From Acetobacteraceae bacterium (lineage in GTDB: Bacteria > Pseudomonadota > Alphaproteobacteria > Acetobacterales > Acetobacteraceae), in assembly GCA_947475245.1 (NCBI GenBank), contig CANJLW010000004.1, forward strand, positions 62,001-126,000: a stretch of DNA of 64,000 bases, read 5' to 3'. Below the pieces are notes generated by a model. The model made no database searches and had not been told where the DNA came from. It saw nothing but the letters and a program-made list of their open reading frames with translations. The position numbers and the translations under genes are program-made. Shown here piece by piece: positions 1 to 64,000 of the stretch (its first letter is position 1; each line of letters opens with the position of its first letter).

Positions 1-801
1 GAACGCCGCCGCCACGGTCGCGTCCATGCCGTCGAGCACCATGTTCTCCGGCACCGCCAGCCGCAGCCCGTCCAACGATGCCGCATCCGGCGCCACCACC
101 GCTTCACCCGCCAGAATCGCATCGATGATCGCCGAACACCCGACCGTCGGCGTTAACGGTCCCACCGAATCCAGCGACGGCGCCAGCGGCAACACCCCCG
201 TGATCGGCACCCGCCGAGCGGTCGGCTTGTAACCGACGATGCCGCAGAAGGCGGCGGGGATGCGGCAGGAACCGCCGGTATCCGTGCCCAGCCCCGCGGC
301 GGCCATGCCGTCCGCCACTGCGACGCCGGTGCCCGAGGAACTCCCGCCGGGAATGCGCCCCGACGCGCGATCCCACGGGCTGGCGGGCGTGCCGTAATGC
401 GGGTTGATGCCCAGGCCGGAAAACGCGAATTCCGTCATGTTCACCCGACCCATCGGGATGAAACCCGCCGCCAGCATGCGCGCCACGACCGGCGCGTTGG
501 CCGTCGCCGCCGGCGCGTCGGCCAGCACGGCGGACCCGGCCGGAGTCGGCTCTCCCGCGATATCGAACAAATCCTTCAGCGCGATCGGAATCCCCGCGAA
601 CCGCCCCGGCGCGCGCCCGACCTTGCGCAGCGCATCCGCCGCGTCCGCCATCGCCCGCGCCTGTTCGGCATGCACCTTGATGAACGCCCGCGCGCCCTCC
701 CCCGCCGGGTCGGCGATCCGCGCCAGCGAGTCCTCGATCAACATTCGGCTTGTGGTCGCGCCACTCGCCAGGGCCTGGGCGATCGCCTCGATACTGCGCA
801 T
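1..801 (-). CDS. Amidase (amidase-signature family), C-terminus cut by window edge
   Basis: Only the N-terminal 267 residues are inside the window; the gene continues past base 1. The ATG reads MRSIEAIAQAL. All three parts of the amidase-signature catalytic triad are visible: the lysine in IALKDLFD, the cis-serine in the glycine/serine loop GGSSSGTG, and the nucleophilic serine in GTDTGGSCRIPAAFCG. This family hydrolyses amide bonds of small carboxamides or transamidates; the substrate cannot be read from the sequence. It is divergent from the epimerase gene, with 32 bases between the two starts. It is cytoplasmic, with no signal peptide. Confidence 0.9.
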   Translation of the reverse strand, partial: MRSIEAIAQALASGATTSRMLIEDSLARIADPAGEGARAFIKVHAEQARAMADAADALRKVGRAPGRFAGIPIALKDLFDIAGEPTPAGSAVLADAPAATANAPVVARMLAAGFIPMGRVNMTEFAFSGLGINPHYGTPASPWDRASGRIPGGSSSGTGVAVADGMAAAGLGTDTGGSCRIPAAFCGIVGYKPTARRVPITGVLPLAPSLDSVGPLTPTVGCSAIIDAILAGEAVVAPDAASLDGLRLAVPENMVLDGMDATVAAAF

Positions 802-833
802 GATGACTCCTATCGTTTCCAGGAGAGCATGCC

Positions 834-1664
834 ATGACCGACGCGCCAACCAAACCCGTTCTGCTGACCGGAGCCTCCGGCGCCCTCGGCCGTATGTTGA
901 CCAAATCCCTCTCGGCCCTCGGCTGGACCCTGCGCCTGACCGATATCGCGCCGTTTCCCGATCCGGTGCCCGCCGGCGCCGCCTTCACCAAGGCCGACCT
1001 GAACGACGGCCCGACCATTCTGCGCCTGGCCGAGGGCTGCGGAGCGATCATCCATCTGGGCGGCGTGTCGGTGGAACGCCCGTTCGAGGAAGTCCTCGGC
1101 CCCAACATCCGCGGCCTCTTCCACATCTACGAAGCCGCTCGGCGTGAAAAAGCACGCGTGATCTTCGCCTCCTCGAACCATTCGATCGGCTTCCACGAAC
1201 GCACCGAAACGATCGGCGCCGATACCCAGTTCCTGCCCGACGGATTTTACGGGCTGTCGAAGGCCTATGGCGAACTGATGGGGCGGCTGTACTGGTTCAA
1301 GCATGGGGTGGAGAGCGTGTTTCTGCGCATCGGATCGTGCCATCCCGAACCGATCGACGCGCGCGCCCTGGCAAGCTGGCTGTCTTATGCCGACCTGTCG
1401 CGCCTGATGGTGCGTTGTGTGGAGACGCCGACCGTCGGCTGCTGCGTGGTCTGGGGCGCGTCGAACAACAAGGCGATGACCTGGTGGCGCGACGACGCGC
1501 GAGAGGCACTGGGTTGGACGCCGCGAGACAGCGCGGATCCCTATGCCGGGCAACTGGCGGGCCGGGTCACGGACAATCCGGTGGTGGAACGCTATATGGG
1601 CGGGGCGTTCTGCGGCATCGACTACACCCGCTCCGCCCCCGCGCCGGCGATGCTGTTCGACTAA
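834..1664 (+). CDS. NAD-dependent epimerase/dehydratase, uronate-dehydrogenase-like
   Basis: A 276-residue extended short-chain dehydrogenase. The Rossmann motif GASGALG is at residues 13-19 and the catalytic YxxxK at Tyr139/Lys143. The stretch SNHSIGFHER and the later RIGSCHPEP...SWLSYADLSRL resemble uronate dehydrogenases, which oxidise hexuronates to aldarolactones with NAD. The start is preceded by an AGGAGA ribosome-binding site and is divergent from the amidase. Uronate as substrate is inferred from similarity; a generic sugar-nucleotide epimerase is less likely because the protein is short. Confidence 0.8.
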   Translation: MTDAPTKPVLLTGASGALGRMLTKSLSALGWTLRLTDIAPFPDPVPAGAAFTKADLNDGPTILRLAEGCGAIIHLGGVSVERPFEEVLGPNIRGLFHIYEAARREKARVIFASSNHSIGFHERTETIGADTQFLPDGFYGLSKAYGELMGRLYWFKHGVESVFLRIGSCHPEPIDARALASWLSYADLSRLMVRCVETPTVGCCVVWGASNNKAMTWWRDDAREALGWTPRDSADPYAGQLAGRVTDNPVVERYMGGAFCGIDYTRSAPAPAMLFD

Positions 1665-1740
1665 GGCCGCCGCCCCTCGGTCGCGCCGTCAGGAGCGGTC
1701 GGGGGGTCTGCAAAAATTGTTGGCGCGAAATTTTCGGCGC

Positions 1741-1754
1741 GATACGAACGTATC
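1741..1754. promoter_or_regulatory. Perfect-arm palindrome GATACG-AA-CGTATC just before a small gene
   Basis: Two 6-base arms are separated by AA and end at the base before the ATG at 1755. A related half-sequence (ATCGTATCG) recurs within the first codons. It could be an operator or an initiation-blocking hairpin; neither is proven. Confidence 0.3.
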
Positions 1755-2069
1755 ATGAACATCGTATCGCACCCAAAGCGCCCCGCGCCACGGAGTCCGC
1801 GCGGCGGCAATCCCGACGACGCCGCCCAACCCTGCGACATCGACTGGGCCGCCGGCCGGGAACGCGCCAGAATCCTGCGCGCCCTGCTGCGGGACGGCAT
1901 CGACGATCCGGCGGTCTGGCTCACCGCCCTACCGCCGCCGAAGCAATCGATCCGTCCCGCGCTGGCCGCTACTTCTGCCGCCAGGGCAGACCGTCGGTCT
2001 TCCAACCCGCTGTGCGTCCCCGATGCCCCTCGGCATCCGGCGGGCCTTCAAAACCGTCCGCCACGTTGA
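1755..2069 (+). CDS. Hypothetical small protein (104 aa)
   Basis: The protein is not recognised. Residues 25-70 look protein-like, with a predicted helix (AAGRERARILRALLRDGIDDPAVWLTAL), and their codons have GC-rich third positions like neighbouring genes. The last third lies tail-to-tail over the rhodanese gene and has poor codon use, so the true protein may be shorter or the frame may not be expressed. There is no clear ribosome-binding site; a palindrome abuts the start codon. Confidence 0.35.
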   Translation: MNIVSHPKRPAPRSPRGGNPDDAAQPCDIDWAAGRERARILRALLRDGIDDPAVWLTALPPPKQSIRPALAATSAARADRRSSNPLCVPDAPRHPAGLQNRPPR

Positions 2070-2379
2070 ATACATGCGTGAAGCCGGCGGCACGTGCGGC
2101 CTCCGCCGCCGCCAGGCTGCGCACGCCGCTGCGGCAGATGAAGTAGATGTGGTTCGCGGGGGTCAGGCCTTCCGCCGCCAGGCCACGTTCGAAGTCCGCG
2201 TTGCGCTGCATGGTCGGATAGACCTGCCACGCCAGCAGCACGGCCTGCTTGCCGGCCGCGCTCAGATCGGGCACCCCGACGAAGTTCCATTCCGCGTCGG
2301 TACGGACATCGACAAGCCGTGCCTCCGACTGGGTCTTAAGGGCTTCCCAAACCTGCGTGGGCGGCACATTCTGAACCAT
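1969..2379 (-). CDS. Rhodanese-like sulfurtransferase
   Basis: A 136-residue single-domain rhodanese. The VDVRTDAEW element is near residues 23-31 and the active-site loop CRSGVRS begins at Cys82, the residue that carries the persulfide. It is expected to move sulfane sulfur to a thiol acceptor in the cytoplasm. It is divergent from a cysteine synthase gene with 32 bases between starts, which suggests shared control of sulfur assimilation. The length is normal for the single-domain group. Confidence 0.9.
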   Translation of the reverse strand: MVQNVPPTQVWEALKTQSEARLVDVRTDAEWNFVGVPDLSAAGKQAVLLAWQVYPTMQRNADFERGLAAEGLTPANHIYFICRSGVRSLAAAEAARAAGFTHVFNVADGFEGPPDAEGHRGRTAGWKTDGLPWRQK

Positions 2380-2411
2380 AATTTTCTCTCTCCGAACTCA
2401 ACGAGGACCCG

Positions 2412-3416
2412 ATGACCGCTCTGTATCACGGCACTGCCTGGCAGGATGACATGGCCGCCGCGATCGGCAACACCCCACTGATCCGCCTGCGGCGCGCGTC
2501 GGAGGCAACCGGTTGCAACATCCTGGGCAAGGCGGAGTTCATGAACCCCGGCGGTTCGGTCAAGGATCGCGCCGGGTTGTACATCATCAAGGACGCCGAG
2601 GATCGCGGCGTGCTGAAGCCCGGCGGCACCATCGTGGAAGGCACCGCCGGCAATACCGGCATCGGCCTGACGCTGGTCGGCAACGCCCGCGGCTATCGCT
2701 GCGTCATCGTCATGCCGGACACCCAGAGCAAGGAGAAGATCGACTTCCTGCGCATGATCGGCGCCGATCTGCGGCTGGTCCCGGCCAAGCCGTACCGCGA
2801 TCCCGGCAACTACGTCCACGTCTCCCGCCGCATGGCGGAGGAAACCGGCGGAGTCTGGGCCAACCAGTTCGACAACCTCGCCAATCGAGAGGGGCATCGC
2901 ATCTCCACCGGCCCGGAAATCTGGGATCAGACCCAAGGCAAGATCGACGCCTTCACCTGCGCCTGCGGCACCGGCGGCACGCTGGCCGGCGTCGCGATGG
3001 CGCTGAAGGAACGCAATCCGGGCGTCCGGATCGTGCTTGCCGATCCCGAAGGCAGCGGCCTTTACGGCTGGGTCAAGAACAACGACCTGACCGTGGAAGG
3101 CAGTTCGATCACCGAGGGTATCGGCCAGGGGCGCGTGCCCGAGAATCTGGCCGGCGCGCCGATCGACGACGCCGAACGCATTCCCGACGCCGAAGCGCTG
3201 GAGCAGATTTACGACGTACTGATTCACGAGGGCCTGTCGGTCGGCACCTCCGCCGGCGTCAACATCGCCGCCGCGATCCGTATCGCCAAGGCGATGGGAC
3301 CGGGGCACACGATCGTTACGATCCTGTGCGACGGCGGCTCTCGCTATCAGTCGAAACTGTTCAACCCCGCGTTCCTGCGCGAGAAGGGATTGCCGGTGCC
3401 GAGCTGGCTGGTTTGA
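2412..3416 (+). CDS. cysK: Cysteine synthase family PLP enzyme
   Basis: A 334-residue fold-type II PLP enzyme. The Schiff-base lysine is Lys51 in GGSVKDRAG, the substrate loop is EGTAGNTGIGL (about residues 76-86), and the phosphate-binding glycine loop is CGTGGTLAG. It makes cysteine from O-acetylserine and sulfide, or acts on a closely related substrate. A cystathionine beta-synthase-type role is possible, but there is no CBS domain. The divergent rhodanese neighbour supports a sulfur role. The downstream gene converges with a 12-base gap. Confidence 0.85.
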   Translation: MTALYHGTAWQDDMAAAIGNTPLIRLRRASEATGCNILGKAEFMNPGGSVKDRAGLYIIKDAEDRGVLKPGGTIVEGTAGNTGIGLTLVGNARGYRCVIVMPDTQSKEKIDFLRMIGADLRLVPAKPYRDPGNYVHVSRRMAEETGGVWANQFDNLANREGHRISTGPEIWDQTQGKIDAFTCACGTGGTLAGVAMALKERNPGVRIVLADPEGSGLYGWVKNNDLTVEGSSITEGIGQGRVPENLAGAPIDDAERIPDAEALEQIYDVLIHEGLSVGTSAGVNIAAAIRIAKAMGPGHTIVTILCDGGSRYQSKLFNPAFLREKGLPVPSWLV

Positions 3417-3428
3417 TACGAATTCAGT

Positions 3429-4535
3429 TCAGTTGAAGAAACGCGCCGGCCGGAATTCCGCCAGTTCCGGTCTGACGCGACCGAGCATCACCTCGTCCGC
3501 GACGGCGGCACCCAGGAAGGGCGACATCGTCACGCCGCTATGGGTGACCGCGACGTAGTAGCCATCGACGCGCGGCAGGGGACCGACCGCGGTCAGCCCG
3601 TCGCGCGGGATCGGGCGGATGCCGATACGCACCGCCTCCGCCCGGACATCGCCGATCGCCGGCAACAGACGGCGCGCGCGGTCCATGATCTCCCGCGCTT
3701 GCGCCAGGTCGGGGGAGGCAACGGCGTCGGCGGGCACGGTCGGATCGATCTGCTCCCAATGCAGCATCAACCGGCCGGCGCCGTCGGGCCGCCCGTTGAC
3801 GACGGAACTGTGCACGACATGACGCAATCCGGTAGCGACCGGCGGGGTGAACACCAACAGCCCGACGGTCGGCGCCAACGGCACGTGCAGGGCCGTGTCG
3901 CGGATCGCCGTGTTCGACAGGCGTCCGGCGCAGTTCACCACCATATCGGCCTCGTGCACCGTGCCGTCGGCCAGCGTCACGCCGCAAACCCGCCCGCCCC
4001 GCGTCAGCAGATCGGCGACCCGCGCGCCCAGCACCAAAGTCGCGCCGAACAGCCCGCGCGCGGCCGACAGCATGGCATGCGCGTAGGGTACGGGATCGAG
4101 CCAGCCTTCGTCGGGGAAGTAACCGATCGGGGAGTCCCCGACCGTCGCCGGATCGATCTCCGGCTCCAACGCCGCGAGATCGGATTTGGAGATCCACTCC
4201 GCGCGGTAGTTCCAGGCCTGTAGCTGGGCGACGTTATCGCGCAGCGCCTCGATCTCCTCAGCCGCCACCCATTCGATGCTGCCGCCGCCGTGCCACCACG
4301 GCGTGGCGCCGAATTCGTCCTTCAGCGCCGCGTGCGCCGCCATGCCCGCGACGTTCAGCGCATGATAGGCGAATGGCCGTTTACGATGCGAATTGGTCCA
4401 GGCGAAGCTGGTCCCGGACGTGCCGCCGCCGGCTCTGCCGGCTTCCAGGACCGTGACCTTCGCCCCGGCCTGCGCGAGGCGATAGGCGGCGGACGCACCC
4501 AGCACGCCCGCGCCGATGACGATGATCTTGGTCAC
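3429..4535 (-). CDS. FAD-dependent D-amino-acid-oxidase-type oxidoreductase
   Basis: A 368-residue DAO-family flavoenzyme. The N-terminal FAD motif GAGVLGAS directly follows the start, and the C-terminal GIRPIPRDGLTAVGPLP...VAVTHSGVTMSPFLG is typical of the glycine/sarcosine oxidase group. I chose the GTG at 4535: it is preceded by GGAGG, overlaps the stop of the upstream dioxygenase gene by four bases, and places the Rossmann motif at residue 8. The frame stays open further upstream but reads through the dioxygenase gene. It likely oxidises an amine or amino acid; the substrate is unknown. It is third in an apparent operon. Confidence 0.85.
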   Translation of the reverse strand: MTKIIVIGAGVLGASAAYRLAQAGAKVTVLEAGRAGGGTSGTSFAWTNSHRKRPFAYHALNVAGMAAHAALKDEFGATPWWHGGGSIEWVAAEEIEALRDNVAQLQAWNYRAEWISKSDLAALEPEIDPATVGDSPIGYFPDEGWLDPVPYAHAMLSAARGLFGATLVLGARVADLLTRGGRVCGVTLADGTVHEADMVVNCAGRLSNTAIRDTALHVPLAPTVGLLVFTPPVATGLRHVVHSSVVNGRPDGAGRLMLHWEQIDPTVPADAVASPDLAQAREIMDRARRLLPAIGDVRAEAVRIGIRPIPRDGLTAVGPLPRVDGYYVAVTHSGVTMSPFLGAAVADEVMLGRVRPELAEFRPARFFN

Positions 4536-5587
4536 GCGGCCTCCTTGCGGGCCGCCATCGCCGCGAGAAAGCGCGACGGCGTTTCCATGAACGGGGTGCG
4601 CTGCCGCAGCCAGCCCTCGTGATCGTCCGCGCCGTGCATGCCCTGATTGGCGGGCATCGTGGGCCAGGACGGCACCGTCAGCCACAGCCGCATCAGATGC
4701 CGCCGCCGCGCGACATCCGGCCAGTCCTGATAACCGGTGCGCCCGTGCAGGATGATCCGGTTGTTCAGGAACTGGATGTCGCCTTCGCCGATACTCATGT
4801 CCAAATGGAATTCGGGCGATGCGGCCAGACGCTCCAACTCGTCCAGCGCTTCGATCTGCAAATCCGTCATGACGGTGTCGCCGTATGCCACCGCGCGCTT
4901 GGGATAGAGGCCGGAAATGTTGCACGACAACACGCCGGTCGCACGGGAGAAAATCGCGACCCGGCGTACCAGACGGCCGGAGCCGAGTTCGGCGTCGCGT
5001 TCCATCCGTCGGACCGTGTATTCGTTATACAACGTTTCCAGCAGATCGGGCCGGGTTTCCAGCAGCCGGTCGTGGATCGCGCCGACGCTGGCGATGCGGC
5101 TCATGCCCCCGGACTGGGCGGAACGCAGGCACATCAACGAAACGATGTCGCAGGTATCGGTATGAAAGCGTTGCGCGCCGCCGGCGTGATAGCCGCGCAC
5201 TTCTTCGGACACGATATCGCTGATGTCGATGACGTGGCCCAGCAATTCGCCCAGGAAGGATTGCGGCGCGGGCACGCCGAACCAGGACCCCAACCCGACA
5301 TAGATGCGCGCCATGTCGTCGGTCGAATAGCGCTCTCGCGGCAACCCGCGCAGCAGCACGAAGCCGCGGCCGAAGCGCAACTCGTCCCGCATCGCCAGCA
5401 GTTTAGGCCCGAGAGTGGGGAGCGCGAAGAGCGCGGGGGTGATGGCGGGGAAATCGACATCCGGCAGGGCGGCCAGCGCCGCGTCGATCTCCGCGACATC
5501 GGGGGCCGACAGCGTGTGCAAACCGTTGGTGCGATAGTCGATCCGGGAGCCAAGCCAGGCACCGGGTCCCGATACGGGCTGGATCAT
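4532..5587 (-). CDS. TauD/TfdA-family Fe(II)/2-oxoglutarate dioxygenase
   Basis: A 351-residue dioxygenase with the facial-triad ligands His142-x-Asp144 (FHTDTCD) and a distal His281 (ILHGRTGYQD). An arginine near residue 300 suits binding of 2-oxoglutarate. This family hydroxylates small organic acids, often cleaving a C-S, C-O or C-N bond. The start overlaps the stop of the upstream CoA-transferase gene (ATGA) and its own stop overlaps the FAD enzyme start, so the three are translationally coupled. The substrate is not evident. Confidence 0.87.
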   Translation of the reverse strand: MIQPVSGPGAWLGSRIDYRTNGLHTLSAPDVAEIDAALAALPDVDFPAITPALFALPTLGPKLLAMRDELRFGRGFVLLRGLPRERYSTDDMARIYVGLGSWFGVPAPQSFLGELLGHVIDISDIVSEEVRGYHAGGAQRFHTDTCDIVSLMCLRSAQSGGMSRIASVGAIHDRLLETRPDLLETLYNEYTVRRMERDAELGSGRLVRRVAIFSRATGVLSCNISGLYPKRAVAYGDTVMTDLQIEALDELERLAASPEFHLDMSIGEGDIQFLNNRIILHGRTGYQDWPDVARRRHLMRLWLTVPSWPTMPANQGMHGADDHEGWLRQRTPFMETPSRFLAAMAARKEAA

Positions 5588-6768
5588 GCGGCGTGTTCCT
5601 TTGCCTGCAGAGCATCGATGGCGGCGTCGTTATAGCCGAGTTCGGCGAGGATTTCGGCATTATGCTGCCCCAAACCCGGCCCGCCGTCGCGAATTGTCGC
5701 CGGCGTGACCGAAAACCGCGCGGCGGGGCGCGCCTGGCGCAGCCGCCCGGCGACGGGATGGTCGGTCTCCACCACGATCCCGTTGGCCTGAATCTGCGGG
5801 TGTTGGATCATCGCCGATCGGGTCAGCACGGGCGCGCAGGGAACGCCCTCCGCCGTCAGGCGCGCCAGCCATTCCGCGGCGGGCCGCGTGCGTAGCACGT
5901 CCTGCGTCATCGACAGGCGGTCGTTGATGTTGCGCTGGCGCAGCGCCGGGGTCTTGAAGCGCGGATCGTCCAGCCATTCCGGCTTTTCCAGCGCGCGGGT
6001 CAGCGCGACCCATTCCTTGTTCGACTGCACCGCGGCGCTGATGTGGTCGGTGGCGGTTTCGTAGATCAGATCGATGAAGCTGGCGGCTTCCTGCTGCGGG
6101 AATTCTCCGCCGACGAAGGTCTGGCTGCCCATGTCCGACGCCCACAGGAACGCGATCACCGCATCCAGCATCGACAGGCGGATATGCTGGCCCTGCCCGG
6201 TGCGTTCGCGCGACAGCAGCGCGGCGGTGATGGCCTGCGCGGCGGATACCGCCGTCAGCTTGTCCGGCACGATGGTGCGCACCAGTCTCGGCCGTTCGGC
6301 ATCCGATCCCGCCTGGATGGTGGCGAGGCCGGACATCGACTGCACCAGCGGGTCATAGACCGGCTTGCCCGCGAACGGGCCTGCTTCGCCGAATCCGCTG
6401 ATGGAGACATAGACGATGTCGTGCTTCACCGCCCGCACCGCGTCTTCGCCCAACCCCATCCGATCGGCGACGCCGGGGCGGAAGTTCTGCACGAACACAT
6501 CCGCGGTGGCGCACAGCTTCAGCAGCGCCGCCTTTGCCTCCGGCAGTTTCAGGTCGAGCGCCAGAGACCGCTTGTTGCGGTTGTTGTTCAGGAACGAGGC
6601 GGAGAAGTCGTTCCGTCGGTTATTCGCCGCCCTTGTATGATCGCCGCCGTCGGGGTTTTCGACCTTGATCACGTCGGCCCCCTGATCCGCCAGGATCATC
6701 GTGGCATAGGGCCCCGAGATCATCGATGTCAGGTCTACGATCCGATAGCCGTGCAGCGGTCCGGGCAT
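5584..6768 (-). CDS. Family III (CaiB/BaiF) acyl-CoA transferase
   Basis: A 394-residue enzyme that starts MPGPLHGYRIVDLTSMISGP, the usual CaiB N-terminus. The start at 6768 has GGGGAG eight bases upstream; a start ten codons earlier is open but has no better ribosome-binding site. The expected nucleophilic aspartate is present in LSMLDAVIAF. The family moves CoA between carboxylic acids through an enzyme-bound anhydride. It is first in an operon with the dioxygenase and FAD genes, and a second paralogue lies directly upstream on the same strand. Confidence 0.88.
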   Translation of the reverse strand: MPGPLHGYRIVDLTSMISGPYATMILADQGADVIKVENPDGGDHTRAANNRRNDFSASFLNNNRNKRSLALDLKLPEAKAALLKLCATADVFVQNFRPGVADRMGLGEDAVRAVKHDIVYVSISGFGEAGPFAGKPVYDPLVQSMSGLATIQAGSDAERPRLVRTIVPDKLTAVSAAQAITAALLSRERTGQGQHIRLSMLDAVIAFLWASDMGSQTFVGGEFPQQEAASFIDLIYETATDHISAAVQSNKEWVALTRALEKPEWLDDPRFKTPALRQRNINDRLSMTQDVLRTRPAAEWLARLTAEGVPCAPVLTRSAMIQHPQIQANGIVVETDHPVAGRLRQARPAARFSVTPATIRDGGPGLGQHNAEILAELGYNDAAIDALQAKEHAA

Positions 6769-6819
6769 GGTGGCTCCCCACAAATTCCCCGCAACCATAC
6801 GGCTGCTGCCCCGCCGCTG

Positions 6820-7950
6820 TCACGGGACCTTGATCGCGCGCAACGCGGCCTCCGTCCCCGCCCCCAGGCGCGGCGCGGCGTTGCGGATCGGCGGGCGCAC
6901 GCCGTCGAACGACAGCGCCGGTCCGGTCAGCCGGTAGTCTTCGCCGGGCACTGCCAGCATCATGTCCAGCGCGCGCACCTGCGGTTCGGCCATCGCCTCC
7001 GGCAGGGTATTGATCGGCGCGGCCGGCACGCCGGCGGCTTCCAGACGGGCGATCCATTCGGCGCGCGGCGTCAGACGCAGGATTTCCGCCATCAGCACCG
7101 TCAGCGTGTTCAGATTGTTCAGCCGAGAGCGGTTGGTGGCGAAGCGTTCGTCGTCGGACCATTCGGGGCGGCCGAGTTCGCGCGCCAGTTTGGCGAACAG
7201 GCGGTCGTTGCCGCAACAGATGATGAACGGTCCGTCCTTGGCCTGAAACGCCTCGTACGGCGCCAAGGCGGGATGGCCGGATCGGTGCTTCGCCGGCATC
7301 GGGTCGCCGTTGGCCCAGGCGTCGCCGCGCTGCGCGGCCCACACCATCGCGGTTTCCAGCAGAGAGGCCGTCACGATGCAGCCTCGCCCGGTCGTTTCGC
7401 GATTCCGCAGCGCGGCCAGCGCGCCGATCACGATCCACATACCGGTGCCCTGATCGCACACGGCGACGCCCATGCGCATCGGCGGATCGTCCGGCCCGCC
7501 ATTGGTGCTCGACAGCCCGCTATAGGCCTGGATCAAGGGTTCGTAGCCGGGACGATCGCGCATCGGACCGACGTGGCCGAAGGCCGAGATGGCGCAGTAA
7601 ATCAGCCGAGGGTGGCGCGCCGTCAGCGACGGCCCGTCGATGCCCAGGTCGTCCGGCACGCCTGGCCGCAGATTATGGATCAGAATGTCCGCGGTCGCCG
7701 CCAGACGCTCAAAATCCGCTTTGCCGGCGGCGCTTTTCAGGTCGAGCGCGACGGATTGCTTGTTACGATTGACCATGTGAAAGGTCAGCGCGTCGCCATG
7801 GCGGAAATCCGGCCCCATGCGACGCGCATCGTCGCCGCCTTCGACGCGTTCGATCTTCAGCACCTCGGCGCCCAAATCGCCCAGGATCGCGCCGGCGAAG
7901 GGCGCGGACAGGACCTGACCGAGTTCCAGAACGCGGATTCCTTGCAGCAT
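6820..7950 (-). CDS. Family III acyl-CoA transferase, second paralogue
   Basis: A 376-residue CaiB/BaiF protein beginning MLQGIRVLELGQVLSAPFAG. A GGGAGG ribosome-binding site supports the start at 7950. At the position where the family usually has an aspartate nucleophile (as in LLDAA) this copy reads SLLETAM, so glutamate may replace it. The adjacent paralogue keeps aspartate. It is divergent (59 bases between starts) from the HMG-CoA-lyase-like gene, so a shared promoter region is likely and the two may serve one pathway. Confidence 0.85.
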   Translation of the reverse strand: MLQGIRVLELGQVLSAPFAGAILGDLGAEVLKIERVEGGDDARRMGPDFRHGDALTFHMVNRNKQSVALDLKSAAGKADFERLAATADILIHNLRPGVPDDLGIDGPSLTARHPRLIYCAISAFGHVGPMRDRPGYEPLIQAYSGLSSTNGGPDDPPMRMGVAVCDQGTGMWIVIGALAALRNRETTGRGCIVTASLLETAMVWAAQRGDAWANGDPMPAKHRSGHPALAPYEAFQAKDGPFIICCGNDRLFAKLARELGRPEWSDDERFATNRSRLNNLNTLTVLMAEILRLTPRAEWIARLEAAGVPAAPINTLPEAMAEPQVRALDMMLAVPGEDYRLTGPALSFDGVRPPIRNAAPRLGAGTEAALRAIKVP

Positions 7951-8009
7951 CCGTAACCTCCCATTATCCACGGTGCCATCATGGCGCGAGAAGCCCGAAG
8001 GAGGAAACA

Positions 8010-8966
8010 GTGACCGATCTGCCAAAGCGGATAGACATCCACGAGGAAGGCCCGCGCGAGGGTTTTCAGATCGAAGCCGGCCCGATTTCCACCGCCGACA
8101 AGGTCCGGTTTTGCGAGGCGCTGGCCGAGACGGGCCTGCACGACGTGCAATGCGTGTCGTTCGTCGACGCGCGCCGGGTGCCGGGCATGGCGGACGCGAT
8201 GGAGGTGGCACAGGCGATCCGCCAACGGCCGGACGTGCATTACACCGGCATCGCGCTGAACCTGCGCGGCTACGAGCGCGCGGTGGAATCGCCGCTGCAC
8301 ATCACCGGCGGCATTCAAATGAGCGCGTCGAACACGTTCTCGCTCCACAACACCAACAAGGACAACGCGCAGACCCTGCACGAGCAGCGTCGGCAGATGG
8401 CGTTCTTCCGCGAACGCGGCATTCCCGTTGAATCGGCTATCGTCATGACCGCGTTCGGCTGCAATTTCGAGGGTGCCGTCGCGCCGGAAACAGTGCGCGA
8501 CTGCGTCGGCGACTTGCTGGCGATCGCCGACGAGTTCGGCGTGACGCTCGATCGCGTTCGGCTGGCCGACACCGTGGGCTGGGCGTCCCCCGCCCAGGTA
8601 CAGCGCGTCCTCGGGCTGGTGCGCGAGAAATGGCCGGACCTTCGCCTGGCCCTGCATCTGCACGACACGCGCGGCACCGGCATGGCCAACGCGTTGATGG
8701 GCCTGCAAATGGGCATCGACAGCTTCGACAGTTCTTGCGCCGGTCTCGGCGGTTGCCCCTTCGCCGGGCACAAGGGCGCGGCGGGCAATATCTGCACCGA
8801 AGACCTGGTCTTCATGGCGCACGAAATGGGTATCGAGACAGGCATCGACCTCGACGCGCTGATCGAATGCGCGCGCATGGCCGAAGACATCGTCGGCCAC
8901 CCGTTGCCCGGTAAGATCATGCATGGCGGCAGCCTGTCGAAGTTCCGTCAGGGAGCCGGCGCATGA
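8010..8966 (+). CDS. HMG-CoA-lyase-like acyl-CoA lyase
   Basis: A 318-residue DRE-TIM-type lyase with a GTG start behind AAGGAGG. The barrel histidine motif LHLHDTRG and the C-terminal cysteine loop GLGGCPFAG match HMG-CoA lyases, which split 3-hydroxy-3-methylglutaryl-CoA into acetyl-CoA and acetoacetate. The N-terminal metal-ligand motif, normally GPRDGLQ, reads GPREGFQ here, so the metal aspartate is glutamate. This makes a different 3-hydroxyacyl-CoA substrate plausible. The stop overlaps the start of the enoyl-CoA hydratase gene. Confidence 0.82.
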   Translation: MTDLPKRIDIHEEGPREGFQIEAGPISTADKVRFCEALAETGLHDVQCVSFVDARRVPGMADAMEVAQAIRQRPDVHYTGIALNLRGYERAVESPLHITGGIQMSASNTFSLHNTNKDNAQTLHEQRRQMAFFRERGIPVESAIVMTAFGCNFEGAVAPETVRDCVGDLLAIADEFGVTLDRVRLADTVGWASPAQVQRVLGLVREKWPDLRLALHLHDTRGTGMANALMGLQMGIDSFDSSCAGLGGCPFAGHKGAAGNICTEDLVFMAHEMGIETGIDLDALIECARMAEDIVGHPLPGKIMHGGSLSKFRQGAGA

Positions 8967-9736
8967 ACGAAGTCCTGATCGAACAACGCGGCGCGGTGCT
9001 GTGGATCACCATCAACCGCGAGGAACGCCGCAACGCGATGAACGACGCGGTGACCGACGCCATCTCCGCCGGACTGACGCAGGCCACCAACGATCCGTCG
9101 GTCCGCGTCGTGGTTCTGACCGGGGCGGGCGACAAGGCGTTCTGCGCCGGCGCCGATCTGGCCGCGGGGTCGGGATCGTTCAAATACGATTACTCCAAGG
9201 TCGGGCTGTCCTTCGTGAAGCTGATGCGTCAGGCCCGCGACCTGACGCTGCCGCTGATCGCGCGCGTCAACGGCCATGCGATGGCCGGCGGCATGGGGCT
9301 GATGGGCATGTGCGACATGGCGATCGCCGTCGATAACGCGCGCTTCGGCATGCCCGAAGTGAAGATCGGCGTCTTTCCGATGCAGATCATGGCGGTTCTG
9401 CAACGTCTGATCCCGTCGCGCAAACTCTACGAAATGGCACTGACCGGTGAACCGATCACGGCGGCGGAAGCGCTGGAACTGAACCTGCTGAACTATGTCG
9501 TGCCCGCGAACGAACTCGACGCGAAGCTGGATTGGCTGATCAACCGCCTGCTGGACAAAAGCCCCACCGCGATCCGGCGCGGCAAATACGCGATGCGCGT
9601 CACCGAGCAACTGAACATCGACCAGGCGGCGGTCTTCATGGAAGCCCAGATCGGCACCCTGGCACTGACGGAGGACGCCGCGGAGGGACGCGCCGCGTTC
9701 ATCGAGAAGCGCGCGCCGCACTGGCCGAACCGATAG
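8963..9736 (+). CDS. Enoyl-CoA hydratase/isomerase family protein
   Basis: A 257-residue crotonase-fold protein. The oxyanion-hole segments are AFCAGADL (about residues 55-62) and NGHAMAGGMGLMGMCD (about residues 98-113). It overlaps the lyase gene by ATGA and so is co-translated with it. Together with the CoA-transferases across the divergent promoter it suggests activation, hydration and cleavage of a carboxylic acid. A glutamate for water addition is not obvious at the usual position, so isomerase or hydrolase chemistry is possible. Confidence 0.88.
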   Translation: MNEVLIEQRGAVLWITINREERRNAMNDAVTDAISAGLTQATNDPSVRVVVLTGAGDKAFCAGADLAAGSGSFKYDYSKVGLSFVKLMRQARDLTLPLIARVNGHAMAGGMGLMGMCDMAIAVDNARFGMPEVKIGVFPMQIMAVLQRLIPSRKLYEMALTGEPITAAEALELNLLNYVVPANELDAKLDWLINRLLDKSPTAIRRGKYAMRVTEQLNIDQAAVFMEAQIGTLALTEDAAEGRAAFIEKRAPHWPNR

Positions 9737-9745
9737 GCGGCAAAT

Positions 9746-9773
9746 GGACCGGTTGCTTCGCCGCGACCGGTCC
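9746..9773 (+). terminator. Stem-loop after the hydratase gene
   Basis: GGACCGGT pairs with ACCGGTCC over a 12-base loop, nine bases past the stop. There is no long T run, so it may be a weak terminator or a 3-prime-end stabiliser. Confidence 0.45.
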
Positions 9774-9831
9774 GTTCATCTCGCCGATTATTGCTGTATC
9801 ATTGCAGTCCGATCCAACAGGAGAAACCAGA

Positions 9832-11850
9832 GTGCACACCGTCAGGACCGTCTGCGCGCATGATTGCCCCGACATGTGCTCGCTGCTCGTGCATGTCGAC
9901 AATGACAGGATCGTCCGGGTAGAGGGCGATCCCGATCAGAAATTCACCGCCGGTTTCGCCTGCGGCAAGGTCAATCGCGACGCCGAACTGGTGCACTCAC
10001 CGGACCGGTTGACGATGCCGCTGCGCCGAACCGGTGCCAAGGGCAGCGGGGAGTTCCTACCGATCTCCTGGAACGAGGCGCTCGACGAGATCGAAACCCG
10101 CTGGAAAGCGATCATCAGGGAATCCGGGCCGGAGGCGATCCTCGGCTACGCCTATAGCGCGCATCAGGGGCTGATGAACCGCGGCCTGACCAACGGGCTG
10201 TTTCACGCTCTCGGCACCAGCCGTCTCCTCGGCGGCACGGTCTGCGATTCCTGCAGCGAAGCGGCGTGGGACTATACGGTCGGCCCGACCGGCGGGGCCG
10301 ATCCGGAATCGGTGGTCGAATCCGATCTGATCATCGGCTGGGGATCGGATCTGCACGCCACCAACGTGCATCTCTGGGCGAAGATCGAGGAACGCCGCAA
10401 GGCCGGCGTGCAATTGATCGTGATCGACCCGCGCCGCACCCGCGCCGCGCGCGCCGCCGACTGGTATCTGCCGATCCGCATCGGCACCGACTCCGCCCTT
10501 GCCCTCGGCGTCATGCATATTCTGACTCGCGACGGTAAGGCAGACCGCGCCTATCTCGCCCAACACACCATCGGCTTCGATCGTGTCGAACGGGAAGTGC
10601 TGCCGCGCTTTACGCCGGCGCGGGTGGCGGAAATCACCGGCCTGACCGAGGCGGACGTGGAACGGCTGGGCGCGCTGTACGGTGCCGCCCGCGCCCCGTT
10701 CATTCGTATCGGCTTCGGTATGAGCAGGTTTACCGACGGCGGCCAGAACCTGCGCACCGTCGCTCTGCTGCCCGGCGTCACCGGCGCATACGGGCGCTAC
10801 GGCGGCGGCGCCATGCTGGCCACGGCCGGATCGTTCGGCCTGAACTACAACGCCGTGCGCAAACCATCCGGTCCAGCCGCCGCCCGCACCATCAACCACC
10901 TCAAGCTCGGTGAGGCGCTGTTGATGGAGAACGAACCGCCGATCCGCGCGCTGTTCATCGCCGCGAACAATCCCGCCGTCACCAACCCCGACACGGCGAA
11001 AATCCGCGCCGGCCTGGCCCGCACCGACCTGTTCACAGTGGTGCACGATCCCTTCATGTCGGACACCGCGCGCTATGCCGATCTGGTGCTGCCCGCGACG
11101 ACCTATCTGGAAACCGAGGATTTCTTCCGCGCCTATGGCACCTACTACATGCAGTACGGCCATCGCGCGATCGCGCCGCGGGGACAGGCGCGCTCCAACT
11201 TCCAGGTTACGCAGGAACTCGCTCGGCGGATGGGCGTCACCGACCCGGTGTTCAAACTCTCGCAGCCCGACATCCTGAAAGAAATGTTCCGTGGCGCCAC
11301 CGGCCCCGTCACCGCCTTCGATCCCGTCGCGTTAATCGATCAAGGCCCGGTATCGATCGGACATCGCGGCGGTCAGGCTTTCGCCACCCCGTCCGGCAAG
11401 TTGGAGTTTTATTCGGAAGCCCTCGCCGCCCAAGGCCTGCCGCCGCTGCCCGATTGGCGTCCCGACCCCGAGGAAGCCAGGCAAATCAATAAATACAAGC
11501 TGCGCCTGCTGACCACGCCCGGCTACTTCCAAAGCCATACGGCATTTTCCGGCGTGGCGTCGCTGCGCGCGCGCGAGGGTGAGCCGTGCGCGGTTCTGCA
11601 TCCCGACGACGCCGCCCAACGCGGCCTGTCGGATGGCGATAAGGTGCGTCTGGTAAACGATCGCGGCGCGATCGGTCTGGTTCTGCATGTGCGTGATGAG
11701 GTAAGGCCGGGTGTCGTCCTGGTGCCGGGACAACGACCGGACCGGGAAGCGGTGGCGGGAACCGTCAACATGCTCTGCGCCGACACGTATACCGATATGG
11801 GGGAGGGCGCGACGTATCAGAGCACCTGGCTCGAAGTGCATCCTTGGTAA
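9832..11850 (+). CDS. Molybdopterin-dependent oxidoreductase (DMSO-reductase family)
   Basis: A 672-residue catalytic subunit. I chose the GTG at 9832, preceded by AGGAGA, because the N-terminal 4Fe-4S motif follows at once: Cys8-x3-Cys12-x3-Cys16 and Cys44. The frame is open upstream only because it overlaps the hydratase gene. Two molybdopterin-guanine-dinucleotide domains follow, and the C-terminus (residues about 550-670) is the dinucleotide-binding domain. The Mo ligand may sit in TVCDSCSEA; I cannot say whether it is Ser or Cys. No Tat signal and no partner subunit are seen, so it is probably cytoplasmic. The substrate is unknown. Confidence 0.85.
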   Translation: MHTVRTVCAHDCPDMCSLLVHVDNDRIVRVEGDPDQKFTAGFACGKVNRDAELVHSPDRLTMPLRRTGAKGSGEFLPISWNEALDEIETRWKAIIRESGPEAILGYAYSAHQGLMNRGLTNGLFHALGTSRLLGGTVCDSCSEAAWDYTVGPTGGADPESVVESDLIIGWGSDLHATNVHLWAKIEERRKAGVQLIVIDPRRTRAARAADWYLPIRIGTDSALALGVMHILTRDGKADRAYLAQHTIGFDRVEREVLPRFTPARVAEITGLTEADVERLGALYGAARAPFIRIGFGMSRFTDGGQNLRTVALLPGVTGAYGRYGGGAMLATAGSFGLNYNAVRKPSGPAAARTINHLKLGEALLMENEPPIRALFIAANNPAVTNPDTAKIRAGLARTDLFTVVHDPFMSDTARYADLVLPATTYLETEDFFRAYGTYYMQYGHRAIAPRGQARSNFQVTQELARRMGVTDPVFKLSQPDILKEMFRGATGPVTAFDPVALIDQGPVSIGHRGGQAFATPSGKLEFYSEALAAQGLPPLPDWRPDPEEARQINKYKLRLLTTPGYFQSHTAFSGVASLRAREGEPCAVLHPDDAAQRGLSDGDKVRLVNDRGAIGLVLHVRDEVRPGVVLVPGQRPDREAVAGTVNMLCADTYTDMGEGATYQSTWLEVHPW

Positions 11851-11870
11851 AGGTTTCGCTACCAGGGGTA

Positions 11871-11894
11871 GGCCGGCCCGCGAACGGGCCGGCC
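11871..11894 (-). terminator. 3-prime stem-loop of microprotein copy 1
   Basis: A 10-bp perfect stem (GGCCGGCCCG with CGGGCCGGCC) with a UUCG loop on the minus-strand RNA, seven bases past the stop. No T run follows. Confidence 0.6.
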
Positions 11895-11901
11895 CTTTAC
11901 C

Positions 11902-11994
11902 CTACCGCTTTTTTCGAACGATCGACGTTCGGATGATCTTGACTTTGACATCAAGGATCACGATAAAAAGCGGCAGGAAGATGAGATACTTCAT
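11902..11994 (-). CDS. Microprotein copy 1 (30 aa, hydrophobic then basic)
   Basis: The frame begins nine bases after AGGAGG in the perfect Shine-Dalgarno AAGGAGGT. The peptide is MKYLIFLPLFIVILDV, then KVKIIRTSIVRKKR: a 12-14 residue hydrophobic segment with one proline, followed by a strongly basic tail. It is probably a single-span or surface-bound membrane peptide. It differs from the other copies mainly at residue 2 and by conservative or synonymous changes, which favours a translated product. I do not recognise the family. The shape recalls type I toxins such as Ldr or Ibs, but that is only an analogy. Confidence 0.65.
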   Translation of the reverse strand: MKYLIFLPLFIVILDVKVKIIRTSIVRKKR

Positions 11995-12015
11995 TATCTC
12001 ATACCTCCTTTGGTT

Positions 12016-12041
12016 GACCGGCGGGCCTATTCCCGCCGGTC
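12016..12041 (-). promoter_or_regulatory. 5-prime stem-loop of microprotein copy 1
   Basis: GACCGGCGGG pairs with CCCGCCGGTC around a 6-base loop, just upstream of the Shine-Dalgarno sequence. It may control translation or processing. Confidence 0.6.
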
Positions 12042-12128
12042 TTTCCTTTGTCCGACAAAATGCTTAACGAAAGCTTACGCCGTTCGAGGTAATTTTTCGT
12101 CGGCGGAGACAACTGAACTCCAGGGGCA

Positions 12129-12152
12129 GGCCGACCCGCGAACGGGCCGGCC
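12129..12152 (-). terminator. 3-prime stem-loop of microprotein copy 2
   Basis: The same stem as copy 1 with one change. The pair is G-U on the minus-strand RNA but A-C on the plus strand, so pairing survives only if the minus strand is transcribed. The loop is UUCG. Confidence 0.6.
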
Positions 12153-12159
12153 CTTTACC

Positions 12160-12252
12160 CTACCGCTTCTTTCGAACGATCGACGTTCGGATGATCTTGA
12201 CTTTGACATCAAGGATCACGATAAAAAGCGGCAGGAAGATGAGATAGTGCAT
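12160..12252 (-). CDS. Microprotein copy 2 (30 aa)
   Basis: Identical to copy 1 except for His at residue 2. The Shine-Dalgarno is GAGGAGGT and the spacing to the ATG is the same. The hydrophobic core YLIFLPLFIVIL and the basic tail are unchanged, while the last codons differ synonymously from copy 1 (AAG for AAA). It is the second unit of the leftward array, 258 bases from copy 1. The function is unknown. Confidence 0.65.
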   Translation of the reverse strand: MHYLIFLPLFIVILDVKVKIIRTSIVRKKR

Positions 12253-12273
12253 GATCTCATACCTCCTCTGGTT

Positions 12274-12299
12274 GACCGGCGGGCCAATTCCCGCCGGTC
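12274..12299 (-). promoter_or_regulatory. 5-prime stem-loop of microprotein copy 2
   Basis: The same 10-bp stem as copy 1 around a different 6-base loop (CCAATT on the plus strand). Confidence 0.6.
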
Positions 12300-12385
12300 T
12301 TTCCCTTCTCTGATAAAATGCTTAACCAATCCTTACGCCGTTCGAGGTAATTTCTCGCCGGCGGGGCAACTGAACTCCAGGGGCA

Positions 12386-12409
12386 GGCCGACCCGCGTAC
12401 GGGCCGGCC
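12386..12409 (-). terminator. 3-prime stem-loop of microprotein copy 3
   Basis: The 10-bp stem carries the same G-U pair as copy 2. The loop is UACG on the minus-strand RNA, still a UNCG-type tetraloop. Confidence 0.6.
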
Positions 12410-12416
12410 CTTTACC

Positions 12417-12509
12417 CTACCGCTTCTTTCGAACGACTGGCGTTCGGATGATCTTGACTTTAACCTCAAGAATCACCAAAAAGAGCGGCAGGAAGATGAG
12501 ATACTGCAT
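12417..12509 (-). CDS. Microprotein copy 3 (30 aa)
   Basis: The frame reads MQYLIFLPLFLVILEV then KVKIIRTPVVRKKR. Relative to copy 1 it has conservative substitutions (I to L, D to E, S-I to P-V) and several silent changes (for example CTC for CTT and GTT for GTC). This pattern is expected of a selected peptide rather than random drift. Shine-Dalgarno, spacing and both stem-loops are conserved. Confidence 0.65.
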   Translation of the reverse strand: MQYLIFLPLFLVILEVKVKIIRTPVVRKKR

Positions 12510-12530
12510 GATCTCATACCTCCTCTGGTT

Positions 12531-12556
12531 GACCGGCGGGGGGATTCCCGCCGGTC
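12531..12556 (-). promoter_or_regulatory. 5-prime stem-loop of microprotein copy 3
   Basis: A 10-bp GACCGGCGGG/CCCGCCGGTC stem with loop GGGATT on the plus strand. Confidence 0.6.
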
Positions 12557-12642
12557 TTTCCCTTGTCCGACAAAATGCTTAACCAAACCTTACGCCGTCC
12601 GAGGTAATTTTTCGTCGGCGGGGGAACTGAACACCAGGGTCA

Positions 12643-12666
12643 GGCCGACCCGCGTACGAGCCGGCC
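12643..12666 (-). terminator. 3-prime stem-loop of microprotein copy 4
   Basis: A further stem change gives a second G-U pair on the minus-strand RNA. The loop is UACG. The stem stays paired only in the minus-strand transcript. Confidence 0.6.
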
Positions 12667-12673
12667 CTTTACC

Positions 12674-12766
12674 CTACTTCTTCTTTCGAACGACCGGCGT
12701 TCGGATGATCTTGACTTTGACCTCAAGAATCACCATAAAAAGCGGCAGGAAGATGAGATATTGCAT
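12674..12766 (-). CDS. Microprotein copy 4 (30 aa)
   Basis: The frame reads MQYLIFLPLFMVILEV then KVKIIRTPVVRKKK. Residue 11 is Met where other copies have Ile or Leu, and the last residue is Lys instead of Arg. Hydrophobicity and charge are therefore kept. This is the unit closest to the end of the upstream hydrolase gene (stop at 12869) and the first to be transcribed if the array is read through from that gene. Confidence 0.65.
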   Translation of the reverse strand: MQYLIFLPLFMVILEVKVKIIRTPVVRKKK

Positions 12767-12787
12767 TATCTCATACCTCCTCTGGTT

Positions 12788-12813
12788 GACCGGCGGGGGG
12801 ATTCCCGCCGGTC
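12788..12813 (-). promoter_or_regulatory. 5-prime stem-loop of microprotein copy 4
   Basis: A 10-bp stem identical to the other leftward copies, with loop GGGATT on the plus strand. It lies 55 bases past the hydrolase stop, so it could also act on that transcript. Confidence 0.6.
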
Positions 12814-12868
12814 TTTCCCTTGTCCGACAAATTGCTTAACGAATGCTTACCCTGCCGGGACCGTCCGA

Positions 12869-13714
12869 CTATTCCCTGAAGAACGCCGACAGGTGCCGCA
12901 ATAGTTCCGCCGGTTGCTCCTCCGGCATCCAATGACCGCAATCCGCGATAACCCCGCCGCGCACGTCCGTGGCAAGGCGACGCAGAGACTCCACAACCTC
13001 CGCGCCCCGCCCCCAGGAACTACCGCCCCCCAACGCCAGCACGGGCATCGGCAGCTTGAAGCGCGCCGCAATGGCCTGATTGTCCTCAATATCGCGCGCA
13101 ATCGCCCGATAGTACGAAAACCCCGCCCGCAGCGCCCCGGGCTGGGTATAAGTGCGCAAATACTCCGCCACATCCGCAGGCGGGATCGCATCCGGCCGAG
13201 CGCCGTAAGTGCGGTAAAACCAGCCGAGATAGATGTCCTCCCGCCCCGCGATCAGCGCCTCCGGCATATCCAATGTCTGATGAAACGCGTGATGCCAGCG
13301 CCGTCCGCCCTGGCTGATATTGGCGCTGCCGTCGCCGGGTATCGCGACATCGAGCACCGCGAGTTTGACGACCGCCTCCGGATGGGCCGCGGCAATGGAA
13401 TACGCGGTTGGGCCGCCCCAGTCATGGCCGACAAGAAAGAAACGATCAACGCCAAGCCGTTGCAGCAGCCGCCAGATATCGCCGCCGACGGTCTTCTTGT
13501 CATACCCGTCGGCGGGCCGGGAACTATCCCCCAAGCCCCGCAGGTCGGGGGCAATGACGCGATAACTCTTCGCCAACTCCGGCATGATGTGACGCCATTC
13601 ATACCAACTCTGCGGCCAACCATGCAGCAGCACGACGGGAAAGCCCTCGCCCGCCGTTACATAGTGCAGTCGCACGTCGCCGAGGTCGGCGTAATGGTGG
13701 TCAAATCCGGTCAT
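12869..13714 (-). CDS. Alpha/beta hydrolase, epoxide-hydrolase/dehalogenase-like
   Basis: A 281-residue alpha/beta hydrolase. The oxyanion motif HGWPQSWYEWR begins at residue 31, the nucleophile is Asp98 in GHDWGG, and the catalytic histidine is in DCGHWMPEEQP near the C-terminus. An aspartate nucleophile with this N-terminal motif is typical of soluble epoxide hydrolases and haloacetate dehalogenases. It is divergent from the PEP-mutase-like gene by 65 bases. The microprotein array follows it on the same strand. Confidence 0.88.
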   Translation of the reverse strand: MTGFDHHYADLGDVRLHYVTAGEGFPVVLLHGWPQSWYEWRHIMPELAKSYRVIAPDLRGLGDSSRPADGYDKKTVGGDIWRLLQRLGVDRFFLVGHDWGGPTAYSIAAAHPEAVVKLAVLDVAIPGDGSANISQGGRRWHHAFHQTLDMPEALIAGREDIYLGWFYRTYGARPDAIPPADVAEYLRTYTQPGALRAGFSYYRAIARDIEDNQAIAARFKLPMPVLALGGGSSWGRGAEVVESLRRLATDVRGGVIADCGHWMPEEQPAELLRHLSAFFRE

Positions 13715-13779
13715 GGCGCGTCTCTTCCCCCGATCAATGAACGGTTCTAGCCTGCGCGCGATTCAAATCGGGGGAAACC

Positions 13780-14637
13780 ATGCACTGGACAGATCGTCGT
13801 GAACGTTACCGTGCCGCCATCGGCGGTACCGAATGCCTGCATCCGGGATCGGTGTTCGACGCCATCTCCGCCCGCATCGCCGAGGAAATTGGCTTCGAGA
13901 TCGGCATGTTCGCCGGGTCCATCGGCTCGTTCTCGGTGCTGGGCGCGCCGGACCTGATCGTCCTGACGCTGACCGAATTCGCCGCCCAGGCCTATCGCAT
14001 CAACCGCGCCGGCAAGCTGCCGCTGATGGTCGATGCCGATCACGGTTACGGCAACGCATTAAACGTGATGCGCACCGTGCAAGAACTCGAAACCGCGGGC
14101 GTCGCGGGAATCATGATCGAGGATACCGTGCTGCCGCGCCAGTTCGGAGAGAAAAAGCCAAGCCTGATCTCGATCGAGGAAGGCATCGGCAAGATGAAGG
14201 CGGCATTGGCCGCGCGCGAGGACAAGTCGCTGACGATCATCGGGCGCACCAGCGCCGCGGCCTTCACCAACTGGCAAGACGCGCTCGCGCGGGCGAAGGC
14301 ATACGAAAAAGTCGGGGTGGACGCCCTGTTCTTCGCCGGCGGCGTGACGAAAGAATTCCTCGAAGCCCTTAAAGCCGAGGTAAAACTACCGCTGATGCTC
14401 GGTGGCGGCGGCGGCGCACTGGGCGACAAGGCCTATCTGGGCAGCATGGGCGTGCGCGTGTCGTTGCAGGGCCACCAACCGTTCTCCGCGTCGGTGCAAG
14501 CCGTCTACAACACGCTGAAGGCATTGCGCGACGGCGTGGCGCCGTCGGCGCTGACCGGTATCGCTTCGGCCGAAACAATGGCGCGGGTGACCCGGGAAGG
14601 CGACTACAAGACCTGGACCGAAAAGTTCCTCACCTGA
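13780..14637 (+). CDS. Isocitrate-lyase/PEP-mutase superfamily protein (oxaloacetate-decarboxylase-like)
   Basis: A 285-residue protein with the metal-binding DADHGYG motif (Asp85, Asp87) and the YGNALNVMRTVQELE helix that resembles the oxaloacetate decarboxylase branch. It lacks the KKCGH catalytic loop of isocitrate lyase, so it is not a glyoxylate-cycle enzyme. The likely reaction is C-C bond cleavage or decarboxylation of a 2-oxo acid in the cytoplasm; the exact substrate is uncertain. It converges on the sugar-binding protein gene across a strong stem-loop. Confidence 0.8.
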   Translation: MHWTDRRERYRAAIGGTECLHPGSVFDAISARIAEEIGFEIGMFAGSIGSFSVLGAPDLIVLTLTEFAAQAYRINRAGKLPLMVDADHGYGNALNVMRTVQELETAGVAGIMIEDTVLPRQFGEKKPSLISIEEGIGKMKAALAAREDKSLTIIGRTSAAAFTNWQDALARAKAYEKVGVDALFFAGGVTKEFLEALKAEVKLPLMLGGGGGALGDKAYLGSMGVRVSLQGHQPFSASVQAVYNTLKALRDGVAPSALTGIASAETMARVTREGDYKTWTEKFLT

Positions 14638-14645
14638 CCTCCTAA

Positions 14646-14678
14646 CCGCCGAGCGATCCACACCGGACCGCTCGGCGG
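14646..14678. terminator. Bidirectional stem-loop between convergent genes
   Basis: CCGCCGAGCG pairs perfectly with CGCTCGGCGG over a 13-base loop, between two convergent stop codons. It has no strong T run. Confidence 0.65.
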
Positions 14679-14685
14679 AGTCTCG

Positions 14686-16011
14686 TCAGGCTTCGTTGGC
14701 CTTATCCAGCACGGGCTGGAAGGCGGCCGTAGCTTTTTTCATTTCGGTGGCAGGGTCCGCGCCGCCGACGATGTTGGTCAGCCCAACGCCGATGGTGTCG
14801 CGGAATTCCGTGACCGGCACGATGACCGGCAGACCGGCGCGGGCGATTTTCAGGCTGACGCCCGTCGTGTCGAACCATTCCTGCGGAAAGGCGCTGTTCT
14901 TGACGATATCGTCGCGGCCATAGGCGGACAGGCGCGCCGGGGTGCCGGCGCCGGAGCGCAGTTGCTCGTACTGCATTTCCTTGCCGGTGATCCATTGCAG
15001 CCAATACCAGGCGGCCTTCTTGTTCTTCGCCGTCGCGGGAATGCCCATGCCGTCGATGAAGGTCGCGCAGTGATGCGCCTTGGGGCCGGCGGGAACAGGG
15101 GCGAAGCCGACCTTCTCGACGATCTTCGACTTGGTTTTGTCCAGCAGCGGAGCGGAAAAGCCGATCCCGTCCCACCACATCGCCGCGCGTCCCTGCATGA
15201 ACGTGGTCTGGCATTCGTTCCAGTTGAAGCCGATGTTGCCCGGCGGGCCGCATTCCTTCATGATTTTCTGGTACCAGGTCGCGGCCTCGATCGCCGCCGG
15301 CGTGTCGGTCAGCAATTTCTTGCCGTCGGCGGTCACGGTTTCCTGGTCGAAGCCCAACAGGATGTTGTCGTAAAGCACGACATTGGCATTCTTCAGGCCG
15401 CGCCCGACGAAGCCGTAAATGCCCTTGGCCGGATCGGTCAGCGCCTTGGCCATGGCGAACATTTCGTCATACGTCTTGGGCGGTGCCTTGAAGCCTTTTT
15501 CCGCCAGCAGTTCCTTGTTGTAGAACAGGATGAACAGATCCTGGTTCAACGGCAGCACGTTGATCCGTCCGTCCGCGCCGGTGGCGACCGCCATCGACGG
15601 CGCGCTGAAATCGGCCAGGTCGAAATTCGGATTGGTCATGCTCTTGTCGGCGATGAAGGGACGCAGGTCCTCCATCCACTTCGCCTTCTCGACCAGGCGC
15701 TTTTGCACGTGCATGCCGACATTGACCGCGTCGAAGCTGGGATGGCCGGTCGCCATCTCCATCGCCACCTTGGGGCGCTGCTGCTGCTCGGGGATCTGCT
15801 CGAAGCCGACCTTGATGCCGGTCAGTTCCTCAAACTTTGCCAGATTCCGTTTCGCGAGATCGCCGCGCGGAGAAAGCTGATAGTTGATCTCAAGGCTTTG
15901 GCCCTTGAACTGCTTCCAGTCAAAGGCGGATTGCGCGTTAGCGCGCTCGACGATCGCGGGTGCGGCCAGAACGGCGGCGGACGTCTGCAACAGACGGCGG
16001 CGACGGATCAT
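14686..16011 (-). CDS. Extracellular sugar-type solute-binding protein (orphan)
   Basis: A 441-residue family 1 solute-binding protein. The N-terminus MIRRRRLLQTSAAVLAAPAIV is a cleavable signal with consecutive arginines, suggesting Tat export, and cleavage probably follows ANA near residue 26. The body resembles multiple-sugar-binding proteins (GRAAMWWDGIGF, YWLQWITGKEMQYEQL). No permease or ATPase gene lies nearby, so its transporter must be encoded elsewhere or the protein is a remnant of a split operon. Confidence 0.88.
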   Translation of the reverse strand: MIRRRRLLQTSAAVLAAPAIVERANAQSAFDWKQFKGQSLEINYQLSPRGDLAKRNLAKFEELTGIKVGFEQIPEQQQRPKVAMEMATGHPSFDAVNVGMHVQKRLVEKAKWMEDLRPFIADKSMTNPNFDLADFSAPSMAVATGADGRINVLPLNQDLFILFYNKELLAEKGFKAPPKTYDEMFAMAKALTDPAKGIYGFVGRGLKNANVVLYDNILLGFDQETVTADGKKLLTDTPAAIEAATWYQKIMKECGPPGNIGFNWNECQTTFMQGRAAMWWDGIGFSAPLLDKTKSKIVEKVGFAPVPAGPKAHHCATFIDGMGIPATAKNKKAAWYWLQWITGKEMQYEQLRSGAGTPARLSAYGRDDIVKNSAFPQEWFDTTGVSLKIARAGLPVIVPVTEFRDTIGVGLTNIVGGADPATEMKKATAAFQPVLDKANEA

Positions 16012-16093
16012 GTGTTTCCTCCTGTCGGCGCCCCGGGCGGGGCGGAACGCCGCACGTATAGCCGGGGGCGACGTGTGGAGGAAGCGCCGGTCG

Positions 16094-16510
16094 TCAGTCG
16101 TCGCGGTGCGCGCGTTCCATCTTCTCGTGACGCTCTTGCGCCTCGATCGACATGGTGGCGATAGGCCGAGCCTCCAGGCGGCGGAGGCTGATGGGCTCGT
16201 CGGTTTCCTCGCAATAGCCGTAGGTGCCGTTTTCGATCCGGCTCAGCGCCTGATCGATCTTGGATACCAGCTTGCGGGCACGGTCGCGGGTGCGAAGTTC
16301 CAGCGCACGGTCGGTTTCGACGCTGGCGCGGTCGGTGATGTCGGCTTCCAGGATGCCGCCTTCGGACAGGCTGGCCAGGGTGCCGTCCGCGTCACGCAGC
16401 AGGTCGGCGCGCCAACGCAGCAATTTTTGGCGGAAATATTCCACCTGGACGGGGTTCATGAACTCCTCGTCGTCGCGCGGGCGATAGTCAGGGGGCAGTG
16501 TCACCATCAT
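16094..16510 (-). CDS. dksA: DksA/TraR-family transcription factor
   Basis: A 138-residue coiled-coil protein. It binds RNA polymerase in the secondary channel and acts with ppGpp on rRNA and amino-acid promoters. The C-terminal zinc-finger region reads YGYCEETDEPI...RLEARPIATMSIEAQERHEK. Only one of the four classical cysteines remains, as in DksA proteins that lack a full zinc site. The acidic tip of the coiled coil falls within ILEADITDRAS. I chose the first of two adjacent ATGs at 16510; an upstream extension is open but lacks a ribosome-binding site. Confidence 0.88.
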   Translation of the reverse strand: MMVTLPPDYRPRDDEEFMNPVQVEYFRQKLLRWRADLLRDADGTLASLSEGGILEADITDRASVETDRALELRTRDRARKLVSKIDQALSRIENGTYGYCEETDEPISLRRLEARPIATMSIEAQERHEKMERAHRDD

Positions 16511-16648
16511 ATGGGTCGGTCCTGCTCGTCGTGATGCCGCTTCGTCCCGGTGGACGCTGGGGCGAAGCACTCCAGCCCCGTCCCGGACGGCGGACCGGCG
16601 GGCTTATAGCCTTGGGAAAACCGCTCGCCAAGGGCCGTTTGTAAATCG

Positions 16649-17116
16649 TCAAGGCACCGCAACATCGATCGGGCGCGGCGCGTCGCCACGGCGCGCCAGT
16701 TCGACGCGGGCACGCAGGACAATGGCGTCGATTAAGGCGTTCAACGCGGGATCGGCCGCGCTGGGGGCGGCGGCAAGGGCCGCGTTCAGCGCCCGCAAGC
16801 TCGCTGCCGGATCGCCGTCGCGCAACAGGTCCGCTTGCACCGCACTCAGCATCCGCAGCGCCGATTGACCGAACCGCTCGGCCGCCGCGTCCTGTTCCCG
16901 CTCTTCCCGCCGATCCGGCGCGCTGTGCTCCGGCAGCGTCTGCAACGCCAACAGACCGGCCAACCCAACCGAGCCGACATCGGCGGCGTTCGGCGGGCGG
17001 GCTTCGCCGGGGGTTTCCTCGGACGGGGCAAACCGGCTCCACCCGCTGTCGGACGGTCGACGTCGCGGGGCGGCGCGTTCAATCCGTCCGCCGCCGATTC
17101 CAGGGATTATCGCCAT
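16649..17116 (-). CDS. fliX: Flagellar assembly regulator FliX
   Basis: A 155-residue protein with a proline/arginine-rich N-terminus and a helical C-terminal half (LRMLSAVQADLLRDGDPAASLRALNAAL...LNALIDAIVLRARVELA). FliX in Caulobacter is a class II regulator that couples basal-body assembly to FlbD and sigma-54 activity. It is encoded divergently from flgI, exactly as here. The start at 17116 is preceded by AAGGG; two in-frame GTG codons directly upstream are alternatives. The identification rests on position and overall character more than on a sharp motif. Confidence 0.75.
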   Translation of the reverse strand: MAIIPGIGGGRIERAAPRRRPSDSGWSRFAPSEETPGEARPPNAADVGSVGLAGLLALQTLPEHSAPDRREEREQDAAAERFGQSALRMLSAVQADLLRDGDPAASLRALNAALAAAPSAADPALNALIDAIVLRARVELARRGDAPRPIDVAVP

Positions 17117-17223
17117 CGTCACCACCCTTTTCGATCGGTCCCAATCTGCCGGTCGGCGGAAATTGCCGAGCGAACCGATCCCGCAAAGGCGCGGAAGAGT
17201 TGGATTCGCGGGGAACTAGCCGT

Positions 17224-17238
17224 TGGCACGACACTTGC
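17224..17238 (+). promoter_or_regulatory. Sigma-54 (-24/-12) promoter for flgI operon
   Basis: TGGCACGACACTTGC matches the consensus TGGCAC-N5-TTGC, with the GG and GC doublets ten bases apart. It lies 57 bases before the flgI start. Flagellar P-ring operons are sigma-54 dependent in related bacteria, and FliX, encoded divergently, acts on that pathway. Confidence 0.8.
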
Positions 17239-17295
17239 GATGTCGGACCCAGCATCGCGCCGAAACCTTTCCAAATTCCTAGCGTGGAGACCCGG

Positions 17296-18402
17296 TTGAA
17301 GTTCGTCCGCCCATTTATGTTCGCCCTGGCCGGCTGGCTGACGGTTGCCTGCGGCGCCGGACAGGCGCAGGTCCGAATCAAGGACATCGCCGATCTGGAA
17401 GGCGTGCGGCAAAACCAGTTGATCGGCTATGGCCTGGTGGTCGGGCTGAACGGGACCGGCGACAAGCTGGACAGCGCGGTGTTCACCAAGGAATCGCTGA
17501 TCGGCATGCTGGAACGGCTGGGCGTGAACACCCGCGACCAGGTCACCAAACTGTCCACCAAAAACATCGCCGCCGTGATGGTCACCGCCGAACTGCCGGC
17601 CTTCGCGCGGGGCGGCAGCCGGATCGATGTCAGCATCTCCGCCCTTGGCGACGCGAACAACCTGACCGGCGGCACGTTGCTGGTCACCCCCCTGCTGGCG
17701 GCGGACGGCGAGGTGTACGCCGTCGCGCAAGGGGCCTTGTCCACCGGCGCCATCGCCGCGCGCGGGGCGGCGGGATCGGTCACGCGCGGTGTTCCGACCT
17801 CCGGCAGGATCGCCAACGGCGGCACGGTCGAGCGGGAAATCCCGTTCCGACTGGATAAAGGGACCGGCATGCGGCTGGGCCTGCGCAATCCCGATCTGAC
17901 CACCGCGCGCCGCATCGCCGCCGCGATCAACACCGCCGTTGGGCCGGTCGCCAAGGCCACCGACCCGCGCACCGTCGTGCTGGATCTGTCCGGGCGCGAC
18001 CCGATCGACGCCCTGGCGATCATCGAAAACCTGCGCGTGCAGCCGGACAGCGCCGCGATCGTGGTGATCGAGGAAGCCAGCGGCACCATCGTCATGGGCG
18101 ACAATGTCCGCATCAGCACGGTCGCGATCGCCCAGGGCAACCTGACCATCCGGGTCACCGAAACCCCGGAGGTCAGTCAGCCCGGACCGCTGTCCGGCGG
18201 ATCGACCGTCGTCGTGCCGCGCACCAACATCCAGATCGACGATCAGCACGATCGCAAACTCGGCGTGTTGGCGTCCGGCGTCACACTGCGCGATCTGGTC
18301 GCCAGCCTGAACGCCCTGGGCGTCGGGCCGCGCGACCTGATCAGCATCCTTCAGGCAATCAAGGCGGCCGGCGCGTTGCAGGCCGATCTGGTGGTGCGAT
18401 GA
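17296..18402 (+). CDS. flgI: Flagellar P-ring protein FlgI
   Basis: A 368-residue protein that forms the periplasmic P ring around the flagellar rod. The signal peptide (LKFVRPFMFALAGWLTVACGAGQAQ) follows a TTG start at 17296 with GGAGA upstream; the frame opens earlier, but only this start gives a normal signal peptide. The mature N-terminus RIKDIADLEGVRQNQLIGYGLVVGLNGTGD and the C-terminus GVGPRDLISILQAIKAAGALQADL are diagnostic. It is first in an operon with flgJ and an flgN-like gene and is driven by the sigma-54 promoter just upstream. Confidence 0.97.
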   Translation: MKFVRPFMFALAGWLTVACGAGQAQVRIKDIADLEGVRQNQLIGYGLVVGLNGTGDKLDSAVFTKESLIGMLERLGVNTRDQVTKLSTKNIAAVMVTAELPAFARGGSRIDVSISALGDANNLTGGTLLVTPLLAADGEVYAVAQGALSTGAIAARGAAGSVTRGVPTSGRIANGGTVEREIPFRLDKGTGMRLGLRNPDLTTARRIAAAINTAVGPVAKATDPRTVVLDLSGRDPIDALAIIENLRVQPDSAAIVVIEEASGTIVMGDNVRISTVAIAQGNLTIRVTETPEVSQPGPLSGGSTVVVPRTNIQIDDQHDRKLGVLASGVTLRDLVASLNALGVGPRDLISILQAIKAAGALQADLVVR

Positions 18403-18704
18403 TCCCTTTGACCGGTATGCCCGCCCTCCCCGCCCCAAGCGCCGCGCAGCCGCCTGCGGACCCGGCGAAGATGCGCAAGGCCGCGCGTGATTTTGAGGCG
18501 ATGGCAATCGGACAATTGCTGCAACCGATGTTCGACACGGTAGACACCGCGAAGTCGTTGTTCGGCGGCGGCTCGGGTGAAGCCGCCTGGAAGCCGATGA
18601 TGGTGCAGGAGATGGCGAAGCACATTGCCGCGCACGGCGGCATCGGACTGGCCGCGCCGATCCATGCCGCGATGCTGCGGATGCAGGAAGCGAAGTCCAA
18701 ATGA
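18399..18704 (+). CDS. flgJ: Flagellar rod-binding protein, FlgJ N-terminal type
   Basis: A 101-residue rod-binding protein with the motif ARDFEAMAIGQLLQPMFDTV and the C-terminal pattern WKPMMVQEMAKHIAAHGGIGLA. It corresponds to the N-terminal domain of FlgJ and lacks the muramidase domain, as is usual in alphaproteobacteria, where it is also called CheL. It caps or scaffolds rod assembly in the periplasm. It overlaps flgI by ATGA. Confidence 0.92.
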   Translation: MIPLTGMPALPAPSAAQPPADPAKMRKAARDFEAMAIGQLLQPMFDTVDTAKSLFGGGSGEAAWKPMMVQEMAKHIAAHGGIGLAAPIHAAMLRMQEAKSK

Positions 18705-19054
18705 ACCAAGCCGAGTCCGACGCCGCCGAACGGCTGATGCGCCTGTTGATCGAGGAAAACGCTGCCTTGGAGGCGATGGACCTGACCCGCGCCACCGGCC
18801 TGCTGGCCGAAAAGCACCTGGCCTGCGAGGCACTGGCCGCGGCGGGCGCAAGCCTTGCCGCCGCCGAACGGCTGCGCGAACTGTGCCGAGAAAACCAACG
18901 CCTGCTGACCCGCGCGATGGATGTCCAGCAACGCCTGATCGCGCTGGTCGCCGCCGCCCGCGCGCCGAACACGCGGGATCGCCGCTACGGGGCGAACGCG
19001 CACCTCGCGGTCGAACGCAGGGCGATGCCGATCGCACTATCCGCGCGGGCTTAG
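18701..19054 (+). CDS. FlgN-like flagellar protein (FlbY-type)
   Basis: A 117-residue, mostly alpha-helical protein (AAERLMRLLIEENAALEAMDLTRATGLLAEKHLACEAL) that overlaps flgJ by ATGA. The position after flgI-flgJ and the long helices with small residues match the FlgN/FlbY group, export chaperones for hook-filament junction proteins. Motif evidence is weak, so the name rests on synteny. It is the last gene before the tRNA. Confidence 0.65.
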   Translation: MNQAESDAAERLMRLLIEENAALEAMDLTRATGLLAEKHLACEALAAAGASLAAAERLRELCRENQRLLTRAMDVQQRLIALVAAARAPNTRDRRYGANAHLAVERRAMPIALSARA

Positions 19055-19158
19055 GGGCGGAGGGCGTACCGCCGGCCGGAAGTCCCGCCAGTCTGCATCA
19101 GACATCCGCATCCGACGTTTGCAATCACGCCCGCAGGCGCGCTAGAGAGCGAGGCGTG

Positions 19159-19233
19159 GCCGGGTTAGCACAGCGGTAGTGCAGCGGTTTTGTAAACCGA
19201 AGGTCGGGGGTTCAATCCCCTCACCCGGCACCA
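19159..19233 (+). tRNA. tRNA-Thr (anticodon TGT)
   Basis: A 7-bp acceptor stem (GCCGGGT with ACCCGGC), a D arm with AGCGGTAGT, the anticodon loop TTTGTAA, a T arm (GGGGGTTCAATCCCC) and an encoded CCA. Anticodon TGT reads ACA and related Thr codons. Its 3-prime part is the edge of a 110-bp direct repeat that bounds the restriction-modification island. Confidence 0.95.
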
Positions 19234-19298
19234 CATCCTCCCTTGCCACCGGCGTCCGCTACGGCTTCACTGCCGCACCGCAACGCCACGAGGCCCCA
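19189..19298. repeat. Left direct repeat (tRNA 3-prime part plus 65 bases downstream)
   Basis: It runs from the anticodon loop of the intact tRNA-Thr to the end of the shared downstream sequence and is identical to 22116-22225. After one mismatch four more bases match. Confidence 0.95.
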
Positions 19299-19343
19299 CC
19301 GATAGGCGGTTTGGCGTGCGTCACGGGCACGTCGAAAGTTCAG

Positions 19344-20843
19344 ATGATTGCAATTGACCGCATAGATGAGCGTCGGGTGGCAATTGCTGCCGCAATACCC
19401 AAAGAGCAGAAATCTGCCGTTGGGCAATTTTTCACCCCCAGCGTCATCGCGAACTTTATGGCTGCGATGTTCAGGACGCTGGAGGGGGGGACGGCCGTCC
19501 GCCTACTCGATGCGGGATCGGGAATCGGCTCACTCACTGCCGCGTTCGCCCAGAGAGCCGCTGCAGATGGAGTTTCGAATCTGGAAATTGAGGCTTGGGA
19601 GATCGATGAAAAGCTCCATGGGCACTTGAGTGAAACACTCGAAGCTTGCGGAACACTCATTCGCAATAAGGGGGGGTCATTCAAATTTGCCCTACAATCG
19701 GACGATTACATCCTATCGTTTGATAACTTGCTGTTTTCAGGAAGGAGGACGAGGCGACCGACTCACGCCATACTCAACCCTCCCTATAAAAAATTCAGTT
19801 CGGACTCGGCGCATCGTAAGGCGCTCCGAAATCGAGGCATTGAGACCGCGAACCTCTACTCGGCCTTCGTAGCCCTCGCTCTACAGTCACTTGAAGTGGG
19901 CGGAGAGCTCGTCGCAATCACGCCACGCAGCTTTTGCAACGGCCCCTATTTCAGACCGTACCGTGAATTGATCCTTGCAACGGCGAACATTGTCCGCGTT
20001 CACGTGTTCGAGTCACGAACCCACGCATTTAAGGGCGATGAGGTGCTTCAGGAAAATGTGATCTTCCATCTCGTGAAGGGGGAAGCACAGGGGCAAGTTC
20101 TCGTGACCAGCAGCGAAGATGCCACATTTTCCAACGTCACCGTAAAGCAAACCCCTTTCGAGCAGATCGTTCTCCCCGGAGACCGTGAAAAAATCCTGCA
20201 CCTGGCGACCCACGATGAGACCGCGGCAACGTCTTCTGCGATGGCGCGCTACCATCATACGCTTGATGATGTCGGCTTAGCAGTGAGCACTGGCCCGGTT
20301 GTGGACTTCCGGATGCGAGATCACCTTCGGTCGGTTGGTGGTGCGGGTCGTGCGCCGATGGTCTATTCGCATCATATGGAGCGTGGCTTTATCGTCCACC
20401 CAAAGCTTGACGATAAAAAGCCTGAATTCATTGATATCAACAGTGAAACACGAAAATGGCTCATGCCGTCTGGTTGCTATGTGGTGATCCGACGCCTCTC
20501 ATCCAAAGAGGAAAGGCGTCGGATCGTTCCCGCTATCTACACCCCCCAGGCCGCGCCTGGCCCATTCATCGGCTTCGACAACAAGACGAACATCGTCCAT
20601 CAGGCAAAGCACGGCATGGCAGAAGCCGTGGCCAAGGGTATGGCTGTCTATCTCGCGTCAACTTTCGCAGACCAGTGGCTAAGGCGCTTTAGTGGTCACA
20701 CACAGGTTAACGCGGGGGACTTGCACGCTCTTCGTTACCCCGATCGCGAAACCCTGAGAGCCTGGGGGGAGGGAGTCGGCGCAATATTCCCGTCACAGCG
20801 GGAAATTGATGAACTGGTAGGTGGGGTTGATGTCCAAAATTGA
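19344..20843 (+). CDS. Adenine-specific DNA methyltransferase (BsuBI/PstI type)
   Basis: A 499-residue type II N6-adenine methyltransferase. The motif order is GQFFTPSVIANFMA near the N-terminus, the AdoMet-binding motif I LDAGSGIGSL, and the catalytic NPPY in ILNPPYKKFSS. The C-terminal half is the target-recognition region. It is expected to protect host DNA from the partner endonuclease, probably at CTGCAG by family analogy. The start at 19344 is the first ATG that avoids the tRNA and repeat; its ribosome-binding site is weak. It overlaps the endonuclease gene by 14 bases. Confidence 0.9.
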   Translation: MIAIDRIDERRVAIAAAIPKEQKSAVGQFFTPSVIANFMAAMFRTLEGGTAVRLLDAGSGIGSLTAAFAQRAAADGVSNLEIEAWEIDEKLHGHLSETLEACGTLIRNKGGSFKFALQSDDYILSFDNLLFSGRRTRRPTHAILNPPYKKFSSDSAHRKALRNRGIETANLYSAFVALALQSLEVGGELVAITPRSFCNGPYFRPYRELILATANIVRVHVFESRTHAFKGDEVLQENVIFHLVKGEAQGQVLVTSSEDATFSNVTVKQTPFEQIVLPGDREKILHLATHDETAATSSAMARYHHTLDDVGLAVSTGPVVDFRMRDHLRSVGGAGRAPMVYSHHMERGFIVHPKLDDKKPEFIDINSETRKWLMPSGCYVVIRRLSSKEERRRIVPAIYTPQAAPGPFIGFDNKTNIVHQAKHGMAEAVAKGMAVYLASTFADQWLRRFSGHTQVNAGDLHALRYPDRETLRAWGEGVGAIFPSQREIDELVGGVDVQN

Positions 20844-21762
20844 AGAAGCGATCAGCATTATCGTCGACCTTGGGTTTCCGCGGGCACAACAGAACGAGCG
20901 ATCCGGCCTCTGCCTCCTGGCCCTCGTTCAACTTCATGAAAATGGCTCCTGGCAAAAACTGGGACACCCCATGTTGGGCGTACGCGCGATCCTCGATTTC
21001 TGCCGAAATGACTATCAGAAACCATACGCAGAAAACTCCCGCGAGAGTTTTCGTAAGGAGACCCTCCACCAATTCGTCGCGGCCGGCCTTGCATTGCAGA
21101 ACCCGGATCAGCCATCACGCTCACCAAATAGCCCGAAGTGGTGTTACCAGATTGCTCCCCAAGCCGAGAAACTGCTGACCTCCTTCAACACACCCAAATG
21201 GGGGAAAACGTTAGAGGCGTACCTTCGTAAAGCCGGCAGCCTCGCACGGAAATATAAGGCTGCGCGCGAGCAGGCCATGATTCCGTGTTCGATGCCCGAC
21301 GGCTCTGTCGTCAACATCTCCCCTGGAAGCCATAGCGTACTCATACGAGACATCATTCAAGAATTTGCGCCTCGCTTCGCGCCGGGTTCGAAAATCCTGT
21401 ATCTCGGGGATACCGGGAATAAGGGCGTCGTCCACGACGAAGCATTCTTGCAACGCCTCGGGGTGAATGTTCATGAACGCGGGAAGATGCCTGACGCGAT
21501 TCTCTATCGTGAGGAAAAGGGGTGGCTTTACCTCATTGAGTGCGTGACATCCGTTGGCCCGATGGACGGTAAGCGCCATCAAGAATTAACAGCCCTTTTT
21601 GGGAAAGCGAAGGCTGGGCTTGTCTTTGTGTCAGCCTTCCCCAATCGCCGCCTCATGGCCCGTTTCCTGACAAAGATCGCCTGGGAGACAGAGGTTTGGT
21701 GCTCAGATGACCCGACCCATCTGATCCATTTTAATGGTGATCGATTCTTGGGGCCGCACTGA
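20830..21762 (+). CDS. BsuBI/PstI-family type II restriction endonuclease
   Basis: A 310-residue endonuclease. The N-terminal half is a helical DNA-recognition region. The C-terminal nuclease domain carries LYLGDTGNKGVVHDEAFL, KMPDAILYREEKGWLYLIECVTSVGP (PD-(D/E)XK-like Asp and Glu residues) and ends HLIHFNGDRFLGPH, a family hallmark. The start at 20830 (MSKIEEAIS) sits inside the end of the methyltransferase gene, so the two are coupled. Base composition is low-GC like its partner. Confidence 0.92.
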   Translation: MSKIEEAISIIVDLGFPRAQQNERSGLCLLALVQLHENGSWQKLGHPMLGVRAILDFCRNDYQKPYAENSRESFRKETLHQFVAAGLALQNPDQPSRSPNSPKWCYQIAPQAEKLLTSFNTPKWGKTLEAYLRKAGSLARKYKAAREQAMIPCSMPDGSVVNISPGSHSVLIRDIIQEFAPRFAPGSKILYLGDTGNKGVVHDEAFLQRLGVNVHERGKMPDAILYREEKGWLYLIECVTSVGPMDGKRHQELTALFGKAKAGLVFVSAFPNRRLMARFLTKIAWETEVWCSDDPTHLIHFNGDRFLGPH

Positions 21763-22115
21763 TCAACCGGCACCTCGCGCAATGCCCTGTCAGCCCTGCA
21801 TCTCTGTTTCCGACGATCGACCAAGCGATTAGCCAGACCGATCAGGGCATTCCGACAACGACGGTCATTGCAATCATCGCGCGGACGAGTGCCTGTGTCG
21901 GGCGACGCTCGCTGGTCGGCAATCAACCGACAGGCCGGCGCGACATGTGCGTCCACGTAGTGGCACCGTTTTCTGTGCGGACTTCACTCACCGCGCGAGA
22001 GCGATGGTACACGTGAGCAGGAGGCGGAGAACAGCTTCCCGACCGCCGCCATACCTTTTCCGGTCAATGGCTTGTGCCCGAACTTGCGGTGACGCGACCC
22101 GGAGGGACGAGATAC
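21763..22115. other. Gene-free right end of the island
   Basis: These 353 bases contain no frame I can support on either strand. There is no integrase fragment, no inverted terminal repeat and no stem-loop of note. GC rises towards the right repeat. It may be a degraded remnant of the element that delivered the restriction-modification pair. Confidence 0.6.
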
Positions 22116-22225
22116 TTTGTAAACCGAAGGTCGGGGGTTCAATCCCCTCACCCGGCACCACATCCTCCCTTGCCACCGGCGTCCGCTACGGCTTCACTGC
22201 CGCACCGCAACGCCACGAGGCCCCA
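22116..22225. repeat. Right direct repeat with partial tRNA-Thr copy
   Basis: An exact copy of 19189-19298. Its first 45 bases are the 3-prime part of tRNA-Thr with CCA; no D arm or 5-prime acceptor strand precedes it, so it is not a working tRNA. It ends three bases before the hyuA start codon. Confidence 0.95.
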
Positions 22226-22228
22226 ACG

Positions 22229-24310
22229 ATGTCGTCCGCCCGTCTTGCCGTCGATATCGGCGGCACCTTTACCGATCTCGCGCTCGAACACCGCGGCCAA
22301 CGCGCCACCATCAAGGTCCTGACGACCCCCGCCGCCCCCGAAAAAGGCGTGATGGATGGAGTCCGCGCGATCCTGGCCGCGGCCAACCTGCAACCCGCAG
22401 ACATCGCCCTGATCGTCCACGGCACCACGCTCGCCACCAACGCCGTGATCGAACGCAAGGGCGCACGCACCGCCCTGATCACGACCGAAGGCTTCCGCGA
22501 CGTCATCGCGATGGGCAACGAAAGCCGCTACGATCAGTACGACCTCAACATCGTCCTGCCCGAACCGCTGGTGCCCCGCCATCTGCGCTTGCCGGTGCCC
22601 GAACGGCTCGACAATACCGGCCAGATCCTGCGCCCGCTCGACGAAGCCGCCGTCCGCGCCCTGACCCCGCTGCTTCAGCGCGAAGGCGTCGAAAGCATCG
22701 CCGTCGGCTTGCTGCACGCCTTCGTCAACGGCGATCACGAACGTCGCGTCCGCGCGATCCTGAACGAAGAACTGCCGCACATCCCGGTCTCTCTGTCCTG
22801 CGAAGTCTCGCCGGAAATGCGGGAGTGGGAGCGTTTTTCCACCACCGCCGCCAACGCCTACGTGCAGCCGATGATGGCCCGCTACCTGCGCATCCTGGAA
22901 GCCGACCTCAAGGCCATGGGCTTCGCGGCGCCGTTGTTCCTGATGATGTCCGGCGGCGGCCTGACGACGATCGAAACCGCCTGCCGCTTCCCCATCCGCC
23001 TGGTCGAAAGCGGCCCCGCCGGCGGTGCCATCTTCTCCGCCCATATCGCCCGCCAGTGCGGCCTCGACTCCGTGCTGTCCTTTGACATGGGCGGCACCAC
23101 GGCCAAAATCTGCCTGATCGACAACTTCGAACCGCAGACCGCCCGCACGTTTGAGGTCGCGCGCGTCGGGCGCTTCCGCAAAGGTTCCGGCCTGCCGCTG
23201 CGCATTCCGGTGATAGAGATGGTGGAAATCGGCGCCGGCGGCGGATCGATCGCCCATGTCGACGGCATGGGCCGCATCGGCGTCGGCCCCGAAAGCGCCG
23301 GCGCGGTGCCTGGTCCGGCCTGCTATGCCAAGGGCGGCACCCGCCCGGCGGTGACCGACGCCAATCTCTCCCTCGGCCGCTACGACGCCGATCGCTTTGC
23401 CGGCGGCACCATTCGCCTCGACCCCACCGCCGCCCACGATGCCCTCCTCGCCCATATCGGCGCCCCGCTCGGCCTGACCGCCGACATGGCGGGATTGGGC
23501 GTGGTCGAAATGGTCGATGAGAACATGGCCAACGCCGCGCGGGTTCATGCCATCGAGTCCGGCAAAACCTATGACGGGCGCACCCTGATCGCCTTCGGCG
23601 GCGGCGGACCGGTGCACGGCTGCCGGGTCGCGGAGAAAATCGGCATCCGCCGCGTGCTGGTGCCGTCCGGCGCCGGCGTCGGCAGCGCCATCGGCTTTCT
23701 CCGCGCCCCCGTCGGGTACGAAGTCGTGCGCAGCCTCTATCAGCGCTTCTCCAGCTTCGACGTCGCCGCGGTGAACGATCTGCTGTCGGACATGCAGCAG
23801 GAAGCCCAGGCCGTGGTGGCGGAAGGCAGCTTCGGCGCCCCCACGGTGGAGCGGCGCATCGCCTATATGCGCTACGTCGGCCAGGGCCACGAAATACCGG
23901 TTCCCCTGCCGAACCATGTATTGGGGGAAGAAGACGTCGCCACCATCCGCGCAGCCTACGACCACGAATACGCGAAGTTCTTCGACCGCCCCGTGCCCGG
24001 TTCCGATGTGGAGATCATGAGCTACGCCGTCGTCGTCGCCACCGTCGCCGAACCGCTCGATGCCGCCGACGGGACCGACGCCCCGCTGACATCCGAACCG
24101 ACGCCGGTCCGTTCGCAATTGGTGCGCGACACCGTCACCGGCGACGTCGCGCCCTGGAACATTTTCGATCGCGCCGATCTGACACCGGGCGCGCGCATCC
24201 TCGGGCCGGCGATCGTGGCGGAGGACGAGACCTCCACCCTTATCGGTCCCAACTGGCAGGGCCGGATCGACTCATTCGGTTACATCGAACTCACCCGCGT
24301 CGATAGCTGA
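22229..24310 (+). CDS. hyuA: Hydantoinase/oxoprolinase A-type subunit
   Basis: A 693-residue HyuA-family ATPase. The N-terminus RLAVDIGGTFTDLALEHRG and the motifs IVHGTTLATNAVIERKGA, SFDMGGTTAKICLID and AFGGGGPVHGCRVAEKIG are diagnostic of N-methylhydantoinase/5-oxoprolinase A subunits. These hydrolyse cyclic amides with ATP, together with a B subunit. No HyuB gene follows; the next gene is an exported metallo-hydrolase. The ATG lies three bases past the right island repeat. A start further upstream would run through the repeat and the tRNA fragment and is rejected. Confidence 0.92.
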   Translation: MSSARLAVDIGGTFTDLALEHRGQRATIKVLTTPAAPEKGVMDGVRAILAAANLQPADIALIVHGTTLATNAVIERKGARTALITTEGFRDVIAMGNESRYDQYDLNIVLPEPLVPRHLRLPVPERLDNTGQILRPLDEAAVRALTPLLQREGVESIAVGLLHAFVNGDHERRVRAILNEELPHIPVSLSCEVSPEMREWERFSTTAANAYVQPMMARYLRILEADLKAMGFAAPLFLMMSGGGLTTIETACRFPIRLVESGPAGGAIFSAHIARQCGLDSVLSFDMGGTTAKICLIDNFEPQTARTFEVARVGRFRKGSGLPLRIPVIEMVEIGAGGGSIAHVDGMGRIGVGPESAGAVPGPACYAKGGTRPAVTDANLSLGRYDADRFAGGTIRLDPTAAHDALLAHIGAPLGLTADMAGLGVVEMVDENMANAARVHAIESGKTYDGRTLIAFGGGGPVHGCRVAEKIGIRRVLVPSGAGVGSAIGFLRAPVGYEVVRSLYQRFSSFDVAAVNDLLSDMQQEAQAVVAEGSFGAPTVERRIAYMRYVGQGHEIPVPLPNHVLGEEDVATIRAAYDHEYAKFFDRPVPGSDVEIMSYAVVVATVAEPLDAADGTDAPLTSEPTPVRSQLVRDTVTGDVAPWNIFDRADLTPGARILGPAIVAEDETSTLIGPNWQGRIDSFGYIELTRVDS

Positions 24311-24400
24311 AGCCGCCTACGGAATAATCGCCGCCCGAGATTGTCTTACGGCCGCGGCGCTCGCTTTCGTCGCGACGGACAATAACAGGGAGCACAGATC

Positions 24401-25366
24401 ATGACACTTTCACGACGCACCGCGATCGGTTCGGCGCTCGTCGCCGCTTTCGCGCCCTATGTCACCCGTTCCGCCGACGCCGCCCAACCGCCCGCCGGAC
24501 AACAGGCGCCGGCGTTTTACCGCTTCAAGGTCGGCAGCCTGGAAGTCACCGCCATCAACGACGGCGTCGCCTATCGCCCGCTCGACGGCTTCATCAAGAA
24601 CGCGCCGGATCAGGACGTGAAGAACGCGCTCGCCGCGGCCTTCCTCCCCACCGACAAAATGACCATTCCGTTTACCACGCTCGTCGTGAACACCGGCGCA
24701 AAGCTGGTGCTGCTCGATACCGGCAACGGCAATTCCGGCGCGCCGACCAGCGGCACCTGGATGACCAACTTCAAGGCGGCGGGCTTCGACCCCGCCAATG
24801 TCGACGCGATCATGATCAGCCATTTCCACGGCGATCACATCAACGGCCTGCGCCTGAAGGACGGTACGGAAGTATTCCCGAAAGCCGAACTGATGGTCCC
24901 GTCGGTCGAATGGGCCTATTGGATGAGCGACGAAAAGATGGCCGCCGCGCCGGAAGGGCTGAAGCCCAACTTCGCCAATGTCCGCCGCGTGTTCGGCCCG
25001 CGCGCCAAGGACGTGACGATGTTCGAATGGGACAAGGAACCCGTCACCGGCATCACCACCATCTCCGCGCCCGGTCACACACCCGGCCATACCGCCTTCG
25101 CTCTGGCGTCCGGCAATGCCAAGGCCATCGCGATGTCGGATACCACCAACAACCCGGCCCTGTTCGTGCGCAATCCCGAATGGTCCGCCGTTTTCGACAT
25201 GGATGCCGCGCAAGCCGTCACCACCCGCAAGCGCCTGCTGGACATGGCGGCGGCGGACAAGCTTCAGGTGTCGTTCTACCACGCGGCCTTCCCCGCCACC
25301 GGCTTCATCGCCAAGGACGGAGCGGGCTTTCAGATGGTGCCCATGAGCTGGCAGCCATCGATCTGA
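24401..25366 (+). CDS. Tat-exported metallo-beta-lactamase-fold hydrolase
   Basis: A 321-residue MBL-fold enzyme. The N-terminus MTLSRRTAIGSALVAAFAPYV is a Tat-type signal with paired arginines. The zinc motif is SHFHGDHINGL (HxHxDH), with a second histidine in PGHTPGHTAFAL and an aspartate in AMSDTTNN. A GGGAG ribosome-binding site precedes the ATG. It probably acts in the periplasm on a lactone, ester or similar substrate; quorum-quenching lactonases share this pattern, but no specific assignment is possible. Confidence 0.88.
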   Translation: MTLSRRTAIGSALVAAFAPYVTRSADAAQPPAGQQAPAFYRFKVGSLEVTAINDGVAYRPLDGFIKNAPDQDVKNALAAAFLPTDKMTIPFTTLVVNTGAKLVLLDTGNGNSGAPTSGTWMTNFKAAGFDPANVDAIMISHFHGDHINGLRLKDGTEVFPKAELMVPSVEWAYWMSDEKMAAAPEGLKPNFANVRRVFGPRAKDVTMFEWDKEPVTGITTISAPGHTPGHTAFALASGNAKAIAMSDTTNNPALFVRNPEWSAVFDMDAAQAVTTRKRLLDMAAADKLQVSFYHAAFPATGFIAKDGAGFQMVPMSWQPSI

Positions 25367-25378
25367 ACCCATGCCAAT

Positions 25379-25408
25379 CGCGCGCCCGGACCATCGTCCG
25401 GGCGCGCG
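25379..25408. terminator. Strong stem-loop between convergent genes
   Basis: A perfect 13-bp stem (CGCGCGCCCGGAC with GTCCGGGCGCGCG) and a 4-base loop lie between the ends of the MBL-fold and carbonic-anhydrase-like genes. Confidence 0.75.
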
Positions 25409-25424
25409 TGACGCCTTCGCCGGA

Positions 25425-25982
25425 TCAGCCGAACATTTCGACCTTTCCGTCCAACGCCATCAGGCCGGTTTCGACCTTCAACGTCGGCTGACGGATCGCA
25501 ACCTGGGCGCGGAACGCATCCAACGCCGCCTTATGAGTCGTCGTCTCTTTCGCCGCGTCGGCGACGGCATCCGCGCCATAGGCGATCTTCGCCGCGCCGC
25601 AGTCGCGGTGATCGATTGCGATGATCGACTTGATGTTGTGCAACTGCATCGACGCGCCCAGGTTTTCCCAGAACGCGGCGTGCCAGGTGGCGAAGGCGGG
25701 CGCCACCGCGCCGATCGCCGCGCCCGCGAACACGAACTGGCTGTATTTTCCGGCCAACCCGCGCCCCTTCATGTAATCCAGGGTCAGTTCCGGAAAGCGT
25801 GGATCGATGCAGTTCAACAGCATCGCCTCATAGTTGCCGGAAGCCGCCTGCACCGCGCCGGGCAGCATCAGCGCCGCGCCCGCCGCGCCGGCGGTCGTCA
25901 GAAACCCGCGACGCCCCATCGGCCGGCTGAAGAAATCGCCGCAGCAGCCGCACGTTTTCGCGCCATGTATTAAAGATGTCAT
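25425..25982 (-). CDS. Tat-exported beta-carbonic-anhydrase-like protein
   Basis: A 185-residue protein. A cysteine-containing head (KTCGCCGDFFSRP) precedes a Tat signal (MGRRGFLTTAGAAGAALMLPGAVQA). The mature part has NCIDPRFPE and HRDCGAAKIAYG, which match the zinc-binding Cys-x-Asp-x-Arg and His-x2-Cys patterns of beta-carbonic anhydrases. It would hydrate CO2 in the periplasm if active. I chose the ATG at 25982, where the head starts; frames upstream look non-coding. The gene is divergent from the ABC transporter set. Confidence 0.82.
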   Translation of the reverse strand: MTSLIHGAKTCGCCGDFFSRPMGRRGFLTTAGAAGAALMLPGAVQAASGNYEAMLLNCIDPRFPELTLDYMKGRGLAGKYSQFVFAGAAIGAVAPAFATWHAAFWENLGASMQLHNIKSIIAIDHRDCGAAKIAYGADAVADAAKETTTHKAALDAFRAQVAIRQPTLKVETGLMALDGKVEMFG

Positions 25983-26203
25983 GGTATTGAGCCTTTTTTG
26001 CACACAACAGAACCTGGGATCCGGCAAAACCGGACAACCGTTTCGATCAATAATCCAGCCCACCCGGCAAACACAAGGTTTTCGACGACCGCCGGAAACC
26101 TTCCGCAAAACACGGACATGTTCGGCGGGATCGTCAATTCTCCGTCTTGAACACAGCCGCGCCTTGCCCCACGATCCCCCCACTCAAACACAATGGGGGC
26201 AGC

Positions 26204-27187
26204 ATGAAGGTCGTGGCACGTTGGTTTACCGCCCTGGCTCTTTCCGCGATGGCGTCGATCGCCGCGCCGGACCGGGCCTGGGCGCAAAAATACGATTTCG
26301 CCGGCTCGGTCACCTGGTACGGACAGGTGCCGATCATGCTCGCGGTCGATAAAGGCTACTTCAAGGAACAAGGGCTGGAGGTGAACTATCAGGTCATCCT
26401 GTCCTCCGGCGACCGCCTTGCCTCCATCACCGCCGGCGCCACCGCGTTTTCCAATCTCGGCCGCACCGCCGTCATCCCCGCCATGGCCCGCGGCGACACC
26501 AGCTTCTACTTCTTCGCCAATATCGACGATTCCCCCGGTAACGAGGGGTGTTGGGCACGCCCCGGCGCAACCACCTTCAAGGACCTGAAGGGCAAGAAGG
26601 TCGCCGCCAATACCTCCGCCCAGGTCACCATGAACGGGCTGCTCGAAGTTCAGGGCATGACCGAAAAAGACATCCAGTTCGTCAACCTGCCGCCGAACGA
26701 AATGGCCGGCGCCCTGTCCAAGGGCGACGTCGACGCCGCCTGCGTCTGGCAACCCCTCCTCAACAACCTCAAAGCCGCCGTGCCCGACGGCAAGCTGCTG
26801 GGCACCGACATGGACACCCCCAACTACCAAAAATACCAGTCCATGGCCTCCCCCGACATCATGGTCATCTCCCGCAAACTGGTCGACGAACAACCCGATC
26901 ACGCCCGCAAGCTCGCCGCCGCGATCTTCAAGGCCGTCGACGAAACCATCGCCCAGCCCGAGGAAACCGCGAAAACAGTCGCCCATTGGTTCAAGAAGTC
27001 GCCCGAGGACGTGCTGGAAGGCATCAAGAGCTTCAAATACTTCGGCACCAAGGACCGGGAAGCGCACATGCAGCGCCACACCGCGCAAATGCAGTCGCTG
27101 GCGCAATGGCTCTACGACAATAAGAAAATCCCCACGCTGCCCGACGCGACGAAGTGGGCGAATACCAGCTTCCTGCCGAAACCATGA
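26204..27187 (+). CDS. NitT/TauT-type ABC transporter binding protein
   Basis: A 327-residue periplasmic binding protein with a Sec signal ending AWAQ (about residue 27). It contains the NMT1-like pattern YGQVPIMLAVDKGYFKEQGLEVNYQ. Proteins of this type bind sulfonates, nitrate, pyrimidine or thiamine precursors; the ligand is not clear. The start is chosen by the signal peptide. A short stem (CCCCCA with TGGGGG) spans the region just before the ATG and may mask the ribosome-binding site. It overlaps the permease gene by ATGA. Confidence 0.9.
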   Translation: MKVVARWFTALALSAMASIAAPDRAWAQKYDFAGSVTWYGQVPIMLAVDKGYFKEQGLEVNYQVILSSGDRLASITAGATAFSNLGRTAVIPAMARGDTSFYFFANIDDSPGNEGCWARPGATTFKDLKGKKVAANTSAQVTMNGLLEVQGMTEKDIQFVNLPPNEMAGALSKGDVDAACVWQPLLNNLKAAVPDGKLLGTDMDTPNYQKYQSMASPDIMVISRKLVDEQPDHARKLAAAIFKAVDETIAQPEETAKTVAHWFKKSPEDVLEGIKSFKYFGTKDREAHMQRHTAQMQSLAQWLYDNKKIPTLPDATKWANTSFLPKP

Positions 27188-27939
27188 TCCTGCGCGCCGC
27201 CATCGGGCTTGTCTCGGTGGCAGCCTTTCTTCTGCTCTGGCACGTCGCGACGACGGCCGGCTGGGTTTCCGGCGTCTTTCTGCCCGCCCCCGGCCTGGTC
27301 GCCAAGGTCGGGCTCGACCTGATCCGCGACGGCGAACTCTGGACCGCGATCTGGGTCTCCTCCGGCCGGGTCTTCGCCGGATTCTTCCTGGCCGGCGCGG
27401 TCGCCATTCCCCTGGGCGTCGTCATGGGCGTGTGGTGGCCGGCGAAGGCGATTGTCGATCCCTTCGTCTCGCTCCTGCGGCCGCTGCCGTCGATCACCTG
27501 GATCCCGCTGACGATCCTGTGGCTGGGGATCGGCGAGCAGCAGAAGATCGCCATCGTCTTCCTGGGCTCCTGGATCTACATCCTGGTCTACACGCTGGCG
27601 GCGGTGAAACGCGTCGATCCGCTGCTGATCCGCGCCGCGCGCAATCTCGGCGCGTCCGATCTGTCCGTCATGACCCGAGTCATCCTGCCGGGCGCGCTGC
27701 CGGGCATTCTGTCCGGCATGAAGATCACCCTCGCGATCTCCTGGTCCTGCGTGCTGTCCGCCGAAATGGTCGCCGCGCAAACCGGTCTCGGCGCGCTGAT
27801 CTGGCAGGGCAAGGACTGGGGCAACCTGCCGCAGGTGCTGGTCGGCATGGTCGGCATCTCCATCACCGTGCTGATCGCCGACGCCGTCGCGGATCGGATA
27901 GAACGGCTGCTGCTGCCGTGGGAACGTCACCGCCGATGA
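27184..27939 (+). CDS. NitT/TauT-type ABC transporter permease
   Basis: A 251-residue inner-membrane permease with about six transmembrane segments. The cytoplasmic EAA loop reads AARNLGASDLSVMTRVILPGALPGILSGMK, the contact site for the ATPase. It overlaps both neighbours by four bases, forming a compact three-gene operon with its binding protein and ATPase. Confidence 0.93.
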   Translation: MILRAAIGLVSVAAFLLLWHVATTAGWVSGVFLPAPGLVAKVGLDLIRDGELWTAIWVSSGRVFAGFFLAGAVAIPLGVVMGVWWPAKAIVDPFVSLLRPLPSITWIPLTILWLGIGEQQKIAIVFLGSWIYILVYTLAAVKRVDPLLIRAARNLGASDLSVMTRVILPGALPGILSGMKITLAISWSCVLSAEMVAAQTGLGALIWQGKDWGNLPQVLVGMVGISITVLIADAVADRIERLLLPWERHRR

Positions 27940-28739
27940 GCACACCCATCCTGACCGCCGAACACGTCGGCAAGATCTTCACGGCGCGCGGTGCCGACAG
28001 TGTCGTCGCCATCCAGGACCTTTCGCTGACAATCGATGAGGGGGAGTTCGTCTGCCTCCTCGGAGCCTCCGGCTGCGGCAAGACGACCATGCTCAATATC
28101 TTCGCCGGGTTCACCCAACCCACTTCGGGGCGCGTGACCCTGCGCGGCCGCCCGATCCTGAAGATCGAACCGCGCTGCGGCATGGTGTTCCAATCCTACG
28201 CCCTGTTCCCCTGGCGCACCGTCCTCGGCAACGTCGAATTCGGCCTCCAGATGCAGGGCGTGGCCGCCGCCGAACGCCGCCGCCGAGCGGAACGGTTCAT
28301 TGAGATGGTGCACCTGAAGGGGTTCGAGAGGCATTACCCGTCGGAACTTTCCGGCGGCATGCAGCAACGCGTCAGCCTGGCCCGCGTGCTGGCCGCCGAT
28401 CCCGACGTGCTGCTGATGGACGAACCCTTCGCCGCGCTTGACGCCATGACGCGCCAGACGATGCAGGACGAACTGCTGACGATCCAGGAAGCCAGCCGCA
28501 AGACCGTGGTCTTCATCACGCACAGCATCGACGAGGCCATGATTCTCGCCGATCGCATCGTCATCATGTCCGCGCGTCCTGGGCGGGTGAAAACCATCCT
28601 GGCGAATACACTCCCCCGCCCCCGGCGCGCCGACGTGCAGCTTTCCCCCGCCTACGCCGCCCTCAAGGCCGAAGTCTGGTCCCTCGTCCAGGCCGAAGTC
28701 CTCGGCCACGCGGAAGCGACGCGCCTGCGATCGGATTAG
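27936..28739 (+). CDS. NitT/TauT-type ABC transporter ATPase
   Basis: A 267-residue ATPase. Walker A is GASGCGKTT, the Q loop is MVFQSYALFPWRTV, the signature is LSGGMQQR and Walker B is VLLMDEPFAALD, followed by the switch histidine in FITHSIDEA. It powers uptake through the adjacent permease. No regulatory C-terminal domain is present. It is last in the operon; a 120-base gap without a gene separates it from nfu. Confidence 0.95.
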   Translation: MSTPILTAEHVGKIFTARGADSVVAIQDLSLTIDEGEFVCLLGASGCGKTTMLNIFAGFTQPTSGRVTLRGRPILKIEPRCGMVFQSYALFPWRTVLGNVEFGLQMQGVAAAERRRRAERFIEMVHLKGFERHYPSELSGGMQQRVSLARVLAADPDVLLMDEPFAALDAMTRQTMQDELLTIQEASRKTVVFITHSIDEAMILADRIVIMSARPGRVKTILANTLPRPRRADVQLSPAYAALKAEVWSLVQAEVLGHAEATRLRSD

Positions 28740-28859
28740 CCCCCTCTTGTCAAAGCAGATGATTCGACCGATGTAGCGGCCTACGACAGTACCGCGCCGG
28801 TCCGGATTAACGGGCTCCCGACTTAACCGAAAACGGCCAACATTAAGGGATCGATTTCC

Positions 28860-29426
28860 ATGTTCATCGAAACCGAGGGCACACCGAACCCCGCGACGCT
28901 GAAGTTCCTGCCGGGTCGCCCGGTGATGGGGGTCTCGACCGCCGACTTCGCCTCTGCCTCCGTCGCCACGCGCAGCCCCCTGGCCTATGCGCTGTTCGGC
29001 CTGCCCGGAGTCGCCCGCGTGTTCTTCGGCGGCGATTTCATCACCGTCACCAAGACCGATGAGGTGTCGTGGCAGGCGTTGAAGACGCAGGTCCTGGGCG
29101 CGATCATGGACCATTTCGTCTCCGGCCTGCCGATCATCGAAGGTTCGGCCGGTGACGACCTGTTCGCCGAGGAAGACGTCGATCCCGCCGATCGCGAAGT
29201 GGTGGAACAGATCAAGGAACTGCTCGACACCCGCGTGCGCCCGGCCGTCGCCGGCGACGGCGGCGACATCGTGTTCCGCGGCTTCCGCGAAGGCATCGTG
29301 CGCCTGCACATGCAGGGCGCATGCTCCGGCTGCCCGTCCTCGCGCGCGACGCTGAAGCATGGGATCGAGAACATGCTGCGCCACTACGTTCCCGAAGTCC
29401 TGTCGGTCGAACAGGTCGAATTCTGA
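28860..29426 (+). CDS. nfu: NifU-like iron-sulfur scaffold protein
   Basis: A 188-residue protein with an N-terminal Nfu domain (MFIETEGTPNPATLKFLPG) and a C-terminal NifU domain with the CxxC motif in GACSGCPSSRATL, which holds a 4Fe-4S cluster for transfer to target enzymes. The two-domain length is typical of alphaproteobacterial and mitochondrial Nfu1. It is followed by a nitroreductase-type gene and tsaB-rimI, a common core-genome order. Confidence 0.95.
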   Translation: MFIETEGTPNPATLKFLPGRPVMGVSTADFASASVATRSPLAYALFGLPGVARVFFGGDFITVTKTDEVSWQALKTQVLGAIMDHFVSGLPIIEGSAGDDLFAEEDVDPADREVVEQIKELLDTRVRPAVAGDGGDIVFRGFREGIVRLHMQGACSGCPSSRATLKHGIENMLRHYVPEVLSVEQVEF

Positions 29427-29513
29427 CGCGCGGCGGGGTAACGCCCCGAACACCGATTGACGGAACCTTTGCCGCACCGCAGCATCGAACCCGATCACGA
29501 TCAGGAGAAGACC

Positions 29514-30101
29514 ATGACGCTCGATGATGCCGCACTGGATGCGCTGTTTCGGGAGGCCCGTTCGCAGAATAAGTGGCGCGATGAGCCGGTATCCGACGAT
29601 ACCATTCGCGCGTTGTACGACGTTCTGAAGTTCGGCCCGACCTCCGCCAACTGCTCCCCGGCGCGCTTCCTGTTTCTGCGCACACCGGAATCGAAGCAGC
29701 GCCTGGCTCCGGCGCTGTCGTCGGGCAACATGGAAAAGACCATGTCCGCCCCGGTGACCGTCATCGTCGCCTACGATCCCAAATTCTACGACAAGCTGCC
29801 CAAGCTGTTTCCGCACAACCCGGACGCGGCAAGCTGGTTCACCAGCAACGACTCGCTGGCCGCCACCACGGCGTTTCGCAACGGCACCCTCCAGGGCGCC
29901 TATCTGATGATCGCGGCCCGCTCGCTCGGCCTCGATGTCGGCGCCATGTCGGGCTTCGACAATAATAAGGTCGACGAGATTTTCCTGTCGTCCCGCGGCT
30001 GGCGTTCCAACTTCCTGGTCAATATCGGCCACGGCGACCCGGCCGGCGTCTTCAACCGCTCTCCCCGGCTTGATTTCGACGAGGCGTGCGACCTCCTCTG
30101 A
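29514..30101 (+). CDS. RutE/HadB-type nitroreductase (malonic-semialdehyde-reductase-like)
   Basis: A 195-residue flavin-dependent nitroreductase-fold protein. It starts [21 protein letters not shown] behind an AGGAGA site and has the FMN-binding [13 protein letters not shown] segment and [14 protein letters not shown] near the C-terminus. The RutE group reduces malonic semialdehyde to 3-hydroxypropionate in uracil breakdown. No other rut genes are nearby, so a general aldehyde or quinone reductase role is equally possible. Confidence 0.87.
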
Positions 30102-30116
30102 GCATCGGCCGCGGGC

Positions 30117-30779
30117 ATGGCCTGTATCCTGACTCTGGACGCCGCCCTGGCGCGCTGTTCGGCCGCCGTCATCCGTGACGGTCAGGTCGTAGCGGCGCGC
30201 CAGTCGGCCCGCGCTTATGGCGAAACCGATCCGCTTCCCGAAATGCTGACCCAGGTCCTGCACGACGCCGCGATCGCACCGGCCGAACTGGACGCGATCG
30301 GCGTGACTCTGGGACCGGGCAGCTTCACCGGCATCCGCGGCGCGCTGGCCTTGGCGCACGGCCTGGGTCTGGGCGCGGGCGTCGCCGTCGTCGGCGTCAC
30401 GGTCGGCGAAGCCATCGCCGCCGATCTGCCGCGCGCCCAGGGGCGAACCGTCTGGGTCGCCGTGCATAACCAACGCGGGCGCGTGTTCATCGAGCAAGAC
30501 GGCATGGTCGCCGCCTGGCCGGAGGACGCGCTTCCCCCCACCACCGGCGAAATGGCCATTGCCGGCGATGCCTGCGCCGCCGTCGCCGCTCGGCTTGCCG
30601 CCAAGGGCATCGACGTGATGCTGACCGACGTGCTGTATCCCACCCCCATCGGCATCGCCGCCGCCGCGGTCGAACGCATGGCCGGCCGCCTGCCCGCCCG
30701 CGCGGCGCAGCCGCTTTATGTCGATCCCCCCGCCGTCAGCCGCCCCAAACACGATCCCCGGCTGCCGCCGGTTGCATGA
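30117..30779 (+). CDS. tsaB: tRNA t6A biosynthesis protein TsaB
   Basis: A 220-residue ASKHA-fold protein with the motifs ILTLDAALARCSAAVI and IGVTLGPGSFTGIRGALALAHGLG, which are typical of TsaB. It forms a complex with TsaD and TsaE to make the threonylcarbamoyladenosine modification at position 37 of tRNAs reading ANN codons. It overlaps rimI by ATGA, a very common pairing. Confidence 0.95.
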   Translation: MACILTLDAALARCSAAVIRDGQVVAARQSARAYGETDPLPEMLTQVLHDAAIAPAELDAIGVTLGPGSFTGIRGALALAHGLGLGAGVAVVGVTVGEAIAADLPRAQGRTVWVAVHNQRGRVFIEQDGMVAAWPEDALPPTTGEMAIAGDACAAVAARLAAKGIDVMLTDVLYPTPIGIAAAAVERMAGRLPARAAQPLYVDPPAVSRPKHDPRLPPVA

Positions 30780-31267
30780 ACGACATCCCGATGGCCGACG
30801 CGACAGCGACACTGCGAATCGCAACCCTCGCTGACGTGACGCGCCTGGCCGCCATACACGCCGCCGCCTTTCCCAAGGGCGAGGCCTGGAGCGAAACGGT
30901 CATCGGCCTGCAGATCGCCGCCCATAACGTCTTCGCGCTGTTGGACGAGCGCGGCGGCATGATGTTGGCCCGCGTGATCGTCGACGAGGCCGAAATCGTC
31001 ACCCTTGCCGTCGAACCCGCCCAGCGCCGCCAGGGTCTCGGCGGCGACCTGATGGGCGCGGCGCTGGCCCTCGCGGCCGAACGCGGGGCCAGGGCGATGT
31101 TCCTGGAAGTCGACATCTCCAACGCGCCCGCCAAGGCGCTGTATGCGCGATCCGGGTTTTTCCAGGTCGGGCGGCGCAAGCGCTACTACGCGAACGGTGC
31201 CGACGCGCTGATCCTGCGCGCCGAACTCGGCCCCGACGGCACCGTATCGCGCATTCCGCCGGAATAA
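30776..31267 (+). CDS. rimI: Ribosomal-protein-alanine N-acetyltransferase RimI
   Basis: A 163-residue GNAT protein. The acetyl-CoA-binding motif is VEPAQRRQGLGGDLM and the C-terminal element is LYARSGFFQVGRRKRYY. RimI acetylates the N-terminus of ribosomal protein S18. The coupling with tsaB supports the assignment over a general GNAT enzyme. It converges on a TusA-like gene with a 7-base gap. Confidence 0.9.
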   Translation: MNDIPMADATATLRIATLADVTRLAAIHAAAFPKGEAWSETVIGLQIAAHNVFALLDERGGMMLARVIVDEAEIVTLAVEPAQRRQGLGGDLMGAALALAAERGARAMFLEVDISNAPAKALYARSGFFQVGRRKRYYANGADALILRAELGPDGTVSRIPPE

Positions 31268-31274
31268 CCCGTCG

Positions 31275-31520
31275 TTAGCCGCCGCGCCGCAGCACCAGCA
31301 GCGTCGCCCCGTCGTCTTCCAGACTCTGCGATACAACCGTGTGCCCCTGCTCGGTCGCGGTGCGCGGAACGTTGCGCAAGGGTTCCGCCCCCCGGAGTCG
31401 CACGTTCAGTATTTCCCCTGGTGAAAGACGATCCAGTGCCAATCGCACCCGGACAAAAGTCATCGGGCAGATTTCCTTTGTTATATCCAGCGTCGGAGCC
31501 GTCTCTTGTGTCGCGCTCAT
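31275..31520 (-). CDS. TusA-family sulfurtransferase
   Basis: An 81-residue protein with the conserved Cys-Pro motif at residues 18-19 (EICPMTFVRVRLALDRLSPGE) that carries a persulfide. TusA-like proteins relay sulfur for tRNA thiolation, molybdenum cofactor or sulfur oxidation. The length matches the family. It is divergent from the mucR-like gene and shares its promoter region. Confidence 0.9.
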   Translation of the reverse strand: MSATQETAPTLDITKEICPMTFVRVRLALDRLSPGEILNVRLRGAEPLRNVPRTATEQGHTVVSQSLEDDGATLLVLRRGG

Positions 31521-31551
31521 TCAGTTTGCTCCCGAACAGTCGAATTGCACA

Positions 31552-31580
31552 TTGCGAAAATATCGACACTAACTCTATAT
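31552..31580 (+). promoter_or_regulatory. Candidate sigma-70 promoter of the mucR-like gene
   Basis: TTGCGA and CTATAT are separated by 17 bases in an AT-rich stretch unlike its surroundings, 33 bases before the start codon. The AT-rich character would also suit autoregulation by a Ros/MucR protein. Confidence 0.45.
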
Positions 31581-31612
31581 GATCGTTATCAGCTTGTGCG
31601 AAGGATGTTGAG

Positions 31613-32041
31613 ATGACCGATTCTGCGGCGACCGACTCAATCCTTGGACTCACCGCCAAAATAGTTGCCGCGCATGTTGCCAACAATGCGGTGGAACCCG
31701 CCGCCCTGCCGTCGCTGATCGTCGCCGTGTACCAGGCGATGGTGAACACATCCTCCGCGGCCGAAGTTGCGCCCGCCGCCCCCGCGCCGCGCCCGCAACC
31801 GGCCGTGCCGATCAAGCGTTCGATCTTCCCCGATTATCTGGTCTGCCTGGAAGACGGCAAGCACTTCAAAACCCTGAAACGCCACCTGAAGACCACCTTT
31901 GGCATGACGCCCGACCAATATCGCACGCGTTGGGGCCTTGCCGCCGACTATCCCATGGTCGCGCCCAAGTATGCCGAACGCCGCTCCGACCTCGCCAAAA
32001 AAATCGGCCTCGGCACGCGGTCACGCTCTCAAACCGTCTGA
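31613..32041 (+). CDS. mucR: MucR/Ros-family zinc-finger transcriptional regulator
   Basis: A 142-residue regulator. The C-terminal domain carries the Ros/MucR zinc finger YLVCLEDGKHFKTLKRHLKTTFGMTPDQYR; the N-terminal half is a helical oligomerisation region with a proline/alanine linker. MucR proteins bind AT-rich sites and repress exopolysaccharide, motility and cell-cycle genes in alphaproteobacteria. It precedes fur and olsB. The finger has a single cysteine before its histidines, as in several MucR relatives. Confidence 0.92.
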   Translation: MTDSAATDSILGLTAKIVAAHVANNAVEPAALPSLIVAVYQAMVNTSSAAEVAPAAPAPRPQPAVPIKRSIFPDYLVCLEDGKHFKTLKRHLKTTFGMTPDQYRTRWGLAADYPMVAPKYAERRSDLAKKIGLGTRSRSQTV

Positions 32042-32159
32042 AAATCGGGGCTGACCGCCCGTAATCCGGGGGGCATGGACAGCAGCGTTCCTGATCGGCT
32101 ACGCCACCGTGGAAATCGCGCGCCGACCGCATCGGCGATGGTTGGTCAAAAGGAATCGG

Positions 32160-32666
32160 ATGGAATCGCGCATCGAGCGCCTGTGCATCGAACGGGGCCT
32201 TAAAATGACCGGACAGCGTCGGGTCATCGCCCGCGTTCTGTCCGACGCCAGCGACCACCCGGATGTCGAGGAACTCTACCGACGCGCGGCGGAACTCGAT
32301 TCCCGCATCTCCATCGCCACCGTTTACCGCACCGTCCGCCTGTTCGAGGAAAAAAGCATCATCGAACGCCGCGATTTCGGCGGCGGACGCGCGCGCTACG
32401 AACCCACCGAACACGGCCACCATTACCACCTCATCGACATCGACTCCGGCAAGGTCGTCGAATTCGAAGACTCCGACCACGACGCCCTTATTCGCGCCAT
32501 CGCCGCTCGGCTTGGCTTCGACCTCGTGTCGCTGCGCCTGGAATTGTTCGGACGAAAATTGCAGCCGGCCGATGCCGCCCGCGCGCGCGTCAAACCCGCC
32601 GGCCTGTCGAAATCCGAGCACGCCGTCCCGACGCACGTCCCCTCCAACGATGGCGCTTCTCAATGA
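32160..32666 (+). CDS. fur: Fur-family metal-responsive regulator
   Basis: A 168-residue Fur protein. The winged helix includes LKMTGQRRVIARVL and ISIATVYRTVRLFEEKSII, and the metal region is EPTEHGHHYHLIDIDSGKVVEFED. It lacks the C-terminal CxxC pairs of E. coli Fur, as in the alphaproteobacterial Fur/Mur branch, which often senses manganese as well as iron. The start at 32160 follows AAGGAAT. It overlaps olsB by ATGA. Confidence 0.92.
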   Translation: MESRIERLCIERGLKMTGQRRVIARVLSDASDHPDVEELYRRAAELDSRISIATVYRTVRLFEEKSIIERRDFGGGRARYEPTEHGHHYHLIDIDSGKVVEFEDSDHDALIRAIAARLGFDLVSLRLELFGRKLQPADAARARVKPAGLSKSEHAVPTHVPSNDGASQ

Positions 32667-33484
32667 ACGACACCGGCAGCAAGGCTTTCACGGAAATCAG
32701 GGCCGGCAATCTCGGCGTTCGTCTGGCGACCGACGCGGCCGAAATCGACGCCATTCAAGCGCTGCGCTACCGCGTTTTCTACGAGGAAATGGGCGCCCGC
32801 CCAGATGCCGAAACATCGGCCAGTAAGCGCGATCGCGATGCCTATGATGCCGTCGCCGATCACCTTCTGGTCTTCGATCATGCCCTGGGCGAAGGCGTCG
32901 AAGGCATCGTCGGTGCCTATCGACTGATCCGCAAGGAAGCCGCATCGAAACTGGACGGCTTCTACTCCGCCGGCGAGTACGACATCGGCACGTTGGAACG
33001 CTTCGACGGCAAGGTGCTTGAACTCGGGCGATCCTGCGTCGATGCCGGGCACCGCAGCCGATCCGTGATGCAACTGCTGTGGCGCGGCATCGCCGCTTAC
33101 GTGTTCCAGCACGACATCGCGCTGATGTTCGGCTGCGCCAGCTTTCCGGGCATCGACCCCGATGCGCACGCGGCGGAGCTGACCTATCTGTACTACAACC
33201 ACCTCGCCCCCGCGGCCATTCGCCCGCGTGCCCTGCCGCATCGCTATATCGAGATGCGGCGTTTGGATCAGGACGAGATCAACCCGCGCAAGGCGCTGGC
33301 CTCCCTGCCGCCGCTGATCAAGGGTTACCTCCGACTGGGCGGCTTCGTCGGCGACGGGGCGGTCATCGACCCGCAATTCAACACCACCGACATCGCCGTC
33401 ATCGTCAAAACCGATCTGATCACCGACAAGTATTTCAAGCACTACGAACGCCAGACCCGCGACGAGCCGGACGAAGCCCGCTAA
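32663..33484 (+). CDS. olsB: L-ornithine N-alpha-acyltransferase OlsB
   Basis: A 273-residue acyltransferase with the OlsB pattern VRLATDAAEIDAIQALRYRVFYEEMGA, DHLLVFDHALG and LELGRSCVDAGHRSR. It transfers a 3-hydroxyacyl chain from acyl carrier protein to ornithine, the first step of ornithine-lipid synthesis at the inner membrane. olsA is not in the window. The stop overlaps that of flhB on the other strand by three bases. Confidence 0.92.
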   Translation: MNDTGSKAFTEIRAGNLGVRLATDAAEIDAIQALRYRVFYEEMGARPDAETSASKRDRDAYDAVADHLLVFDHALGEGVEGIVGAYRLIRKEAASKLDGFYSAGEYDIGTLERFDGKVLELGRSCVDAGHRSRSVMQLLWRGIAAYVFQHDIALMFGCASFPGIDPDAHAAELTYLYYNHLAPAAIRPRALPHRYIEMRRLDQDEINPRKALASLPPLIKGYLRLGGFVGDGAVIDPQFNTTDIAVIVKTDLITDKYFKHYERQTRDEPDEAR

Positions 33485-34554
33485 CCGACCCGGCCCGGTC
33501 GGCGTGCGTTCAGGCGCATGACATACGACACCACCTCCGCCACCGCCTGATACAGATCGGCTGGAATCTCCGCGTCCAACGACACGTTGTACAAGGCGCG
33601 CGCCAACGGCGGATTGGCCATCAGCGGCACGCCGTGGGTCTTGGCCAGTTCGCGTATCCGCGCGGCCACGTCGTCGATCCCCTTCGCCACCACCCGAGGT
33701 GCCGCATTGCGATCGCGATCGTAGGCCAGCGCCACCGCGTAGTGGGTCGGGTTGGTCACCACCACCATCGCCTTCGGCACCTGCGCCATCATCCGCTTGT
33801 TCGCCCGCTGCATGCGGATGCGGCGAATCCGGGCCTTGATCGCGGGATCGCCGTCCGCCTCCTTGTTCTCGTCCAGCACATCCTGCCGGCTCATGCGCAA
33901 TTGCCGAGCATGGCGGATGTGAACCCAGGTGAGGTCGAGGACGGCGGCGACGGCCTGAACCCCGAGGACGATCGCCGCCAACGGCACCAGCATCGCGCCG
34001 ATCGTCTGCGGCAGCAGACGCGGATCGCGCCAGGGCAGCAGATCGAGCGCCGCGCGATGACGCGGCAGCACGCCGGCCACGCCGATGCAGATCACGGCGA
34101 TCTTCAGCACCGCCTTCAGCGTTTCCATCAGGTTATCCGCGCCCAGCAACCGCTTCAGCCCGGCGCGCGGATCGATCCTCTGCCATTTCGGTCGTGCCGC
34201 GGCCCCGCTGATCAGAAACCGGGTTTGCAGCAGCACCGCCCCGCCCCCGCCGAGCACGGCGGCAAGGGCAATTGGCGCGATCGCCGGCAGCGCGATCGTC
34301 CAGACCAGATGAAACGCCTCCGGCCCCAACAGCCGCGTCGCGTCCGCGCGCGCCAGAAAGATCGCGAGCCGTTCGGAGAAACCGTTGGCGGTCAACGGCG
34401 GCGCGTAAGACCAGGCAAGGCAGGCGGCGGCCAATCCGGCGAACAGCGGCACCTCGCGCGACATCGCGACGTTGCCTTCCTCCCGCGCGCGCTCCTGGCG
34501 TCTCGGGGTTGCGGCCTCTGTCCGGTCTTCGGCGGGTGCGGTCTCCTCGGCCAT
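33481..34554 (-). CDS. flhB: Flagellar export switch protein FlhB
   Basis: A 357-residue inner-membrane protein of the flagellar type III secretion apparatus. Four hydrophobic segments lie in the N-terminal half and a cytoplasmic domain carries the autocleavage motif NPTHYAVAL. Cleavage between Asn and Pro switches substrate specificity from rod/hook to filament. The start shares one base with the fliR stop (TGATG). It is last in the leftward operon. Confidence 0.96.
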   Translation of the reverse strand: MAEETAPAEDRTEAATPRRQERAREEGNVAMSREVPLFAGLAAACLAWSYAPPLTANGFSERLAIFLARADATRLLGPEAFHLVWTIALPAIAPIALAAVLGGGGAVLLQTRFLISGAAARPKWQRIDPRAGLKRLLGADNLMETLKAVLKIAVICIGVAGVLPRHRAALDLLPWRDPRLLPQTIGAMLVPLAAIVLGVQAVAAVLDLTWVHIRHARQLRMSRQDVLDENKEADGDPAIKARIRRIRMQRANKRMMAQVPKAMVVVTNPTHYAVALAYDRDRNAAPRVVAKGIDDVAARIRELAKTHGVPLMANPPLARALYNVSLDAEIPADLYQAVAEVVSYVMRLNARRPGRVG

Positions 34555-35324
34555 CAGAGACCCGTCGGCACCGCGCGCAGGGCCTTGGAAACGGCGTCAT
34601 GCCAGACCGACAGCACACCGCCCGACAGCATCGCGAGCAAATACAACCCGCCCAGGATTTGGCCGGGCATCGCGGCGAAGTAGATTTGCAGCCGCGGCAC
34701 CAGGCGCGACAGCAGACCGGCGAGGACATTCCACACCACGGAGGCCACCAGAAACGGCGATGCCAGGCGCATCGCCAGCACCAGCGATCGCGCGACGGCC
34801 GCCACCGCGGCGGCGGCCCCGTCGGCCGGCGGCAGGACCGAACCGGGCGGCGCCAATGTGTAGAATTCCACCATCGCCGACAGCGCGATGCGATACAGGC
34901 CGGTGGACAACACCAGCAGCGGGATCGCCATTTCCGCCATGCGCGCCAGGGCGGAGGTCTGCGGGCCCAGTTCGGCGTCGGGTTGCAACACGCTCGACAG
35001 GCCCAGGAACAGCGCCACGTACTGCATCGCCACGGTCAGCGTTTGGGTCAGCACACGCGCCAGCCAGCCGAACCATAGCCCGGCAAAGGCCTCCGCCGCG
35101 ATCATCGCGGCGAAACCCAATCCGGCATCCGGAAGCGGCGGGATATGCGGTTCCAGCACCGGCAGCAGCAGCAGCGTCATCGCCAGCGCCACCGCGATCT
35201 TCGCCATCGGCGGGGCGACGGCCTCTCCCAATCCCGGCAGTTGCACCAGAACCGCGCCGACGCGGGCCAATACCAGCAGGAACCCCATGCACCAGCGCAG
35301 GGATTCGGTGGGCAGGTCGATCAC
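34554..35324 (-). CDS. fliR: Flagellar export protein FliR
   Basis: A 256-residue polytopic inner-membrane protein of the export gate. Its pattern LPGLGEAVAPPMAKIAVALAMTLLL and the final transmembrane block LQIYFAAMPGQILGGLYLLAML are typical. It forms the export channel with FliP and FliQ. It overlaps fliQ by four bases. Confidence 0.95.
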   Translation of the reverse strand: MIDLPTESLRWCMGFLLVLARVGAVLVQLPGLGEAVAPPMAKIAVALAMTLLLLPVLEPHIPPLPDAGLGFAAMIAAEAFAGLWFGWLARVLTQTLTVAMQYVALFLGLSSVLQPDAELGPQTSALARMAEMAIPLLVLSTGLYRIALSAMVEFYTLAPPGSVLPPADGAAAAVAAVARSLVLAMRLASPFLVASVVWNVLAGLLSRLVPRLQIYFAAMPGQILGGLYLLAMLSGGVLSVWHDAVSKALRAVPTGL

Positions 35325-35593
35325 GATGCGCCGACCTGCACCATCCGATCGAACAGCATACGCGTATAGGCGCTGAGCGTGCCGAACATGAACGAGCCGC
35401 CGAACAGCAGGGTCGCGCCGATGGCGATCAGCTTGGGAACGAAGGCGAGGCTGGCTTCGTTCATCTGCGTGACCGCCTGCACCAGCGCGATCGCCATGCC
35501 GACGACCAGACCGACCAGCAGCAAAGGGCCGCCGATCTTCAGCATCACGACCATGCCGTCGCGGATCAGCGCGGCGATGTCGCTTTCGTTCAT
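35321..35593 (-). CDS. fliQ: Flagellar export protein FliQ
   Basis: A 90-residue protein with two transmembrane segments and the FliQ pattern MNESDIAALIRDGMVVMLKIGGPLLLVGLVVG...QAVTQMNEASLAFVPKL. I chose the ATG at 35593, which gives the family length; the longer upstream frame adds a non-hydrophobic leader. It sits 31 bases after fliE and overlaps fliR. Confidence 0.95.
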   Translation of the reverse strand: MNESDIAALIRDGMVVMLKIGGPLLLVGLVVGMAIALVQAVTQMNEASLAFVPKLIAIGATLLFGGSFMFGTLSAYTRMLFDRMVQVGAS

Positions 35594-35624
35594 CGGTCGG
35601 GAACGTGCGTCGCGGCGCGCATGA

Positions 35625-35954
35625 TCAGATCGGCATCCGCATGATGTCCTGATAGGCCTGCACAAACCGATCGCGCACCGCCGTCGCCGTCTGCAACGCC
35701 AGTTCGGCGTGCGACAGGGCGGTGACGACCTGCGTCAGATTGCCGCCGCCCGCGATGGCCTGAACCGCGGCGCTTTCCGCCTTGTGCCCGGTCTGCACCG
35801 CGCCTTCCAACGCCCGCTGCAACACCGCGCCGAATGCCGCGCCTCCTGATGCCCCCGCTGGTGCCGCCGCCCCGCCCTCCACCCGCGCATAGGCATTCGC
35901 CGCCGCCGACGGGGTCACGACCATGGTGGGAATGGTGCCGGAGATCGAACTCAT
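35625..35954 (-). CDS. fliE: Flagellar hook-basal body protein FliE
   Basis: A 109-residue protein that joins the MS ring to the rod. The C-terminal helix (AELALQTATAVRDRFVQAYQDIMRMPI) is the conserved FliE signature. The N-terminal part is low in complexity (alanine/glycine-rich). It overlaps flgC by ATGA and stays in register with the rod genes. Confidence 0.95.
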   Translation of the reverse strand: MSSISGTIPTMVVTPSAAANAYARVEGGAAAPAGASGGAAFGAVLQRALEGAVQTGHKAESAAVQAIAGGGNLTQVVTALSHAELALQTATAVRDRFVQAYQDIMRMPI

Positions 35955-36361
35955 TTCAGCATATCGATCGTGCGGTTGATCATCGATCGCGTCGCATGCA
36001 TCACCGCGAGGTTGGCGTTATACGAACGCTCCGCCTCCCGCATGTCCATCACCTCGATAAAGCTGTTGATGTTGGGCAGCTTGACGTAGCCGTTGGCATT
36101 GGCGGCGGGGTTGGTCGGGTCGAAGCGCAGCTGCAATTCCCCGCGATCGCGGTCGATCCTTTTGACCCGCACGGTATTGGCGCCCAACGCGGAATCGAGC
36201 TTGCTTTCGAACGTCACCGTCTTGCGCCGGAATGGGTCCGCGCCGGGGGAGGAACCGATCGAATCCTGGTTCGCCAGGTTCTCCGCGATCACCCGCAGGC
36301 GCGTTGTCTGTACGTCCATGCCGCTGGCGGACACGTGCATCGCGCGGGAAAGATCGGCCAT
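35951..36361 (-). CDS. flgC: Flagellar proximal rod protein FlgC
   Basis: A 136-residue rod protein with the N-terminal motif SASGMDVQTTRLRVIAENLANQDS and the C-terminal motif EVMDMREAERSYNANLAVMHATRSMINRTIDML. It is exported through the flagellar apparatus without a signal peptide. Its ATG overlaps the flgB stop by one base (TGATG). Confidence 0.96.
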   Translation of the reverse strand: MADLSRAMHVSASGMDVQTTRLRVIAENLANQDSIGSSPGADPFRRKTVTFESKLDSALGANTVRVKRIDRDRGELQLRFDPTNPAANANGYVKLPNINSFIEVMDMREAERSYNANLAVMHATRSMINRTIDMLK

Positions 36362-36759
36362 CAGGATTGTCCCTTGCCAAGCGCCATGGCGAACATGGCG
36401 GTGTATTTCTTGTGGATCGAGGTCACCAGGGCCTGGATCGACTGGGTGTCGGCGACCTTCGTCAGTTGTTCGTCCATCGTGACGCCGTTCTTGTCCGGCC
36501 CCTTGGTCTTGCTGCCGGCCTGGCGTGGAAACGCCATTTCGGCTTCCCCGGCGCGCCCCCGATGCGCCGGGTCGGTGCGCGCCGGCTGCACACCGCCGCC
36601 GACGCGCGACAGAGTGCGATTGAACGGGTGCAGATCGGCCGGTTGAAACGACGGCGTGCCCGCGTTCGCGATGTTGGCGGCCAGCAGCGCCTGGCGCTGA
36701 TCGGCCCAGGCCAGCCGCTTTTCGGCGAGGTCGAACAGCTTGATCCCTGTGGTATCCAT
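36361..36759 (-). CDS. flgB: Flagellar proximal rod protein FlgB
   Basis: A 132-residue rod protein with FDLAEKRLAWADQRQALLAANIANAGTPSFQPADL, including the rod motif ANIANAGTP. I chose the ATG at 36759 (MDTTGIKLFD) over an upstream start because it gives the family length. It is first in the operon flgB-flgC-fliE-fliQ-fliR-flhB. Confidence 0.95.
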   Translation of the reverse strand: MDTTGIKLFDLAEKRLAWADQRQALLAANIANAGTPSFQPADLHPFNRTLSRVGGGVQPARTDPAHRGRAGEAEMAFPRQAGSKTKGPDKNGVTMDEQLTKVADTQSIQALVTSIHKKYTAMFAMALGKGQS

Positions 36760-36782
36760 GCCCCAGCGATAAACCGAAAAAC

Positions 36783-36797
36783 TGAACCAATCGTTAA
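36783..36797. promoter_or_regulatory. CtrA-like site between divergent flagellar operons
   Basis: TGAA-N7-TTAA matches seven of eight bases of the CtrA box TTAA-N7-TTAA and lies between the flgB and fliO starts. CtrA controls class II flagellar operons in Caulobacter. A single near-match can occur by chance. Confidence 0.35.
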
Positions 36798-36843
36798 CGC
36801 GGTTCTTCATCTTTCATTCATACGGTTGCGTTCTACTGCGGCC

Positions 36844-37128
36844 ATGACCACGGCCATCGACGCCCCGAGCCTGCTGACGACCGCCTTGGTCCTGATTGGG
36901 GTCGTCGGGCTGCTTCTGCTCGCCGGACGCCTGCTGCGCCCGGCCGGGTTTCAACCGATCCAGGCCGGTGACCGGCTGCTGGTCGCGCGGGAAACCCTGG
37001 CGCTGGATCAGCGCCGCCGCCTGCACCGCGTGCGCTGCGGCCGACAGGACCTGTTGCTGCTGACCGGCGGACCGAACGACGTGGTGATCGGCTGGGTTCC
37101 GCCCGAAGCCGCGCCGCCGCCGTCATGA
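36844..37128 (+). CDS. fliO: Flagellar biosynthesis protein FliO
   Basis: A 94-residue protein with one N-terminal transmembrane segment (TALVLIGVVGLLLLAGRLL) and a cytoplasmic part with RLLVARETLALDQRRRLHRVRCGRQDLLLLTGGPNDVVIGW, the FliO pattern. It helps assemble the FliP ring. It overlaps fliP by ATGA. The ribosome-binding site is poor. Confidence 0.88.
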   Translation: MTTAIDAPSLLTTALVLIGVVGLLLLAGRLLRPAGFQPIQAGDRLLVARETLALDQRRRLHRVRCGRQDLLLLTGGPNDVVIGWVPPEAAPPPS

Positions 37129-37850
37129 GGGCGTTGACGCTATTTCTGCTGCTGTCGCCCGCCGTCGCGCAGGCCCAGTCGATCGCGATCGATCTGGGAC
37201 AATCCGGGCAAGCCGGCGCGACCGGGCGCATGGTGCAACTGATCGCGCTGATCACCGTCCTGTCCATGGCGCCCAGCCTGCTGGTGATGATGACCGCGTT
37301 CACCCGGATCGTGATCGTGCTGTCCTTGCTGCGCAGCGCGCTCAGCACCCAAGGCTCCCCACCCAACACGGTGCTGATCGGGCTCGCGCTGTTTCTGACC
37401 TACTTCGTGATGCAGCCAGTGTTGGATCAGGCCTGGGCCGCGGGCGTGCTGCCGATGATCGAGGGCAAGGTCACGGAACTCGAAGGGCTGCGCCTGGCGG
37501 CGGCACCGTTCCATCGCTTCATGATCGGCAACCTCCGCCCCGGCGACCTGCAATTCTTCCTCGACCTCGGACACCTGCCCGCCGTGGCCGATCCGATGGA
37601 CGCGCCGTGGCGGGTGGTGGTGCCCGCTTTCCTGGTCGGCGAACTGCGACGAGCATTTGAGATGGGGTTCCTGCTGTTCCTGCCGTTTCTGGTGATCGAC
37701 ACGGTGGCGGCGAGCATGTTGATGAGTTTGGGCATGATGATGCTGCCGCCGAACGTGGTGTCGCTGCCGTTCAAGCTGATCTTTTTCGTGCTGGTCGACG
37801 GCTGGCGGCTGGTGGCCGGCAGCCTGGTGCAGAGCTTCGCGCCGGGGTAA
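37125..37850 (+). CDS. fliP: Flagellar export protein FliP
   Basis: A 241-residue protein with a cleavable signal peptide (LTLFLLLSPAVAQAQ) and the FliP signatures VLSMAPSLLVMMTAFTRIVIVLSLLRSALSTQ and FEMGFLLFLPFLVIDTVAASMLMSLGMMMLPP. It is the core ring of the export gate. It is coupled to fliO. The region to 38119 (269 bases) has no supported gene. Confidence 0.97.
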   Translation: MRALTLFLLLSPAVAQAQSIAIDLGQSGQAGATGRMVQLIALITVLSMAPSLLVMMTAFTRIVIVLSLLRSALSTQGSPPNTVLIGLALFLTYFVMQPVLDQAWAAGVLPMIEGKVTELEGLRLAAAPFHRFMIGNLRPGDLQFFLDLGHLPAVADPMDAPWRVVVPAFLVGELRRAFEMGFLLFLPFLVIDTVAASMLMSLGMMMLPPNVVSLPFKLIFFVLVDGWRLVAGSLVQSFAPG

Positions 37851-38119
37851 GGCGCATCGCGTGCGGGCGGCTCCCTGAGTTCCATCGCACAGCGGAGCTA
37901 CACCACGTCCTGGGGCGCGATCCCGCGCGCAGCATCGAAATCGGATCGATGAGCAAGAGGCATGGCGAACATCCTATGCTCGCTCGACAGAAAACCGAAG
38001 CAACCCTGCGTCGGGGAAGCCCACTCGGGTCAATATCTCGGGGCGTTGCCATTAAACAACATTGCTATATTTGAAACGATATGTTGAGATCGTGAACAGG
38101 AAATAAGGGGATTCATCAG

Positions 38120-40291
38120 ATGCACCTACAGAGGTTACTTGCCACCGCGTGGCTCGCCGTCCTTGCTGGATGCGGCACCCCTGACGGATCAAACGTCGCC
38201 AGGGATATCGAATTGGACTTCTATGGGAACGAGCCGCTGGCCGGGGTAGCGTTGCAGCCTGATCCGACCAAACCCAACGATTGGGTGGTTCCTTTTTCCG
38301 CGATGCGGAAGGCCCGGGGCGACAATCCTGATCGCATCGGCGCCAGCATCGCCTCGTCCGACGTGCCCTGGCAGGTACCGGCCGCATGCCGCGCCGAATT
38401 CCGTGCTTGGGTGATCAACCAGGACCAGCGCGGCCCGGTGGTGGAGGAGGCGACCTATGACCGCTTCTTCGCAACCCACCCCAAGACGTGCCCACGCAGC
38501 AAGAGCCTGGTAGGCGTGGCGATTAGCGGCGGCGGTCCGAAGTCGGCGATCTTCGCCACCGAGGTGCTGTTTGAATTACAGCGCTACGGCCTGGCCGAGG
38601 AGATCGACGTGATATCCTCGGTCTCGGGCGGATCTTATGCGGCCGCGCTGCATGCCTACAGCTGCGATGACGATAACTGCCCGAAGGTGGCCAGTGGCAC
38701 CCGCCAGCGTTGGGACTACGCGGCGATCAGTGACAAGGTCGGAACTAACAATTTCATTCGTGATTTCGGCGTGATCGCCGCCTTGCGCAGCCCGCTTGCC
38801 TGGGTCGGCACAGGCAGCAATACGTCGGATACGTACGCGCGCGTATTGGCGCGCACGTACGGCATTCCACTGGACGCAACATTCGCCGAATTGAACCCGG
38901 CCCGGCCGAACCTGATCCTGAATGCCACCAACGACACCCGCAGCCGGATTAACTTCGACTCCGGTGCCGATATCCCGCACAGCGACCGCCGCCCATTGTC
39001 ATTCGACGATGCACTGCACTTTAGCTTCACGGAGCAGTATTTCTGGCGCCTGTTGTCCAACCTATCGAGCTACAAGATCAATTTCGCGGTCGCGGCCTCC
39101 GGTGCCTTCCCGTTAGTCGTCGACCATGTCGGACTGCGGCAGTATCACGCGAAGGAAGTCCTGGCCTTAGCGGCCGGTGACACGGTTGAGCGAGGCAGCG
39201 CGCGCTACGTCTCGCTGCAGGATGGGGGGGTAAACGACAATTTCGGAGTCATGGAATTGGGCTGGATCGTCGAATGCCAGTTCGGCCTGACCACGCCGAA
39301 TGGGGGCTTCCTCGGTCGCGGGCAACTGGCGGTGATGGACCGCACCAATCCGACAAGCCCAGCTGCGGTCTATCGCCGGCGCTGCGGGCGTGATCTACCG
39401 CCCGTCGACGCGCAGGCGCCGAAATCGGTGTTGATCCTGGGCATCAACGCCAGCGAGAACCGCAGTGACGGACCGACAGACGAGCAGCCCAAGCCGGTGG
39501 ACGCCTTGGACCGTGTCCTGCCTTATCTGAAACCTGCCAGCACCCTTCATGCGGTCGGCCAGATCATGAACACTGCGGGCGAAAGGCGCCGCCAGAGTAT
39601 GGGAGACGTGCTCAACACCATCCTGCGCCAGAAGGACTTTCCGCAGAAAAAAGAGAAGTACCTGTCGTCGGCTGCCGGGCCGATGCGCTATATGGACATC
39701 GATATTGACGCGGTGCAGGTCCTCTACTGCGAACCTAAGTCGATGAATGACCCGACAATCCTGAACCCCGCCACGGCCAGCAGCGACGAGGAGCGCTGCG
39801 CGTCCCTGAAGGGTGTGCTGGAATGGCAGAGAGATCGCAATCTGGACCTACCCACCATCGACCCGACTTTCTGTGCCGATAACGCCCCCTGCGCCGACCT
39901 GGCACGGTTCGTCGGCACCGATGTGGCAGCGCGAATGGAGAAACTAAGAGCCGATGGTGACAACGAGTGGCTGACAGTGCCGATGGGGCCAACCGGTATC
40001 GACCTGCCCGTCGGAAAGCGACCGTTCAACAACCGTTTTCTCTTCGACTCAATTCGCGACGTCAGCCTGCTGGTCAATAACCCCGCAGAGGTCACCGCGC
40101 TGCGCTACCTCGCCCGCTGGGCAGTGGCGCACCGGCTCAGCGATCTCTGCCGCCCCGAGAACCCGACCGTGCTTGAGGAAATGGGCAAGTTCGCGAAGGT
40201 CTGTCTCGACCGGCTGCCAGCGCGACCCGTCGGTCCCGAAGGAGATGGCGTCGGGGGCAAGCGGTTTAATGCGATGGTGCTGCGACGGTGA
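38120..40291 (+). CDS. Patatin/cPLA2-like phospholipase lipoprotein
   Basis: A 723-residue protein. The N-terminus MHLQRLLATAWLAVLAGCG is a lipoprotein signal with lipobox LAGC. The acyl-hydrolase core has an oxyanion loop SGGGPKSA, a nucleophile elbow SSVSGGSYAA and the catalytic Asp in QDGGVNDNFG, the order of patatin-like phospholipases. It is therefore probably an envelope-bound lipase. The last 250 residues are unrecognised. It uses TTA, CTA and other A/T-ending codons more than its neighbours and is preceded by an AT-rich leader, which hints at separate ancestry. Confidence 0.82.
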   Translation: MHLQRLLATAWLAVLAGCGTPDGSNVARDIELDFYGNEPLAGVALQPDPTKPNDWVVPFSAMRKARGDNPDRIGASIASSDVPWQVPAACRAEFRAWVINQDQRGPVVEEATYDRFFATHPKTCPRSKSLVGVAISGGGPKSAIFATEVLFELQRYGLAEEIDVISSVSGGSYAAALHAYSCDDDNCPKVASGTRQRWDYAAISDKVGTNNFIRDFGVIAALRSPLAWVGTGSNTSDTYARVLARTYGIPLDATFAELNPARPNLILNATNDTRSRINFDSGADIPHSDRRPLSFDDALHFSFTEQYFWRLLSNLSSYKINFAVAASGAFPLVVDHVGLRQYHAKEVLALAAGDTVERGSARYVSLQDGGVNDNFGVMELGWIVECQFGLTTPNGGFLGRGQLAVMDRTNPTSPAAVYRRRCGRDLPPVDAQAPKSVLILGINASENRSDGPTDEQPKPVDALDRVLPYLKPASTLHAVGQIMNTAGERRRQSMGDVLNTILRQKDFPQKKEKYLSSAAGPMRYMDIDIDAVQVLYCEPKSMNDPTILNPATASSDEERCASLKGVLEWQRDRNLDLPTIDPTFCADNAPCADLARFVGTDVAARMEKLRADGDNEWLTVPMGPTGIDLPVGKRPFNNRFLFDSIRDVSLLVNNPAEVTALRYLARWAVAHRLSDLCRPENPTVLEEMGKFAKVCLDRLPARPVGPEGDGVGGKRFNAMVLRR

Positions 40292-40296
40292 GATGG

Positions 40297-40332
40297 CCCC
40301 CGCCTGCCGGACTCGCGTCCGGCGGGCGGGGG
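40297..40332. terminator. 16-bp stem-loop after the lipoprotein gene
   Basis: A 16-bp stem with a single G-U pair and a TCGC loop, six bases past the stop. No T run follows, but its strength suggests a transcript end. Confidence 0.7.
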
Positions 40333-40483
40333 CTTGCGGGTATGCTGGCCGGCTGCACGCTCACTAACGCCGTGAGCAATCGGTTACCCAATCCCGCGCT
40401 TGCCCATCGCAAGGCGCATTGTTCGAATCGCTCAACCCATGGTAGTTTGCGGCTCCGAAGGCCGTCAGCCAGATGGGGTTCCC

Positions 40484-41146
40484 TTGTTCAAACGTCGTAA
40501 GCCAGACGAACCGTCAACCACGCCGGCGGGCAGCACATTGCCAGCCGGTCTGCCCTCCAGCGACGACACGTCGATGGGGCGCGATGCGCATTCGTCGTAT
40601 TCCGCATACCCGGGCCAGCCGAACGACAGCGGTCTTGGTGTGCCTCCGTTCCGCCCCGCCCTGTCGAAGGATACGTCAGCCATGTCACGTCCGCCGTTAT
40701 CCGCTTCGACAGCCGCCACTCAGCAGCCGTCGGGCGCTGTTCGCCCCGCCGCGTCCGCCGCCCGCGCCCCCGCCGAACGCCGCACCTTGGTGGTTGGCCG
40801 CGGCATCAGCCTGCAAGGCACGGTGCAGGACGCCGAACGCCTGGTGGTCGAAGGCACGGTCGAAGCCGGCATGATCCACGCCACCGAACTGGCCATTTCG
40901 GTCGGCGGGGTGTTCAAGGGAGGGATCGAGGTCGAAGACGCCGAGATCGCCGGCACCATCGACGGCACCCTGACCGTGCGCGGCAATCTGATCGTGCGCG
41001 ACACCGGCCGGGTCCTGGGCAAGGCCAACTGCCGCCGGCTTACGGTGGAAGACGGCGGTCAGATCACCGGTGAGATCAAGATGATGACCGACCAACCGAA
41101 GCCACCCGCGCCGGCGCCGACCCCGGCGCCGGACACCAGTGTCTAG
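40484..41146 (+). CDS. Bactofilin (polymer-forming cytoskeletal protein)
   Basis: A 220-residue bactofilin. A disordered Ser/Pro/Ala-rich head of about 90 residues is followed by the beta-helical core RTLVVGRGISLQGTVQDAERLVVEGTVEAG...GTIDGTLTVRGNLIVRDTGRVLGKANCRRLTVEDGG and a proline-rich tail. It self-assembles into filaments at the membrane that place wall or polysaccharide enzymes. I chose the TTG at 40484 (LFKRRKPDE) because family members start this way; an ATG at 40439 in the same frame is the alternative. It converges on the TonB-receptor gene with a 4-base gap. Confidence 0.88.
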   Translation: MFKRRKPDEPSTTPAGSTLPAGLPSSDDTSMGRDAHSSYSAYPGQPNDSGLGVPPFRPALSKDTSAMSRPPLSASTAATQQPSGAVRPAASAARAPAERRTLVVGRGISLQGTVQDAERLVVEGTVEAGMIHATELAISVGGVFKGGIEVEDAEIAGTIDGTLTVRGNLIVRDTGRVLGKANCRRLTVEDGGQITGEIKMMTDQPKPPAPAPTPAPDTSV

Positions 41147-41150
41147 CCCG

Positions 41151-43253
41151 TCAGAACCGCTGGGTTAGTCCGGCAAGAATGGTGCGCCGCAAGCCGAACT
41201 GCGGCGCACCCACGCCGATCCCGCTGCCGTCGCGGATTTGATAGACGGCGTCACCGACATTCAGCACGTCCAGGCGAAACTCCGTCGTCGGAGTCAGCTT
41301 CTGCTGCCATGACAAATTCACCACGCCATAGGTCGGCAGCGCGACACCGTTAGGAACGGCCCCCGTGCTCGCGCGCAGACCGCTCTGCACGAAGGCATCG
41401 ACCGACAGCCGCGTCGCATGCCCGGTATCCCCGTTCAGCGTATAGGAAATCCCCGCCGAACCCGTCCATTTCTGATCGTGATCCAGATGCACCCAGGCCG
41501 AGCGGATATAGTCCAACTCCGCCTGATCGAAGTTGAACTGCGACGACACGATGTTCTTCCCCATCGACCGCGCATAGGCGACGTTGAACCAGGCCGACCA
41601 CGGGCCGCGATCGTAGCTGGCCGACAGCGTCACCCCGGTCGAGGTTCCCTTGGCGTAGTTGAACGGCGTCTGCACGATGGGCGCGCCGAACTGCCCCTCG
41701 TCCAGCAAATTGCGAGAGACTTTGTAGTAGTAGTCCGCGCTCAACGTCAGGCCGGGCAGCACGACCTGGCTGATGCCGATATCGAAATACTCCGACCGTT
41801 CGGCCTTGACCCTGTCGTTCAGGGTTCCCGGCGCGGCGCCCGACGTGTCCAGAAATTTGGCAATCGACGTTGACGACACCAGCGCGAAGGGCGGCGGGAC
41901 GAAATAATGCGCGTAGCCGAGATGCAGCGACGTCGACTCCGTGGGCTTCCAGACGACGTTCACGCGCGGGCTGATGTCCGTTTCACTGCCGTATTGCTGG
42001 TAGCCGTCGAACCGCAAACCGGCATTCAGCGTGACCGTCGGCAAGATGCGCCATTCGTCCTGGAGATATAACCCGAAGCGGCCACCGGATTTGCGGCTTG
42101 AGTCGGCAATGCCCAAGGGCGTACTGCTCGTCTGCAACCCCGTGGTCGGGTCCAGCGGCAGCACTTCGGAGAATGATTTGGCCTTCGTTGTTTCCACCTG
42201 ACCCATGAAACCGAACCGGATCGTATGCTTGTCATCCGCCCGCCAACTGGCGTCGGTCTGGATGCCGTGCGCCACGGTGGATCGGTTGGCCTGCTGCGCG
42301 ATGCCGTTAAACAGCAACTCCCCCATCCAATCCGGGGAATAGCGCAGCGAACTCGCGCGGGAGTAGGCGGAGATCTGCAAGTCGACGGCATCCGTATGCT
42401 TTTGCAGCGACAGAATGGAAAATGCCGTCTGCTCCCGCTGCGACGCGCGCAATCGGCCGCTGTCGGCCTCAAACGTGCCGCGCACGAGGAAGCCGTTGGT
42501 CGGCTGTCCGGGATTGTTGGGAATTTGGAACTGCCCGTCGAACCCGCCCAGGATCAGGCTGATCCTTGTGTCGGGGTCCACGATGCCGGAGACATAGGCG
42601 AGGCCGTGCAACTGGTTCGTCGTGTCATGGATCGCGCCGAACTTCGCCGTGGGATTCTCGATCCCACGATCGTTGCGCAGGAAATCGGCGGTAACAAACC
42701 AATCGACCGGCCCAGACCGCCCCCCATACGAAATGCTCGGCTGCAACCAGTTCCACGATCCGCCATAGACCGAGATTTCTCCGCCGGGATCGGTGATGCC
42801 GGTCTTGGTCTGAATATCGATCACCCCCGCGGTCAGGAACCCATACTGCGCCGGCAGAGATCCCGTCAGCAGGGTGATCTCGCGGGCAAAGCGCGATTGA
42901 ATGGTCTGACCGAACAGCGACAGCCCTTCGGGCAACTGCACCCCGTTCAACCGGTATTGCAGGTTGGAATGGTCGCCGCGGACATGCAGTTGCCCGAAGC
43001 TGTCATTGGCGACACCCGGCGCGCGCAGCATCACCTGGTTCAGCGGCGCATTGGGGCCTTGCGGAATGTCCGCCAGGGCGCGCTGCCCGAACGTCCATGA
43101 ACTGGCGCCGAGATTGGGTTGGATCGCCTGACGGGCCGCGTCGAGCTGACGAGCAACGACGTCGATGTCGAGGGTGAGGTCGGCGGATTGGGCATGGGCG
43201 GCGTTGGCCAGCATGGAAAGGAGCAGACCAAGATAGGTTGGAGAGGGACGCAT
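41151..43253 (-). CDS. TonB-dependent outer-membrane receptor
   Basis: A 700-residue receptor with a Sec signal (LLLSMLANAAHAQS). The plug domain (residues about 55-160) contains LRAPGVANDSFGQLHVRGDHSNLQYRLNGVQLPEG and ITLLTGSLPAQYGF. A 22-strand-type barrel follows, with a terminal Phe (LRRTILAGLTQRF). It takes up a metal chelate or another large ligand with energy from TonB. No transporter genes are adjacent; a palindrome upstream resembles metalloregulator sites. Confidence 0.92.
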   Translation of the reverse strand: MRPSPTYLGLLLSMLANAAHAQSADLTLDIDVVARQLDAARQAIQPNLGASSWTFGQRALADIPQGPNAPLNQVMLRAPGVANDSFGQLHVRGDHSNLQYRLNGVQLPEGLSLFGQTIQSRFAREITLLTGSLPAQYGFLTAGVIDIQTKTGITDPGGEISVYGGSWNWLQPSISYGGRSGPVDWFVTADFLRNDRGIENPTAKFGAIHDTTNQLHGLAYVSGIVDPDTRISLILGGFDGQFQIPNNPGQPTNGFLVRGTFEADSGRLRASQREQTAFSILSLQKHTDAVDLQISAYSRASSLRYSPDWMGELLFNGIAQQANRSTVAHGIQTDASWRADDKHTIRFGFMGQVETTKAKSFSEVLPLDPTTGLQTSSTPLGIADSSRKSGGRFGLYLQDEWRILPTVTLNAGLRFDGYQQYGSETDISPRVNVVWKPTESTSLHLGYAHYFVPPPFALVSSTSIAKFLDTSGAAPGTLNDRVKAERSEYFDIGISQVVLPGLTLSADYYYKVSRNLLDEGQFGAPIVQTPFNYAKGTSTGVTLSASYDRGPWSAWFNVAYARSMGKNIVSSQFNFDQAELDYIRSAWVHLDHDQKWTGSAGISYTLNGDTGHATRLSVDAFVQSGLRASTGAVPNGVALPTYGVVNLSWQQKLTPTTEFRLDVLNVGDAVYQIRDGSGIGVGAPQFGLRRTILAGLTQRF

Positions 43254-43289
43254 GGACGGGTTTCCTGACGGCGGGGCAAATTATGTAAT

Positions 43290-43297
43290 GTTATAAC
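43290..43297. promoter_or_regulatory. GTTATAAC palindrome in an AT-rich stretch before the TonB receptor
   Basis: The perfect 8-base palindrome lies 37 bases before the receptor start in an unusually AT-rich stretch (about 43280-43310). It resembles the core of Zur/Fur-type operators, but the outer arms do not match well. Confidence 0.35.
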
Positions 43298-43405
43298 GTA
43301 CGATATTTGCCTCGCGCGCAAGCCATCCCTCCCAACCCGGTTTCGCGCTTGCACCCGGCCCGCCATGCGTGCATTCCCCCCGCTGTCCCAACTGGAACAG
43401 GCGCG

Positions 43406-45268
43406 ATGACAAACCGGTTCGATGTGGTGGTAGTGGGTGGCGGACATGCCGGCTGCGAGGCCGCCGCCGCCGCCGCGCGCATGGGCGCGCGCACCGTCCT
43501 GCTGACCCACAGGCTGGAAACCATTGGGGAGATGTCGTGCAACCCGTCCATCGGCGGCATCGGCAAGGGCCATTTGGTCCGCGAGGTCGATGCGCTCGAC
43601 GGCGTCATGGGCAAGGCCGCCGACCGGGCCGGCATTCACTTCAAGCTCCTCAACCGCAGCAAAGGCCCCGCCGTGCGCGGCCCGCGCGCCCAGGCCGACC
43701 GCAAGCTATACCGTCAGGCCATGTTCGCCCTGCTGGAGGACACCCCTAACCTGACCCTGCGCGCCGGCGCGGTGGAAGACATGGAAACCGGCCCCGACGG
43801 GCGCATCGCCGCCGTCATCCTGGGCGACGGCACCCGCATCCCCTGCGGCGCGGTCGTGCTGACCACCGGCACGTTCCTGCGCGGAGTCATTCACATCGGC
43901 GACCGCCAGACCCAGGCCGGTCGCGTCGGCGAAGCTCCGTCCGTGGGCCTCGCGCTCACCCTGTCCCGCCTCGGCCTCCCCCTCGGCCGCCTCAAAACCG
44001 GCACCCCCGCTCGGCTTGACCGCCGCACCATCGATTGGAACAATCTCGCGGCCGATCCCGGCGATGCGGTGCCCGAACCCTTCAGCACCGCGACGACAAG
44101 ACTGACCAACCGCCAGGTCGAATGCCGCGTCACCGCCACGACGCCCGCCACGCACGCGATCATCCGCGAAAACCTGCACCGCTCCGCCATCCATGTCGGC
44201 AACATCTCCGGCGTCGGGCCGCGCTATTGCCCCTCCATCGAAGACAAGGTGGTGCGCTTCGCCGGCCGCGACCGACACAATATATTTTTGGAACCGGAAG
44301 GACTGGACGACGACACCGTCTATCCGAACGGCATTTCCACCAGCCTGCCGGAAGATGTGCAGCGCGCCCTGATCGCCTCCATCCCCGGGTTGGAGCACGC
44401 CCGCATCGTGCGTCCCGGCTACGCCGTCGAATACGATTACGTCGATCCGCGCGCGCTGACTCCGGGCCTCGAACTGCGCGCTTTGCCCGGCCTGTTCCTC
44501 GCCGGGCAGATCAACGGCACGACCGGCTACGAAGAAGCGGCGGCGCAAGGCCTGCTCGCCGGCATCAACGCCGCCCGGCGCGCCGATGGGCGGGACTCCG
44601 TCGCGCCGGATCGCTCCCAGGCCTATCTCGGCGTGCTGGTCGACGATCTGACGACACAGGGAGTCAGTGAGCCCTATCGCATGTTCACCTCGCGCTCCGA
44701 ATTCCGCCTCAGCCTGCGCGCCGACAACGCCGATCTGCGACTGACCGACCTCGGCATCGCCTGGGGCTGCGTCGGACCCGAACGCTCCGCCGCCTTCGCC
44801 GCACATCGCGGGGCCGTGGAAACCGCGATGAAACGCGCGCGGGCAGAGGGCGGAACGGCCTCGACGCTGGGAAAGATGGGGATAACGGTCAAATCCGACG
44901 GTCACTTCCGCACCGTTCTCGATCTCGCCGGACAGGACAGCGTGCCGTGGGACGCACTGGCCGCGGCATTCCCCTGGCTGCGCGACCTGCCGCCGCGCGC
45001 CCTGGCCCATCTGCGCAACGAAGCCCGCTACGACGGCTATCTGCAACGCCAGGAAGCCGATATGCGCGGCTTCCGGCGAGAGGAAAACGTCGCCCTCGAC
45101 GCAATCAGCTTCGCCGACATCGGCGGCTTGTCGAACGAAATGCTCGACAAGCTGAATCGCGCGCGACCATCCTCCCTCGGCGCCGCGTCGCGCATTCAGG
45201 GCATCACCCCAACGGCGCTGGCGGCGATCGCGGCGCATGTGCGACGACGGGAACTGGCATCGACCTGA
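43406..45268 (+). CDS. mnmG: tRNA uridine-34 modification enzyme MnmG
   Basis: A 620-residue FAD enzyme. The motifs [46 protein letters not shown] and [29 protein letters not shown] are diagnostic. With MnmE it installs carboxymethylaminomethyl groups on wobble uridine 34. The start at 43406 is fixed by the FAD motif. Unlike the common order, neither mnmE nor rsmG-parA-parB adjoins it. Confidence 0.97.
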
Positions 45269-45353
45269 CAATGGTCTGCCCGGTCGCCCCGCGAATGGGC
45301 TAACCATCCCGCTGCTCCACGCGTATCGTGCCTGTCTGAAAGGGCGTCGTCGC

Positions 45354-46748
45354 ATGAAATCCCTGCCCCATCTCGCCGCTCTCTGGACCGAAGCCCAATT
45401 GCCGGCCGATGCGCTCGGCGACCTCCATCTGACCGGCGTCGATCCGGTGCTGCCGTCCTCCTTCGCCCTCGGTACCGCCGCGCAGGCCAGCGTCGCCGCG
45501 TCCGCCCTGGCCGCCGCCGCCATCTGGCGTCAGCGCGGCGGCCGCCGCCAGCGCGTTTCCGTCGACATGCGCCACGCCGCCGTGGAGTTCATGTCGGAAC
45601 AGTTTGTCAGCGTCGACGGCGCGCTGCCGGACGATCTCTGGGACAAAATCGCCGGCACCTATCAATGCGGCGACGGGCGCTGGGTCCGACTGCACACCAA
45701 CTTCCCGCACCATCGCGACGGCGTGCTCCGCCTCCTCGGCTGCACCTATGATCGCGACGCCGTCGCCGCCGCCCTGCGCGGCTGGACGGCGTTCGATCTG
45801 GAAGATCAGGCCGCCGCCGCCGGACTCTGCGCCACCGCCATGCGCAGCTTCGCGGAATGGGACGCCCACCCGCAAGGCCAGGCCGTGCCGACGCAACCCG
45901 TCGTGCGCATCACCCGCATCGGCGACGCGCCGCCGATCGGCCTACCGCCGGCGGACCGACCGCTGTCCGGCCTGCGCGTGCTCGACCTCAGCCGCGTGCT
46001 CGCCGGGCCGGTCTGCGGACGCGCCCTCGCGGCGCACGGCGCGGACGTGATGAACATCGCCGGCCCGAACCTGCCCAATCTGCCGCGCCTGATCGCCGAT
46101 ACCGGGCGAGGCAAGTTGTCGGCCCACATCGAACTGCGCGATGCCGCCGGCAAGGAGGCGTTGCGGTCCCTGCTGCGTGAGGCCGACATTTTCCTGCAGG
46201 GCTACCGCCCCGGCGGTCTCGCCGACCTCGGCTTTTCGCCTCAGGACACCGCTCGGCTGCGCCCGGGGATCGTGCATGTCTCGCTCTCGGCCTACGGCCA
46301 TGTCGGCCCATGGTCCGGACGGCGCGGCTTCGACAGCCTGGTGCAGACCGCCGGCGGCTTTAACCACGCGGAAGCCGAGGCAGCGGGTCAGACAGGCCCC
46401 AAGCCCCTGCCGGCCCAGGCACTGGATCATGCCGCCGGATACTTCCTGGCATTCGGCGCGCTGACCGCCCTGCATCGACGCGCGATCGAAGGCGGCAGTT
46501 GGCATGTGCAGGTGTCCCTGGCGCGCACCGGGCGCTGGGTCCGCGACCTCGGCCGCGTCCCGAACGGGCTGACCTGCCCGCTGCCGACCCGCGAAACCGT
46601 GGGCGATCTGTTGGAAACCGGCGAGTCCGGCTTCGGACGACTGACCGCCGTCAGCCACCCCGCCATGATGGAGTTGACACCCACGCGATGGGATCGCCCC
46701 TGCGTGCCGCTCGGCGTCCATCCGCCGATCTGGCCGACCCGTCCTTGA
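45354..46748 (+). CDS. CoA-transferase family III-like protein with permuted halves
   Basis: A 464-residue protein. The first 210 residues resemble the middle and C-terminal parts of CaiB proteins (RVSVDMRHAAVEFMSEQF...YQCGDGRWVRLHTNFPHHRDGVLRLLG). The second half begins PLSGLRVLDLSRVLAGPVCGRALAAHGADV, the usual N-terminus of the family. The usual order thus seems reversed or the protein is a fusion of two partial copies. Where the second half should carry the nucleophile it reads VSLARTGRW, without aspartate. Enzymatic activity is uncertain. It follows mnmG by 85 bases. Confidence 0.75.
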   Translation: MKSLPHLAALWTEAQLPADALGDLHLTGVDPVLPSSFALGTAAQASVAASALAAAAIWRQRGGRRQRVSVDMRHAAVEFMSEQFVSVDGALPDDLWDKIAGTYQCGDGRWVRLHTNFPHHRDGVLRLLGCTYDRDAVAAALRGWTAFDLEDQAAAAGLCATAMRSFAEWDAHPQGQAVPTQPVVRITRIGDAPPIGLPPADRPLSGLRVLDLSRVLAGPVCGRALAAHGADVMNIAGPNLPNLPRLIADTGRGKLSAHIELRDAAGKEALRSLLREADIFLQGYRPGGLADLGFSPQDTARLRPGIVHVSLSAYGHVGPWSGRRGFDSLVQTAGGFNHAEAEAAGQTGPKPLPAQALDHAAGYFLAFGALTALHRRAIEGGSWHVQVSLARTGRWVRDLGRVPNGLTCPLPTRETVGDLLETGESGFGRLTAVSHPAMMELTPTRWDRPCVPLGVHPPIWPTRP

Positions 46749-46849
46749 CAATCGAGTTGCCGCCAATCTACCGTACCGTTTCGTAATCGATCTTTTCTGC
46801 ACAGACCCGGCGTCGCAAACCCGCGAACGAAACCGGGACGGAGAACACC

Positions 46850-48133
46850 ATGTTCGCCTCGACACTCGCTCCCTGGTTCATGCGCCGCGGCATCCATTAC
46901 GGATGGGTGATGGTGGCGCTGACCTTCCTGACCACGATCTGCTCCTCGGCGGCGGTCAGCCTGACCGGCGTGCTGCTGGTGCCGATGACGCAGGAATTCG
47001 GGTGGAGCAAGGGCGACGTGTCCGGCGCCATGGGCCTGCTGTTCGTGATGTTCGCCGGCACGGCGCCGTTCGCGGGCGCACTGATCCTGAAATACGGGCT
47101 GCGCCGCATGGTCGTCGTCGCCGCGACCATGGTCATGGTCGCGCTGATCGGCACGACCCAGGTCAGTGAGCGCTGGCATGTGCTGATCAGTCTCGGCTTC
47201 ATCCTCGGCACCGCCGCCGGGCTGGGCGCGATGGCATTGAACGCGACCATCGCCAATCGCTGGTTCGCGCAGCGGCGCGGCCTCGCGATGGGCATTCTGA
47301 CCGCGTCCTTCGCGGCAGGGCAATTGTCGTTCATGCCGACCGCCGCCTGGATGGCCGGGCACTACGGCTGGCGCATGGCGGTGCTGCCGGCGATCATCGG
47401 CGCCGGCCTGTGCGCGGTGCTGAACGTGCTGCTGGCGCGCGACTGGCCGTCCGATGTCGGTCTCGCCCCCTATGGCGATACGGAAGTCCGCAAGCCGATC
47501 CTGGCCTCGGCCTCCAGCGCCGTCAGCCTCAGCTTCCAGGTGCTGCGCGAAGCCGTTGCAACCCGCGTGTTCTGGGTTCTGGCGGGCACGTTCTTCATTT
47601 GCGGCCTGTCCACCGCGGGCATCGTCAACACGCATTTCATCCCGTTCTGCGGCGATAACGGCGTGACGGCGGTGATCGCCGCGTCCTACCTCGCGATGAT
47701 GGGCGTGTTCAATTTTCTCGGCACCATCTGCTCCGGCTGGCTGTCCGATCGGTTCGATAACCGGATCCTGCTGGCCTGGTACTACGGCCTGCGCGGCCTG
47801 TCGCTGATGTGGCTGCCGTTCAGCGACTTCGACGTCGTGTCGCTGTCGCTGTTCGCCATGTTCTTCGGCCTGGATTTCGTCGCCACCGTGCCGCCGACGG
47901 TCAAGCTGGCGGCGCAGCATTTCGGTGCCGCCAAGGCCCCGATCGTGGTCGGCTGGGTGTTCGCCTGCCATCAGTTGGGCGGTGCTCTGTCGGCCTATCT
48001 GGGCGGCGTGTCGCGCGATGTCTGGGCCACCTACATGCCCGCCTTCTTCGTGATCGGCATGATCTGCCTGGTCGCGACCGTCGCGATCTTCGCCGTGCGC
48101 GATATCCGCATGACCGCGGCGCGCGCCGGCTGA
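46850..48133 (+). CDS. Major facilitator superfamily transporter
   Basis: A 427-residue inner-membrane carrier with about 12 transmembrane segments. The N-terminal pattern HYGWVMVALTFLTTICSSAAVSLTGVLLVPMTQEFGW resembles monocarboxylate/oxalate-formate-type MFS proteins. The loop between segments 8 and 9 reads CSGWLSDRFDNRILL. Substrates of this group are usually organic acids. The next small gene follows by 33 bases and may be in the same transcript. Confidence 0.9.
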   Translation: MFASTLAPWFMRRGIHYGWVMVALTFLTTICSSAAVSLTGVLLVPMTQEFGWSKGDVSGAMGLLFVMFAGTAPFAGALILKYGLRRMVVVAATMVMVALIGTTQVSERWHVLISLGFILGTAAGLGAMALNATIANRWFAQRRGLAMGILTASFAAGQLSFMPTAAWMAGHYGWRMAVLPAIIGAGLCAVLNVLLARDWPSDVGLAPYGDTEVRKPILASASSAVSLSFQVLREAVATRVFWVLAGTFFICGLSTAGIVNTHFIPFCGDNGVTAVIAASYLAMMGVFNFLGTICSGWLSDRFDNRILLAWYYGLRGLSLMWLPFSDFDVVSLSLFAMFFGLDFVATVPPTVKLAAQHFGAAKAPIVVGWVFACHQLGGALSAYLGGVSRDVWATYMPAFFVIGMICLVATVAIFAVRDIRMTAARAG

Positions 48134-48166
48134 CCCGTCGACTTACCCTGGGGAGGGCACACGACC

Positions 48167-48382
48167 ATGGCTTGTTCTGTACCGATCTACTACCTGCTGC
48201 ACCGGACCATGCCCGACGGCAGCGAGACCTTCCTGATGGAACCCGACGTGCCTACCGCCTGTCGCGACGCGGCGCTGGCGGAACGGAACCGGGAATGGCG
48301 CGCCGAACGGATCACCCAGGGCCGCACGACCATCCTGGAAGGAGAGGCGCTGCGGGAGGAAATCGCCCGCCACGCCGCCTGA
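48167..48382 (+). CDS. Hypothetical small protein (71 aa)
   Basis: The protein is not recognised. A GGGGAGG site precedes the ATG by ten bases, and third codon positions are GC-rich, so translation is plausible. The first part is hydrophobic and mixed (CSVPIYYLLHRTMPDGSETF); the second is a charged helix (RDAALAERNREWRAERITQGR). It sits after the MFS gene in the same direction and converges on the desaturase-like gene. Confidence 0.6.
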   Translation: MACSVPIYYLLHRTMPDGSETFLMEPDVPTACRDAALAERNREWRAERITQGRTTILEGEALREEIARHAA

Positions 48383-48386
48383 ACAC

Positions 48387-49334
48387 CTAGCGCGTCGCCG
48401 GCGCGCCGATCCCCAGGGCGCGCCCAAAACGACGCAGCCCGGCCCATTGCTGTTGCAGATAGCTGCCGGTCGCCAGCGCTTCCTCCCCCGACGGATCGCC
48501 GGTGGCCACATAGTCACGCGTGAAATCGGCCGATCCGAACAGCATGTCCCACCACGGCAGCACCGAGCCGTAGTTGCAGCTGCGCTGACCGGCGGCGCGG
48601 ATACCGTGATGCGCGCGATGGAAACGCGGGGAGATCAACAGACGCTCCCCTATCGGGCCAAACGACAGCCGCACATTGGCGTGCGACAGGCTTTCCAGGA
48701 ACCGCAGCATCAGCACCAGCAGCGGGAATTGCAGCGGCGGCACGCCGATCAGCAAGGCAATCGCGCCGAACCAGACGAACGCGATCAGATCGTCGAGCAG
48801 ATGATTCCGATCGTCCGACCAGAACGTCATCTGCCGCTGGGCATGGTGCAGCGAGTGCAGCGCCCACCACCAGCGAAACCGGTGCGACAGCCGGTGCCGC
48901 CAGTAATCCGAGCAATCCAGGATGATCGCATACAGCACGAAGGTCAGCACCGGCTGACCCAGCAAAGGCGGGATCAACCTTTCCAACGTCGGCGGGACCC
49001 AGCCATGATCGGCGATCCAGCCGTTCAATCCGACCTGCGCCCGGTAGAACAGCACAAAGGTGAACAGCGGCAACACGCCAACGCGCGACAGCACCGTATA
49101 CAGCACGTCGACCAGCACGGCGCCGTTATTCGGCCAGCGTTCGACCGGCCGCCAACGCTCCAACGGCATGCACACCCCAAGGGTGACGACCACCTGGAAC
49201 GCGCCATAGACCGCGAACAAGGCCCAGCCGTACGAAATGTCTTCCCACCCCATCAACCCGCATTCGTAGAGCAGCGGGATCAGCAGGGTTTCTTGCAGCC
49301 AACCCGCCAGAAGATCGAACGGGTCGATCGTCAA
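48387..49334 (-). CDS. Sterol desaturase/fatty-acid hydroxylase family membrane protein
   Basis: A 315-residue polytopic membrane protein with the histidine clusters of diiron hydroxylases: HRLSHRF, HSLHHAQRQM and HRAHHG. The family hydroxylates or desaturates lipids at the membrane. I chose a TTG at 49334 that overlaps the upstream stop (TTGA); a GTG nine codons earlier is an alternative. It is downstream of, and probably co-transcribed with, the beta-propeller gene. Confidence 0.85.
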   Translation of the reverse strand: MTIDPFDLLAGWLQETLLIPLLYECGLMGWEDISYGWALFAVYGAFQVVVTLGVCMPLERWRPVERWPNNGAVLVDVLYTVLSRVGVLPLFTFVLFYRAQVGLNGWIADHGWVPPTLERLIPPLLGQPVLTFVLYAIILDCSDYWRHRLSHRFRWWWALHSLHHAQRQMTFWSDDRNHLLDDLIAFVWFGAIALLIGVPPLQFPLLVLMLRFLESLSHANVRLSFGPIGERLLISPRFHRAHHGIRAAGQRSCNYGSVLPWWDMLFGSADFTRDYVATGDPSGEEALATGSYLQQQWAGLRRFGRALGIGAPATR

Positions 49335-50275
49335 CGGGCCGTCGCTTTCGGATTCAGCCACAGCCCGTGCGGCGAACGCCCGACCTTGACCGTCTCGTAC
49401 GCGCCCGTATCGGGATCGAGCACGGCGACTTTTTCCGCCCAGCGCCGGGTGATCCACAGCTTGCCGTCCGGCGCGAAATCGATGTCGTCCGGCCCGCCCG
49501 GGATGGCATAGGTGCGGATCGGTTTCAGCGTCGCGGGGTCCAGTGAGACCGTCGTGCCCGCGGCGCGGTTATTGACCCAGAGCAGCTTGCGGTCGGGCGC
49601 CAGAAACACCGTGTGCGCGCCCTTGCCGGTGACGATCTTCCGCAGCACCCGCCCATTGGCCGGATCGACCTCCGAGACATAGTCGGTGCCCATATTGGCC
49701 ACCAGCACCTTGCCGTTCAGCCACATCACGCCGGCCGGAGTCTTGCCGACCGGTTCCGTCCATTGTACCGACATCGTCTTCAGATTGATCGCAATCAACT
49801 TGTCGCTGTCCTGCAGCGACACATAAACCACCGACGAATTCGGCGCATAGTCCAAATGGCTCGGTGTCGAAACAACTGGGAAGCGCTTGATCATGGTCAG
49901 GCTTACGCCGTCGTAAACGTCGATCTGATTCCGCGCGAGACCGGCGACCACCAGAAACTTGCCGTCCGGACTGAAGCCGAACTGGTAGGGATCGGCCATC
50001 GGCATGCGCTTTTGCAGCACGCCGGTGTTGGGATCGATGAACAACATCTCGTTGCCCGTCGTGTCGCCGATCAGCAGGCTCTTCTTGTCCGGCGACAATA
50101 CCAAATGATGCGGCTCCCGCAGGACCGGGATGCGGCGCAACTCCTGCAGGGTGCCCATGTCGATGACGCTGACCGACGCGGCGCCGGAGTTGATGATAAA
50201 GGCAATGCCGGCGGCCTCCGCCCGACCGATCATGGCCGGAAGCAGCAGGGCAATCAGCAGATACAAGCGGCACAT
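49331..50275 (-). CDS. Exported YVTN-type beta-propeller protein
   Basis: A 314-residue protein with a Sec signal (MCRLYLLIALLLPAMIGRAEAAG). Propeller blades repeat patterns such as VSVIDMGTLQELRRIPV, LSPDKKSLLIGD and FSPDGKFLVVAG. Proteins of this type bind partners or serve as cytochrome-d1-like or quinohemoprotein-associated units; no heme motif is visible. It is probably periplasmic. Its upstream region is the repeat block. Confidence 0.88.
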   Translation of the reverse strand: MCRLYLLIALLLPAMIGRAEAAGIAFIINSGAASVSVIDMGTLQELRRIPVLREPHHLVLSPDKKSLLIGDTTGNEMLFIDPNTGVLQKRMPMADPYQFGFSPDGKFLVVAGLARNQIDVYDGVSLTMIKRFPVVSTPSHLDYAPNSSVVYVSLQDSDKLIAINLKTMSVQWTEPVGKTPAGVMWLNGKVLVANMGTDYVSEVDPANGRVLRKIVTGKGAHTVFLAPDRKLLWVNNRAAGTTVSLDPATLKPIRTYAIPGGPDDIDFAPDGKLWITRRWAEKVAVLDPDTGAYETVKVGRSPHGLWLNPKATAR

Positions 50276-50616
50276 CGATCATCGTCCCGTTACAGCCGCC
50301 TCTCCCTACGCCCGTCGCCTCGAATCGAGCAAGGACGATCGCCCGACATCGTGATTGGCGCGGCGTCGGCGTTTCGGTAGTGCGTTTGCATGACCGCGGT
50401 TTTCCCACAGCCTGAGCTTTCTTCGTCGGTTGACGACGGACGGTTCGCCACGCGCGCGCCGATCGCGTTTTCGGGGGACAAGACCCTATACGCCGTGAGA
50501 CCTGGGCCGAGCGGTAGCGTCTCTGCGAACCTCGGCGTTCCCACCGATCATCATCGTCGCTCGTCGGGCCAACGCCGCATCTCCCCGCGCAGGCTGAACG
50601 CTTTTCTCGGTGGAAG

Positions 50617-50901
50617 GACCTCATGCGACGTGAGCCTCGGGCCGCGCAGCCCCGTCTCCGCGAACTCCTGGGAACTCAATCTTCCTCCCGGTCAAAATCA
50701 AAACCCGTCAATCCAGCGCAGCCCCATCCCGGTGCCCCCGCGCGGTATGGGCGCTTTTCCCGGCGGAAGAACCTCATGCGACGTGAGAGTCCGGATCGCC
50801 GTCCGAGGATTCAACACAAAGGAAGCAGGAGGGCCGCGAAGGGCACCGAGGCGTTGGATCGCGGTCAATGCCCCCGTCGATACGGAAATGGCGAACAACA
50901 C
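50617..50901. repeat. Direct repeat unit 1 (about 285 bp)
   Basis: It begins ACCTCATGCGACGTGAG and contains a second copy of that word at 50770. It matches unit 2 at roughly nine of ten bases, counted by eye. Confidence 0.85.
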
Positions 50902-51183
50902 CCTATGCGACGTGAGCCTCAGGCCGCGCAATCAGGCCTCCGCGACCTCCTGGAAACTCAATCTTACTCCCAGTCAAAATCAAAACCCGTCAATCCAGCG
51001 CGGCCCCATCCCGGTGCCCCCGCTCGGCTTGGGCGCTTTTCCCGGCGGAAGAACCTCATGCGACGTGAGAGTCCGGATCGCCGTCCGAGGATTCAACACA
51101 AAGGAAGCAGGAGGACCTCGAAGGGCACGGAGGCGTGGGATCGCCGCCGGTGCCTCCGCCGATACGGAAATGGCGAACAACAC
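50902..51183. repeat. Direct repeat unit 2 (about 282 bp)
   Basis: It begins ACCCTATGCGACGTGAG. It is near-identical to unit 1 in its middle. A third, decaying copy starts at 51184 and fades by about 51360. Confidence 0.85.
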
Positions 51184-51473
51184 CCTATGCGACGTGAGCC
51201 TCAAGCCGAGCAACCAGGCCTCCGCGACCTCCTGGAAACTCAATCTTCCTCCCGGTCAAAATCAAAGCCCGGCAAGCCAACGGCGACCCATCCCCGAATC
51301 TCCGGGCGGTCAGAACGCGATTCCCGGCGGAAGGAGCCCATGCGCCCTGAGAAACCGCACCAAGCCGCACGAGCAGGGGATGGCAGCGGTGGGCAATACC
51401 TCATGCACCGTGAAACGCTGAGCGCCCCGCCTGGATCGGGTGACGGCACGGACGCCCGCCCCCGGCCTCGCGG

Positions 51474-52811
51474 TCAAAGGCGAGTGCCCCGGGCCTCCGC
51501 CTCCCCTCGGACGAAGATCGCGGCGATCAGCGCGAACAGCACGCAGGCGGGGGTGGAGATCAGCACGTTGTCGGTGAAAGCATGCCCGGCAAAGGCCATA
51601 AATATCAATCGAATCAATCTACTGTCTCCGACCGGCAGGACACGGGATCGAAGCCAGACCCAGAGCGCGAACAGCAGGATCAGCAGCGCGCGACCGATCT
51701 CGCCACCCTCCACCTGGATGCGGAGGTATTCGTTATGCGCCGCCCAGGTGTGCAGCAGCATCGCGATCGGACTATCCGGCGGGATGATCGCGTTGCCCGC
51801 GCCGACACCCCAGCCGAACCACGGGGCTTCCGCCGCCGCCTGCTCAAACGCCGGCCACAGGAACTCCCGCCCGCTCAGGTTGCCGGCATCGGTGCTCAGC
51901 ATGTTGAACAGGCGGACCGCGGCCAGGTCCTCGGACGCAAGCAGCAGAGGCGGCAGCACCGGCAGGGCCGCAAGGCCCAGCAGCAGGCGCGATCGGGCGG
52001 GGAAGGCGGAGGATCGGACCAGGATCAGGGACGCACCCATGACCAGGGCGGCATACATCAGCGGGGCGCGCGCGCCGGTCAGCACCAGAATCAGCCAGTT
52101 CGTCGCCAACAGCAGCCGGTCTCCGCGACGTCCGTCGCGATACAGCGCGAACAGCCCGGCGTAGATCGCCGACAGGCAAACCCCGGCGAGGAACGCGGGA
52201 TGCCCGACAGCGGCCAGGCGCGCGCCGCCGCTGTCGATGAACAGCGGGCGCAGATCGGCGAGGCTGAAGATCAGCCCTACCGCGACCGACGCCGACGGGC
52301 ACCAGGCCACGGCGCGGATCATGGCCGACGCCCAGTTCGGCGGGGGTCGGCAGAAGAAGAAGGCGAAGGGTGCCGCCGATCCGACGATGGAACGAACACT
52401 GTCGGCTTGCGTCAACCCTGGGTAAAGGCCGGAGACGAGGCCCGCCGCCCCCATGGCCAGAAACGCCCAGGCCGGATTGAACGCATCGAGCCGCACGCCG
52501 TACCGCAGCGCGCAGAGCCCGGCCAGCACGATCTCCGCGGCCTTCACCGCCGCGATCGTCGGCTGAAAGGCCTCCGGCCCGATCAGGTCCGACGCGGCCA
52601 TTTCCGGGGTGATGCCGACAATCAGCAGCCAGAGGACGCATATCGGCGTCAGCCGAGCGTAGCCCAGGATCAGAGCGCCGAGGCCCAGCGCGCCAAGGAG
52701 CAAAGGCCAGAGAAGGGCGGGCATCCAGAGTGCGACGATCGGTAACAGGGCCAGATACAGCCCCGCGGCGGCATGGACCGTGGCGGTTTCGTCGCGGACG
52801 GGAACGAGCAT
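51474..52811 (-). CDS. O-antigen-ligase/polymerase-like membrane protein
   Basis: A 445-residue polytopic membrane protein of the Wzy_C type. About ten hydrophobic segments surround a periplasmic loop with NLSGREFLWPAFEQAAAEAPWFGWGVGAGNA and an AHNEYLRIQVEGGEIG motif, which is conserved in O-antigen ligases and exopolysaccharide polymerases. No glycosyltransferase genes are next to it. The ribosome-binding site is weak. Confidence 0.85.
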   Translation of the reverse strand: MLVPVRDETATVHAAAGLYLALLPIVALWMPALLWPLLLGALGLGALILGYARLTPICVLWLLIVGITPEMAASDLIGPEAFQPTIAAVKAAEIVLAGLCALRYGVRLDAFNPAWAFLAMGAAGLVSGLYPGLTQADSVRSIVGSAAPFAFFFCRPPPNWASAMIRAVAWCPSASVAVGLIFSLADLRPLFIDSGGARLAAVGHPAFLAGVCLSAIYAGLFALYRDGRRGDRLLLATNWLILVLTGARAPLMYAALVMGASLILVRSSAFPARSRLLLGLAALPVLPPLLLASEDLAAVRLFNMLSTDAGNLSGREFLWPAFEQAAAEAPWFGWGVGAGNAIIPPDSPIAMLLHTWAAHNEYLRIQVEGGEIGRALLILLFALWVWLRSRVLPVGDSRLIRLIFMAFAGHAFTDNVLISTPACVLFALIAAIFVRGEAEARGTRL

Positions 52812-52938
52812 GACGCCAGCATGACCGGCAAAGCTGAACGAAGTATTGACGCGCGCGCTCTTCCGTCTCCCGCCGGATCGGGTAGGCTTCCGTCGAACGC
52901 AGGCGCGACGAGCCCGTCAACGCGCACAGGAGGAAACC

Positions 52939-53859
52939 ATGGCCGACATCAAGGTGATTGCAACCGGATTACGCTTCCCGGAAGGCCCGGTGGCGATGCA
53001 GGACGGCTCCATCGTTCTGGTGGAGATCGAGCGTCAGACCGTGACCCGTGTTCGCATGGACGGCACGACCGAGGTGATTGCCTACACCGGCGGCGGCCCG
53101 AACGGCCTCGCGGTCGGCCCGGACGGCGCGTTCTATGTCTGCAACAACGGCGGCTTCCAATGGCGCACCGAGCAGCGCCTGCTGCGCCCGGCCGGCCCGT
53201 CGTCGGACTACACCGGCGGGCGGATCGAACGGGTGGACCCGAAGACCGGCGCGGTCACGGTGCTGTACGACCGCTGCGGCGCGCATAAGCTGCTGGGACC
53301 CAACGATATCGTGTTCGACGGCCTGGGCGGCTTCTACTTCACCGATCTGGGCAAGGCGCGGGCGCGCGATCGCGACTGGGGCGGCGTGTATTACGCGCTT
53401 GCCGACGGGTCGATGATCAAGGAAGTCGCCCATCCCGTGCTGACGCCGAACGGCATCGGCCTGTCCCCCGACAACAAGACGCTCTACGTCGCCGAAACCG
53501 AAACGGCGCGCCTTTGGGCCTGGGACATCGTCGCGCCCGGAGAGTTGGCGAAGGCACCGTTCCCGTCCCCGCATGGCGGGCGACTGATGGCCGGGTTGGG
53601 CGGATTCCAGCGTTTCGACAGCCTGGCGGTCGACGGCGGCGGCAATGTCTGCGTCGCGACGCTGGTCAACGGCAGCGTCAGCGTGATCGCCCCGACCGGC
53701 GGGTTGGTGCGCCAGATCGCGATGCCCGACATGTTCTGCACCAATATCTGCTTCGGCGGCCCGGACCTGAAGACCGCCTATATGACCCTGTCCGGCACCG
53801 GCCAATTGGTATCGATGCCCTGGCCCGAGCCCGGGCTGCGGCTGGCGCACGAAGCCTGA
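52939..53859 (+). CDS. SMP-30/gluconolactonase family hydrolase
   Basis: A 306-residue six-blade propeller of the SMP-30 group with the metal-site residues in FPEGPV, LLGPNDIVFDGLGGFYFTD and LTPNGIGLSPDNKTLYVAET. It hydrolyses sugar lactones or related esters. An AGGAGG site precedes the ATG. It is followed 14 bases later by a short-chain dehydrogenase and then a binding protein, suggesting one catabolic operon for a sugar-acid-like compound. Confidence 0.9.
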   Translation: MADIKVIATGLRFPEGPVAMQDGSIVLVEIERQTVTRVRMDGTTEVIAYTGGGPNGLAVGPDGAFYVCNNGGFQWRTEQRLLRPAGPSSDYTGGRIERVDPKTGAVTVLYDRCGAHKLLGPNDIVFDGLGGFYFTDLGKARARDRDWGGVYYALADGSMIKEVAHPVLTPNGIGLSPDNKTLYVAETETARLWAWDIVAPGELAKAPFPSPHGGRLMAGLGGFQRFDSLAVDGGGNVCVATLVNGSVSVIAPTGGLVRQIAMPDMFCTNICFGGPDLKTAYMTLSGTGQLVSMPWPEPGLRLAHEA

Positions 53860-53873
53860 GGAGACCTTCACCC

Positions 53874-54578
53874 ATGACACTCGCCAACAAGGCCGTCATC
53901 GTCACCGGCGCGGCCGGCAACGTCGGCGCCGCCCTGGCGCGCCTGCTCGCCGACAAGGGCGCGCGCGTCGCCGCCGTGGATCGGCTGCAAGCCCCGCTGG
54001 AAGCGGTGGTTGCCTCGCTGTCGAACAGCGGCGCGCATCTGGCCCTTCCCGGCGTCGATCTGACCGACCCGGCCGCCTGCGCCGATCTGGTGGCGCGGGT
54101 GGAGTCGGCGTTCGGTCGGCTCGACGGCATCGGCACGACCGTCGGCGGCTTCGCCATGGCACCGATCGCCGAGGCAGGGCCGGAACAATGGGATCTGATG
54201 TTTGACCTGAACGTGCGCACCACCTGGAACCTGTACCGCGCCGCGGTGCCGGCGCTGAGGCGGGGCGGCGGCGGCGCTCTGGTCGGCATCGGCAGTGCCG
54301 CCGGGCTTCGCGGATCGGGCCAGATGGCGGCCTATTCCGCGACCAAAAGCGCGGTCATGCGCCTGACGGAAAGCCTCGCCGACGAATTGCGGATCGATCG
54401 TATTCGGGTGAACGCGGTGCTGCCGACCACGATCGACACGCCGCAGAACCGCGCCGCCATGCCGGACGCCGATACATCCCGCTGGGTCAAACCGTCGGAA
54501 GTCGGAGAGGCCATGGCCTTCCTGCTGTCCGACGCCGCCAGCGGCGTATCGGGCGCCTTGTTGCCGGTGGGGTACTGA
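53874..54578 (+). CDS. Short-chain dehydrogenase/reductase
   Basis: A 234-residue classical SDR with the cofactor motif TGAAGNVGAALA (residues 11-22), a serine in GIGSAAG and the catalytic YSATKSAV (Tyr-x3-Lys). The usual NNAG motif is replaced by TTVGG. The protein is cytoplasmic and NAD(P)-dependent. A GAGGAGA site precedes the ATG. It lies between the SMP-30 and binding-protein genes. Confidence 0.9.
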   Translation: MTLANKAVIVTGAAGNVGAALARLLADKGARVAAVDRLQAPLEAVVASLSNSGAHLALPGVDLTDPAACADLVARVESAFGRLDGIGTTVGGFAMAPIAEAGPEQWDLMFDLNVRTTWNLYRAAVPALRRGGGGALVGIGSAAGLRGSGQMAAYSATKSAVMRLTESLADELRIDRIRVNAVLPTTIDTPQNRAAMPDADTSRWVKPSEVGEAMAFLLSDAASGVSGALLPVGY

Positions 54579-54583
54579 AGACG

Positions 54584-55567
54584 ATGCCGCGATGGCTTGG
54601 AGCGCTGTTGGCCATCCTGCTTCATGCGGGGGCCACGCGGGCCGAGGATAAGATCACGTTCGGCCTGGATTGGGTCGCCGAGGCCGAGTACGGCGGCTAC
54701 TATCAGGCCGTCGCGACCGGTCTGTACGCGAAACGCGGCCTGTCCGTCACGATCAAGGAGGGTGGGCCGCAAGTCAATCACATGCAGCTGCTGATGGCCG
54801 GCCGCCTCGACTTCAACCTCGGCGGCGGACGAGCGATCGAGTTCGCCCAGCAGAACCTGCCCTTCGTCGCCGTGGCCGCGATCTTCCAGAAGGATCCGGC
54901 CGTTCTCCTCGCCCACCCCGGCGTCGGCAACGACAGTTTCGAGGCGCTGAAGGGCAAGCCGATCCAGATCGGTGCCGACACCCGCAACGGCTGGTGGCGG
55001 TTCCTGGCGGCGAAGTACGGCTACTCCGACAGCCAAATCCGCCCCTACACCTTCAACCTGGCGCCGCTGCTGGCGGATAAGCGGCTCGTGCAGCAGGGCT
55101 ATCTGGGGTCGGAGCCTTTCCTGATCCGGCAAAAGGCCGGCTTCGATCCGGTCGTGCTGCTGGTCGCCGACAGCGGTTACGCCGCCTATGGCAACATCGT
55201 GACGACCAGCCGCAAGCTGGTCGACGAAAACCCCGACCTGGTGCGCCGCTTCATCGATGCCTCGATCGAAGGCTGGTATTCCTACCTGTACGGCGATCCG
55301 ACGCCGGGCAATCAGCTGATCCGGCAGTCCAACCCCGAGATGTCGCAGGCCCTGCTGGATTACGGCCGCAAGGTGATGATCGATCACGGCACCGTCGATT
55401 CCGGTGACGCGCTGACCCTTGGCATCGGCGCGATGACCGCCGCGCGCTGGGCGACCTTGTACCAGACCATGAGCGCGGTGGGCGTCTACAAGCCGAACAT
55501 CAACTTCAACAATGCGTTCACCACGCGCTTCGTGAACCAACGTGTCGGCATGGATATGAAGCGCTGA
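54584..55567 (+). CDS. NMT1/THI5-like ABC transporter binding protein
   Basis: A 327-residue periplasmic binding protein with a Sec signal (LGALLAILLHAGATRAE). The mature start DKITFGLDWVAEAEYGGYYQAVATGLYAKRGLSV is typical of the NMT1 group that binds pyrimidine or thiamine precursors and similar compounds. No permease or ATPase gene is adjacent; it may use the ABC genes at 27-28.7 kb or a distant set. It is 5 bases after the SDR gene. Confidence 0.88.
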   Translation: MPRWLGALLAILLHAGATRAEDKITFGLDWVAEAEYGGYYQAVATGLYAKRGLSVTIKEGGPQVNHMQLLMAGRLDFNLGGGRAIEFAQQNLPFVAVAAIFQKDPAVLLAHPGVGNDSFEALKGKPIQIGADTRNGWWRFLAAKYGYSDSQIRPYTFNLAPLLADKRLVQQGYLGSEPFLIRQKAGFDPVVLLVADSGYAAYGNIVTTSRKLVDENPDLVRRFIDASIEGWYSYLYGDPTPGNQLIRQSNPEMSQALLDYGRKVMIDHGTVDSGDALTLGIGAMTAARWATLYQTMSAVGVYKPNINFNNAFTTRFVNQRVGMDMKR

Positions 55568-55571
55568 CCCG

Positions 55572-56537
55572 ATGACGGAGAAGACCGACAAACCCGCGCC
55601 CGCCTGGAAAGGCCTGAATACCGACAGCATGCCGGTCTTCATCGGCTACGATCAGGCCGAACGCATGGTCGCTGCCCTATTGGATCGCGCCGCCGCATGG
55701 CACCCGGACAGCGTTGTCGGTATCGCCCGCGGCGGTCTTGTGCCGGCCACCATGGCGTCGTGCATGCTGGCGCTGCCGCTGGCGATCGCCGGCTGGGATC
55801 GCGCGGAGGGCATCATGCGCTGGATCGGCCCCGCCGCGCAGGGCCCGCGCGTGCTCCTGGTCGACGACTGCTCCGCCACCGGCACAACGCTGCGCGCCGC
55901 CCGGGACTGGCTGTTGGCCCAGGACTTTCAGGTCATGACGCTGACGATCGTGCACGACCCGGAAACCACCGCCCTGGTGCCCGACCTGTCGCACCCGATG
56001 CGCGCGCTGTTTCGCCTGCCGTGGGAACGCGGGGAAGCCACACCGACGGCCCGCGCCCGCCGAACCCTGGGGAAACCGGCGGAGCGGGAGACCGAGGCAC
56101 CGTTCTTCGGCCTCGACCTCGATGGCGTGTTCCTGCCCGATGTGCCGCGCGCGCTCTATCAGTCCGATCTGCAGGCGGCGCTGTCGCACCGACAGAGCCT
56201 GGAACCGTTCACCAGCCTGCCACTGTACACCGCGGGCCGAGCGGTGGTGATCACGGGGCGACCGGAGTCGGACCGCGTTGTGACGCAATCCTGGCTCGAA
56301 CAATGGGGTTTCGGCGCGCTCCCGCTCGAATGCCGTCCGTTGGGCGTTGGGGAGCGCCTGGAAGAAGTCGCCCGCTACAAGGCGGAGACCGCGACGCGCT
56401 GGGGATGCACGCATTTCATCGAGAGCGAGGCGGAACAAGCGGTGCGTATCGCGGCCATGGCCAAGCATCTGGTTGTAAGCTGGTGGTCGGCGGAGGATGC
56501 CCGCGCCTGGCTGATAGGTGCCGCGGAGCAGGGCTGA
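55572..56537 (+). CDS. Phosphoribosyltransferase fused to a HAD-like domain
   Basis: A 321-residue protein. The N-terminal half is a PRTase (VVGIARGGLVPATMAS and the PRPP loop VLLVDDCSATGTTL). The C-terminal half starts with FGLDLDGVFLPDV, a HAD-type DxDG motif, and continues VVITGRPESDRVVTQSWLEQWGF. The PRTase could salvage a base or remove it, and the HAD domain could dephosphorylate the product, but this is inference. The PRPP loop keeps both acidic residues. It is last in the run from 52.9 kb. Confidence 0.85.
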   Translation: MTEKTDKPAPAWKGLNTDSMPVFIGYDQAERMVAALLDRAAAWHPDSVVGIARGGLVPATMASCMLALPLAIAGWDRAEGIMRWIGPAAQGPRVLLVDDCSATGTTLRAARDWLLAQDFQVMTLTIVHDPETTALVPDLSHPMRALFRLPWERGEATPTARARRTLGKPAERETEAPFFGLDLDGVFLPDVPRALYQSDLQAALSHRQSLEPFTSLPLYTAGRAVVITGRPESDRVVTQSWLEQWGFGALPLECRPLGVGERLEEVARYKAETATRWGCTHFIESEAEQAVRIAAMAKHLVVSWWSAEDARAWLIGAAEQG

Positions 56538-56587
56538 TTGGCACCACCGTTCTAACGGTTTCTTAAGCTTTATGCCCGATAAGGAAA

Positions 56588-56613
56588 GACCGGCGGGAAT
56601 TCCCCCGCCGGTC
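56588..56613 (+). promoter_or_regulatory. 5-prime stem-loop of microprotein copy 5
   Basis: A 10-bp stem GACCGGCGGG/CCCGCCGGTC just before the Shine-Dalgarno sequence, identical in stem to the leftward copies. Confidence 0.6.
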
Positions 56614-56631
56614 AACCGAAGGAGGTATGAG

Positions 56632-56727
56632 ATGTTTGGCTATCTCATCTTCCTGCCGCTTTTTATCGTGATTCTTGATGTCAAAGTCAAGATCATCCGA
56701 ACGCCAGTCGTTCGGAAGAAGCGGTAG
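56632..56727 (+). CDS. Microprotein copy 5 (31 aa)
   Basis: The frame reads MFGYLIFLPLFIVILDV then KVKIIRTPVVRKKR. It has one residue more at the N-terminus than the leftward copies but an otherwise matching core. The ATG follows AAGGAGGT at good spacing; a nearer ATG is out of frame and too close to be used. An upstream extension in this frame runs back through the stem-loop and the PRTase gene and is rejected. It is probably membrane-associated; the function is unknown. Confidence 0.65.
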   Translation: MFGYLIFLPLFIVILDVKVKIIRTPVVRKKR

Positions 56728-56734
56728 GGTAAAG

Positions 56735-56758
56735 GGCCGGTCCGCTTGCGGACCGGCC
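56735..56758 (+). terminator. 3-prime stem-loop of microprotein copy 5
   Basis: GGCCGGTCCG pairs with CGGACCGGCC around CUUG. Relative to the leftward array, a C-G pair has become T-A with both sides changed, a compensatory substitution. Confidence 0.65.
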
Positions 56759-56939
56759 TGCCCCCGGTATCCAGCCATCCGCGTGTCCGGGCCCAACGAA
56801 CGGGCAAACGCCAATCCAACCAAACCTACGGATCAAGAACGATAGCCTATCCCCGCGAACACGGCATGATACCCGCCGCGAAAGCAGAATTGCCCCGCCG
56901 CTCTAACGGATTCTTAAGCTTTGTACCTGAAAAGGAAGA

Positions 56940-56963
56940 ACCGGCGGGAATTCCCCCGCCGGT
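56940..56963 (+). promoter_or_regulatory. 5-prime stem-loop of microprotein copy 6
   Basis: A 9-bp stem ACCGGCGGG/CCCGCCGGT around AATTCC, one pair shorter than in other copies. Confidence 0.6.
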
Positions 56964-56982
56964 CAACCGAAGGAGGTATGAG

Positions 56983-57078
56983 ATGGTAGGATATCTCATC
57001 TTCCTGCCGCTTTTTATCGTGATTCTTGATGTCAAAGTCAAGATCATCCGAACGCCAGTCGTTCGGAAGAAGCAGTAG
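56983..57078 (+). CDS. Microprotein copy 6 (31 aa)
   Basis: The frame reads MVGYLIFLPLFIVILDV then KVKIIRTPVVRKKQ. It differs from copy 5 only at residue 2 and the last residue. It keeps the Shine-Dalgarno, spacing and stem-loops. It lies 118 bases before the converging flavin monooxygenase gene. Confidence 0.65.
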   Translation: MVGYLIFLPLFIVILDVKVKIIRTPVVRKKQ

Positions 57079-57085
57079 GGTAAAG

Positions 57086-57109
57086 GGCCGGTCCGCTTGC
57101 GGACCGGCC
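57086..57109 (+). terminator. 3-prime stem-loop of microprotein copy 6
   Basis: A 10-bp stem and CUUG loop, identical to copy 5, eight bases past the stop. Confidence 0.65.
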
Positions 57110-57196
57110 TGCCCTCGGTATCCAGCCCTCTCGTGTCCCTTCCCAACGAACCAACGAACGCCAACCAGGCCGCATCCACGGACCAAGATCGATATT

Positions 57197-58240
57197 CTAT
57201 CCCCGCAAACGCGGCATGATCTCCGCCGCGAAACGCGCCATCTCCGCCTCGAACGGTTGGAACTGCAACATGAACGTTTCTATACCGGCGGCATTGAACG
57301 CCCGCATCCGGTCCGCCACCTGCTCGTAACTGCCGACCAAACCCGCCGCCGTGCCGCCATTGCTGCCGACACGCGGAGTCTTCGCCATGGTCTGCGCCAT
57401 CACCGAGTTCGGGTCCGTATTGGCACGCTGCACCGCGCGGATATCGGCATCTTTCGCGGCCAGGGCAAACAGCCGATCCAACGCCGCCAGCGCCTCCGCC
57501 TCCGTCTTACGCGCGATCACAAACGCCGACAGCCCGAAACACAACGGCGGGCCGACGCGCGGACGGGCGGAAACATCCGCGATCAACGCCTGCACATCGT
57601 CCAGAGGCTGCCCGTTGATGAACCACACATCCCCCATATCCGCGACCAGCGCGCGCGCCGGCTGAGATTCCCCACCGACATAAATGCGCGGACGCGCGCG
57701 GAACGGATCGGCCGGGCGCAGCGTGTAATCCGTCACGTCGAAGCGCTCCCCCTTATGGGTCAGCGTTTCCCCGCGCATCAAAGGCTCCACCACCGAAAGC
57801 CACTCGCGACCATACTCATAGCGCGCGTCGTGCTCTGGAAAGCCGATCCCGGCCTTTTCCAGTTCCGGCCGGTTCCAGGCGTTCACCAGATTGATCGCAA
57901 AACGCCCTCGGCTGATATGCTCGATCCCCAGGGCAAGCTTCGCCAACACCACGGGGTGATAGAGATACGGTTTGATCGCCGCGATGATCTCGATCCGGCT
58001 GGTCAACGCAGCCAAGGCCGCCGCCGCCGTCCAGGCTTCCAGCTGATCCTGCGGCGCGTGATGCGGATTGACTGTGTGCTGCGCGATCAAGGTCGAGTCG
58101 AACCCCAGCCGCTCCGCCTCCAAGATCAGCCGCTTATTCCGCTCCCATGACGCATCGTACGGCTCCTCCGGATCCTGCAAAGCCGCTCGGCTGCCGTGCA
58201 CCAGGGCCCAAATGCCGAAACGCATGGTGGGAGACGACAT
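57197..58240 (-). CDS. LLM-class flavin-dependent monooxygenase (SsuD-like)
   Basis: A 347-residue luciferase-like monooxygenase. FGIWALVHGSRAALQDPEEPYDASWERNKRLILEAERLGFDSTLIAQH and GRFAINLVNAWNRPE match alkanesulfonate monooxygenase-type enzymes, which use reduced FMN. It acts on sulfonates or other small organics. It is divergent from the FAD/NAD(P) protein gene with 109 bases between starts; a flavin reductase gene is not nearby. Confidence 0.9.
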   Translation of the reverse strand: MSSPTMRFGIWALVHGSRAALQDPEEPYDASWERNKRLILEAERLGFDSTLIAQHTVNPHHAPQDQLEAWTAAAALAALTSRIEIIAAIKPYLYHPVVLAKLALGIEHISRGRFAINLVNAWNRPELEKAGIGFPEHDARYEYGREWLSVVEPLMRGETLTHKGERFDVTDYTLRPADPFRARPRIYVGGESQPARALVADMGDVWFINGQPLDDVQALIADVSARPRVGPPLCFGLSAFVIARKTEAEALAALDRLFALAAKDADIRAVQRANTDPNSVMAQTMAKTPRVGSNGGTAAGLVGSYEQVADRMRAFNAAGIETFMLQFQPFEAEMARFAAEIMPRLRG

Positions 58241-58349
58241 GGACGATTACTCCGGCGGATGACAACGGCCTCATCATGCACCCGACCGCGGTTGCACGAA
58301 ACCCGACAACCCTGTTCGATGGCGGCAACGATAGAATGGAGGCAACGCC

Positions 58350-59753
58350 ATGGATCACGACAGCGGCGCGCGCGACGCACTGCGCCTGATTGGCCCCAAC
58401 CCACGCAACTGGGTCCCGGATCGCCCCGGCATCGACCACAACGTCGCCGTGATCGGCGGTGGGCAAACCGGTTCGGCCTTTGCCTTCGCATTCCGGCGCG
58501 CGGGGATCGGCAAGGTGACCGTCATCGACTCCGCACCGGACGAAGACAGCGCCGGCATCTGGCTGACCGCCGCGCGCATGAACCTGCTGCGAACCCCGAA
58601 AGCACTGACCGGCCCCGAACTCGGCATCGTCGGGCTGGGCTTTCAGGCCTGGCACGAAGCCAGACACGGCCGGGACTCCTACACCAAGATCGATCGCATC
58701 CCGCGCCTGGAATGGGCGGCCTACCTGAAATGGTTCCGTCACTTCCTGAGCATCGACATCCGCTATCGGACCAAGCTGCTGCGGATCGAACCCGCTGACG
58801 GCCATTTCCGGCTGCATCTGGAGATCGACGGAATGCCCGCCGTGGAAACCGCGCGCAAGGTCATCCTGGCGACCGGCTTCACCGGCAACGGCGGCGCATA
58901 CATGCCCCCATTCCTGGCCGATCTGCCGCAAGCGCTGCGCGCCCATACGCAGGACACCATCGACTTCAACGCCCTTCAGGGCAAAACCGTCGCCGTGGTC
59001 GGTGCCGCCGCCGCGGCCTTTGACGCCGCCGGCGCGGCATTGGAAGCCGGGGCCAAGGAAGTCCACCTGTTCGCACGACGCGCCTCGATCGCCGCCACGC
59101 CGATCACCCGCAGCCGAGGCTTTCCCGGCGCATACGACCACTATCGCTCTCTGCCGGACGCGATCCGCTGGCATCAGGCACTCCGCTTCCGACGCGCCGG
59201 GTCGACCCCGACCACCGATGCCATCCAACGCGCCGTCGCGTTCCCGAATTTTCATCTCCACCTTGCCGCCCCATGGATCGACGCCAAGGCGACGGAAGCC
59301 GGGATCGTCGCACAGACCACTGCCGGGCCGTTCCAGTGCGATTTCGCGATCGCCGGCACGGGCTACTTCGTCGATCCGTCCGCGCGCCCGGAACTCGCCG
59401 ACTTCGCCGATCGCATCCTGCTGTGGAAGGATCGCTATACGCCCGACGCCGAGGAAGCGGACGCCTATCTCGGCCTTCACCCCTATCTGGGGCTGGCGCA
59501 TGAATACCAGGAAAAGACCCCAGGTTCGGCACCGTACCTGCGCGACATCCATGTCCATAACCCCGCGGGCTACGTCAGCTTTGGCCTGCCGATCGGCGAC
59601 GTACCCAGCATGAAGCGCGATATCCCGACCGTCGTGGCGCGGATTGGGCAGGACCTGTTTCTGGCCGATCTCGACAGCCACGAGCAGCGTATGAACGCCG
59701 ACGTGCCGCCCGACTTCGGCCCCGAACTCTATGCAAGCGCCGTGCGCGGCTAA
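58350..59753 (+). CDS. FAD/NAD(P)-binding monooxygenase-like protein
   Basis: A 467-residue flavoprotein with two dinucleotide motifs, VAVIGGGQTGSAFAFAF (FAD, from about residue 32) and VAVVGAAAAAFDAAGAAL (NADPH, about residue 215), and an ATGF-type turn (ILATGFTGNG). It resembles N-hydroxylating or flavin-containing monooxygenases. A GGAGG site precedes the ATG. The second glycine motif is alanine-rich (GAAAAA), which may weaken NADPH binding. Confidence 0.83.
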   Translation: MDHDSGARDALRLIGPNPRNWVPDRPGIDHNVAVIGGGQTGSAFAFAFRRAGIGKVTVIDSAPDEDSAGIWLTAARMNLLRTPKALTGPELGIVGLGFQAWHEARHGRDSYTKIDRIPRLEWAAYLKWFRHFLSIDIRYRTKLLRIEPADGHFRLHLEIDGMPAVETARKVILATGFTGNGGAYMPPFLADLPQALRAHTQDTIDFNALQGKTVAVVGAAAAAFDAAGAALEAGAKEVHLFARRASIAATPITRSRGFPGAYDHYRSLPDAIRWHQALRFRRAGSTPTTDAIQRAVAFPNFHLHLAAPWIDAKATEAGIVAQTTAGPFQCDFAIAGTGYFVDPSARPELADFADRILLWKDRYTPDAEEADAYLGLHPYLGLAHEYQEKTPGSAPYLRDIHVHNPAGYVSFGLPIGDVPSMKRDIPTVVARIGQDLFLADLDSHEQRMNADVPPDFGPELYASAVRG

Positions 59754-59773
59754 CCCAGGACAGGACCCTCCCC

Positions 59774-61699
59774 ATGCCCGGAACCGTCAACCGCCTGGAA
59801 ATCCAACAACGCCTGTCGCCGGTCTTTGACGGCAGGACGTTCGGCACCGTCGGTGCCTATGAGTGCATCAACGGAGTCATGGTCGGCGCGCTCGACCCCG
59901 ATCACCCGCTGAACGCCGATATCGTCAATCTGTGCCTTGCGCCCAGGAACGATGCCGGAATGGTGGAATACCGGTCGGCGTTTTCGATCATGCGCCCGAT
60001 GGACTCGACCAAGGGCAACGGCTGGCTGTTGTACGACGTGCCCAATCGCGGCAACAAGTTCGCGCTGACACGCCTGAACCGCGGCGCTGACGGCAACGCG
60101 CCGATCACCGCCGCGCATGCCGGCGACGGCTTCTTGATGCAGCAGGGGTTCTCCGTGGTGTGGAGCGCCTGGCAAACGGAAGTTCCCGCCGGCGGCGATC
60201 GGCTGAACGCGGAATTCCCCCTGCCGACGGAAACGATCGTCAAGATCAACCGCGACGAGTTTATCCCAGAGGGCATGGGCGGCCCGGGCGATGCATTCAT
60301 CCAGGAAACCTCCGACACCGTCTTCATCGCCACGCTGTCCTATCCGGCGGCGGATATGGACCCGACCAAGGCCAGCCTGACAGTCCGATTGCGTGAACAG
60401 GACCCGCGCGCCACCCCGCCCGATCTGACCTGGCGGTACGTCGACGCGCGCCATATCGAGATCGTTCGCCCCGTCGCCTCGGGCTACGATCGCGGCGCGA
60501 TCTATGAGTTCATCTATCCCGCGCGCGATCCGGTGGTGATGGGCATCGGCTTCGCCGCCATGCGCGATCTGGTGTCGTTCCTGCGTCACGATCCCGACCA
60601 ACTCGCCGGTCCGATCCGTTACACCGTCGGCTTCGGTATTTCCCAAAGCGGGCGCGTACTGCGCGACTTCGTCCATCTCGGCTTCAATCAGGACTTGCAG
60701 GGCCGACAGGTCTTCGACGCGATCTTCCCCATCGTCGGCGGCTCACGCCGCACCTTCATCAACCACGCCTTCGCCCAGCCCGGTCGGTACGCCCGTCAGC
60801 ACGAAGATCATTCGTACCTCGACGACCAGTTCCCCTTTACCTACCCAACCCTGACCGATCCACTCAGCGGCAAGACCGACGGGATTTTGCGCCGAGCGAC
60901 CGAGGCCGGTGTGTGCCCGAAGGTGTTCCATCTGGATACCGACGCCGATCTTTGGGTCGGACGAGCGTCGTTGGTGGCGACGGATTGCGAGGGCAACGAC
61001 ACGGCGATGCCGGACAACGTGCGGATTTTCATGGCATCGGGCATTCAACACGCGGTGAACAAACCGCAGCCCCGGCGCGTGACGGAACAGCCGGGCAATC
61101 CGTTGGGCTATGGTTCCTATATGCGCGCGCTGCTGCTGGCGCTGACGCAATGGGTCGAAAACGGCACGCCACCGCCCGACAGCCAGTTCCCGTCGCGCGC
61201 CGATGGCACTCTGGTCACCCGCGAGGACGCCGAACGCGGCTTTCCCGCCATCCCCGGCATGTCGTTTCCCGATATTCTGAATGAGCTGCATCTGCGCGAC
61301 CATTCGGTGGAACCGCCGATCGACGGACCGGCCTATCAGGTGCTGGTCTGCGCCGTGGATGCCGACGGCAACAGCCTGGGCGGGTTACGCCATCCGCTAC
61401 TGAGCGCGCCTTACGCGACGCATACCGGTTGGGCAGTGCGAATCGCGGGCTATGCGGCTGGGGATTTGTTCACCGTCCAAGGCTCCTGCGCGCCGTTTCC
61501 TGTCACCAAAGCGGACCGACTGTCATCCGGCGACCCGCGCCTGTCGTTCGACGAGCGCTACTCGTCCCGCGCCGACTGGCTGCGTCGCGTCCAGGACGCG
61601 GCGGCGGTCCTGGTCACGCAACGGGTCATGCTGGCCGAAGACGCCGAAGCCCTGCTAGCGGCCTGTCGGGCGAATGGCGACGGATTGGCGGTGCTGTAG
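59774..61699 (+). CDS. Large alpha/beta-hydrolase-domain protein
   Basis: A 641-residue protein. The nucleophile elbow is GFGISQSGRVLRDFVHLGFNQD (GxSxSG), in a fold resembling the large alpha/beta-hydrolase-domain proteins often found with degradation genes. No signal peptide is visible. It follows the flavoprotein by 20 bases in the same direction and may be co-transcribed. The substrate is unknown; an esterase or lactonase is likely. Confidence 0.8.
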   Translation: MPGTVNRLEIQQRLSPVFDGRTFGTVGAYECINGVMVGALDPDHPLNADIVNLCLAPRNDAGMVEYRSAFSIMRPMDSTKGNGWLLYDVPNRGNKFALTRLNRGADGNAPITAAHAGDGFLMQQGFSVVWSAWQTEVPAGGDRLNAEFPLPTETIVKINRDEFIPEGMGGPGDAFIQETSDTVFIATLSYPAADMDPTKASLTVRLREQDPRATPPDLTWRYVDARHIEIVRPVASGYDRGAIYEFIYPARDPVVMGIGFAAMRDLVSFLRHDPDQLAGPIRYTVGFGISQSGRVLRDFVHLGFNQDLQGRQVFDAIFPIVGGSRRTFINHAFAQPGRYARQHEDHSYLDDQFPFTYPTLTDPLSGKTDGILRRATEAGVCPKVFHLDTDADLWVGRASLVATDCEGNDTAMPDNVRIFMASGIQHAVNKPQPRRVTEQPGNPLGYGSYMRALLLALTQWVENGTPPPDSQFPSRADGTLVTREDAERGFPAIPGMSFPDILNELHLRDHSVEPPIDGPAYQVLVCAVDADGNSLGGLRHPLLSAPYATHTGWAVRIAGYAAGDLFTVQGSCAPFPVTKADRLSSGDPRLSFDERYSSRADWLRRVQDAAAVLVTQRVMLAEDAEALLAACRANGDGLAVL

Positions 61700-61794
61700 G
61701 GCACCGCGGTCCGGCGTCCTCGTCCTTCGGCGGGCCCGCGGCTTTCGATGGCGGCATCGGTTGGCTCCGTTCCGACCGCCATCGCACCGCCGAA

Positions 61795-62835
61795 CTATCC
61801 CGCCCGAAAACGGCACACGCCGTCATTGTCGGGTTCCAGTATCAACTCTCCACGGCCCTGCATGTAGTTCACATGGGCCAGGACCTCTCCAAACGCGAAG
61901 CCCATCTGGTGCGGATCCAGCGCGCGTGTGAACAGATGCGGCACAAGATCGGCCACCGACATCGGCTGCGCTCGGCAGCCCTCCGCGATCAGGCCGCAAC
62001 GCTCGCCGTGATGTCCGCTCAATTGCTCAATCCGCGCATGCAGCCCGTAAAACGGCAGCCCATGCCCCGGCAGCACCAGCACGTCCGGCCCGACATCGCC
62101 GCGCAACGCGCGCAGATCGTGCAGATAGGTGCCCAGCGCGTCCTGTTCCGGCTCCATCGGATGCACGCTGACATTGGGAGAAATCTTCGCGATCACCTGA
62201 TCGGCGGCGAACAGGATGCGCTCGCCCGCCTGATGCAGCATTGCCTGCTCCACGGCGTGACCGCCGCCGGTCAGCACCTCAAACCCACGCCCGCCGACGC
62301 GCCATTCGTCGCGGTGGCGCACACGGCGATAGGTAGGCGGCGCCATCGTGGTGCGTTTCAGGTACCCGTGACCGCGACCCATCACCAGTTCAGTCGCCTC
62401 ATCGCCCAGGCCGTGCATGCGATAGAAATCCCGATGCGCTTCGCCGGTCATATCCCCGCCCGGCTGACGTGCCTGGAGGTGAAACAGATACTCGGTGCGC
62501 GGCATCGCCAAGCGCAACCCATAGATTTCCGCCAGCCATCCGGCCAGCCCGACATGATCGGGATGGAAATGCGTCACCAGCATGCGTGACAGTTTCTGCC
62601 CCTTCAGCGGGCCGTTCATCACCGCATTCCAGCCCGCCTTGCACTCGTCCGTGGCAAGCCCGGTGTCCAGCACCATCCAGCCGCCATCGTCCTCCAGCAA
62701 GTAGATGTTCACGTGGTTCAGCGCGAAGGGCAGCTTCAGACGAAACCACAGCACGCCGGGCGCGACCTCGGTCACCTCCCCATGCGCGGGCGGAGTGTCG
62801 AAGGGATAGGTCAGTGTCGAGGGATCGTATTGCAT
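61795..62835 (-). CDS. Metallo-beta-lactamase-fold hydrolase
   Basis: A 346-residue MBL-fold protein. The zinc motif is THFHPDHVGLAGWL (HxHxDH), with a further histidine in GGGHAVEQAML, an aspartate in LFAADQVIA and a histidine in VLPGHG. It has no signal peptide. The C-terminal 70 residues include a winged-helix-like segment. It is divergent from the GMC oxidoreductase. It belongs to the glyoxalase-II-like or LACTB2-like branch; the substrate is not clear. Confidence 0.88.
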   Translation of the reverse strand: MQYDPSTLTYPFDTPPAHGEVTEVAPGVLWFRLKLPFALNHVNIYLLEDDGGWMVLDTGLATDECKAGWNAVMNGPLKGQKLSRMLVTHFHPDHVGLAGWLAEIYGLRLAMPRTEYLFHLQARQPGGDMTGEAHRDFYRMHGLGDEATELVMGRGHGYLKRTTMAPPTYRRVRHRDEWRVGGRGFEVLTGGGHAVEQAMLHQAGERILFAADQVIAKISPNVSVHPMEPEQDALGTYLHDLRALRGDVGPDVLVLPGHGLPFYGLHARIEQLSGHHGERCGLIAEGCRAQPMSVADLVPHLFTRALDPHQMGFAFGEVLAHVNYMQGRGELILEPDNDGVCRFRAG

Positions 62836-62917
62836 CCCGCCAGTCTAGCCCCGTTGGCGCGCATTGCCAGCCACGCCATCCTGTTCAATGCTGCGATCGA
62901 CGAACGGGGGAACAACC

Positions 62918-64000
62918 ATGGCCAACGACGCCGATACTTATGATTTCATCGTGACCGGTGCCGGATCGGCCGGCTGCGTGCTGGCCGCGCGGCTGTCGGA
63001 ATCCGGCCGCTACCGCGTTCTGCTGCTGGAAGCCGGCGGCAAGGACAGTTCCCCCTGGATTCACATCCCGATGGGCTACGCGAAGACCTTTGTCGATCCA
63101 AAGGTGAACTGGATGTTCGAAAGCGAGCCGGAAAAGGAACTGAACGGCCGCACCATGTACCAGCCACGCGGCAAGGTTCTGGGCGGCACCAGTTCCATCA
63201 ACGGCATGATCTATATGCGCGGCACCTCCGCCGATTACGACCAATGGCGGCAGATGGGCAACGAGGGCTGGGGCTACGACGACGTGCTGCCCTATTTCCG
63301 CAAGGCGGAGGACAACGAGCGCGGCGCCAACGAATTTCATGGCACGGGCGGGCCGTTGCGGGTGTCGAATCAGCCGTACAAATGGGAAATCGCCGAGGCA
63401 CTGATCGAGGCCTGCAAGCAGGCGGGTATCCCCTATAACGAGGATTTCAACGGCGCCACGCAGGAAGGCTGCGGCTACTATCAGACCACCACCAAGGACA
63501 AGCGACGCTGGAGCACGGCCGCCGCCTATCTGAAACCGGCCCGCAAGCGCCCGAACCTGGTGGTAAAAACCCACGCCCACGCCACCAAAATCCTCGTGGA
63601 AGGCGGCAAGGCCGTCGGCGTAGAATTCGAAACCCGCGGTCGCCGCGAAACCGCGCGTGCCGGGCGGGAGGTGATCGTCTCCGGCGGTGCCTACGGATCG
63701 CCGCAACTGCTGCTGCTCTCCGGCATCGGCCCGGCGGAGCATCTGCGCGACATGGGCGTCGAGGTGGTCAAGGACATGCCCGGCGTCGGGTCGAACCTGC
63801 AGGACCATTTCAACACGTTCTGCACCTATAAGATTTCCCGCAATCTGTCCCTGAACGCGTTGCAGTACAGCCTGCCGCATCGGCTGGTCGCCGGCGCGCG
63901 CTATGTGTTCTTCCGCTCCGGCCCAATGTCCGGCAACGGACTCTATGTCGGCGCGCTCGTGCGCACCGACAAACGCCTAGAACGCCCCGATATGCAGTTG
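62918..64000 (+). CDS. GMC-family oxidoreductase (choline-dehydrogenase-like), 3-prime end cut
   Basis: The first 361 residues are in the window; the gene runs past the right edge. The FAD motif is FIVTGAGSAGCVLAARLSE, followed by the GMC signatures YQPRGKVLGGTSSINGMIYMRG and VIVSGGAYGSPQLLLLSGIGP. These enzymes oxidise alcohols such as choline or polyethylene glycol with FAD. The ATG follows GGGGGAA. The active-site His/His or His/Asn pair lies beyond the edge, so the substrate class cannot be narrowed. Confidence 0.92.
   Translation, partial: MANDADTYDFIVTGAGSAGCVLAARLSESGRYRVLLLEAGGKDSSPWIHIPMGYAKTFVDPKVNWMFESEPEKELNGRTMYQPRGKVLGGTSSINGMIYMRGTSADYDQWRQMGNEGWGYDDVLPYFRKAEDNERGANEFHGTGGPLRVSNQPYKWEIAEALIEACKQAGIPYNEDFNGATQEGCGYYQTTTKDKRRWSTAAAYLKPARKRPNLVVKTHAHATKILVEGGKAVGVEFETRGRRETARAGREVIVSGGAYGSPQLLLLSGIGPAEHLRDMGVEVVKDMPGVGSNLQDHFNTFCTYKISRNLSLNALQYSLPHRLVAGARYVFFRSGPMSGNGLYVGALVRTDKRLERPDMQL

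Follow-up and report, generated by a model that had tools for sequence, protein, structure and literature searches.

Six short repeats in the window, the whole 64,000-nucleotide stretch of DNA analysed here, appear to be genuine, very small genes that belong to an unnamed family with many copies, harboured by probably uncultured relatives of the acetic acid bacteria. The presence of six tandem microprotein units was confirmed by direct reading: array A (11862..12840, minus strand) holds four ORFs of 30 aa, and array B (56533..57130, plus strand) holds two ORFs of 31 aa. An earlier note, made from the letters alone, had reported six near-identical short frames with a shared core, a basic tail and a Shine-Dalgarno sequence. 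Direct reading and alignment of the peptides bear this out, and its description of the arrays stands once the missing strand of array A, minus, and the setting within a wider family are supplied.

The ORFs, stop codons included, occupy 11902..11994 (a1), 12160..12252 (a2), 12417..12509 (a3) and 12674..12766 (a4) on the minus strand and 56632..56727 (b1) and 56983..57078 (b2) on the plus strand, with a spacing of 257-258 bp in array A and 351 bp in array B. Tandem Repeats Finder describes array A as a repeat with a period of 257 bp, 3.8 copies, 92% match and a score of 1606 (11862-12840). The unit length is about 260-350 bp, and each of the six copies keeps a Shine-Dalgarno sequence, AGGAGG, ahead of an open frame of 30-31 codons. 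All six peptides have YLIFLPLF-x-VIL-(D/E)-VKVKIIRT and a basic tail in common. The neighbours of array A are a molybdopterin oxidoreductase and an alpha/beta hydrolase, and array B is flanked by a phosphoribosyltransferase-domain gene on one side and a luciferase-like monooxygenase on the other (all by Pfam).

From 5´ to 3´, a unit comprises an nTAA/CTAA-like half-site, seven nucleotides, TTAA, an A-rich stretch, hairpin 1 with the core ACCGGCGGG..CCCGCCGGT, AGGAGG, the ORF ending in TAG, and a G+C-rich hairpin directly 3´ of the stop. In a1 (minus strand), the CtrA-box-like GTAA-N7-TTAA, assigned by sequence and by the family motif T.AA-N7-TT.A, lies at 12064..12078, and hairpin 1, the 5´ hairpin, at 12016..12041 (equivalents at 12274-12299, 12531-12556 and 12788-12813). 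The start hairpin, assigned by the minimum free energy (MFE) fold and covariation, spans 11975..12009, with AGGAGG paired to ORF codons and the start codon in the loop, and hairpin 4 follows the stop codon at 11871..11894 (equivalents at 12129-12152, 12386-12409 and 12643-12666). In b1 (plus strand), a CtrA-box-like CTAA-N7-TTAA assigned in the same way lies at 56552..56566 (b2, 56903-56917), hairpin 1 at 56588..56613 (b2, 56940-56963) and hairpin 4, after the stop, at 56735..56758 (b2, 57086-57109). Folding of one unit's presumed transcript gives -101.2 kcal/mol, whereas its dinucleotide shuffles, 200 in number, average -55.75 (sd 4.71), for a z of -9.65. The pattern AAGGAGGTATGAGATG, two mismatches being allowed, occurs in the whole genome at the six window places only, its reversed control giving no match. 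Together, these two results exclude a chance origin of the units.

Profile searches across relatives, which the earlier note had called for, revealed a wider family in the genus and in the Acetobacteraceae. A single window peptide used as query matched in 3 of 59 genomes, its own genome counted, while a 9-row peptide profile reached 19 of the 33 genomes of the genus and one of 25 rows reached 21 (E<=0.01). The peptide profile matched 20 of 397 genomes (7 of 102 genera) in the Acetobacteraceae sample and 2 of 385 in the class sample, namely the own genome and G166, the latter weakly and with an internal stop. A covariance model of the RNA, built from 45 units, found matches in 29 of the genus's 33 genomes (E<=0.01). 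Among the matches listed (>=67.8 bits), at least 28 of the 33 genomes carry one unit or more, the own genome at least 12 and the richest genome at least 13 (G027); only these matches were counted because the raw per-genome totals are inflated by weak matches and apparently also by opposite-strand echoes of the palindromic hairpins. In the family sample, scanned with stricter filters that may have lost some matches, the model matched 42 of 397 genomes (23 of 102 genera) at E<=1e-4, and 23 genomes in 8 of 102 genera at >=45 bits. It matched 24 of 385 genomes in the class sample at E<=0.001, all of those outside the own genome at 38.5 bits or less; matches of such strength, within the family as well, are taken as noise.

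A strict pattern matched 15 stretches in named records, including the Acetobacteraceae MAGs UBA6159, UBA8620, Baikal-deep-G65 and VK_bin-0718, Rhodopila sp., and records titled Asaia bogorensis or Nitrosovibrio, whose titles look mislabelled. Among 5.8 billion predicted proteins, seven clusters of 30-42 aa were found, none of them named and three of them the window's own peptides. The usual product of the family has 25-28 aa and roughly follows M-x-x-H-[L/R]-x-x-L-x-L-I-x-V-I-x-x-x-K-V-K-I-x-[I/V]-x-K-R, so the size of 30-31 aa given in the earlier note holds for the window, whose form is a C-terminally extended variant. The peptides have diverged strongly, as in MRKHLKLLLRIVVKIDVKVKITVIRK and MGKRRLILVLIVVIGRFRVKIIIKLR. 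In a family member on the minus strand of L033 (G016, 1425-1612), the last codons enter a palindromic stretch, GGGCCTGTTC...GAACAGGCCC, and the 3´ end has possibly been replaced by a small insertion. Four units lying 500-860 bp apart in L120 (G010:C98, 2371-4483) are without His4 and the start-codon hairpin and keep the rest.

The earlier note had proposed a new family of translated microproteins, and the behaviour of the frame across relatives supports it. None of the 91 units that were found by their frame has a stop within codons 6-23, which is partly so by construction. A more telling set is formed by 52 further units from the match list of the RNA model, which scores sequence together with structure and is not blind to the ORF, an open frame not being required: 45 of them contain intact frames of 25-28 aa that fit the general family formula, in two the stop alone is gone (L221, L228) and five are broken (L191, L208:1032, L211:1137 and partial or deleted copies in L138 and L158). 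The peptide profile had picked up seven of the 52 as well; the other 45 were found through the RNA model alone, and 38 of these have intact frames. Frames broken beside persisting hairpins are, as these counts indicate, not the general state. Omega, estimated as a crude count over closest pairs and single-change codons, was about 0.42 (26 pairs), 0.58 (34) and 0.56 (44) in three divergence bins, below 1 rather than near it, and the second codon position showed the fewest changes in every bin. Both results bear on conditions that the earlier note had set for its own refutation, and neither of them refutes it. From the pattern of substitutions and conserved frames, the unit ORFs look translated. 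Two of the 88 distinct start regions carry AAG in place of the start codon, a point against the reading favoured below.

The mRNA is constrained as well, and parts of its fold were shown by comparative sequence evidence to be conserved: the 5´ hairpin, the start-codon hairpin and the stem between codons 8-10 and the stop region. The tested fold comprises 34 pairs in 45 sequences, and 88.2% of its cells are paired against 28-52% when the partners are slid, a control in which the fold is favoured by having been drawn from one sequence and RNAalifold. Two-sided changes affect 18 pairs, compared with 8.2 in shuffles. Hairpin 1 is paired in 98.0% of cells and the start stem in 86.7%. The stem in which codons 8-10 meet the last codons and the stop is paired in 90.6%, with two-sided change in six of its eight pairs, and the internal hairpin, the weakest of the four helices, in 77.6%, with a single two-sided pair. 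For the start stem, 456 of 528 cells are paired, while 500 shuffles gave a mean of 407 and a maximum of 421.

In the start stem, AUG pairs with codon 4, which is why His4 is written CAT in 69 of 74 cases; three distinct cases with a GTG start have CAC at codon 4. The outer pairs of the stem also covary (GAG/CTC, AAG/CTT, GCG/CGC). In array A, the ATG sits one codon later, in the loop of the start hairpin. The absence of this hairpin from six units of L117, L120 and L121 counts against the reading favoured below. Codon choice was compared with that of 19 window genes. Leu5 is CTC or CTT in 64 of 65 cases and never the common CTG, Leu7 is CTC in 39 of 44 and Leu15 is CTT in 40 of 54, and these leucine biases fit the predicted pairing; the preference for AAA at Lys18 (64 of 77) does not. 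Silent sites are conserved far more than the spacers.

A control in which synonymous codons were randomised points in the same direction. It lowered the paired fraction from 0.89 to 0.69 for the AUG region and from 0.85 to 0.74 for the Shine-Dalgarno sequence, and changed the MFE from -97.6 to -89.4. As many as 83 of 89 real units fold more stably than their controls do on average, with the AUG region more paired than in the control in 77 of 89 and the Shine-Dalgarno sequence in 70 of 89; the units share ancestry, so that none of these fold and codon counts are independent trials. Codon choice favours, as far as folding models go, a lock on translation. Pairing of the Shine-Dalgarno sequence exceeds 0.8 in only 54 of 89 units, the control figure being 34, which counts against the lock. 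In the six window units its pairing reaches 0.88-1.0, and the a1 start hairpin, whose stem covaries across the family, has it paired with a probability of 0.99-1.0 in the MFE fold. The Shine-Dalgarno sequence and AUG are predicted to be mostly paired in the full-length RNA, and fold prediction, start-stem covariation and the synonymous-codon control agree in placing the ribosome binding site within the mRNA fold.

Upstream of the units lies the motif T.AA-N7-TT.A: 67 of 107 units match all six of its positions, compared with 3 of 107 after shuffling, and 19 more match five of them, compared with 21 after shuffling. In 74 of the 86 units with five or six matches, the box ends 17-18 nt before the start of the RNA model, and a -10-like A-rich stretch, CAAAAT, lies downstream of it. 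The exact TTAA-N7-TTAA is found in 13 of 107 units. The Caulobacter CtrA promoters likewise have TTAA-N7-TTAA, usually as one site at -35; they differ from the units, in which the second half-site is TTCA as often as TTAA. Half-sites such as CTAA and AAAA are in use in CtrA boxes at -35 (PMC11264516, in extract). The upstream element resembles, by its sequence and position, the CtrA boxes found at -35.

A candidate promoter also lies on the antisense strand, where GTC-AAG of the frame reads CTTGAC, a -35-like element. GTC encodes Val19 in 81 of 81 cases and AAG encodes Lys20 in 91 of 91, against 44.5% and 74.8% in the window genes. The best promoter-like position on either strand of the scanned stretch is antisense and inside the ORF (mean 8.36 of 12), the next antisense position scoring 5.76 and the best sense position 6.15. 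The antisense -10 is weak, at 3.46 of 6 against 3.19 in synonymous controls, a weak excess, and the coding of K-V-K together with the internal hairpin can account for part of the -35 signal. Read on the antisense strand, hairpin 1 is followed by no more than a short U tract; in a1, TTTCC follows it on this opposite strand, where it is terminator-like by score. These features suggest, as a hypothesis, an antisense RNA starting from within the ORF.

Between its arms, the start stem encloses a variable loop of six bases, which are codons 2-3 or, in array A, ATG and codon 2. Each of the 22 tandem neighbour pairs compared (24 were found, and two below 80% identity were dropped) differs in this loop. 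Changes affect 53 of its 132 sites (40%), but 15 of 212 fourfold sites (7%); in the two stem arms, 11 and 10 sites out of 132 each are changed. Three pairs are identical over the 72 bases from codon 4 on, yet differ at two or three of the six loop bases. The loop changes at about the rate of the spacers between units (38% versus 38-41%), and its variability is compatible with an absence of constraint as well as with diversification; diversification beyond neutrality is not shown, since the loop evolves like the spacers. Loop distances at equal ORF identity are alike within and between genomes, for instance 2.68 versus 2.40 of 6 at >=95%. At ORF identities of >=80%, identical loops occur in 0 of 98 pairs within genomes and in 7 of 299 between them; over all pairs of 136 units the corresponding counts are 0 of 349 and 32 of 8831, and with an expectation of about 1.3 within genomes the difference is not significant. 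It is unlikely, in our estimate, that the loop serves as an address, with each unit making its own antisense RNA of complementary loop so that the many near-identical paralogues of a cell are silenced singly, free of cross-talk and with CtrA-linked timing. Were loops to address cognate antisense RNAs, this would explain how many near-identical toxin-like genes coexist in one genome.

No unit was found beside 23 orthologues (75-81% identity) of the oxidoreductase neighbouring array A in other genomes of the genus, with flanks of up to 1.5 kb per side, those of L289, L293, L300 and L304 being shortened by contig ends and the gene in L304 being partial; one 16-bit match is noise. The idea of a shared flanking gene was rejected on this count. 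An origin from phages or plasmids was also discarded, on the grounds of no match in plasmids or phages to the DNA of unit b1 and none in viral contigs to one strict pattern.

The reading that we favour, and to which we give an even chance of being right, is that the units are stand-alone cassettes for a helical and cationic peptide of the membrane, which is tightly controlled at the RNA level and works like a type I toxin; no known type I family is claimed for it. A promoter with a CtrA-box-like activator site would drive a short mRNA starting at about hairpin 1. Its ORF would encode a helical, hydrophobic, C-terminally cationic membrane peptide of 25-31 aa, with a hairpin directly 3´ of the stop. 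The peptide would insert into the inner membrane and in excess might be harmful or growth-modulating; for this reason, translation would be locked by the mRNA's own fold and opened under a certain condition, through regulated transcription, RNA processing or co-transcriptional timing. In type I systems, antisense RNA pairing keeps the toxin mRNA silent. Less certainly, a short antisense RNA might likewise start in the ORF, cover the start hairpin and the Shine-Dalgarno sequence and end at hairpin 1, pairing through the variable loop to keep each copy silent. With fewer than 60 aa, a hydrophobic composition and a predicted helical membrane segment, the peptides have the size and hydrophobicity of type I toxins; AlphaFold2, run on one peptide with a 9-row alignment, returned a single helix (residues 3-29, mean pLDDT 85). 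The charged residues within the hydrophobic part of some distant family members count against a toxin-like role.

The main rival is a non-toxic one. The peptides might be small regulatory or stress membrane proteins, controlled by CtrA or by stress and made from a self-folding mRNA whose structure governs its stability and rate of translation, with neither a toxin role nor an antisense RNA, a tentative alternative that we rate as somewhat improbable. The CtrA-box-like element with its -10-like A-rich stretch, the single predicted helix and the weak antisense -10 all suit such proteins. What speaks for toxins instead is the combination of many paralogues per genome, mostly with their own promoter-like element, their absence at orthologous places and the paired Shine-Dalgarno sequence, since these traits are commoner in type I toxins than in housekeeping regulators.

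It is quite improbable that the units are selfish dispersed repeats of the MITE or REP kind, whose peptide or RNA would aid their own spread. The empty flanks of the oxidoreductase orthologues and a patchy spread over 8 of 102 genera would agree with mobility, but the searches of plasmids and phages with unit b1 and of viral contigs with one strict pattern gave no match and the spread within arrays resembles tandem duplication. A structured non-coding RNA repeat with the ORF as a by-product would have the very stable, covarying fold and the silent sites conserved far above the spacers that we see. This last idea was rejected because the frames mostly persist in the RNA-model units despite strong divergence of the peptide; omega of about 0.4-0.6 and the kept positions of the Shine-Dalgarno sequence and the stop add to this, and we consider it extremely unlikely.

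Comparison with known systems places the toxin-like reading in context. The earlier note had likened the arrays to Ldr and Ibs/Sib in architecture only, and the database searches agree: Pfam gave a best E of 0.33 for 10 peptides (SMIM43, far below the cut-off), NCBIfam none, PADLOC none for 5 peptides, and PHROGs E values of 0.025 and 0.38 to families of unknown function, while Rfam at the gathering threshold found in the window a tRNA only. The family was not found in the literature examined, mostly outside subscription journals, and nothing emerged there on Acetobacteraceae small proteins or sORFs. Ldr peptides have a cationic C-terminus, and AapA/IsoA systems occur at paralogous loci. Ldr/Rdl of E. 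coli resembles the units in consisting of repeats, three of the four in tandem, each with a gene for a toxic peptide of 35 aa (extracts of PMC4147584); no family match links the two. Similarly, Ibs/Sib has a short hydrophobic toxin gene in five chromosomal repeat copies in E. coli, and the Sib antitoxin RNA overlaps both the coding region and the ribosome binding site, its recognition domains lying in the CDS and at the initiation site (extracts of PMC4147584). The units differ from it in their longer cationic peptide, the start-codon hairpin with its variable loop, the CtrA-like promoter, the lack of an Rfam or protein family match, and an antisense RNA that is putative. In H. pylori, mutations in the mRNA of the type I toxin aapA3 take effect by way of hairpins that sequester the Shine-Dalgarno sequence, and one of these is embedded in the ORF, as in the units (PMC6733600, in extract). 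The AapA hairpin is transient, whereas the presumed lock of the units is part of the MFE fold of the presumed full-length RNA, and here too there is no family match.

The units would add to the Acetobacteraceae a large unannotated family of genes for peptides of 25-31 aa, expressed from near-autonomous cassettes. They also offer a clean natural case of double selection, for a protein and for an RNA fold, over the same 80 bases, with a start codon that covaries with codon 4.

The window holds two further repeats. The 3´ part of a tRNA gene (19159-19230) lies within a 115-nt stretch (19189-19303) with a second copy, at 99%, at 22116-22230. The two copies enclose the genes for an Eco57I-type methylase and for a restriction endonuclease of the BsuBI/PstI family, and 19159-22230 is a tRNA-associated restriction-modification island with att-like repeats. 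Finally, a second tandem repeat at 50623-51294 (period 282 bp, 2.4 copies, 90% match) lies in a stretch whose long frames are repetitive.
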